In this document: positions 1 to 32,027 of the stretch, in pieces
Numbering within the stretch: the stretch's first letter is position 1
Layout: the number at the start of each line of letters is the position of its first letter
NCBI GenBank assembly: GCA_028817975.1
Contig: JAPPOJ010000092.1
Location: 17,546-49,572, forward strand
Source of the DNA: Zetaproteobacteria bacterium
Lineage (GTDB): Bacteria > Bdellovibrionota_B > Oligoflexia > Oligoflexales > Bog-1112
Length of the DNA: 32,027 nucleotides
Direction of reading: 5' to 3'
Position numbers and translations under genes: made by a program
Notes under the pieces: model-generated
The model's input: only the letters and a program-made list of their open reading frames with translations
The model's database searches: none
What the model was told of the DNA's origin: nothing

Positions 1-441
1 CGCCTCGTACTCGAACTTTCCAGCATGCAGGCAACAGAGTTTTATCCTACTCGACTTCACCTCGCCAAGTGCTACTTACGTACTCAAGTATACGACAAAG
101 CCATGCGCAATTTTCGCAAAGCACTTGCAATCAATGTGGACAGTGCAGATGCACGATTTGGTGTCGGGCTTGTCTATCTGAAGTTAGAAATGTTCGACGA
201 GTCCATGGACCACCTTAGTAAGAACATCTACAAACATATGCATCACCAACCTTCGATTTTAGCTTTATGTCGCTGTGTCAGTGAGCACCCAGAGCCTAAC
301 AAAGCCATCAGCCTACTTGAAGAGATCTCCGAATGGACCGATCAGGACCCCCACATATTGCTCGCACTTTCCCAACTCTACCGTAAGTGTGGACAAGCAG
401 ATGTAGGACAAATCCTACTCGACCAAGCCCTTGGCGAGTAA
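1..441 (+). CDS. TPR-repeat protein, 3' end only
   Basis: The reading frame is open from the first base, so the gene begins outside the window and only its last 146 codons are seen. The visible part has tetratricopeptide-like helix pairs: a stretch around YDKAMRNFRKALAINVDSAD, followed by ADARFGVGLVYLKLEMFDES and a final unit ILLALSQLYRKCGQADVGQI. TPR arrays are protein-protein interaction scaffolds, and the partner cannot be told from this fragment. The methionine at 25 is probably internal, because the frame continues upstream without a stop and no ribosome binding site precedes it. The next gene has its own promoter just after this stop, so the two are probably separate transcription units. 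Confidence 0.75.
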   Translation, partial: RLVLELSSMQATEFYPTRLHLAKCYLRTQVYDKAMRNFRKALAINVDSADARFGVGLVYLKLEMFDESMDHLSKNIYKHMHHQPSILALCRCVSEHPEPNKAISLLEEISEWTDQDPHILLALSQLYRKCGQADVGQILLDQALGE

Positions 442-447
442 AATCCA

Positions 448-475
448 TTGACAAAAAACATATTTCTTATATATT
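448..475 (+). promoter_or_regulatory. Sigma-70-type promoter for the RNHCP gene
   Basis: A perfect -35 TTGACA (448-453) is followed after 16 bases by TATATT (470-475), five of six matches to the -10 consensus. Transcription would start near 482, giving a leader of about 23 bases before the ATG at 505. It lies in the short AT-rich gap after the TPR gene. Confidence 0.65.
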
Positions 476-504
476 GGGAGCTTTCACTTTAGAAAAGTAT
501 TGCT

Positions 505-828
505 ATGTCGACAAAATTCACCTTCCGCAATGAGAGCTTCATCTGCTGTGTCTGTGGCTTTTCTGTTCCCGAACTCACTTCAGGCTGCCGCAACCATTGC
601 CCACAGTGCCTAAGTTCACTGCATCTGGATGAATTTCCCGGTGACCGGCAAAGCAAGTGTCAGGGGATCATGCGCGCACAAGGTTACTACCGGCACAAGA
701 AAAAAGGGCTGATGCTTCGCTTTACCTGCGAAAAGTGTGGGGAACAAAAAGTCAACAAAGCAGCCTTAGACGACCCTGAATGCGCAGATAACTACGACCT
801 TATTTTATCGCTCACCCCCAAATCTTAA
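505..828 (+). CDS. RNHCP domain protein
   Basis: This is a small 107-residue protein of the RNHCP family, a zinc-ribbon-like fold of unknown biochemical role. Near the N terminus it has RNESFICCVCG, then the family signature RNHCPQCL at about residues 29-36, and a second cysteine pair CEKCG near residue 75. Together these give two CxxC pairs early and one late, enough to bind zinc. The length fits the family. A near-consensus promoter lies 30-57 bases upstream. The ribosome binding site is weak. The alkyltransferase gene follows after 33 bases on the same strand and may be cotranscribed, but a shared function is not indicated. Confidence 0.8.
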   Translation: MSTKFTFRNESFICCVCGFSVPELTSGCRNHCPQCLSSLHLDEFPGDRQSKCQGIMRAQGYYRHKKKGLMLRFTCEKCGEQKVNKAALDDPECADNYDLILSLTPKS

Positions 829-861
829 ATATTCACCAAAGAAAGCATACCCAAAACAGCT

Positions 862-1443
862 ATGCGTATCTCAGCCCAAATCTTCACAACCACTTCCACC
901 CCACTCTATCAAAACAATTGGGTGAGCCCCTTAGGCCCCCTCTGCCTTGTGGCAGATGACCAAGGTTTACGTGCCGTACTGTGGGATAACGACTTGCAGA
1001 GCACACGTGTATTACAGTATCTCTCCCAGATCCCTACCGAAGGGACACAGTACATTTTAGAGGCAACTAAAAATCAGCTTCAAGATTACTTTTCCGGGCA
1101 CCGCTTAAAATTTGAGTTACCTTTAAGCATCCACGGCACCTTTTTTCAACGCCAAGCCTGGCAGGCCTTACAAAACATTGATTATGGAGCAACTGTCTCA
1201 TATAAAGCCCAAGCTCTTGCCTTAGGACGGTCAAGCGCATACCGAGCTGTCGGACATGCTAACAGCCAAAACCCACTCTCCATCATTGTGCCCTGCCATC
1301 GTGTCGTCCGCCACAACCAAGAACTGGGCGGATACGCCGGTGGGATCACCCGTAAACGCACACTACTGCTCCATGAACAAAGAGTGCTTAAGGGGAATAA
1401 TCATGGCTTGGAGGACTCACTTCCTCTCGCAGAGCTGAAGTAG
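862..1443 (+). CDS. ogt: Methylated-DNA-protein-cysteine S-methyltransferase
   Basis: This is a suicide DNA repair enzyme that moves the alkyl group from O6-alkylguanine (or O4-alkylthymine) in DNA to its own cysteine. The active-site motif IVPCHRVVR is present, with the acceptor Cys at residue 145. Before it are the helix-turn-helix elements typical of the family (FQRQAWQAL, YGATVSYKAQAL, RAVGHANSQNPL). At 193 residues it matches the Ogt/MGMT form without the Ada N-terminal domain. The final 56 bases run convergently into the 3' end of the minus-strand CNNM/CBS gene, so the two genes share coding sequence at their tails. The start at 862 lacks a strong ribosome binding site. Confidence 0.93.
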   Translation: MRISAQIFTTTSTPLYQNNWVSPLGPLCLVADDQGLRAVLWDNDLQSTRVLQYLSQIPTEGTQYILEATKNQLQDYFSGHRLKFELPLSIHGTFFQRQAWQALQNIDYGATVSYKAQALALGRSSAYRAVGHANSQNPLSIIVPCHRVVRHNQELGGYAGGITRKRTLLLHEQRVLKGNNHGLEDSLPLAELK

Positions 1444-2734
1444 CTGGCTCCACAGTCTCAACTTTAATCTTGTCCACACGACGATTGGAAACCTCAACAA
1501 TCTCAATGTGAAAAGGCCCCACTTGCACACGCTGACCAATACGCGGAATTTGCCCCAGCAAGCCAGTAACCCAGCCAGCCACTGTTTCACTTTCTTGGCC
1601 ACGTTTATCCTCATCGAGGGTCTGAGGATCTATGCCAAAAAAGTCAAAAAACTCATCCAACTTAATCCCACCCACAACCTCATGGATATGCTCTTGGAGT
1701 TGAACAATCTTTGCGTCCTCTGTATCGTGCTCGTCTTGAATCTCACCAACAATCTCTTCAAGGATATCTTCCATTGTGACGATTCCAGCGGTACCACCAT
1801 ATTCATCAATAATAATCGCCATATGATTTTTGGTACGCCGTAAATCCTTAAACACCTCGATAATCGGTTTCGAGTCCGGAGCAAAGTGTGCCTCACGCAA
1901 CAGATCTGTAGCTGTCAATTGACTCCAAACCTCTTGCCCAGCAGACAACTTCGCTAAAATATCCTTAACCAGCACCAGCCCGACAATTTGGTCGATTCCG
2001 TCACGGTAAACCGGGACACGCGAATGACCTGTTTTTAACATCACATCCACCATATCCTTGATGGGTGACTCTAACGGAAAAGCGGTTAAGTCAGGCCGTG
2101 GAGTCATAATTTCACGGACCAAGGTCTCATCAAAGTCGAATGCACGCTCAATAATGTGCTTCTTAAAGGTTCCCAAAACACCCGCTTTCTCTCCCTCACT
2201 CACCATCAGCTCGATTTCTTCTTCGGTAATCAACGGTGCTCGTTTTCCTCGTGACAGGAACCTTATAATCAGGTCCGCAAAGCTTGACAAACCAAGCACA
2301 ATGGGAAAACTGGCATAATAACCAAACTGTATGAACTTCATCGACCACAGAGCAAACTTCTCCGCATGTGCTTTGGCAAACGACTTCGGAATAATTTCAC
2401 CAAATACCAAAACCCAAAAAGTCGTCAGTCCAGTAGCTATCCCAACCGCCCCACTCTCAGAGTACTTCTGCACCAAAGCAGTCGTAACCGAGGAAGCCAA
2501 AATATTTACCACATTATTAAAAAGCAAAATAGTGGTGATCACACGACCTGGGTAATTGAGCCATAGCTTCAACGCACTGGCGCGAGAACCTTTTTGCTCA
2601 AGTAGGAGCTTAACTTTAATAAAACCCAAGGAAGTAACAGCTGTCTCAGAGGAAGAAAAGAACGCGGACGCCAGCAAGCAACCAAAAATCACATAAAGAT
2701 AAGCAGACTCCTCCGCGATAAATTGTAAAATCAT
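1388..2734 (-). CDS. CNNM/CBS-domain membrane protein (CorC/HlyC type)
   Basis: This inner-membrane protein belongs to the hemolysin-C/CorC family, whose members are linked to magnesium or cobalt export. The 448 residues contain an N-terminal DUF21/CNNM domain with about four hydrophobic helices (residues 10-155, including SETAVTSLG and GEIIPKSFAKA). A CBS-domain pair follows (VREIMTPRPDLTAFP, then IIIDEYGGTAGIVTMEDILE), and the C-terminal CorC_HlyC domain (GWVTGLLGQIPRIGQRV) closes the protein. The stop of ybeY is directly adjacent to its ATG at 2734, so the two genes are cotranscribed. Pairing of YbeY with a CorC/YbeX-like protein is a common arrangement, but the usual PhoH-like YbeZ is not next to them here. 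Confidence 0.9.
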   Translation of the reverse strand: MILQFIAEESAYLYVIFGCLLASAFFSSSETAVTSLGFIKVKLLLEQKGSRASALKLWLNYPGRVITTILLFNNVVNILASSVTTALVQKYSESGAVGIATGLTTFWVLVFGEIIPKSFAKAHAEKFALWSMKFIQFGYYASFPIVLGLSSFADLIIRFLSRGKRAPLITEEEIELMVSEGEKAGVLGTFKKHIIERAFDFDETLVREIMTPRPDLTAFPLESPIKDMVDVMLKTGHSRVPVYRDGIDQIVGLVLVKDILAKLSAGQEVWSQLTATDLLREAHFAPDSKPIIEVFKDLRRTKNHMAIIIDEYGGTAGIVTMEDILEEIVGEIQDEHDTEDAKIVQLQEHIHEVVGGIKLDEFFDFFGIDPQTLDEDKRGQESETVAGWVTGLLGQIPRIGQRVQVGPFHIEIVEVSNRRVDKIKVETVEPATSALREEVSPPSHDYSP

Positions 2735-3313
2735 CTACCTACCCAGACTTTCAAGGGGTTCAAAGTCAAGCTCCATCTTTTGCATAACACCACTGTGTTC
2801 CTTTAAAAATGACATTATTTTTCTTTGCTCTATGAGCATACGCTTTTCATCTGCAGGGTGCTCATGATCATGACCCAGCAAATGCAAGACAGAGTGTACA
2901 ATCAGAAAAGCTGTCTCATGGCCTAACGCATGCCCAATCTTGTGCGCATTAACACCCGCCACAGCCAGGCATAGTACAATGTCGCCCAGAGAAACTTCCC
3001 CAGGATGCACCAGCTCATCTTGCGAAACAAAGGCTTCAAGAGGCTGCTGGGCTAAAGAGTCACAGGTCAGCGGCTCTTGCCAATGTACCATAGGAAAAGA
3101 TAAAACATCCGTAGGCTTATCCTTACTACGGTGTTGACTATTCAAACGATGTATTTCCTGTTCCGTTACAAACGAAACACTCACTTCAACGGACTTGAAC
3201 TCAAATTTCTGGAGAACGATCGTGATCAACTCACGTATCGTATCAGAGGGGATATGTCGGTCAGATAGCTCATTGTAGACGCTTATATCGTAACTCGGAT
3301 CGGGGTCGCTCAT
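2735..3313 (-). CDS. ybeY: Endoribonuclease / rRNA maturation factor YbeY
   Basis: YbeY is a zinc metalloprotein needed for 16S rRNA 3'-end maturation and 70S quality control. The conserved zinc motif is complete as HSVLHLLGHDHEHP, giving the three histidines HxxxHxxGHDH at about residues 139-149. The earlier family block LNSQHRSKDKPTDVLSFP is also present. The length of 192 is slightly above the usual 150-170 because of an insertion of about 25 residues after DVLSFP. AAAGGA lies 8-13 bases before the ATG. The gene abuts the downstream CNNM/CBS gene without a gap. Confidence 0.95.
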   Translation of the reverse strand: MSDPDPSYDISVYNELSDRHIPSDTIRELITIVLQKFEFKSVEVSVSFVTEQEIHRLNSQHRSKDKPTDVLSFPMVHWQEPLTCDSLAQQPLEAFVSQDELVHPGEVSLGDIVLCLAVAGVNAHKIGHALGHETAFLIVHSVLHLLGHDHEHPADEKRMLIEQRKIMSFLKEHSGVMQKMELDFEPLESLGR

Positions 3314-3338
3314 GTATGTTTTATGATCCTTTTTAACA

Positions 3339-3608
3339 TCACTTCCGTTTCGGCCGCGAGTGCAAACTTAGCACTTCCGCCTGTGCATTACAAGAGTCGG
3401 CTTGGTCGTCTTCTTCAGCATGACGAATGATTTTGAGAGCCCCGCTTGCAGCAGTAGGCTGCGCAAAAGGGCTAAAATCAGCATAGCCCTTCTTTAAAGA
3501 GCGCAAATCACTGCAACGTGCCGGACGGCTGTCCTCAGATGTGTGTCGACTTAGCCGCACAATCTGTTCTTCTAACCAGCTGTCCTGAGATTTAGGTTGT
3601 TTCTGCAT
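3339..3608 (-). CDS. Small hypothetical protein
   Basis: This 89-residue, hydrophilic open frame sits between trmB and ybeY on the same strand, 25 bases before ybeY. No domain is recognised. It is rich in Ser, Arg, Gln and Asp, ends in a basic tail (RPKRK), and has no signal peptide or membrane segment. There is no strong ribosome binding site. Support comes only from its position in a same-strand series of genes and from the otherwise empty interval. It could be a real small protein or a chance frame inside a long ybeY leader. Confidence 0.4.
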   Translation of the reverse strand: MQKQPKSQDSWLEEQIVRLSRHTSEDSRPARCSDLRSLKKGYADFSPFAQPTAASGALKIIRHAEEDDQADSCNAQAEVLSLHSRPKRK

Positions 3609-3699
3609 GTTGTATTTTCAAAAGTAAGGAACCCTAGCCACAATAGGAGTAGTCCTTGCACTAAGTAAACTCCCCCACACGGGTAAGTCTACCATGGAT

Positions 3700-3734
3700 A
3701 ATCCTGCCGAGCGTATTGGCTGACAGGATTTTTT
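3700..3734 (+). terminator. Intrinsic-terminator-like hairpin on the plus strand
   Basis: Arms AATCCTG (3700-3706) and CAGGATT (3724-3730) are perfectly complementary, with a 17-base loop and a run of six T from 3729. The T run is on the plus strand, but no plus-strand gene ends here. It could end an unannotated small RNA, or the structure may act only as a hairpin in the minus-strand leader. Confidence 0.35.
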
Positions 3735-3749
3735 GCCTAGAAAGCACTC

Positions 3750-3777
3750 AACTTATCCTAATTTTAATAGGCAAGTT
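3750..3777 (-). terminator. Possible hairpin at the trmB 3' end
   Basis: Interrupted inverted repeat directly at the trmB stop codon: AACTT (3750-3754) plus CCTA (3757-3760) pair with TAGG (3768-3771) plus AAGTT (3773-3777). No T run follows on the minus strand, so it is more likely an RNA 3'-end stabiliser than a true terminator. Confidence 0.25.
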
Positions 3778-4489
3778 ACCGCTGACAAAACACTTCGTAA
3801 TGCCCCACTCCTTGCGACTCAAACATCGACTCAAAGTTGGATACATATTTCCCAGCAAAAGGCCCTTTCAAAGGCTTGCAACAGACGCTCCACCCGGCGG
3901 ATTCAAAGCTCCGCTGTGCAAAGTCCGCATAATCTGCAGAGTCCGTTTTCAGCCAAAAAATACCACCTTGCCGCACAACCGTAAGCAAGGACGAAGCGAA
4001 TGCGTCATTTAATAACCTGTGCTTGCGTTGCCTTTTTTTCTTCTCCCAAGGATCTGGGAAAAAGCAGAATGCACCAGCTAACTCTTGCGGAGCAAAAATA
4101 CGCGGGACCTGCCGAGCATCCCCAAGAATAGAAAATACATTCGAGTTCCCTTCCGCCTGGGCACTTTGTGCAGTCGTGACTACTCTTTTTAAAGTAATGT
4201 CCATTCCCAGAAAAGCGTAGTCCGGTGCATTTTCACGTGCCATCTGGTTAATGACCCGCCCATGATGCGCGCCAATTTCTAGAATCAAATGAAGAGGTTC
4301 CTGCATATCTGCAGACCTCGCGCGAAAGAGCTGAGGCCAGTTCCCCTGACAGTTCAGCAGCTTACGTCCAGCAAAAAGGTTCGACGCCTCGGCGTTCTCC
4401 AAGGCATGCAACTTTTCTGCATAAGGATTAACATTCGCATTAAGCTCAGCAGCAAGAGGGGTAAAAATATCACGATATTTTGCAGGCAT
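3776..4489 (-). CDS. trmB: tRNA (guanine-N7-)-methyltransferase
   Basis: TrmB transfers a methyl group from S-adenosylmethionine to N7 of G46 in tRNA. The 237-residue protein shows the SAM-binding motif LILEIGAHHGRVINQMA, the family signature FCFFPDPWEKKKRQRKHR, and the late LKTDSADYADF block. The start chosen is the ATG at 4489 (MPAKYRDIF). The frame stays open another 36 codons upstream, but that part lies inside the 3' end of the RNase P RNA gene and is not protein-like. The glycine-rich SAM loop reads GAHHG where GxGxG is usual, a mild deviation also seen in divergent TrmB proteins. The gene follows rnpB by 47 bases on the same strand. Confidence 0.9.
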   Translation of the reverse strand: MPAKYRDIFTPLAAELNANVNPYAEKLHALENAEASNLFAGRKLLNCQGNWPQLFRARSADMQEPLHLILEIGAHHGRVINQMARENAPDYAFLGMDITLKRVVTTAQSAQAEGNSNVFSILGDARQVPRIFAPQELAGAFCFFPDPWEKKKRQRKHRLLNDAFASSLLTVVRQGGIFWLKTDSADYADFAQRSFESAGWSVCCKPLKGPFAGKYVSNFESMFESQGVGHYEVFCQR

Positions 4490-4536
4490 AGTATGACGAC
4501 ATCTTGTTGAATAAGTAAGTGGGTTGCAAAGAACGA

Positions 4537-4914
4537 CTCTAAGATGGACGGTAAGCCGGATTCTGTCTATAAGAAAACTTAAGAAACTGCCATTCATCTA
4601 GATTGCTTGTTACCAAGCAATTCAAGCGGCTTACCCGGGGTGCATCGGGCAGATGTCACAGTTGTTAAAACACTGCTCACCCCTGCTTAGCCTTGCTTCG
4701 GATAGGGTTTACCAAGCCGACATGTCACCACATCGCTGGTGAGCTCTTACCTCACCGTTTCACCATTGCCTCTTAACAAGTTAAGATCGGCTGTCTACTC
4801 TCTGTTGCACTTTCCGTCGGGTCACCCCGCCTGGCCGTTAGCCAGTATCCTGCCCTATGAAGTCCGGACTTTCCTCCCCAGCATAGCTGCGGCGGCAGTT
4901 TATCCAACTTAGAG
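4537..4914 (-). ncRNA. rnpB: RNase P RNA, bacterial class A
   Basis: On the minus strand the region has the universal block GAGGAAAGTCCGGAC near its 5' end and the matching 3' block ACAGAATCCGGCTTAC. The P1 helix closes between CTCTAAG plus TGGAT at the 5' end and GTCCA plus CTTAGAG at the 3' end, which sets the boundaries. The length of about 378 nt is that of class A. RNase P RNA is the catalytic subunit that trims the 5' leader of tRNA precursors. A consensus promoter lies directly upstream. Confidence 0.93.
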
Positions 4915-4931
4915 AAGCTTTGCAGTTGTGG

Positions 4932-4959
4932 ATTATATTAAATTTTAAAGAAATGTCAA
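4932..4959 (-). promoter_or_regulatory. Consensus promoter of rnpB
   Basis: Read on the minus strand, TTGACA (4954-4959) and TATAAT (4932-4937) are both perfect and 16 bases apart. The predicted transcription start is near 4925, about ten bases before the P1 helix of RNase P RNA. This is the strongest promoter seen in the window, as expected for an abundant stable RNA. Confidence 0.85.
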
Positions 4960-4973
4960 ACAAAAAAGCAGAG

Positions 4974-6014
4974 CTAATTGCTTACCAGCGACACTCCAGC
5001 AACATCTGCACCAGGAGTCAAGAGCTGGCTGCGAATGCGCGTTGCAGCCTGTAACAACCGGGCCTTCACAGCAGCGCAGCTTTGCGCTTCTTCCACCATA
5101 TAATGCATCATTTGCCGCCAAAAATCCAAATTACGACAAGCCAAAAACATATCCACACCGGCTAACAAAGCATTTTTGAGCGTTTTGCGTAAATCTTGAT
5201 CGTTTTGGCCAACTGCACTCATCGTCATATCGTCGGAAACAATCACACCCGTATAGCCCAAACGTTGCCTTAGAATATCCTCTAGCCATACACGCGACGC
5301 ATATACCGGCTGAGGATCTACCTGAGGAAAGATACAGTGGGACACCATAATCATCTTTACCTGTGCGTTTAGCTCGCTATAAGGCAACAATTCATGTGAC
5401 TCCATCGCAGCAAACGAAGTAGGCACAGCACATGCAGCCACATGGGTGTCTAACTTGGCTCTACCTTGACCAGGGTAGTGCTTCAAGCAGCCCAAAACTC
5501 CTTGAGACTGCAAACCTGCTAAATAAGCTCGCGCACGCTCGACACAACGTTCAGGATCACGGTCAAAACAGCGGTCTCCAATAGCTTGTTGTTGCGGATA
5601 ATCGAAGAGGTCAACGACGGGAGCAAAATTGAGGTGAAATCCATGACGCTTCAAAAACAGCCCCACTTGTGCGCCATACCCAGTCATGCATAACTCTTCC
5701 TCTGGGTGACCACGGAACACCTCATACGCAGGCCCCAAATCGGGCACACCTAACCTGTGCAGCCGGCTTACGCGCCCCCCTTCCTGATCCACTGCGAACA
5801 AAGGACCCGAACGAGCTAGACCTGCAGAACAAGTCGAAACCTCACGCATGAGCGCGTGCAAACTTTGTAAGGAATCCATATTACGGCGAAACAAAGTAAC
5901 ACCCAAAACAGGGCGCTCACTCAAAAAAGCCCGCTCACGCACAGAAAGAGTCGAGCCTTCAATGCCGCCCAAAATCACCTGAGCAGCCACGTCCATGAGC
6001 ATAGAGTCACTCAT
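4974..6014 (-). CDS. nagZ: Beta-N-acetylhexosaminidase NagZ (GH3)
   Basis: NagZ removes GlcNAc from anhydro-muropeptides in the cytoplasm during cell-wall recycling. The 346 residues have the GH3 features: DQEGGRVSRL near 76, KHYPGQG at 178-184, the Asp-Thr-His of the general acid/base loop at 189-191, and the nucleophile Asp 261 in IVSDDMTMSA. Where NagZ proteins usually have KHFPGHG, this one has Gln for the His, while the catalytic DTH is kept. The start at 6014 gives an eight-base overlap with the khpA stop, implying translational coupling. Two further in-frame ATGs at 6002 and 5996 are alternatives. There is no signal peptide, in line with a cytoplasmic enzyme. Mpl and LdcA of the same pathway are also in this window. 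Confidence 0.92.
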   Translation of the reverse strand: MSDSMLMDVAAQVILGGIEGSTLSVRERAFLSERPVLGVTLFRRNMDSLQSLHALMREVSTCSAGLARSGPLFAVDQEGGRVSRLHRLGVPDLGPAYEVFRGHPEEELCMTGYGAQVGLFLKRHGFHLNFAPVVDLFDYPQQQAIGDRCFDRDPERCVERARAYLAGLQSQGVLGCLKHYPGQGRAKLDTHVAACAVPTSFAAMESHELLPYSELNAQVKMIMVSHCIFPQVDPQPVYASRVWLEDILRQRLGYTGVIVSDDMTMSAVGQNDQDLRKTLKNALLAGVDMFLACRNLDFWRQMMHYMVEEAQSCAAVKARLLQAATRIRSQLLTPGADVAGVSLVSN

Positions 6015-6261
6015 CAATAATCTGTAAAATATAACGCTTGGAAAGCTTTGCGGCCGCACAGTTGATAATCGTACGAATCGCGTCTGCAGTACGACCTTGG
6101 CGTCCAATGACCTTGCCAATATCTTCTTTCGCCACACGCAGTTCTATAATATTGGTTTGATTGCCTTCAATTTCGTTGATATCAATTCGCGTGGTCTCAT
6201 CCACAAGTGCATTTGCAATGTAGGCGACGAGGTCCTTCATGGAGACATCTGATTCGCTCAT
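6007..6261 (-). CDS. khpA: KH-domain RNA-binding protein KhpA
   Basis: This 84-residue single-KH protein of the YlqC/KhpA family has the GxxG RNA-binding loop as GKVIGRQGRTADAIR, and ends in a short beta strand ILQIIDE. KhpA binds many RNAs, usually with KhpB, and affects translation and cell division in several bacteria. The gene is commonly beside rpsP, which is not the case here; instead it overlaps nagZ. A promoter with a perfect -10 lies about 110 bases upstream. Confidence 0.88.
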   Translation of the reverse strand: MSESDVSMKDLVAYIANALVDETTRIDINEIEGNQTNIIELRVAKEDIGKVIGRQGRTADAIRTIINCAAAKLSKRYILQIIDE

Positions 6262-6369
6262 AATCTAATTCCATTCTCTGTCAATCAGGTTGTTTGCTAC
6301 GCCTGCCAGGCGGGAATACCTTGTGCGAGAGCGAGACAACTATCGGCAACAACTTGTGCCTTCTGCCCT

Positions 6370-6398
6370 ATTATATAGGATTACTGCTATATTGAAAA
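6370..6398 (-). promoter_or_regulatory. Promoter of khpA-nagZ
   Basis: On the minus strand TTTTCA (6393-6398, four of six) is followed after 17 bases by TATAAT (6370-6375, perfect). The -10 sits in the centre of a short palindrome CCTATATAATAGG. The predicted start near 6363 leaves a leader of about 100 bases before khpA. Confidence 0.6.
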
Positions 6399-6481
6399 GG
6401 TGTTACTCGGCAAGTGTCTTTTTCTAGAGCAAAGACTTTACCCCAGAGAGCGCACAAACCACATGCAGAAAAGGAAAAAGA

Positions 6482-7015
6482 TCAGTATGGACTAAGGTCC
6501 GAAAAATCATGTATGAAAATCTCATTCTCAAAGCGAGCAATTTGAATCTTATCCTTCATCACAAAGCCGTACGCTCGCAATTTTATCAATGTTTCTCTTA
6601 ATAATTGTTGCGCATCGTGACATAAATCTAAACGGAGACAAAGACCTTTCGGGAGGACTAAAACAGCTTTGTCGAGATATTCAAAAGCCACTAATGGGGG
6701 AATCAAAGGCAAAGAAAGGCTGTGAGCACCTAATGTGTTAAGCGCATCAATCCATTGGCTACGCCGTGAGAAAAAACGACGGTAGAAGGGCTGGTCCACC
6801 CACACCCCTGTTTTCTCAACGAGAACAGCATAGTCCATCGGGTAGCCATAATGTGGATATTCATACGCCACAAAACATGACCCTTCTCCCAGAGTACGCA
6901 AAGGCACAAATGCAGAAGAAATAGATGGCTTTTTCTCCATATTTTCTAGGCAATTATATATTTTTTGTTGATCAAAGAGCATATAAAAAAGATGATAGAG
7001 GTTCGCTGAGGCCAT
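6482..7015 (-). CDS. Hypothetical protein, faintly kinase-like C terminus
   Basis: This 177-residue protein is not confidently assigned. The start at 7015 (MASANLYHLF) is chosen because GGGGGAGA lies just upstream; the frame is open for another 50 codons, but that part includes the divergent intergenic region. The C-terminal stretch with GFVMKDKIQIARFENE followed by IFIHDFSDLSP resembles the tail of a protein-kinase-like fold, where an Asn and a DF-type metal-binding Asp follow each other. The N-terminal lobe lacks a recognisable P-loop, so it may be a degenerate or very divergent kinase-like domain. It faces away from the small basic protein at 7157, and khpA follows it on the same strand after 220 bases. 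Confidence 0.55.
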   Translation of the reverse strand: MASANLYHLFYMLFDQQKIYNCLENMEKKPSISSAFVPLRTLGEGSCFVAYEYPHYGYPMDYAVLVEKTGVWVDQPFYRRFFSRRSQWIDALNTLGAHSLSLPLIPPLVAFEYLDKAVLVLPKGLCLRLDLCHDAQQLLRETLIKLRAYGFVMKDKIQIARFENEIFIHDFSDLSPY

Positions 7016-7156
7016 ACAGATCTCCCCCTGGAACGCGAGTATTTTACATGCACCGTTCAAGAAGCTCTGGTGCCTCCCATCGGAATGTCCGCTGACACAA
7101 ACTAGGAAAACTAAAATCAGCTTTATATTCCTAACAGACATAGAAAGTACAACACC

Positions 7157-7372
7157 ATGACACAAGAAAAAAGCAACGTCGTAGACTTAGGTGTTTTCCG
7201 TCGTAAAAAACAAGATTCCACTGCACAAGCAAACAAAGCCAAACAAGTCGATGAGCAGTGGACCAACTCTTTTCGCAAAATATTGCAAAAGAATATGGAT
7301 ATCGAGTCTAAGTTGCGTAAGGAACGCGGCCAAGCAAATCTTAAGATCCTTAAAAGATACCGGCTCACATAG
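7157..7372 (+). CDS. Small basic charged protein
   Basis: A 71-residue frame rich in Lys, Arg and Gln, with a predicted helical segment (WTNSFRKILQKNMDIESKLR) and a basic C terminus (KILKRYRLT). The N-terminal VVDLGVFRRKKQ resembles the start of short cytoplasmic proteins of unknown function that begin with a 'V(I)DLxxFRxKK' stretch. There is no signal or membrane segment. A -10-like TATATT lies about 40 bases upstream. It reads divergently from the 177-residue gene. No function is assigned. Confidence 0.55.
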   Translation: MTQEKSNVVDLGVFRRKKQDSTAQANKAKQVDEQWTNSFRKILQKNMDIESKLRKERGQANLKILKRYRLT

Positions 7373-7577
7373 CTCACGCTTTTTCAACCTATCCTTGGAA
7401 CAAAGGCACCCAAACACCACCAGCCTATTCCTAACTAATATTTGCACGGAGAATTTTTCTGAGTGAATTTTTCTCTTTTTCCCTGATGTGCAACTGCTAG
7501 ACTCGTCTTAGATCAGCTGGACATATCGACGCATCCACGCAGTCACGGTTGCAAAAGTTGCGAGAATCGAGGTCAAA

Positions 7578-8306
7578 ATGACGGAAGAATGGTTGACAAT
7601 CGTCGAATATGCGCGCCGTTTTCAAATTTCAGATATGACCGTTCGTAGGCGCATCAAAACAGGACGCATCCAAGCGGACCTCCGCGAGGGAAAATACTAC
7701 ATCCCTGTAAGCCAAAACGTACCACATGTGAACGAAGCCACAGGGGGGTACGAGACCCATCCAAGAGCAACATATGCAGCAGATGGAATGGCTCGTAGGG
7801 CGCCCGAGCCAGCCACCCCAACATATTCCCCTCAAGCAGAACAAATAGGCGGTTATGCACCCAGCCCTGCGACACCACGTTGGCAAGCCCCCCACAACAA
7901 CATCAACTCCCCTCGATTAACTGTAGATAGAGGCCATACGACGTCTCCAGAACAACCCTCTGCACGCGCGCACGCTCACCCGACGAAGGTGACTCCCACT
8001 CCAAGAGGGCCTGGCCCCGAACGAGACACGACAGGTATCCCGTCCAGACCAAAAACAACCGACATCACAGCTGTGTCGTCTTCGAAGCTGTTAAAGCTGT
8101 GTGACGACTTGTTGGCTCAAATGAAAGAGAATGAACGCAAACTAGAAGAGTCTTTTTGTGGCAAATACGGAATGCTTGAAGAACAGGTCAAAAGGCTAAC
8201 TGCAGAATTAGAAAACCGGGATTTAAAACTCAATCGACTCAGTGAACAGGTTGAAGACCTACAACTGCTCATCAAAATCCTCGATGACCAAGACGCAGCG
8301 TCCTAA
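7578..8306 (+). CDS. HTH protein with proline-rich linker and C-terminal coiled coil
   Basis: The 242 residues fall into three parts. Residues 1-47 form an excisionase/MerR-like winged helix (VEYARRFQISDMTVRRRIKT, then a GKYYIP wing), expected to bind DNA. Residues 48-155 are low-complexity and rich in Pro, Thr and Arg, so probably disordered. Residues 158-240 are a charged coiled coil (LLAQMKENERKLEESF, then LEEQVKRLTAELENRD and repeated leucines) that should drive oligomerisation. Such a layout suits a DNA-binding protein tethered to an oligomeric partner rather than a metabolite-sensing repressor. GAGGTC lies seven bases before the ATG. The gene ends 9 bases before the convergent queA. Confidence 0.75.
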   Translation: MTEEWLTIVEYARRFQISDMTVRRRIKTGRIQADLREGKYYIPVSQNVPHVNEATGGYETHPRATYAADGMARRAPEPATPTYSPQAEQIGGYAPSPATPRWQAPHNNINSPRLTVDRGHTTSPEQPSARAHAHPTKVTPTPRGPGPERDTTGIPSRPKTTDITAVSSSKLLKLCDDLLAQMKENERKLEESFCGKYGMLEEQVKRLTAELENRDLKLNRLSEQVEDLQLLIKILDDQDAAS

Positions 8307-8315
8307 GCACCCCAC

Positions 8316-9470
8316 TTACCAAGAAAGTAGACACGCATCTCCGTAGCTCAAAAAACGGAAGTCATGCGCTAGTGCCTGCTGATATAAGGACTGAGCCTCC
8401 GTATACCCAATGAGCGCACATACCAACATAAACAAAGTTGATTTCGGTTGATGAAAGTTGGTGAATAGGCCATCGACAACACGTGGATTAAAGCGGTCTG
8501 CTTGAGAACGTGGAAACACAAATAGCCGTGTCTTATGCCATCGATCACAATCAACCGTACTTTCCAAAGCATGGCCCGCTTCCACAACTTGCTTCGCAAA
8601 CGACTCCACACAACGAAAACTCGTCGTACCCACACAAATAACGCGACGCCCTTGCTGTTTTGCCGCAGTAACTTTGCGCCAAGATGCCGCAGGTATTTGA
8701 TAGACTTCTTCATGCATAAAATGTGCCGCAATATCAGATGTTTTTACCGGCATAAAGGTTCCAGCGCCCACATGCAAGGTTACTTCGGCAATTTCCACCC
8801 CTGCAGCACGCATTTGCTCTAACTGGCCCTTGGTGAAGTGAAGTCCAGCTGTCGGCGCCGCAACACTGCCCTGATGCTTCGCGTACTCGGTTTGATAACG
8901 CAGTGTATCCACCTCACGCAAGCATGCATCTGTGGGATCTCGACGAATATAAGGGGGCAAAGGCATCTGCCCGTTTTTGGCGGCCCAATCGAGTAAATCC
9001 AGTTCCGCACAATTCCACTGCAAGCTCAGCACAGGGGCACCCGTATGGTCTTCTTTTTTCTCAACCACAGTCGCCTGCAGCCCCTCTGCAAAGCAAATTT
9101 GCGCTCCCGGAACGATCTTGCGCACCGGCTTACCCAGCGCATGCGTCCAACAAACCCCAGATTTTTCTGGAGTTGAGAAAGGAGAACCGAGCAAAAACAG
9201 CTCGACCTTGGCGGACTTACCTAGATTAGACAAACGTCCCACGAACCGGCTGGGGAAAACCTTCGTGTTGTTTAACACTAAGACTGTTCCTGGCTGCAAA
9301 AAGTCTTGCAAATCACGGGTACAAGCCTCGGTCGCACTGCTCTGTAAAGGGTCCCAAACCAGCATTTTTGAGCTAGAACGGCGTTCCAAGGGCTGCTGAG
9401 CGATACACTCACTTGGCAAACAATAGTCAAAGTCCTCTAAAGATAAATGATTCTGGCTTTTCTCTAGCAC
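8316..9470 (-). CDS. queA: S-adenosylmethionine:tRNA ribosyltransferase-isomerase
   Basis: QueA adds the epoxycyclopentane ring to preQ1 in tRNA anticodons, the penultimate step of queuosine synthesis. At 384 residues it is slightly longer than the typical 340-360. Family blocks include FDYCLPSECIAQQPLERRSS, VLVLNNTKVFPSRF, the segment around GSVAAPTAGLHFT, VGAGTFMPVKT, and the late FNPRVVDGLFTNFHQPKSTL. The start is GTG at 9470, the only in-frame start just before the conserved N terminus. A TATAAT on the minus strand at 9487-9492 would give a leader of about ten bases. Convergent with the HTH gene. Confidence 0.95.
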   Translation of the reverse strand: MLEKSQNHLSLEDFDYCLPSECIAQQPLERRSSSKMLVWDPLQSSATEACTRDLQDFLQPGTVLVLNNTKVFPSRFVGRLSNLGKSAKVELFLLGSPFSTPEKSGVCWTHALGKPVRKIVPGAQICFAEGLQATVVEKKEDHTGAPVLSLQWNCAELDLLDWAAKNGQMPLPPYIRRDPTDACLREVDTLRYQTEYAKHQGSVAAPTAGLHFTKGQLEQMRAAGVEIAEVTLHVGAGTFMPVKTSDIAAHFMHEEVYQIPAASWRKVTAAKQQGRRVICVGTTSFRCVESFAKQVVEAGHALESTVDCDRWHKTRLFVFPRSQADRFNPRVVDGLFTNFHQPKSTLFMLVCALIGYTEAQSLYQQALAHDFRFLSYGDACLLSW

Positions 9471-9683
9471 GTCTCAAAACCTAAAAATTATAGAAAAATC
9501 TTGTATAGATGCAGACAACAAGATTAAAATTTCATACAAAACAGCGCGCTCGAAGATATCACAAGTAAAAAAATGTGTAAACAAAAATAAGCAGAAAAGA
9601 TGCCCCATTCCCGCTTGCCCACCTCATGATAGAATTGAGCAGATCCGTACTCGTTTTGCAATAGCCGAGCGTAAGGAAACAGT

Positions 9684-11399
9684 ATGTTCTCATTTTTCAC
9701 CGACCTTGACGAAATCGAGAGCGAGTCTCACAGTTTTGAAAATGACAATATTGCACATAAACAAAAGAAAAAAATAAAATCAAGAATTAGCTCTCACGGT
9801 ACCACAATGCTTGAGAGCGTTTTTGACTACCTGCTCCCAAGCTCCGATACCGGATCTAAAAAAACCTTTGATGTCAGTGCTTATTTTTTCTTCCCTCCAC
9901 AAATGAACATCAACATCAACAATTATCCCCCCGAAAACTTCTATCGTGACCTCTCACCGTTTTACCGCTTGAATGAGCCTAAATACTCCTACAAAGACTT
10001 TGTGGGTAACTCACGCAAAGGACTGCGTTCTCCTCTAGAAATTATTGCCAGCAAGCTACACGAGCTGAAAGATGCACCCTCTTTTCAAGAAAAGTACCGT
10101 TTGGAGCGACAATGTATCGATTATGTGCGCACATTTTCCGCATCTTACGTCGCCTACTTCTTACAGCGGGTCTCACGTCGCATCAAAAAACTAGAGAGCA
10201 CTCTATCCTCACCTACCGATACTTCCAAAGCCACCAAAATTGAAAATCATTTAACCGCGATTTCCCCTCTCATCGACCGAAGTATCGAGATTTCCAAAAA
10301 ATTTCTAAACCTCAACACACACCACATTATTGGGGATGACGACCCATATATGCTTAAAGTCCAAGATGAATTCGCCATTGCTCACGAATATTGCTTCTAC
10401 AAACTCAAAGAGGGTATCTCTCACTTAGGCGCAGCCGTCTACAGTGTACCTAACCAGTACCAACAGGAGAGCTTTGTCAAACTCCAGCATAAGTTTAAAG
10501 TCTTGGCACGAGGACTTAGTATTTACGCCCAACATCACCATTTTTACTGGATAGACGCCGAAAGCAACCAGCAGCAGCAAGAAGCTTATGTCTATCGACT
10601 TGGCTTTCTCAAAAAGCGCATCTGGCAAGTTTTTTTTCTCGAAACCAAAGCGAAAACCGCACAAGCCTTTCAAAGACAATTTAGCTATATGCTCGCAGCA
10701 GGATTTGCTGCACTGTGGGCATTTTTCGCCAACATTCTTATCTTACGCTTTTTACCCCAAGCAACGGACGAAAACCCCTTACAAGGCCTCCAGGATTTGC
10801 TTGGGGTAAGCGGACTGCTGCTACTCACCATGTCTATCTTTGCCTATATTCTCAAGGACCGCATTAAAGAAGTCGGGCGTTCTAGCTTGTATCGCGCCTT
10901 TTTCCGCAATCAACCCGACTATGAAGAGAATGTCTATCAACGCCGCTTCGACAATTCGACCATCGTTATTGGTCAGGTACGCGAGTGGTTAAACTACACA
11001 GGAGCCAAATACTCCATTCCTGACGAAATCACTAAAATTAGGCACTCTGTACTCAAACAAAAACCTCTCCTCGGAGAGTCCGCACTCCATTACCATAAGC
11101 AACTCATCATGGACCAAAGTCGCCTCGACCTCGGCGATATGCCCATTGCAGGTCTCAAAGACGTACTGCGCTTTGATCTCAGTCACTTCATCCAACAGCT
11201 TGCAAACCCTACAGAAATCCAAGTTTTTCTATCGCGCAATGGAAAAATCCTCGAAGCGAGCGTGCCACGAGTGTATTATGTTGATTTTTTAGTGAAGTAC
11301 CTCTACTTTGATAGTGCAGGCGAACAACAATCTTTTTTCGAGTGCGAGAGATTAGTTCTCAATAAAAAAGGGCTCGTCCGGATTGAGTCCATTCTGTGA
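9684..11399 (+). CDS. Hypothetical two-TM membrane protein
   Basis: A 571-residue protein I do not recognise. A charged N terminus with a lysine cluster (KQKKKIKSR) is followed by a long, mostly helical soluble region. Two hydrophobic segments sit at about 336-356 (FAALWAFFANILILRF) and 371-390 (LGVSGLLLLTMSIFAYIL), and a soluble C-terminal domain of about 180 residues follows. With no signal peptide and two TM helices, both large domains should lie on the same, probably cytoplasmic, side. TAAGGA lies shortly before the ATG, and an extended -10 (TGATAGAAT, 9627-9635) gives a short leader. The following secreted-protein gene starts 39 bases after its stop, so the two are likely an operon. Confidence 0.75.
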   Translation: MFSFFTDLDEIESESHSFENDNIAHKQKKKIKSRISSHGTTMLESVFDYLLPSSDTGSKKTFDVSAYFFFPPQMNININNYPPENFYRDLSPFYRLNEPKYSYKDFVGNSRKGLRSPLEIIASKLHELKDAPSFQEKYRLERQCIDYVRTFSASYVAYFLQRVSRRIKKLESTLSSPTDTSKATKIENHLTAISPLIDRSIEISKKFLNLNTHHIIGDDDPYMLKVQDEFAIAHEYCFYKLKEGISHLGAAVYSVPNQYQQESFVKLQHKFKVLARGLSIYAQHHHFYWIDAESNQQQQEAYVYRLGFLKKRIWQVFFLETKAKTAQAFQRQFSYMLAAGFAALWAFFANILILRFLPQATDENPLQGLQDLLGVSGLLLLTMSIFAYILKDRIKEVGRSSLYRAFFRNQPDYEENVYQRRFDNSTIVIGQVREWLNYTGAKYSIPDEITKIRHSVLKQKPLLGESALHYHKQLIMDQSRLDLGDMPIAGLKDVLRFDLSHFIQQLANPTEIQVFLSRNGKILEASVPRVYYVDFLVKYLYFDSAGEQQSFFECERLVLNKKGLVRIESIL

Positions 11400-11437
11400 A
11401 CTCTACACCGCGAGCGATTCCAGGAAAGGATACCGAC

Positions 11438-12088
11438 ATGCGACACTTGCCCATCCTATGGAGCTGCTTTTTTTTCACGCTCTTTTACCAATCCCACGTG
11501 TTCGCCTTAGTCTCCGTTTCAGCTTCCCAAGGACAACGTCACGGCGCTTTGAACTTTGCGACAACAACAACGCAGTCACAAACCAAGAGTCACGACACAA
11601 GCGTCAAATTAACCGTTGACCCCCTTCCTCTGATACCTCTGGGCTTAGAAGTAGCCAAGCTGCAGCACACCTTGGAGCTGAGTGCTCAAGAACACACTTT
11701 GTCCGCGGGGCATTTAAATGGCTATGGCCTCGGACTCGAAGCATGGATTCCTATCTTCCCTTTCGTGACTCCCTACGCACGGCTCATGAAACAAGCAGGA
11801 GAGCTGCGTGCCGAATACGATAGCTCACTCTTATCCTACGCAGGCTCGACCAGGGTGGATTACCTTTACCACAGCGAAGAAGCCAGCCTCGGAATCCGCT
11901 ACGCCCCCGTTGCGCTTCCTCTCGTCAACGTGTCTGTTTTCTTAGAATACATCTATTCACAGCACCACTTTATGTTTAACAACTTTGCCGACGCAGCCAT
12001 TCTGGCCAGTCCAGAAAAACAGCTTCTTCAAGAAGAGATGGGTTGGCAAAGTAGTGGAATCGCTCTCGGACTCAAGGTCGGGATCTAA
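11438..12088 (+). CDS. Secreted, probably outer-membrane beta-barrel protein
   Basis: The start is set at the ATG at 11438, directly after AGGAAAGGA and followed by a typical signal peptide (about residues 1-23, hydrophobic core ILWSCFFFTLFYQ, ending HVFA). An upstream GTG in the same frame at 11396 would hide the signal peptide and has no ribosome binding site. The mature part (about 190 residues) alternates polar and non-polar residues, and has repeated short strands such as GYGLGLEAWIPIFPFVTPYA, a segment around EASLGIRYAPVALP, and the final SSGIALGLKVGI. This is compatible with a small barrel of eight strands, but no family is named. It probably shares a transcript with the 571-residue membrane protein. 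Confidence 0.7.
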   Translation: MRHLPILWSCFFFTLFYQSHVFALVSVSASQGQRHGALNFATTTTQSQTKSHDTSVKLTVDPLPLIPLGLEVAKLQHTLELSAQEHTLSAGHLNGYGLGLEAWIPIFPFVTPYARLMKQAGELRAEYDSSLLSYAGSTRVDYLYHSEEASLGIRYAPVALPLVNVSVFLEYIYSQHHFMFNNFADAAILASPEKQLLQEEMGWQSSGIALGLKVGI

Positions 12089-12207
12089 GCTACTCTTACG
12101 CGTAAAAATAAGCACTCATTTTAATAGCATTTTTGCTTTTTTCTTTTGTTTTGCTTAATTTTACCGCAAGCCTACCGATGGAGGGACAGCACAAAGGAGG
12201 TGTCCAA

Positions 12208-12405
12208 GTGGCTATTGGTACAATTCTTTCCATTCCGAACCCATACTCAAACTTCGCCCGCATACGCGATGAGACGGGGCTCACCCACACAGTGGGTAAA
12301 GCAGATCTTCCTGAAGATGTGGACGTCGGCGACGAATTCGCCTACAAAGTCGAGATCTGGGGCAATGATAGTGGCATCGCCTACAGTCTAGAAGAAGAAG
12401 ACTAA
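12208..12405 (+). CDS. 65-residue possible OB-fold protein
   Basis: A strong ribosome binding site AAAGGAGG (12193-12200) sits seven bases before the GTG at 12208, so the protein starts there (first residues MAIGTILSIPNPYSNFARIR). The longer frame from an ATG at 12133 would place the ribosome binding site inside the gene and add an unconvincing N terminus. The short acidic protein has a five-strand-like pattern (GTILSIPNP, ARIRDE, THTVGKADLP, VGDEFAYKVEI, DSGIAYSL) resembling a cold-shock or S1-type OB fold. It lacks the aromatic RNP motifs of true cold-shock proteins. It ends convergently with the lipoprotein gene, overlapping by four bases. Confidence 0.65.
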   Translation: MAIGTILSIPNPYSNFARIRDETGLTHTVGKADLPEDVDVGDEFAYKVEIWGNDSGIAYSLEEED

Positions 12406-13904
12406 CCATCTGTTTCACAGTCGGATTTATAGAGCATCGATATCCAATGAGGGTCGTTGAGCAGATCTAAATAAGGCCCCTTTTTGCTCTTGCGGGTCAG
12501 CATGATGGCCGGTGCAAAGCTTTGCTCAAAGAGTTTAAGCCCGCCGTAGACACTCACCGTCAGTTTGCGAATACGCATTTGGCGGACTTCACTAATTTTG
12601 TAACACTCATTGCCATTGTCATCGAAGAGTTGATTGTCTAGCTGCTTCAGCACGCTAGAAGTGCAAGGAATCCGTACACTTTCAAAAGCATGCCCTAGTT
12701 TGCGCAACCTAAGCGCACTTATCTGAGCAATCGTCTTATCGCTGAGGTCCTGGGCAACCGGAATCTTTCCAGGTGCATCCGTGGTTATCTTAAAGCCTCC
12801 AAGGTCGACCTCTAAGGTTCCCGGACTACCTGCATCAAAAGTATTCTGCGTCGAAGACTTTTCCCGAATGACCTCCGTACCCGCAAAGTCCCCATCCACC
12901 ACGATCTGCAAATCCCGAATCGGCTTTGCCAACCAGCAACCATGATTTTGTCCCTGAATCAATTGAGTACGCAGCTTAGAAATAATATCTTGATGATATT
13001 CGATCTGCGCCTGAGCAGCAGCCAGACGGGCACCTAAGTCCGTCAAAACCTGTTGTAACTCCTTAACCTTTTTGGGTAACTCTTGGCCATCATTCAGCGG
13101 TGTCTGTACCGTCTCCTGCCCCCTATTGTGATAGGCCGCACGGGTCTGTTGCAAAAATTGCAGGTAACTCTCTTGATTCAGAGTACAATCCACGGACAAA
13201 GCTAACGCACTCCAAACAGGATCTCCCACCTGAATACTCGTGCGTTTGGCGAAAGCAAGCTTCGCGGTGAAAATCGACGGATGGCGGGTATTCCAAATGC
13301 GTAGTTCTCCACTCCCCTCCACGTGGCCAGCTAATGAGATCAACTCCACTTGCTGAACATCTCTAAACCTGGGGACCAGTTTACCCGACCCGGAAACTTG
13401 GGTCACCCGCAGCTCAGACTCCTGACCCGCCACAAGCGGTTGCGACTCATACGCACCATCAAAACGAATTTTAAAACTTCCTTTAAGCCCAGTGATCTTC
13501 ACCTTCAAAGGCTCCCCACGAACGGGGCTGGTCTCCTCTCCCTCACAGGACTGCGCCGCCGCAGACCCCGAGCTAGAAATCGGGACGGCTAATGGACAAG
13601 ATGCGTCCATCTGCTGTTTTTTTTCACATAACTCGGCCGAAAGAAAAGCATACTCACCAAACTTCAGCTCTAAAGCATTTAAACGCGCGTGCGTACCCTG
13701 GATTTCCTCACGCAACTGCACCGTGGATAACCCTTCCTCTGGAGATAAACCCACACCCGTCTGCCCCTCTGCCGCAGAACGAGCCTCCGACGGCTGACGC
13801 CGCGATGTCCTTTTAGCACAGCCCACCGCATAGATCAGCGCACAACTCCAAAAAAGACCCCAGAGGCGAGAACCAGGAAAAACATGAAAGAGTTTGGGGT
13901 GCAT
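12402..13904 (-). CDS. Large hypothetical lipoprotein
   Basis: The start is placed at the ATG at 13904, giving a 500-residue precursor with a hydrophobic signal segment and the lipobox YAVGC, lipidated Cys at residue 29. The residue after the Cys is Ala, so outer-membrane sorting is expected. A low-complexity Ser/Glu-rich stretch follows. Next come beta-rich parts around residues 120-250, with a repeated short 'GSGKL/GSGEL' element. A coiled coil lies at about 285-325 (LPKKVKELQQVLTDLGARLA), and a C-terminal domain ends in KSDCETDG. No known family is recognised. A divergent YrdC/Sua5 gene lies upstream, across a spacer containing a long stem-loop. Confidence 0.7.
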   Translation of the reverse strand: MHPKLFHVFPGSRLWGLFWSCALIYAVGCAKRTSRRQPSEARSAAEGQTGVGLSPEEGLSTVQLREEIQGTHARLNALELKFGEYAFLSAELCEKKQQMDASCPLAVPISSSGSAAAQSCEGEETSPVRGEPLKVKITGLKGSFKIRFDGAYESQPLVAGQESELRVTQVSGSGKLVPRFRDVQQVELISLAGHVEGSGELRIWNTRHPSIFTAKLAFAKRTSIQVGDPVWSALALSVDCTLNQESYLQFLQQTRAAYHNRGQETVQTPLNDGQELPKKVKELQQVLTDLGARLAAAQAQIEYHQDIISKLRTQLIQGQNHGCWLAKPIRDLQIVVDGDFAGTEVIREKSSTQNTFDAGSPGTLEVDLGGFKITTDAPGKIPVAQDLSDKTIAQISALRLRKLGHAFESVRIPCTSSVLKQLDNQLFDDNGNECYKISEVRQMRIRKLTVSVYGGLKLFEQSFAPAIMLTRKSKKGPYLDLLNDPHWISMLYKSDCETDG

Positions 13905-13941
13905 TATGATATCTCTACTATAAAGACCGTCAGGCCATGAA

Positions 13942-13972
13942 ATAGGCTCATCCAGAAAATCTGGTTGCCTAT
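13942..13972. repeat. Nested inverted repeat between divergent genes
   Basis: ATAGGC (13942-13947) pairs with GCCTAT (13967-13972), and inside it CCAGA (13952-13956) pairs with TCTGG (13960-13964) around an AAA loop. The stem has a small asymmetric interior loop. It lies between the lipoprotein start (13904) and the YrdC-type start (14038), so it would sit in one or both leaders or act as an operator. Confidence 0.4.
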
Positions 13973-14037
13973 CGGAATATTTCCACACTTCATGAGCCAG
14001 GCTAAAGGAAAGTCTCTCTTAAAAACGTGGGGAAATC

Positions 14038-14643
14038 ATGGAACAATCTTTACTCCAAGCAGATCATGCAGAAATCGTTCGACATATAGAGTCTTGGCAA
14101 CAAGGAAAAGTGTGTTTGCACCAATCCGACACGCTTCCAGGACTCAGCTTCTCCCCCACACACCTACAAGGCATTCTCCGTCTGACTGCTCTCAAAGGTC
14201 GCGACCCGAATAAACCATGCCTTTCTTTGGTCAGTAGGATTGACATGGCCGTACAATGGTGGGAACCTCTCAGCACACAAGCACTTGCCAAGATTGAAGA
14301 AATCTGGCCTTCCGCGACCAGCATTATCTGTAAGGCTAACTCAGAAGCTCCTCCATCTCTGGTGAGCGCACAAGGTGAAATAGGCTTTCGCTTCCCAGCA
14401 CATTGGCCCGATCCGCAGCTCAAGCAGATCATCGACCAGCTCGGACAGCCTTATCCATCTACCAGTGTGAATAAATCCGGTGAACCTGCAATCACCGATT
14501 TTAATCAGGCGAAAGCATTCATCACAACCCAGGCAGACACCTATGTACCTGCAAATGTCAACATTCAGGGGACCCCCGCAACACAGCCTTCGAAAATCAT
14601 TCGTCTGAGTCCAGACGGCACCATCGAAGTCTTGCGGCCATAG
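14038..14643 (+). CDS. YrdC/Sua5-family threonylcarbamoyl-AMP synthase-like protein
   Basis: This family makes threonylcarbamoyl adenylate from threonine, bicarbonate and ATP for the t6A modification of tRNA, or is of the YciO type. Visible signatures are QSDTLPGLSF for the N-terminal nucleotide pocket, LKGRDPNKPCLSLVSR for the KxR...K binding face, GEIGFRFPAHW, and PSTSVNKSGEPA for the S/T-S-x-N motif. The length of 201 residues fits the single-domain YrdC form. The ribosome binding site is a GGGGAAA just before the ATG. The gene points away from the large lipoprotein gene, and tRNA-Arg follows on the other strand. Confidence 0.85.
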   Translation: MEQSLLQADHAEIVRHIESWQQGKVCLHQSDTLPGLSFSPTHLQGILRLTALKGRDPNKPCLSLVSRIDMAVQWWEPLSTQALAKIEEIWPSATSIICKANSEAPPSLVSAQGEIGFRFPAHWPDPQLKQIIDQLGQPYPSTSVNKSGEPAITDFNQAKAFITTQADTYVPANVNIQGTPATQPSKIIRLSPDGTIEVLRP

Positions 14644-14679
14644 TTTATGAGGCAGATTGCATTCGGGAAAGTAAGAAAG

Positions 14680-14754
14680 TGGCGGTCCCGCTAGGAATCG
14701 AACCTAGACCACCGCCTTCGGAGGGCGGTATGATATCCATTTCACCACGGGACC
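14680..14754 (-). tRNA. tRNA-Arg (anticodon CCG)
   Basis: The minus strand folds into a full cloverleaf. The acceptor stem pairs GGTCCCG with CGGGACC. The anticodon stem CCGCC/GGCGG closes the loop CTCCGAA, whose anticodon CCG reads CGG arginine codons. The T arm is CTAGG-TTCGATT-CCTAG. The discriminator is G and the CCA tail is encoded. It sits downstream of the rny terminator. Confidence 0.93.
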
Positions 14755-14761
14755 GTTACAC

Positions 14762-14796
14762 AAAAAAGATGCCTCGGTTATACAGCAGGCATCTTT
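14762..14796 (-). terminator. Rho-independent terminator of rny
   Basis: A perfect ten-base stem, AAAGATGCCT (14765-14774) with AGGCATCTTT (14787-14796), has a 12-base loop. On the minus strand the second arm runs into six T (14762-14767). It lies 35 bases after the rny stop and before tRNA-Arg. Confidence 0.8.
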
Positions 14797-14831
14797 AAAG
14801 ATCAACGCTTTTTGACGCTACCACAGCACAC

Positions 14832-16400
14832 TTAAGTGGCAAACTCCACATGCTTCGATTCGCGCAGCACCGTAATCCGGACCTGACCTGGGAACGTCAG
14901 CTCTTGGCGCAACTTATGTGCAATTTCATTCGAAAGATCCGTCACATCCTGATCGTGAGTCCCATCGGGACTGACCAATGCACGCACTTCTCGGCCTGCT
15001 TGAAGCACGACCGCGCTTTCAATACCATCAAACGTTTGTACAATATTCTCCATATCTTCCAGACGCTTGATATAACCCTTCAAAACTTCTTTACGAGCCG
15101 AAGGACGTCCCGAAGATAAAGTATTTGCCGCTCCCACGATGACGGCGAGGGGGGAGGCATGCAACAGATCTTCAGCGTGGTGCATTCGAATGGCATCGAC
15201 CACCTCAGCATGCTCCCCGTGGCGCGCCGCAATATCGGCACCAATTTCAGCATGGTGGCCCTCGATTTCCTGATCTGCAGCCTTACCAATGTCATGCAGT
15301 AAGCCTGCACGCTTTGCCCTTTTAATATTAATGCCCAGTTCTGCAGCCAGCATGCCACAGATCTGTGACGTTTCCACACAGTGGGTCAGCACCGTCTGTC
15401 CCGAAGTGTGACAATATTTAAGTTTGCCCAGTAACTTAACTACATCTGGATGCAAATCCGTCACCCCAGTGTCAAATGCAGCCTGATCACCTATTTCACT
15501 CAAAATCGAATCCATCTCGACTTCGACACGCTTGACCGTTTCTTCAATCCGCGCTGGGTGAATACGTCCATCCCCAATCAAGCGCTCTAGGGTGATTTTG
15601 GCCACTTCACGGCGTAAAGGATTAAAGCAAGACAAAATCACCGCCTCAGGGGTGTCATCGATGATCAGATCGACTCCGGTTGCTTGTTCTAACGTACGAA
15701 TGTTACGCCCTTCACGTCCAATGATCCTTCCCTTCATATCTTCACTGGGCAGGTTCACAACCGTGACACAGGCATCGTTGACATACTCTCCTGCAAGCCT
15801 CTGCACCGTCAGACTAATAATCTCTGTTGCCTTACGTGCGGCTTCTTTTTTCGTGTCTTCCTCGATCTTACGGATAATTTTGCTCGCGTTGCGTTTCGCA
15901 TCCTCTTCCAAAGAGATCATCAGCTGACGCTTGGCTTCTTCTGCCGACATATTCGCAATACGCTTGAGCTGTTTTTGAGTCTGTTCAATTTGCAACTCAT
16001 ACTCAGCAATCGTACGCAGCTTTTTCTTTTCATCCTGGGCCAGCTTTTTTTCCATCTTTTCCAGCTGACCTTCCTGTTCTTCGGCGGCAGAAAGCTTTTT
16101 ATCTAAAGACTGCTCTTTTTGGCGTAGCTTTTTTTCGAGCTTATGCAGCTCTGACTTCCGTTTTTTAGCTTCCTCTTCAAATTGACGGCGTCGACGGCGC
16201 GAGTCTTCCTTAGCTTCATTCAAAGCAGACTTGACAATACGATCCGCGTCGCGCCGCGCCTCTTCCAACAGCTTTTTCGAATCTGCACGCGCCTCATCAT
16301 ATGTTTGTGAAACTTTGCGTTTATTTAAAACAAACCCTACCGCAATCACACCGATCAAAACGCCCACCGTAATGACCATCATTCCTTCGAAGATACTCAA
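14832..16400 (-). CDS. rny: Ribonuclease Y
   Basis: RNase Y is a membrane-anchored endoribonuclease that starts mRNA decay. The 522 residues have an N-terminal TM helix (VITVGVLIGVIAVGFVL, about 9-25), then a long Lys/Glu/Arg-rich coiled coil to about residue 200. A KH domain follows (GRIIGREGRNIRTLEQATG), and after it the HD domain with LLHDIGKAADQE and IRMHHAED. This is the complete family layout at normal length. RNase Y is typical of Firmicutes but also found in deltaproteobacteria, spirochaetes and others. It is monocistronic by its terminator, with a candidate -10 at 16548-16553. Confidence 0.96.
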   Translation of the reverse strand: MSIFEGMMVITVGVLIGVIAVGFVLNKRKVSQTYDEARADSKKLLEEARRDADRIVKSALNEAKEDSRRRRRQFEEEAKKRKSELHKLEKKLRQKEQSLDKKLSAAEEQEGQLEKMEKKLAQDEKKKLRTIAEYELQIEQTQKQLKRIANMSAEEAKRQLMISLEEDAKRNASKIIRKIEEDTKKEAARKATEIISLTVQRLAGEYVNDACVTVVNLPSEDMKGRIIGREGRNIRTLEQATGVDLIIDDTPEAVILSCFNPLRREVAKITLERLIGDGRIHPARIEETVKRVEVEMDSILSEIGDQAAFDTGVTDLHPDVVKLLGKLKYCHTSGQTVLTHCVETSQICGMLAAELGINIKRAKRAGLLHDIGKAADQEIEGHHAEIGADIAARHGEHAEVVDAIRMHHAEDLLHASPLAVIVGAANTLSSGRPSARKEVLKGYIKRLEDMENIVQTFDGIESAVVLQAGREVRALVSPDGTHDQDVTDLSNEIAHKLRQELTFPGQVRITVLRESKHVEFAT

Positions 16401-16916
16401 TCTTTGCCCCCATTTACATTACACATTGAAACCTTCCCACAGGAGATCTCAATGGTCACTTTTTTGAATCAGCAGTTCGCCCGAGGCCACACAAGCCCTG
16501 CGGTCATCTCAACTCAAACATCATATACCCGAGGTACATCATGCTGTATTATAAAAAAATAGACGACGAAGAGACCCATTAAGGCCTTCATTTTTGCGAT
16601 CTGTACCTATATCTATTTTACAAAAACGTCTTAAGATTCTCGATGGACAAAAGTGGCGCACATAAACCTTGCCACACATCTCCACACGCTCCATACATAC
16701 CTAGCGCCGGGGTATTATGCATTGAACACGAGGAATTCACAAGGTAAATCGCGACAACGCTCCATTTGGAACAAGCGCCACGAGTCCTGCCAGGACAGCA
16801 AAACTCTTTTTCAGACACCAGAAAGGTAGTTGACAGGTCGAAACAAGACAAAATACAAGGCGAACCTTGCCTGGAGAACATCATCTTCAGAGCTTGGAGC
16901 ACGTTCGGAGCAGCGC
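16401..16916. other. 516-base intergenic region between rny and pal
   Basis: No convincing gene is seen. On the minus strand it holds the presumed rny leader (from about 16541 to 16401) with a TATAAT at 16548-16553. The part next to pal contains no hairpin with a T run, so the pal terminator is not evident. A minus-strand frame of 94 codons at 16618-16902 has no ribosome binding site and a composition rich in Cys, Ser and Phe that looks non-coding. A perfect TTGACA on the plus strand at 16830-16835 has no usable -10 after it. Confidence 0.6.
16548..16553 (-). promoter_or_regulatory. Candidate -10 element for rny
   Basis: A perfect TATAAT on the minus strand after a T-rich spacer. The -35 is poor. 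Transcription would begin near 16541, giving an untranslated leader of about 140 bases before rny, long enough for control of its own decay, as RNase genes often have. Confidence 0.4.
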
Positions 16917-17402
16917 TTAGATCAGATTGAACTCCGCACGACGGTTTTTAGCATGCGCTTCTTCTGAATCGCCACTCATCGCAGGCTTCTCCTTGCCATA
17001 ACTTATAGTCGAGACTTTCGCAGCGTCTACCCCAAGCTGGACCAAAACGTCCTTGACCGCATCTGCACGACGCTGGCCAAGCGCCAGGTTGTATTCAATG
17101 GAGCCACGCATGTCGCAATGTCCTTCAATCTGAATCGAAGCACCCGAAGACTTGAGCTGTGCAGCCATCGCTTCCAGCACCGACTGACCTTCCATGGTCA
17201 CCACATGCGAGTCAAACGCAAAATAAATCGTGGTTGCCTGAGCTGCAGAATCCAGACCAGCATCTCCTGGTTCCGCAGGAATTTCAGATGGCTCCGTTAC
17301 GATCGTCTCTTCTGTAGCTGGGGAGTCGGAACATTGAGTAACCCCAAGGACAAGGAAAGCAAGGGAAGCGATACATAGAACGCGTTTAGTTGACTGAAGC
17401 AT
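16917..17402 (-). CDS. pal: Peptidoglycan-associated lipoprotein Pal
   Basis: Pal anchors the outer membrane to murein. The 161-residue precursor begins at 17402 after AGGAGAAA; the frame is open for 111 more codons upstream, but they lie in mpl and promoter sequence. The signal peptide ends in LGVTQC, placing the lipidated Cys at residue 24 with an unusual Gln just before it. The mature protein has a short acidic linker, then an OmpA-like domain with TIYFAFDSHVVTMEG, IQIEGHCDMRGSIEYNLALG and KNRRAEFNLI. The murein-binding Asp in the CDMRGS loop and the NRR arginines are present. Pal here is not with tolQRAB but follows mpl and ldcA on the same strand. Confidence 0.88.
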   Translation of the reverse strand: MLQSTKRVLCIASLAFLVLGVTQCSDSPATEETIVTEPSEIPAEPGDAGLDSAAQATTIYFAFDSHVVTMEGQSVLEAMAAQLKSSGASIQIEGHCDMRGSIEYNLALGQRRADAVKDVLVQLGVDAAKVSTISYGKEKPAMSGDSEEAHAKNRRAEFNLI

Positions 17403-17554
17403 TCGATTTTCTCCTAGACGAACGGTACCATTCGAAAAATTTACCATTTCATATAAACAGGTCATTTCATACCTGTAGACTATACCAAGATATACTATAG
17501 CATTTTCAACAGAAAGGTTGGCAACAACAACCCTCTCCCCCCAAATATACCATT

Positions 17555-19123
17555 TTATAGGGGAGGTGCTAGCAAAACATGCTTCCCCCCACCGCGGCCG
17601 CACGATGCTAGGGAAGAGAAGCTGGTAGGGGGTGCGGAAGACGGGTGCTCTGGCGCGGGGTGGCGGAGTGGGGGCTCGTGTGGGACCTGTTCTCCCAACT
17701 GAGAAAACGCACCACAAGAAAACATCACCACACAATCTCCTGGACGCAGATTTGCCAACAGAAAACGTCGCATGTCCACAATAGAGTCAAAAGCTAAGCA
17801 GTGCGCCCCCACCCCCGCAGCCAACCGTTTCGTATCCATCCGCTGAGGTGCGGGAATACGTGCATCCACTTGACATGGCCCCAGTAATGTAAAGTCACTG
17901 TGCATGAATGCTTCTGCATATTGGGGTTCGAATACAGAGCGCCGCGAAGTCGCATTTTTGGGATCAAACGCACAGAACAGCCGGTAGTCAGGGTAAGCAT
18001 CTCGGAAAAACCGAATCATCGCCCGTACCGCACTCGGATGATGAGCGAAGTCACGAAAAAACAAAATATTCGCCACCTGCCCTAAAAACTCTTGGCGACG
18101 TTTCACCCCCGGAAAAGTTGCTGCTGCCTGCACCCACGCTTGCGGGTCTCCACAACGAATGACCTCTAACTCACGCAAACGCAATAACACCGAAAAAATC
18201 GCCGCCAGATTTGCCCCGTTATGTGCTCCCCCATTTGGAGAGTAAATCGTATAGTTCTCTGCCCCACAACGCAACTCATGCGCCCATTGTTTCCTCCCAG
18301 GCTGATAAACACTACGCTGCAGCTGCACAGGCGTAGACACATCAGCAAGGTCACGACGGTCCGTGGCAAAACAGGTCACTCCCTGGGGCAAACGCTCCTG
18401 AGCACACAACGTACGAATATGCACATCATCTCCATTTACAATAATATTCGCCGGAGGGACAACAGGCGCTGCCAGTTCACAAAAAGCTTGTTGCACAGCT
18501 TCTAAGTTGGGAAAAATATCGGCATGATCATACTCAATGTTATTGATCACAACCAAGGTTGGGTTGTAATGCAAAAACTTCGACTTCTTATCAAAAAAGG
18601 CCGTATCGTACTCATCTCCTTCTAAGATAAACACACGCCCCTTACCCAGATGGTATCCCTTATCCCCCCCTTTCGGGACACCGCCAATAAAATAGCTCGG
18701 AGACTCCCCTAACTGCTGCAAAATCCAAGCGAGCCAGGCACTTGTGGTGGATTTACCATGCGTACCACTCACCACAATGTTAACGGCATCCGGAGTACGT
18801 AAAAAAACCTCTCCTAAAAGGGCGGGAAAAGAAGTGTAAGGAATCTGCGCCTGCAATACCGCCTCCAGCTCCTCATGCCCGCGTGAGAGTGCATTGGCCA
18901 CCACCACTAGGTCAGGCTGCGCCACACGAATATTCTCCGCAGCATATGGGGTGTACAGAGGAATGTCTAACCCTGCAAGCAAGTCAGACATGGGAGGATA
19001 AATCTGTTGATCCGAACCAGAAACCCGATAACCGGCTTCACGTAGCAACCCTGCTACCGAGCCCATCCCTGTTCCAGCAATGCCCATAAAGTAAATATGG
19101 TCTGTTTTAGCAATCTTGTGCAT
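17555..19123 (-). CDS. mpl: UDP-N-acetylmuramate:tripeptide ligase Mpl
   Basis: Mpl attaches recycled L-Ala-gamma-D-Glu-meso-DAP to UDP-MurNAc using ATP. The 522 residues have the N-terminal MurC-like domain (HIYFMGIAGTGMGSVAGLL), the ATP-binding loop SGTHGKST at about 119-126, and EGDEYDTAFFDKKSKF, a signature that separates Mpl from MurC. NNIEYDHADIFP and the C-terminal domain motif AHHPSAVRA follow. The last 45 or so residues, starting at about 478, are a proline-rich tail of low complexity not usual for Mpl. A GAAGG motif precedes the start, 24 bases after the ldcA stop, so ldcA and mpl are cotranscribed. NagZ of the same pathway is encoded elsewhere in the window. Confidence 0.92.
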   Translation of the reverse strand: MHKIAKTDHIYFMGIAGTGMGSVAGLLREAGYRVSGSDQQIYPPMSDLLAGLDIPLYTPYAAENIRVAQPDLVVVANALSRGHEELEAVLQAQIPYTSFPALLGEVFLRTPDAVNIVVSGTHGKSTTSAWLAWILQQLGESPSYFIGGVPKGGDKGYHLGKGRVFILEGDEYDTAFFDKKSKFLHYNPTLVVINNIEYDHADIFPNLEAVQQAFCELAAPVVPPANIIVNGDDVHIRTLCAQERLPQGVTCFATDRRDLADVSTPVQLQRSVYQPGRKQWAHELRCGAENYTIYSPNGGAHNGANLAAIFSVLLRLRELEVIRCGDPQAWVQAAATFPGVKRRQEFLGQVANILFFRDFAHHPSAVRAMIRFFRDAYPDYRLFCAFDPKNATSRRSVFEPQYAEAFMHSDFTLLGPCQVDARIPAPQRMDTKRLAAGVGAHCLAFDSIVDMRRFLLANLRPGDCVVMFSCGAFSQLGEQVPHEPPLRHPAPEHPSSAPPTSFSSLASCGRGGGKHVLLAPPL

Positions 19124-19147
19124 AACCCTTCAAACCTTCCTCGTGAT

Positions 19148-20044
19148 TTAAGCGGTAAAAAAAAGACGCGCAACTGCTCGTGCCACATCGATCTCGACCT
19201 TACGTCCGTACGCGAATGGTTTATTGATACTGTGATGGCCAAAATCATCCGAGACCCAAAAAGGCACTTCAGGTGTGAGTCGGTGCATTGCACGCACCAC
19301 TTGCTCCCGCTCCGCGGTATTTGCATCGCCCAAAGTGCCGACGACCACCCCTTTCAACTGCTCTATCCGTCGTGCTAATTTCCACTGACTCCAGTACCTT
19401 AGCAATCGCGGGGGAGATTCCTGAGTATCCTCTAGGAACAGAATCATCTCTGACAGGTCATCTGGTAAAAAAGAAGTCCCCATAAGATTGGTCAGCACCG
19501 AAAAACAGCCCCCAAAGATACGTCCGACCACACGCTCATGCACCCCCACCACCTGCACCGGGGTGAGCTGCATCGACACTTGATACTCCACAGCGGGCGA
19601 CCCTGCCAAATAGGTTAACAAAGGCGGCAAGACCCCCACACTACGCGCGTGCCAGCTATCCGTAGCCGGCATAGGTGCGTGAATACACTCCCAGCCAAGC
19701 CGGGTCCAACAAGCGACCAACAAGGCACTCGCATCGGAAAACCCCAACAGCACCTTCGGCTCTAAACTCTGCAACTGCTGCCAGTCAAGGTATGGAAGCA
19801 ATTCCGCGGCACCATACCCCCCCCGCGCGCACCACAGCACGCTCACCGCAGGGTTTTGCAGCAACTCCTGCACGTGGTGGACACGCTGCTCCAGCTCAAA
19901 CGCGGTAAAAGGCCAATCTGGATGGGGACACGGAAGAGCGTGATCCACAAAGTCTAGCCCACACTCTTGGCCCTGAACTCGACTTTTATCCATATTTTGC
20001 GTATAAACGTAACTTGACGGCCAAAAAACGTGAACTTTTTTCAT
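19148..20044 (-). CDS. ldcA: LD-carboxypeptidase LdcA (peptidase S66)
   Basis: LdcA removes the terminal D-Ala from murein tetrapeptides so the tripeptide can be reused. The 298-residue protein is of normal length and contains the S66 blocks: CARGGYGAAELLPYLDW, the nucleophile Ser in LGFSDASALL, the Glu in LFLEDTQESPPR, and the His in DDFGHHSINKPFAYG. There is no signal peptide, as expected for the cytoplasmic enzyme. It leads the ldcA-mpl-pal group and is divergent from the GT9 gene across a 63-base gap. Confidence 0.92.
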   Translation of the reverse strand: MKKVHVFWPSSYVYTQNMDKSRVQGQECGLDFVDHALPCPHPDWPFTAFELEQRVHHVQELLQNPAVSVLWCARGGYGAAELLPYLDWQQLQSLEPKVLLGFSDASALLVACWTRLGWECIHAPMPATDSWHARSVGVLPPLLTYLAGSPAVEYQVSMQLTPVQVVGVHERVVGRIFGGCFSVLTNLMGTSFLPDDLSEMILFLEDTQESPPRLLRYWSQWKLARRIEQLKGVVVGTLGDANTAEREQVVRAMHRLTPEVPFWVSDDFGHHSINKPFAYGRKVEIDVARAVARLFFTA

Positions 20045-20107
20045 GATCTCTAGCTGGCTCCTCTCAGGTACCGTAACCGTTTAGATCATTCAAAGGGGAT
20101 ACTGTAG

Positions 20108-21283
20108 ATGAACTATCAGTCGGATTGTCGCTTATTCACAGGCTACAAGCCGTGCCGTTATCAAAGGCCATGCGATATACACTGTCCACACTACGACCCC
20201 GTGGATACCCGTATTCTTATTATAAGCTTGGATGCCATGGGAGCTGTACTCCGCGCCACCTCTTTGCTCCCTGCAATTCAACGTCAATACCCCGAGGCAC
20301 ATATCACTTGGCTCACCCTGCCACAATGCGCCCCACTGCTGCAAGAAAATACAGCCATCGACCGTGTACTCACCCTCAACCACACCACCACCACCGTTTT
20401 ATCGGTATTGAAGTTTGCCGTATTATATGCGGTGGACAAAAGCATTCAGGCAGGCGCACTCGCCGAACAAGTGGACGCACCTCTCAAATATGGCTTCGGC
20501 CTCGACACAGCTGGCAATATCCGCCCTCTTTCTCCTCATGCAAACTACCAATTCCAACTAGGTCTCGACAACGACCTCAAATTCTATAAGAACAAACAGC
20601 CGGAGACCGAGCAGCTGGCCAACACCATGAATCTGACCTGGCGCCGCGATCCCTACCAGCTCCATCTCAATAGCACGGAACAAGCTCAAGTAAAGGAAAA
20701 GCGCCGCCACATGCTCCGACAAGCCTCTCACCCCCAAGCTTGGATCATCGGCTACAACACCGGGTGTTCGAACGCCTTTCCCTACAAGAAATTTCGTCTC
20801 AGCCGCGCCATTGAAACCATTCAGATGTGGCGTGCTCGGTTTCCCACCGCTGTGGTTGCCCTCTGTGGGGGCCCCGAAGATACCCAACGTCAGCAGCAGA
20901 TGAAGTCCGCATTTGCGACCGACTCTCAGGTCATCAATACCGAAACCACGGCGGGGCTACGCGATGGCATTACCTCACTAGCCGCCTGCGACATCATCTT
21001 TTCCGGATGCTCTCTGGGCATGCACATTGCCATCGCCCTACAAAAGCCCACCATCGCCTGGTTTGGGCTGAGCTGCGCACAAGAAATAGATCTGTACGAG
21101 CGCGGGATCAAACTACGCGCGAAGGTCTCCTGCTCCCCATGCTGGCGCAAAAGCTGTGATAAAGAGCCCAAGTGCTTCGATGAAGTCTCACCTACTGCTA
21201 TTGGCGACGCCACTCAGCTCCTCCAGCATAAGTATATCCGAGACAACCCCCCAACAGACCTTAGCACCAACATGAGCATTTAA
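20108..21283 (+). CDS. Glycosyltransferase family 9 (heptosyltransferase-like)
   Basis: GT9 enzymes add heptose or related sugars to lipopolysaccharide core. The 391 residues have the GT9 N-terminal Rossmann start ILIISLDAMGAVLRATSLLP and the C-terminal donor-binding region with ACDIIFSGCSLGMHIAIALQ and PTIAWFG. A CSPCWRKSCDKEPKC motif, common in the family, follows. Before the fold lies a cysteine-rich extension (CRLFTGYKPCRYQRPCDIHC), four cysteines in 20 residues, likely a metal site or membrane-association element. The usual S-D-T-G of heptosyltransferases reads SGCSLG, so the acceptor or donor may differ. AAGGGG precedes the ATG. It is followed by carA after 98 bases. Confidence 0.85.
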   Translation: MNYQSDCRLFTGYKPCRYQRPCDIHCPHYDPVDTRILIISLDAMGAVLRATSLLPAIQRQYPEAHITWLTLPQCAPLLQENTAIDRVLTLNHTTTTVLSVLKFAVLYAVDKSIQAGALAEQVDAPLKYGFGLDTAGNIRPLSPHANYQFQLGLDNDLKFYKNKQPETEQLANTMNLTWRRDPYQLHLNSTEQAQVKEKRRHMLRQASHPQAWIIGYNTGCSNAFPYKKFRLSRAIETIQMWRARFPTAVVALCGGPEDTQRQQQMKSAFATDSQVINTETTAGLRDGITSLAACDIIFSGCSLGMHIAIALQKPTIAWFGLSCAQEIDLYERGIKLRAKVSCSPCWRKSCDKEPKCFDEVSPTAIGDATQLLQHKYIRDNPPTDLSTNMSI

Positions 21284-21381
21284 CGCATTCATCTCCTCCT
21301 TCTGAGGCATTGAGTTGAAACCTCTGCAGAGATACAGTAGGATACGTCGTCAAAGCATTCTCTGTCCCAAAAGGAGACGTC

Positions 21382-22494
21382 ATGACACGACGAGAGGTGA
21401 TTCTAGAGCTAGAGTGCGGCGAACAATACAAAGGCGAGCTCATTGGCTGTCCTCAAATCAGCAGCGGCGAACTGGTCTTTTCCACAGGCATGGTGGGCTA
21501 TTCCGAAGCCATCTCCGACCCCTCCTACTTCGGCCAAATACTCGTATTTAGCTACCCCCTGATTGGTAACTATGGCATTCCTCATCCAACCAATGATTCC
21601 ACATGTGAATGGAACCTCGGCCATGAATCCGACTCCATCCATGCAGCTGCCGTCATTATCGGCGTCGATAGCCTCGAAGCTTTCCACTGGCAAAGCCAAA
21701 ACTCTCTCGATCAGTGGCTCCAACAAGCCGGTGTACCTGGCATTGTGGGCTTAGATACACGCATGCTCGTACGCCGCATTCGTGAACGCCACAGTAGGCT
21801 GGCACGCGTTATCCCCCAACAGATCTCTTGTCCAACCAAAGATTTTGGGATCACCACAGGGCAACCTACACCTAAATTTTTTGACCCTTCCCTTCACGAA
21901 CTCAGCACTAGAGTCTCCACTCCGGAGCGTCAAGTGTACGGCAAAGGTAAGAAACGCGTGGCGATCTACGACTTTGGGGTCAAACGAAATATCATTCGCG
22001 AATGCGTACGCCATGGATGTGAAGTCGAACTGCTCCCCGCAGACACCATCCCCCAAAATGTGGACGCTTCCGGATGGCTGCTCAGTAACGGGCCCGGCAA
22101 CCCTCAACAGTGCCGCCAAGGACTCCAACATACCACGGCCCTGTTGCAACAGGACCGTCCTCTGTTAGGGATCTGCCTCGGGCATCAACTTCTGGCTATC
22201 AGCGCTGGTTTTGAAACCCGTCGCATGCAGTACGGGCACCGTTCCCACAACCAACCCATCGAAGATCTCCGCACCGGACGTGCCTATATTACCAGCCAAA
22301 ACCATGGCTACGAAGTCTATGCCGAAACCCCTCCCGAAGGGTGGGAGGTCTGGTTTCGCAACCTCAACGATCAGTCCATCGAGGGGATCTATCACCGCAG
22401 CAAACCTTTTCGCAGCGTGCAATTTCACCCGGAAAGTGCCGGAGGGCCACGCGACACCCACTGGGTACTGCAACAATTTATCGAATCACTCTAA
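21382..22494 (+). CDS. carA: Carbamoyl-phosphate synthase small subunit
   Basis: CarA hydrolyses glutamine and passes ammonia to CarB. The 370 residues have the N-terminal swivel domain (SSGELVFSTGMVGYSEAISD, then LVFSYPLIGNYGIPHP) and the class I glutamine amidotransferase triad: Cys 265 in LLGICLGHQLLA, His 349 and Glu 351 in VQFHPESAGG. The GMVGYSEA and YPLIGNYGIP wording is closer to the glutaminase part of eukaryotic CAD than to E. coli CarA. AAGGAG lies seven bases before the ATG. carB follows after 124 bases, and the two should form one operon. Confidence 0.95.
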   Translation: MTRREVILELECGEQYKGELIGCPQISSGELVFSTGMVGYSEAISDPSYFGQILVFSYPLIGNYGIPHPTNDSTCEWNLGHESDSIHAAAVIIGVDSLEAFHWQSQNSLDQWLQQAGVPGIVGLDTRMLVRRIRERHSRLARVIPQQISCPTKDFGITTGQPTPKFFDPSLHELSTRVSTPERQVYGKGKKRVAIYDFGVKRNIIRECVRHGCEVELLPADTIPQNVDASGWLLSNGPGNPQQCRQGLQHTTALLQQDRPLLGICLGHQLLAISAGFETRRMQYGHRSHNQPIEDLRTGRAYITSQNHGYEVYAETPPEGWEVWFRNLNDQSIEGIYHRSKPFRSVQFHPESAGGPRDTHWVLQQFIESL

Positions 22495-22618
22495 ACAGAC
22501 AGCGTCTGTCATAGCAGCATGCATATGGATACAAGTATGGACATCAGACCACGCCGGCTCAAGCGATTCGCCCACCGCCAAAGGCGTGCCGATCTGCAGC
22601 ACAGAGGTTAAGTAAAAA

Positions 22619-25600
22619 ATGCAGGGAAAATGGACCACAAGCAGCTTCAAACCCAAGTTCAATAAAGTTATCCTTTTAGGTTCCGGAGGCCTTTCCATCG
22701 GGCAAGCAGGAGAGTTCGACTACTCGGGCACCCAAGCCCTCCGCACACTCACCTCCCATGGCATTCATGTTGTACTCATCAACCCCAACATTGCCACCGT
22801 ACAAACCAACCCACGCCCGGATGTCACGGTCTACCTGTACCCCGTCACCGCCGCATGGGTCGAAAAAGTCATCGCTCAGGAGCAACCGGACGCGATTATC
22901 GGCGGCTTTGGCGGACAAACCGCACTTAACTGCTTACTTGAACTCGACAAACAGGGCGTGCTCCGTCAGTACGGCGTACAAAACCTAGGTACTTGCATCG
23001 AAACGCTGCAACTCACCGAAGACCGCGACCTATTTCGCGAAAAAATGCTTGCCCTCAATATCCCTGTACCCCAAAGCTTTGCCTGCACCACCATGACAGA
23101 AGTACGTCATGCCGCCCAGGCCATTGGCTATCCCATCATTCTGCGGGCAGCCTACGCACTCGGCGGGCTCGGCAGTGGATTTGCCGCTACCGACGCCGAA
23201 CTCGAAGCCCTTGCCAGTACTGCGCTCGCCAACTCTCCTCAAGTATTGATCGAAAAATCTTTCAAAGGCTGGAAAGAACTTGAGTATGAGATCATGCGCG
23301 ACACTCAGGGCAACTGCATTACCATCTGTAACATGGAAAACATGGACCCCCTAGGTATCCATACCGGCGACTCGATCGTGGTGGCGCCAAGCCAATCCCT
23401 GAACGATGCCGAATTTCAACGCCTACGTGACCTCTCGATCCGCATGGCCTGTGAAATGAATATTGTCGGGGAGTGTAACGCCCAGTTCGCCCTCTGCCCT
23501 GAGACCTCCAAGGTATTTGTGATCGAGGTCAACGCACGACTCTCACGCTCCTCCGCTCTCGCCAGTAAGGCCAGTGGCTACCCTATTGCCGCGATTGCCG
23601 CCAACGTGGTCTTAGGAGCTTCCCTCACCGAACTGGTCAACCCTGTCACAGGGATGACCTCGGCATTTTACGAACCCGCCTTTGACTACATCACCTTAAA
23701 AATCCCCCGCTGGGATCTCAAGAAGTTCTCCGGAGTCTCCACCCTCTTGGGCTCGACGATGAAGTCCGTCGGGGAAATCATGTCTATCGGCCGCAATTTT
23801 CTCGAAGCACTCCAAAAAGCGGTGCGCATGAACGCCGAAGAGGGACTAGGACTGATGCGCCCCGTCTTTCAACAAGATTCGGATGCCAACATTACCACGG
23901 CATTGCAAGACCCTACCGACTTGCGTTTATATGCCATCGCCGAGTCCTTACGCCGCGGGGTATGCCTCGAAGAAGTCCATCATCTCACCCAGATGGACAT
24001 GTGGTTTCTCTTCCATATCAAGCAAATCATAGACCTCGAAGGGCAAATTCGAACCCAACTGCACAGCACTGAGCTAAGCAACATCCCCGCATCCACCTGG
24101 CTCACCTGGAAAAAGGCGGGGTTCTCTGACTTACAGTTGGCCGCCCTTGCTCAAGACCGATACCACGAAGATGCCAGCATGCGCGAACTCGCACTCACGA
24201 TCCGCCAGCACCGGCAACAGCAAGGCGTGCGCCCATGGGTCAAAAAAATAGACACCACTGCGGGAGAGTTTCCTTCTTCCACCAATTACCTCTATCTCTC
24301 GTATGACGGGATGGAACACGACCCCATCGCACGCCCAAGTGCGCCCAGCGTGATTATTTTAGGCGGCGGGTCCTACCGCATCGGCGCCAGTGTAGAGTTT
24401 GATTGGTGCGCGGTCGGTGCCAGCGCCCAACTACAGCACAATGGCAAAGAAGCCGTGATCATTAATTGCAACCCCGAAACGGTCTCTACCGATTACAACT
24501 CTTGCAACCGCTTATATTTTGAAGAACTGAGTGTCGAACGGGTCCTCGATATCGCCGAGTTTGAACAAACCCGAGAAACCATTGTCTCGGTGGGTGGCCA
24601 GCTCCCAAACCGGCTCGCAGGCCCCCTCGAACAAGCAGGCCTCCAGCTCCTCGGACACAACAGCACCATCATCGATACCTGCGAAGATCGACGCAAATTT
24701 TCCCAACTGCTGGATCAGCTCGGCATCGATCAGCCCAAATGGGAGGCCGCCACTTCCGTGGAACAGCTCACCCAATTCGTTCAAGACGTGGGTTTTCCTC
24801 TCTTAGTACGCCCTAGCTATGTGCTCTCGGGCGCAGCCATGCGGGTGGTCTACGACCATGACAGTCTCAAACAGTGTTTGGCCAATGCAGCGGCCATCTC
24901 TGTGGAACACCCGGTGGTGATTAGCTCTTTTATCCTCGGCGCCCGCGAAATCGAACTGGATGGGGTCGCTCACCAGGGAGAGATCATCGTCTCCGTTGTC
25001 AGTGAGCACGTCGAAAACGCCGGCATTCACTCCGGCGATGCTACCACAGTGGTCCCCGCCCAACGCCTCTACGTCGAAACGGTACGCCAAATCAAGTCCA
25101 CCGCCAAAGCCATCGCGACCGCACTCTCCCTCCATGGTCCTTTTAATATCCAGTTTATGGCCAAGAACAACGCCATCAAGGTCATCGAGTGTAATGCGCG
25201 TTCGGCACGTTCGTTCCCCTTTATCTCCAAAGTCATGGGGTTCAACCTCGCCAAAATCGCCACCGACGTTTTTTGCGGCCAACGGCCGTCACTTCCTCCT
25301 CACAAAGAGGACGAACTCAAGTGGGTCGGGGTAAAAGCAGCCATGTTCAGCTTTAGCCGGCTAGCCGGCTCGGACCCGGTGGTCGGGGTTGAGATGCAAT
25401 CCACGGGAGAAGTGGGCTGTATTGGGCGCAATTTTCATGAAGCCCTCCTGCTGGCGCTCGAAGCCGCGCACATTCGCCCCCCACAAAAAGGGGTGCTGAT
25501 CTCAACAGGGATTTACTTTGAAAAGGTGAAATTTTTGGAAGCTGTCCCTGCCCTAATGGCCTTAGGTGTCACGATCTACGCCACCGTCGGCTCCCATCAG

Positions 25601-25879
25601 TTTCTTGCCGAACACGGCATCCAAACCACCCACGCACCCTGGCCCGAAGAAGGCGGGGAAAGCGCCACCTGGCTGCTAGAACAACAAAAGGTCGACTTAG
25701 TCATCAATTGTCCCAAAGACCACTCCCACAAAGAACTGACCCGTGGCGCCGCCATTCGCCAAACTTCCTCTCGCCTCGGGATTCCCCTACTCACCAACAT
25801 GGAAAAAGCCATGGCGTTCCTGTTCGCACTGGAGCACCACAAACAGCAGCCCAGTGGACCCTTGCTCCATCTGTCTTAA
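22619..25879 (+). CDS. carB: Carbamoyl-phosphate synthase large subunit
   Basis: CarB makes carbamoyl phosphate from bicarbonate, ammonia and two ATP. At 1086 residues it has the full layout: carboxyphosphate ATP-grasp half (1-400), linker/oligomerisation (400-570), carbamoyl-phosphate ATP-grasp half (about 570-930) and a C-terminal MGS-like domain. Blocks include SGGLSIGQAGEFDYSGTQAL, YALGGLGSGFA, GWKELEYEIMRD, VIEVNARLSRSSALASKASG, IPRWDLKKF, and in the second half VRPSYVLSGAAMRVV and ECNARSARSFPF. The wording of the first half (GLSIGQAGEF, ASKASGYP, GSTMKSVGE) matches CAD/CPS1-type synthetases of eukaryotes more than E. coli CarB. Translation starts after GAGGTTAAG. Confidence 0.97.
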   Translation: MQGKWTTSSFKPKFNKVILLGSGGLSIGQAGEFDYSGTQALRTLTSHGIHVVLINPNIATVQTNPRPDVTVYLYPVTAAWVEKVIAQEQPDAIIGGFGGQTALNCLLELDKQGVLRQYGVQNLGTCIETLQLTEDRDLFREKMLALNIPVPQSFACTTMTEVRHAAQAIGYPIILRAAYALGGLGSGFAATDAELEALASTALANSPQVLIEKSFKGWKELEYEIMRDTQGNCITICNMENMDPLGIHTGDSIVVAPSQSLNDAEFQRLRDLSIRMACEMNIVGECNAQFALCPETSKVFVIEVNARLSRSSALASKASGYPIAAIAANVVLGASLTELVNPVTGMTSAFYEPAFDYITLKIPRWDLKKFSGVSTLLGSTMKSVGEIMSIGRNFLEALQKAVRMNAEEGLGLMRPVFQQDSDANITTALQDPTDLRLYAIAESLRRGVCLEEVHHLTQMDMWFLFHIKQIIDLEGQIRTQLHSTELSNIPASTWLTWKKAGFSDLQLAALAQDRYHEDASMRELALTIRQHRQQQGVRPWVKKIDTTAGEFPSSTNYLYLSYDGMEHDPIARPSAPSVIILGGGSYRIGASVEFDWCAVGASAQLQHNGKEAVIINCNPETVSTDYNSCNRLYFEELSVERVLDIAEFEQTRETIVSVGGQLPNRLAGPLEQAGLQLLGHNSTIIDTCEDRRKFSQLLDQLGIDQPKWEAATSVEQLTQFVQDVGFPLLVRPSYVLSGAAMRVVYDHDSLKQCLANAAAISVEHPVVISSFILGAREIELDGVAHQGEIIVSVVSEHVENAGIHSGDATTVVPAQRLYVETVRQIKSTAKAIATALSLHGPFNIQFMAKNNAIKVIECNARSARSFPFISKVMGFNLAKIATDVFCGQRPSLPPHKEDELKWVGVKAAMFSFSRLAGSDPVVGVEMQSTGEVGCIGRNFHEALLLALEAAHIRPPQKGVLISTGIYFEKVKFLEAVPALMALGVTIYATVGSHQFLAEHGIQTTHAPWPEEGGESATWLLEQQKVDLVINCPKDHSHKELTRGAAIRQTSSRLGIPLLTNMEKAMAFLFALEHHKQQPSGPLLHLS

Positions 25880-26017
25880 GTCGCGACCAGACCCGCAGCC
25901 TCCTGGCTGCACATCTTCATAGACAACATGCCGAGGCATCGCGGATATACGTAAACGCAACAGCATCCTGCGCCCAAAAAAACCGAAACTAAATTGCTTG
26001 GAGATTATCAATTAAAA

Positions 26018-26094
26018 TGGTGGGCGCACTTGGAGTCGAACCAAGGACCTCTGGTTTGTAAGACCAGCGCTCTAACCAACTGAGCTATGCGCCC
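26018..26094 (-). tRNA. tRNA-Val (anticodon TAC)
   Basis: On the minus strand the acceptor stem GGGCGCA/TGCGCCC closes a standard cloverleaf. The D arm contains AGCTCAGTTGGTTAGAGC. The anticodon stem CTGGT/ACCAG carries loop CTTACAA with anticodon TAC. The T arm is CTTGG-TTCGACT-CCAAG, with discriminator A and encoded CCA. It lies alone between carB and the KAS III-like gene. Confidence 0.94.
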
Positions 26095-26307
26095 GCAACG
26101 CTTGTAAAGGAACTTCACAATCGAAGCGAGCACTATAGATACCTCGATTTGACAAAAGATGCAAGCAAAGAAAAGCCTTCGTACCCGTAAAAAGCCAAAA
26201 AAGTTTATTTTTATCGCCGACACCCGCATAAAGCGGGCGCCCAAATAGCACCTCAGGCATGGTCTGCTACATTAGGTATACGTACATCCACCCGTAAAGG
26301 AAGTCAC

Positions 26308-27405
26308 ATGATCACAGATAGCTACCTCAAGATAAGCGGTGTTCAGTCCACTGTGGGACAAGTCGTCGATATCGACACCTGGGCCAAACAACACCCCCTT
26401 CCCCATGCCAAAAAACCCGGCGAGTCACTCACTGGCACGGACATTCGCCAAATCATCGGCATCGAGGGCAAAAGTTGGGAGCCTGAAAAGTTTCGTGACC
26501 CTAATCTACTGGTCAACATGGCCCGCAATAGCCTTGACATGGCGCGTCTCAAGCCTAGCGAACTTGAAGCTGTCATCATCGTCACCGGCACCCCCTACAA
26601 CCTCATGTTTGACCTTGATACGATGGATCTGATGCAGCGCCTGGGGCTTCCTGACCACCTCACTCCGATCCAAATGAATGCGGGTTGTGGCGGATTTGCG
26701 CGTGCGTTTAACCTCGCCAATCGCTTGCGCAGTCGCCACACTCTCGTCATCTGCTACCAGCTCACCAGTGCATATGCGGAGGGCAACGGCCTCGAACGCT
26801 ACCGCCATAATCCTCATCACCCATACGCCAAACACCTGTGGATGAGTCCCACGTTATTTTCAGATGGAGCAGCAACCGTGGTACTCACCCAAACGGAAAC
26901 CCAACAGGGACATTGCTTTTACTCCCGTGACTCGCAATCTTTTGGCCCCGAACGCGATAGCCTCGGCAGTCCCTTAGTTCACTTTCTCGGCGGAGGCGCC
27001 TACCAGGTCGGCGGCGAACATGACACCGAGCTTCAGTGCTACGGCATGGAAGGAGAGGCGATACGCACCTACTACCTCGAAGGAATGTTCCTCAATCACC
27101 AGCAACTCCAAGAACTCAACCCCACCTACCTTAAACAGATCAAACGTCTCTACACCCACCAAGCCAGCCCGCGCTTAGTCCATAGCTTTCTTGAAGCGTT
27201 TATCCAGCAGACCCAAGCGGACCGCAATCTCTTCTGCACGAGTGTCCAAAACATGGGGAATATCTCGGCTGCCAGTACCCTGCACCTTCTGGCCGAAGAC
27301 GTACGCCAAGGCAACGTGCGTCATGGCGACCTCATCGGATTCTCCGTGGTGGGTGCAGGTCCCGAACGTGGCGGTATACTCACACAAATCACTCTCAGTG
27401 ACTAG
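26308..27405 (+). CDS. 3-oxoacyl-ACP synthase III-like (KAS III/FabH-type) enzyme
   Basis: A thiolase-fold condensing enzyme of 365 residues. The nucleophile is Cys 127 in MNAGCGGFARAF. The catalytic His is 284 in LYTHQASPRL, matching the HQAN-type motif of FabH. The Asn is 318 in QNMGNISAASTL, matching the GNTSAAS motif. The whole Cys-His-Asn triad is thus in place. The C-terminal GDLIGFSVVGAGPERGGILT also fits. The middle part differs from housekeeping FabH, and no acpP, fabD or fabG gene is next to it, so it could serve a secondary lipid or signalling route. AAAGGA lies before the ATG. Confidence 0.85.
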   Translation: MITDSYLKISGVQSTVGQVVDIDTWAKQHPLPHAKKPGESLTGTDIRQIIGIEGKSWEPEKFRDPNLLVNMARNSLDMARLKPSELEAVIIVTGTPYNLMFDLDTMDLMQRLGLPDHLTPIQMNAGCGGFARAFNLANRLRSRHTLVICYQLTSAYAEGNGLERYRHNPHHPYAKHLWMSPTLFSDGAATVVLTQTETQQGHCFYSRDSQSFGPERDSLGSPLVHFLGGGAYQVGGEHDTELQCYGMEGEAIRTYYLEGMFLNHQQLQELNPTYLKQIKRLYTHQASPRLVHSFLEAFIQQTQADRNLFCTSVQNMGNISAASTLHLLAEDVRQGNVRHGDLIGFSVVGAGPERGGILTQITLSD

Positions 27406-27548
27406 GTCTAAACTCACACCACAGCTCCACCAACCTCGCAGAATGAACCAGCTCCAACCCGTCTCAAGGTCACGGGAGAAGTACCCCAGCATGTATGACC
27501 GATACCAACATATCCATTTTCTTTGACCGAAAACACTCTTCAAAACAA

Positions 27549-27590
27549 TCCATTAGAAGAATGGAGTAGACAAAAAAGTCCAAATATGGA
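27549..27590 (+). promoter_or_regulatory. Pair of TCCA-N-TGGA palindromes, candidate operators
   Basis: TCCATT (27549-27554) pairs with AATGGA (27560-27565) across five bases, and TCCA (27579-27582) pairs with TGGA (27587-27590) across four. Both share TCCA...TGGA arms and lie 24-65 bases before the YheO/DauR-type regulator start, where such a regulator could bind to control its own operon. The binding is inferred, not known. Confidence 0.35.
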
Positions 27591-27613
27591 ACAAAAGTCT
27601 AAAAAGGAGACAT

Positions 27614-28213
27614 ATGAAGCTTATTGAAAACTATCGTACAATCGCTGCGAGTATTGAAATGCTCTTTTCGCCACAAGTGGAAGTCGTGCTACACGACCTG
27701 GCAACAAACACCATCAACTTCATCGCAGGCTCTACCACCAACCGCAAAGTGGGAAGCCCCTCTCACCTCTCCCAAGCAGACCGCGCACTCCCTGCTGGAG
27801 GCTTGGGGCCTTATACCAAAATGGGTGAAGATGGGGAAAAACAACGTTCCATTAGCATTGTACTTTGCAATGAGGACCACCACCCTGCGTATATGTTATG
27901 CATTAATTTCAAAGTCGGTGAACTAGAGCGAGCAATCCAAACACTATCCACCCATATCACACGTCATACAAACAAAGCTCTCAATGAACACTTTACCGAA
28001 AGTTGGCAAGACAAGATAAACACATTCATCGGAGATTACCTCTCCAAGAAATCATCTTCCATCAAACAGCTACATAGAAATGAAAAGAAAGAGTTAGTAC
28101 TTGAACTCAAAAAGAATGGCGCATTTCAAGGGAAACACGCCGCCCAATACATTGCCAATGCCTTAAAAATATCAAGGGCTAGCATTTACAGCTACATCAG
28201 ACAAAAGGATTAA
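27614..28213 (+). CDS. YheO/DauR-type transcriptional regulator
   Basis: The 199 residues have an N-terminal PAS-like YheO domain (VEVVLHDLATNTINFIAGS, then a dimer strand ending PAYMLCINFKVGELE). A C-terminal helix-turn-helix of the DauR/YheO type follows (KKNGAFQGKHAAQYIANALK, then ISRASIYSYIRQKD). Members such as DauR regulate amino-acid catabolism genes, often activated by a substrate. AAAAGGAGA precedes the ATG. The aminotransferase gene starts two bases after its stop, so the two are translationally linked. Palindromes upstream may be its binding sites. Confidence 0.85.
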   Translation: MKLIENYRTIAASIEMLFSPQVEVVLHDLATNTINFIAGSTTNRKVGSPSHLSQADRALPAGGLGPYTKMGEDGEKQRSISIVLCNEDHHPAYMLCINFKVGELERAIQTLSTHITRHTNKALNEHFTESWQDKINTFIGDYLSKKSSSIKQLHRNEKKELVLELKKNGAFQGKHAAQYIANALKISRASIYSYIRQKD

Positions 28214-28215
28214 TC

Positions 28216-29346
28216 ATGCCTCATCATCTTGACTCATTTCGGCTTGAAGAATACTTAGCACCACGTGAGTTTGCCGCTCAATACATGTTTTGCGCATCTG
28301 ACTTAGAAAGTCGCACAATCCAACAAGTTCTTGATCTACTCAGCCCCAAGGAAAAAGAGCTGTTTTTGAACTTACCACTTAGCTATACGCACACCCAAGG
28401 AGATATACAACTCCGCCAGCAAATAGCTTCCCTTTATAGGAAAATTCATGCTGACAATGTCTTATGTTTTGCAGGAGCCGAAGAGGCCATTTACGCAACA
28501 GCACGGGTTTTCCTCAAGTCACAAGACCACGCCATTGCCATTACCCCTTGTTACCAAAGCCTGAAGAGTGTGGCAAAAAGTATCTGTAGTATTTCAACCG
28601 TCGACCTCGAACTCATCCACGGGGAGTGGGCTTTAAATGTAGATCGCATTGCGCAACAAATCCGGCCAAATACGAGAGTCCTGTTTCTGAACTTCCCTCA
28701 TAATCCAACAGGCTTTGTACCTTCATCTGAGGTCTTTCAGTCCATCATGGACCTAGCTCAAGCACATGGGATCATCGTCTTCTCAGATGAGGTGTATCGC
28801 GGCATTGAACTGAACCCACAAGACCAGTTACCCAGCGCAAGTGAACTCTACTCAGAAGCCATCTCTCTTGGAGTGATGTCAAAATCATTCGGCTTTGCTG
28901 GCCTGCGTATTGGCTGGGTGACTTCCCAAAACCCAGAACTCCTGAGTAAACTCTCAAAGTTCAAGCACTATTTATCCATCTGCAACAGCGCACCTAGCGA
29001 GTGGCTCGCAACAGCTATCTTAAGAAATAGTGACATCGTGTTAAGAGAAAATAATCGCCTGGTCAAAGAAAATTACAAAATCGTCAAAAACTACTTCAAA
29101 ACACAGCCACACCTCTTCCAATGGATCGAACCCAAAGGAGGCTGTACCGCCTATCCTAAATACTTAGGTGCAGGAAATATCCAAAGCATTGCAGAGCAGC
29201 TACTTCAAAACAAAGGGGTGGTCATCTTACCAGACTGGGTCTACGAGCAAAACAACCAGCACTTTCGCATATCCTTTGGTCGAAAAAACTGCCCCGAAGC
29301 CCTCAAACACTTCTCAGACTTTTTCAGCGAATACAAAACAAGGTGA
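28216..29346 (+). CDS. PLP-dependent aminotransferase, class I/II
   Basis: A fold-type I aminotransferase of 376 residues. Lys 223 in MSKSFGFAGLRIGW is the Schiff-base lysine. Other cofactor contacts are Asn 160 in LNFPHNPTGF, Asp 191 and Tyr 194 in FSDEVYRG, and Arg 231 in the GLRIG loop. A C-terminal Arg in HFRISFGR should hold the substrate carboxylate. Which amino acid it acts on cannot be read from the sequence. The two-base spacing from the YheO/DauR-type regulator suggests that regulator controls it and that its substrate is the inducer. Confidence 0.88.
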   Translation: MPHHLDSFRLEEYLAPREFAAQYMFCASDLESRTIQQVLDLLSPKEKELFLNLPLSYTHTQGDIQLRQQIASLYRKIHADNVLCFAGAEEAIYATARVFLKSQDHAIAITPCYQSLKSVAKSICSISTVDLELIHGEWALNVDRIAQQIRPNTRVLFLNFPHNPTGFVPSSEVFQSIMDLAQAHGIIVFSDEVYRGIELNPQDQLPSASELYSEAISLGVMSKSFGFAGLRIGWVTSQNPELLSKLSKFKHYLSICNSAPSEWLATAILRNSDIVLRENNRLVKENYKIVKNYFKTQPHLFQWIEPKGGCTAYPKYLGAGNIQSIAEQLLQNKGVVILPDWVYEQNNQHFRISFGRKNCPEALKHFSDFFSEYKTR

Positions 29347-29444
29347 ATATCAAGAATGCGTGTTCAATCCACAGCGCTCTGAACAATCGTCTGTTAGGAC
29401 GAGGAAAGCAAGCACCTTCAACAAGAAAAAGCCACCACCCCTGC

Positions 29445-30935
29445 TTACTCTAACGAAGGTGCCACAAGATCTGCTTGCGACATCAAACGCTGTAAAAGCT
29501 TTCCATGACCTGGCAAACAAATATCCGCACAGATCTGAATGGCGGTCCGACAACTGGCAAGGAGCTCTGCAATCGAAACCGCATGCACTGCTCGCCGCCC
29601 ACTCGCACGCGTAGGGCCAGCGGCCAATCGCTTATTCAATAAGAGTGTGCCGTCCACCTCCTTCCCAGCATACACCTTCAGCTGACCGCCACACAGCAGC
29701 CGCGGATCACTGCGCAAGGCCTGCGTCATCCGCTGCAAGCTACAGTTGTGCACATGTACCGGGACAGAACCCACAAAGTAATTTTCAAGATCAGCGACTT
29801 CCAAGTTGTAGACCTTCACCGAACGAGAAGAGGTCCGCTCACGCACCTGACGTACGGCCACGAAGCGTGGAGTGTAAGCACCCGAAGGCTTGTGCACCGC
29901 GGCCTGCACCCTCACACGACTGCCCTGCGCAAACAAACGCGCCATTTCATCTGCCGTGATATAGCCCTGGTCCGTATAAATGGGATGATTGCCCGTCACA
30001 CGTAGCTTGCCTTCGGCACCGTAGTCGATTTCCAAGAGGCGGTTGTCTACACTCTGGTAGACCGCCGTAACCATTTTAAGCACACATGACTGCGCCTCCA
30101 GATCACAGGCATACACCTGCGGGGGCTGGTTAGGGTCAAACCCCCGTACCAGGTGCCCAATCTCCCGCTGCCCCTCTGCAGTCCACACCAGCGTCCCTTC
30201 GGGAAAACACACCACCTCTTTTGCCCATTCCGTTTCCTCCTGCCACTGCGCAACCTCTTGCTGCAACCCTAACAAACTTTCCTGATAGGTCCTTAACGCA
30301 CTCAGACCCTGGTTGTAGCAGCCAAACGCCGCCTCCAGCAGCTGCTGGACCTCATCAAAGTACTCTTTTTTTTGTGCTGCAGCTTGCTGTACGGCTTGTT
30401 TGAGTGCCTCCAGCGCAGGAAACATTTCGGTATGCAGCCGGTGCCGACTACGATTACAAGTACGGGCAATGGCAGTGGGTTGACCCTGACGTTGGGTAAA
30501 ACGCGACTCTACATCCTCTAGCTGACGAAACAGGTCATCACGGTAACACGAGGACGCCAACGAGGAAGCATAAGCTTCCAGATACTGCGCTAGACGCCGC
30601 AAGGTTTCCAACTCCTGCTGGCAGACATAATACTGCTCCCGCTGAGACTCAATCGTTTGTTCCAACAGCCGCGTTTGGGCCTGCTGATCATTGAGCTGGA
30701 CCACTTTCAACTGGTGCGAAACATAACAGACTTCGAAGGCAGCATATGCTTCACTCGCCCGTTCCACCGCACTGAGTGCCGCCCGAAAATGCCCCACAGC
30801 TTGGTTTAAAAACGACTGTGTGTAAGCATTCCCTTCTAAAGCTTGGGTTTCTGGAGTCGCTTGCACAGAACTGCACCACAGCACAGGCAAGAGTAAGGGG
30901 ATCATATAAGAGACCAATAACCTGCGATAACTCAT
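29445..30935 (-). CDS. Secreted protein with coiled coil and C-terminal Hint (intein-like) domain
   Basis: The start at 30935 follows AGAGGAG by six bases and begins a signal peptide (residues 1-26, cleavage after SVQA). This gives a 496-residue precursor; the upstream 27 codons are not protein-like. Residues 30-240 are helical, Gln/Glu-rich coiled coil. From Cys 243 (CFPEGTLVWTAEGQREI) to His 396-Asn 397 (SVPVHVHNC) there is a complete Hint domain: block A Cys, the GNHPIYT His at about 317, and terminal His-Asn followed by Cys 398. Hint domains cleave or splice themselves. The remaining 99 residues (398-496) contain five cysteines and no known fold. This resembles polymorphic-toxin Hint proteins, but no immunity gene is adjacent. 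Confidence 0.85.
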   Translation of the reverse strand: MSYRRLLVSYMIPLLLPVLWCSSVQATPETQALEGNAYTQSFLNQAVGHFRAALSAVERASEAYAAFEVCYVSHQLKVVQLNDQQAQTRLLEQTIESQREQYYVCQQELETLRRLAQYLEAYASSLASSCYRDDLFRQLEDVESRFTQRQGQPTAIARTCNRSRHRLHTEMFPALEALKQAVQQAAAQKKEYFDEVQQLLEAAFGCYNQGLSALRTYQESLLGLQQEVAQWQEETEWAKEVVCFPEGTLVWTAEGQREIGHLVRGFDPNQPPQVYACDLEAQSCVLKMVTAVYQSVDNRLLEIDYGAEGKLRVTGNHPIYTDQGYITADEMARLFAQGSRVRVQAAVHKPSGAYTPRFVAVRQVRERTSSRSVKVYNLEVADLENYFVGSVPVHVHNCSLQRMTQALRSDPRLLCGGQLKVYAGKEVDGTLLLNKRLAAGPTRASGRRAVHAVSIAELLASCRTAIQICADICLPGHGKLLQRLMSQADLVAPSLE

Positions 30936-31193
30936 CTTCGCTCCTCTTGTGTACGCAGCCACAACGGGCCTGCTGCGCGCGCCAACTTTTTTCCCGTTCC
31001 TGCCGGCAGTATGCATCGCAACTCATGAAAAAATAATAAGATATGGGAATAAAAAGCACTGCGCATCCCCTGCCAGGTGACCCACCACCTCTTCCCCAAG
31101 CCGCACCGCGAGACGTGATTTAGGCCCAAATAAGGCACCGTGTAGCAGCAACAATGACACCGGCTTTCGGCACAACTCGCGCTTTAACCTCAC

Positions 31194-31221
31194 TTGCCCG
31201 CCTGATGCAACAGGATAAAAT
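31194..31221 (+). promoter_or_regulatory. Candidate promoter for the right-edge gene
   Basis: TTGCCC (31194-31199, four of six) is 16 bases before TAAAAT (31216-31221, five of six). Transcription near 31228 would give a leader of about 390 bases, covering the hairpins listed below. Confidence 0.4.
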
Positions 31222-31341
31222 CGTCCCCCAAACCCCACAAAAGAGACGCTGGACGCACGCATTTTCACGCGCCCGCGCATGCCCCATTTTGGTCCGAGAA
31301 AAAAAACAGTGTAGGCTAGAAGTCAGAGTAGGAAAGCCAGA

Positions 31342-31357
31342 GGAGCCAAGCGGCTCC
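31342..31357 (+). other. GC-rich tetraloop hairpin
   Basis: GGAGCC (31342-31347) and GGCTCC (31352-31357) form a perfect six-base stem with loop AAGC. No T run follows, so it is not a terminator; it is probably a structural element of the leader. Confidence 0.45.
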
Positions 31358-31392
31358 CCTGAATGATTCACCCCTTGCAAAAGGAGCAAACC

Positions 31393-31398
31393 ATGTAG
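31393..31398 (+). other. Start-stop minimal ORF with strong ribosome binding site
   Basis: AAAAGGAG (31379-31386) is followed after six bases by ATG and immediately TAG. A ribosome would initiate and terminate on the first codon. Such one-codon frames are known to stall ribosomes in bacteria. It sits in the leader upstream of the two competing stems. Confidence 0.35.
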
Positions 31399-31416
31399 GA
31401 CCTCGGACGACATCGC

Positions 31417-31459
31417 TGCCGCATGAGGATGGATACTTTACAGCGGCATCCGTCCTCAT
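31417..31459 (+). promoter_or_regulatory. Two mutually exclusive stems, attenuator-like
   Basis: Stem A pairs TGCCGC (31417-31422) with GCGGCA (31443-31448). Stem B pairs ATGAGGATGG (31423-31432) with CCGTCCTCAT (31450-31459), ten pairs with one G-U. Their arms interleave, with zero and one base for the crossing loops, so a pseudoknot is unlikely and the two should exclude each other. Confidence 0.45.
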
Positions 31460-31615
31460 TGTAACAAGGTTTTTCCCTGACAACAAAATATTCGGGTCAG
31501 AGATCGGGCAGCGCTGTGTCTTCCACCAACTAGAGCGATGTTTTTGCGCCGCGGTGGACTGCATGTGCCACGGTGTGCGCGCCCAAATCTCTTGTGTGAA
31601 GAATGAGGACAATTA

Positions 31616-32027
31616 ATGATGCGACTCGAAACCATTGATTATAGCCACGCCAAAAGCCACGCCATCTTTCAAGATCTGGCCGATACCTTCAACCAAGGCC
31701 CAGCGGAGCAACTCACCGAGTTTGCTTTTGCGCGCACGGGTGGCTCCGCCTTTACCCGGGCGATGTACTACAGCCAGGTCAACCCGGATGGTCTGGCCCA
31801 ACTGGCCAACAGCCCCCGCAATGTGGCCTTCTTAAGCGATTGCGACAGCCGCCAGATCACCCCGCCGTATGGACAATTGTGCAAGCGCAAGGCGAAAAAC
31901 GCTGCAGTGACGCGCAAATCCATCGTGAGCTTTGATCTCGATTTTAAAGACTGGATGCCCGAGTTTCCCACCCTGAAAAAAGCTGCCAAACGTGAGTTTG
32001 CCTTAGGCTTTGCCAGTAGCATGCACC
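31616..32027 (+). CDS. Unrecognised protein, 5' part only
   Basis: An open frame starts at ATG 31616 (with a second ATG at 31619) after GAGGAC and runs without a stop to the last base, giving 137 residues of a truncated gene. It begins MMRLETIDYSHAKSHAIFQD. Later parts read RNVAFLSDCDSRQITPPYGQ and SIVSFDLDFKDWMPEFPTLK. The D-x-D in SFDLDFKD followed by a helix is a pattern seen in archaeo-eukaryotic primase-like replication proteins, but also elsewhere, so this is only a hint. Its codon use and even coding pattern support a real gene. It lies after a structured leader and a gene-free interval, which marks a likely accessory region. Confidence 0.6.
   Translation, partial: MMRLETIDYSHAKSHAIFQDLADTFNQGPAEQLTEFAFARTGGSAFTRAMYYSQVNPDGLAQLANSPRNVAFLSDCDSRQITPPYGQLCKRKAKNAAVTRKSIVSFDLDFKDWMPEFPTLKKAAKREFALGFASSMH

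What the first reader, a model, noticed from the sequence alone, without database searches (positions are those of the whole stretch)
29445..30935. Secreted Hint-domain protein with an uncharacterised cysteine-containing C-terminal domain
The precursor has a signal peptide, a long coiled coil, and a Hint domain with its full set of self-cleavage residues (Cys 243, His about 317, His-Asn 396-397, Cys 398). After these come 99 residues with five cysteines that match no family I know. In polymorphic toxins a Hint domain releases a C-terminal effector, but no immunity gene is adjacent here. It could be an exported self-processing adhesin, a lipid- or sterol-modified protein as in hedgehog, or an effector for predation or competition.
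Basis: partly seen in the sequence, partly recalled or inferred. Interest (0 to 1): 0.6.

Follow-up and report, generated by a model that had tools for sequence, protein, structure and literature searches.

The report
Hint polymorphic-toxin relative without toxin
This gene encodes a secreted, apparently self-cutting member of a bacterial toxin family found in several copies in this genome; it keeps the delivery and self-cutting parts, but its supposed new C-terminal domain is only the connector to which sibling proteins attach their toxins, and here the toxin and its antidote gene are absent.

Summary
The open reading frame is real: 496 aa on the minus strand (ATG 30935, stop at 29445, good Shine-Dalgarno site), with a signal-peptide-like N terminus, a helical region, a PT-HINT domain with its catalytic residues, and a 99-residue tail with five cysteines. 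Searching the host genome shows what the tail is. Three paralogues (40, 37 and 29% identical) share helix, Hint and tail, but two continue past it into different tips, one being Tox-HNH-EHHH (E 1.7e-23). One is followed by an overlapping immunity-like gene and an orphan linker-toxin cassette. A profile of the tail built without the window copy matches residues 398-487 (E 8.5e-13; 45 bits against 13 for the best of 2,000 shuffles). So the 'uncharacterised effector domain' is the family's pretoxin linker, and the window protein stops 9 residues after it. No tip or immunity gene remains downstream. Best reading: a toxin-less member of a polymorphic-toxin family so far seen only in this genome and analogous to Neisseria MafB. 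Coding constraint looks intact, but the linker has become charged, so relic and retained toxin-less carrier remain open. Hint-less paralogues raise the untested possibility that the Hint splices rather than only cleaves. Interest is modest.

The parts
29445..30935 (-). Whole gene: toxin-less member of a Hint polymorphic-toxin family, 496 aa plus stop
   Evidence: Translation; paralogues in the same genome at 40, 37 and 29% identity
30858..30935 (-). Signal-peptide-like N terminus (residues 1-26, MSYRRLLVSYMIPLLLPVLWCSSVQA); no lipobox seen
   Evidence: Read from the sequence; similar hydrophobic N termini in the paralogues; no signal-peptide predictor was available
30941..30949 (-). Shine-Dalgarno-like AGAGGAG just upstream of ATG 30935
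   Evidence: Sequence
30210..30857 (-). Helix-rich N-terminal domain (residues 27-242), conserved among paralogues of this genome; no curated Pfam family
   Evidence: 33% identity to the C141 paralogue over 236 aa; only sub-threshold coiled-coil matches
29745..30209 (-). Hint domain (residues 243-397) with Cys1 (243), block-B His (317), terminal His-Asn (396-397)
   Evidence: PT-HINT, TIGR01445, TIGR01443 over cut-off; 2lwy match; alignment
29448..29744 (-). Pretoxin linker (residues 398-496) with +1 Cys398 and Cys 415, 462, 469, 473; ends at the point where siblings begin their toxin tips
   Evidence: Profile made without the window copy hits 398-487 at E 8.5e-13, best of 2,000 shuffles 13 bits; 41% identity to the C141 linker over 73 aa; 10 linker places in the genome

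Best explanation
The gene is a toxin-less member of a polymorphic-toxin family that, within everything searched, occurs only in this genome. SHOWN by sequence: signal-peptide-like start, shared helical domain, complete intein-type Hint domain, and the family's cysteine-bearing pretoxin linker. In two siblings the same linker is followed by different toxin tips, one with an overlapping immunity-like gene, and orphan linker-toxin-immunity cassettes lie beside them. In the window copy the protein ends 9 residues after the linker, and the next gene, convergent, ends 98 bp away, so tip and immunity gene are gone. INFERRED mechanism: the protein is exported by Sec and perhaps crosses the outer membrane by the type II system encoded in this genome. 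The Hint then acts at Cys243 and Asn397, freeing the part after Asn397. In siblings that part is linker plus toxin; here it would be only a 99-residue linker with no toxic activity. The tip was most likely lost by deletion or recombination at the linker-tip junction, the point where cassettes are exchanged. Whether the remainder is a decaying relic or a kept toxin-less carrier is undecided.
For: Paralogues C141, C147 and C90 align over the whole length. The C141 tip is Tox-HNH-EHHH, 1.7e-23. C147 has an overlapping 151-aa immunity-like ORF, then an orphan linker-toxin ORF and a 103-aa ORF; the orphan toxin and the 103-aa ORF both have homologues in the same order at C6. Linker profile excluding the window matches the window tail at E 8.5e-13. 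No tip or immunity sequence of the family anywhere in the window, while the linker control hits at 3e-15 (the one 1e-4 match is a chance hit in a Sua5 gene). Catalytic Hint residues invariant. Coding constraint: third codon positions are near saturation (0.24-0.40 identical to C141/C147) while second positions are 0.62-0.66 identical in Hint and linker. T2SS GspD and GspE present.
Against: The linker core of this copy has 10 charged residues and GRAVY 0.10, against 2-3 charged and 0.92-1.10 in the Hint-bearing siblings, and one conserved Cys has moved. So it may have acquired a different role, or be decaying. No experiment shows export, Hint activity or toxicity for any member. The immunity-like ORFs in C147 and C6 match no Pfam family, so their role rests on position.
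Confidence: 0.82

Rival explanations
1. The window protein is a maintained toxin-less carrier or adhesin: helical domain and linker are displayed on the surface and function by themselves, for example by occupying the receptor or exporter used by the toxic siblings.
For: Open, full-length frame with conserved catalytic residues and codon-position bias in all three parts including the linker; the linker is no more diverged than the helical domain; at least one other copy (C186, L033:742-1422) also stops shortly after the linker.
Against: The codon signal may date from before the loss of the tip; the linker has lost its hydrophobic character; no orthologue in 55 other genomes of the phylum to measure selection.
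Confidence: 0.35
2. The Hint acts as a type-A bacterial intein-like domain that SPLICES the helical domain onto the linker (or linker-toxin), rather than only cleaving.
For: Both Cys1 and a +1 Cys are invariant in the four Hint members; two paralogues (C186 and C58) have helical domain and linker joined directly with no Hint, as a spliced product would be.
Against: Polymorphic-toxin Hint domains are generally thought to cleave (PMC3482391); in this genome a second Hint group lacks both Cys1 and block-B His yet keeps the terminal His-Asn; not testable by sequence.
Confidence: 0.25
3. The 99-residue tail is itself a small effector or membrane-acting peptide released by the Hint.
For: In siblings the linker is strongly hydrophobic and glycine/alanine rich with conserved Cys, so it might insert into membranes or carry the tip across them.
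Against: The same segment sits between Hint and true toxin tips in siblings and heads their orphan cassettes, so it is a shared connector; the window copy is the least hydrophobic of the Hint members.
Confidence: 0.07
4. Assembly artefact: the toxin tip is missing because contigs were mis-joined in a repeat-rich toxin locus.
For: 314 contigs, several toxin loci end at contig ends (C141, C6, C250, C313).
Against: The window copy is divergent (about 41% in the linker) and so not an assembly-confusing repeat; the frame ends cleanly and is followed by unique chromosomal sequence with a convergent aminotransferase.
Confidence: 0.04

Closest known systems
MafB toxins of Neisseria (MafB-N/DUF1020; class MafBI with Hint) and their maf islands
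   Same: Signal sequence, lineage-restricted conserved N-terminal domain, Hint in some members and none in others, variable C-terminal toxin, immunity gene, N-terminally truncated orphan cassettes downstream (PMC7738311, PMC9263626, PMC3482391).
   Different: No DUF1020 match here; no MafA-like partner was looked for; the window copy has no toxin tip or immunity gene; the cysteine-bearing linker has no counterpart found.
Polymorphic toxins with PT-HINT, T2SS/Sec-dependent class (Zhang et al. 2012, PMC3482391)
   Same: Signal peptide, Hint just before the variable part, toxin tip such as Tox-HNH-EHHH, cassettes in siblings.
   Different: The window member lacks the defining tip and immunity gene.
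Bacterial intein-like (BIL) domains, e.g. solved domain 2lwy
   Same: Fold family and catalytic residues; Cys1, block-B His, terminal His-Asn.
   Different: Whether it splices or only cleaves is unknown; only 19.7 bits in the sequence search.
Hedgehog/Hog Hint proteins
   Same: Hint superfamily.
   Different: Keeps the intein-type terminal His-Asn and +1 Cys; no evidence of a sterol-recognition region.

Membership tests
Polymorphic toxin system (Zhang et al. 2012) | N-terminal export signal or trafficking domain | tested here: met
   Signal-peptide-like start read from the sequence, no predictor run; conserved N-terminal domain in paralogues
Polymorphic toxin system (Zhang et al. 2012) | Processing domain (HINT) directly before the variable part | tested here: met
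   PT-HINT 250-397, over the curated cut-off
Polymorphic toxin system (Zhang et al. 2012) | Variable C-terminal toxin domain in this protein | tested here: not met
   Protein ends 9 residues after the linker; no tip in the window. Met in siblings C141 and probably C147
Polymorphic toxin system (Zhang et al. 2012) | Immunity gene immediately downstream | tested here: not met
   98 bp to the convergent aminotransferase, no ORF for it. An immunity-like ORF follows at C147
Polymorphic toxin system (Zhang et al. 2012) | Family diversified by exchange of cassettes that share the junction | tested here: met
   For the family, not for this locus: orphan linker-toxin ORFs at C147, C6 and C186, with linkers 75-82% identical to C141's at C147 and C6
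MafB family | MafB-N / DUF1020 domain | tested here: not met
   No such Pfam match in window protein or paralogues
Bacterial intein-like domain, type A | Cys1, block-B TxxH, terminal HN and a +1 nucleophile | tested here: met
   Cys243, T314xxH317, H396-N397, Cys398
Bacterial intein-like domain, type A | Self-splicing or self-cleaving activity | not testable with these tools
   Needs protein expression
Hedgehog-type lipid-modified Hint protein | Sterol-recognition region and ester formation at Gly-Cys | not tested
   No matching family in Pfam or NCBIfam; chemistry not testable here

The most novel reading that the evidence does not exclude
A polymorphic-toxin family with its own helical leader and a new cysteine-bearing pretoxin linker, in which the Hint splices leader to linker-toxin, and in which toxin-less members (window, C186) are kept as non-toxic partners or competitors of the toxic ones.
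Probability: 0.15. Interest if true: 0.55.

Novelty: new member of a known kind. Interest (0 to 1): 0.3.

Why it matters
It replaces a guess about a new effector domain with a testable placement: the 'domain' is a shared connector. It adds a family whose N-terminal domain and linker match no curated family and were found in no other genome searched, comparable to MafB in Neisseria. Because the same genome holds Hint-bearing, Hint-less, toxin-bearing and toxin-less versions of one protein, it is a handy natural set for asking whether polymorphic-toxin Hint domains splice or cleave, and what becomes of such proteins once the toxin is lost.

Tried and rejected
Single-sequence AlphaFold2 of residues 236-496 gave pLDDT 41 and was not used. 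Search of the 56-58 held genomes of the phylum: the family occurs only in this genome; two other genomes match C141 only over its HNH tip and a low-complexity stretch before it. Public genome, viral and plasmid collections: only Hint domains or HNH tips in other contexts, no shared leader or linker; the pattern-based genome and viral scans have limited reach, so absence elsewhere is not proven. The match of the C186 tip to window 14023-14109 (E 1e-4) was rejected: it lies in a Sua5 gene. A local frameshift as cause of the polar linker was looked for in the DNA alignment; the window copy aligns to the C141 and C147 siblings without frame-changing gaps through the linker core. No convincing promoter or terminator in 29300-31700.

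Full report
What is there. The gene is real and the coordinates are right, but it lies on the minus strand: ATG at 30935, stop at 29445, 496 codons, preceded by AGAGGAG at a normal distance. The N terminus reads as a signal peptide without a lipobox. PT-HINT covers residues 250-397 over its curated cut-off, and the NCBIfam intein N- and C-terminal models hit 243-321 and 374-398. The nearest solved structure by sequence is the bacterial intein-like domain 2lwy, query 243-397. Cys243, Thr314-x-x-His317, His396-Asn397 and Cys398 are present and invariant in four paralogues. The tail 398-496 has five cysteines, as reported.

What the tail is. The host genome (3.1 Mb, 314 contigs) contains three further full paralogues at C141, C147 and C90 (40, 37 and 29% identical). 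They align with the window protein through helical domain, Hint and tail. At C141 the protein goes on into Tox-HNH-EHHH (E 1.7e-23). At C147 it goes on into a different C terminus without a Pfam name, overlaps an immunity-like 151-aa ORF, and is followed by an orphan ORF made of the second half of the tail plus another toxin-like tip, then a 103-aa ORF. C6 repeats the orphan toxin and small-ORF pair with homologous proteins. The tail occurs at 10 places in this genome and in none of 55 other genomes of the phylum. To avoid circularity I built a profile from five tails without the window copy: it hits window residues 398-487 at 45 bits, E 8.5e-13, while the best of 2,000 shuffles of the window tail reached 13 bits. 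So the tail is the shared connector between Hint and toxin tip, and only nine residues follow it.

What is missing. The stop codon falls where siblings begin their tips. The neighbouring aminotransferase (28216-29346, plus strand) is convergent and ends 98 bp away. None of the tip or immunity sequences of the family is found in the window. Hence this copy is toxin-less and immunity-less. C186 has another short, Hint-less member that ends soon after the linker, and the C90 protein ends 30-odd residues after its linker without a recognised toxin, so loss of tips seems to have happened more than once.

Relic or retained. Against the siblings, third codon positions are close to saturation while second positions remain 0.62-0.66 identical in Hint and linker, which speaks for long protein-level constraint. 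It does not date the loss of the tip. The linker core of the window copy has ten charged residues and a GRAVY of 0.10, against two or three and about 1.0 in C141, C147 and C90. The C141 and C147 linkers are 83% identical while their helical domains are only 43% identical, as expected if linkers are homogenised by cassette exchange; the window copy (35-37% in the full linker) has left that exchange. I regard relic and retained toxin-less carrier as about equally likely.

How it would work. Inferred: Sec export, perhaps passage through the type II system whose GspD and GspE are in the genome, then Hint chemistry at Cys243 and Asn397. In siblings this would free or join linker plus toxin; here it frees or joins only the linker. 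Two Hint-less paralogues (C186, C58) have helical domain and linker fused directly. Together with the invariant +1 Cys this makes splicing a fair alternative to cleavage; it needs an experiment.

What it compares with. It works like the Hint-bearing MafB proteins of Neisseria: signal sequence, lineage-restricted N-terminal domain, optional Hint, variable tip, truncated cassettes (PMC7738311, PMC9263626), and it fits the Sec/T2SS class of polymorphic toxins with HINT, for which lineage-specific N-terminal domains are on record (PMC3482391). It is not a MafB (no DUF1020), and by the membership test the window protein itself is not a complete polymorphic toxin, since tip and immunity gene were tested for and not found.

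Verdict. Observation confirmed; interpretation partly supported: right family, wrong reading of the C terminus. New member of a known kind; interest 0.3.

Noticed in passing
window 31616-32026 (+, runs off the contig end); also L010:5960-7114, L008:3395-4606, L030:2149-3306, L033:2188-3400: A primase-like ORF of about 385 aa with the start of a DUF927 domain is present in about 20 copies in this genome (many 80-95% identical) and lies beside most of the toxin loci, but also beside many other secreted-protein clusters. The window copy is a distant relative (about 29%). It looks like a mobile or multi-copy gene of the accessory regions.
   Followed up: partly
L030:3745-4848 (-), L031:2149-3102 (-), L032:3-776 (+): A second group of Hint proteins in the same genome with another leader and linker; in the two copies that cover these sites, Cys1 is replaced by Gly and the block-B His is lost, while the terminal His-Asn is kept in all three, so these Hints may only do the Asn step or be inactive.
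   Followed up: partly
L034:2151-3779 (-): Hint-less paralogue (helical leader plus linker) whose C terminus matches the immunity family Imm45 (E 4e-9): an odd fusion of a toxin-type leader with an immunity-like domain.
   Followed up: no
L008:4638-5978 (-): C147 array: main Hint toxin, overlapping immunity-like ORF, orphan linker-toxin, small ORF. The orphan toxin and small ORF have homologues in the same order at C6 (L010:7326-8071); none of these ORFs has a Pfam match.
   Followed up: partly
L033:742-1422 (+): Second toxin-less member: helical leader and linker without Hint, ending about 14 residues after the linker, just downstream of a linker-toxin cassette.
   Followed up: partly
window 4536-4911 (-): RNase P RNA class A, complete (309 bits); ordinary.
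   Followed up: yes
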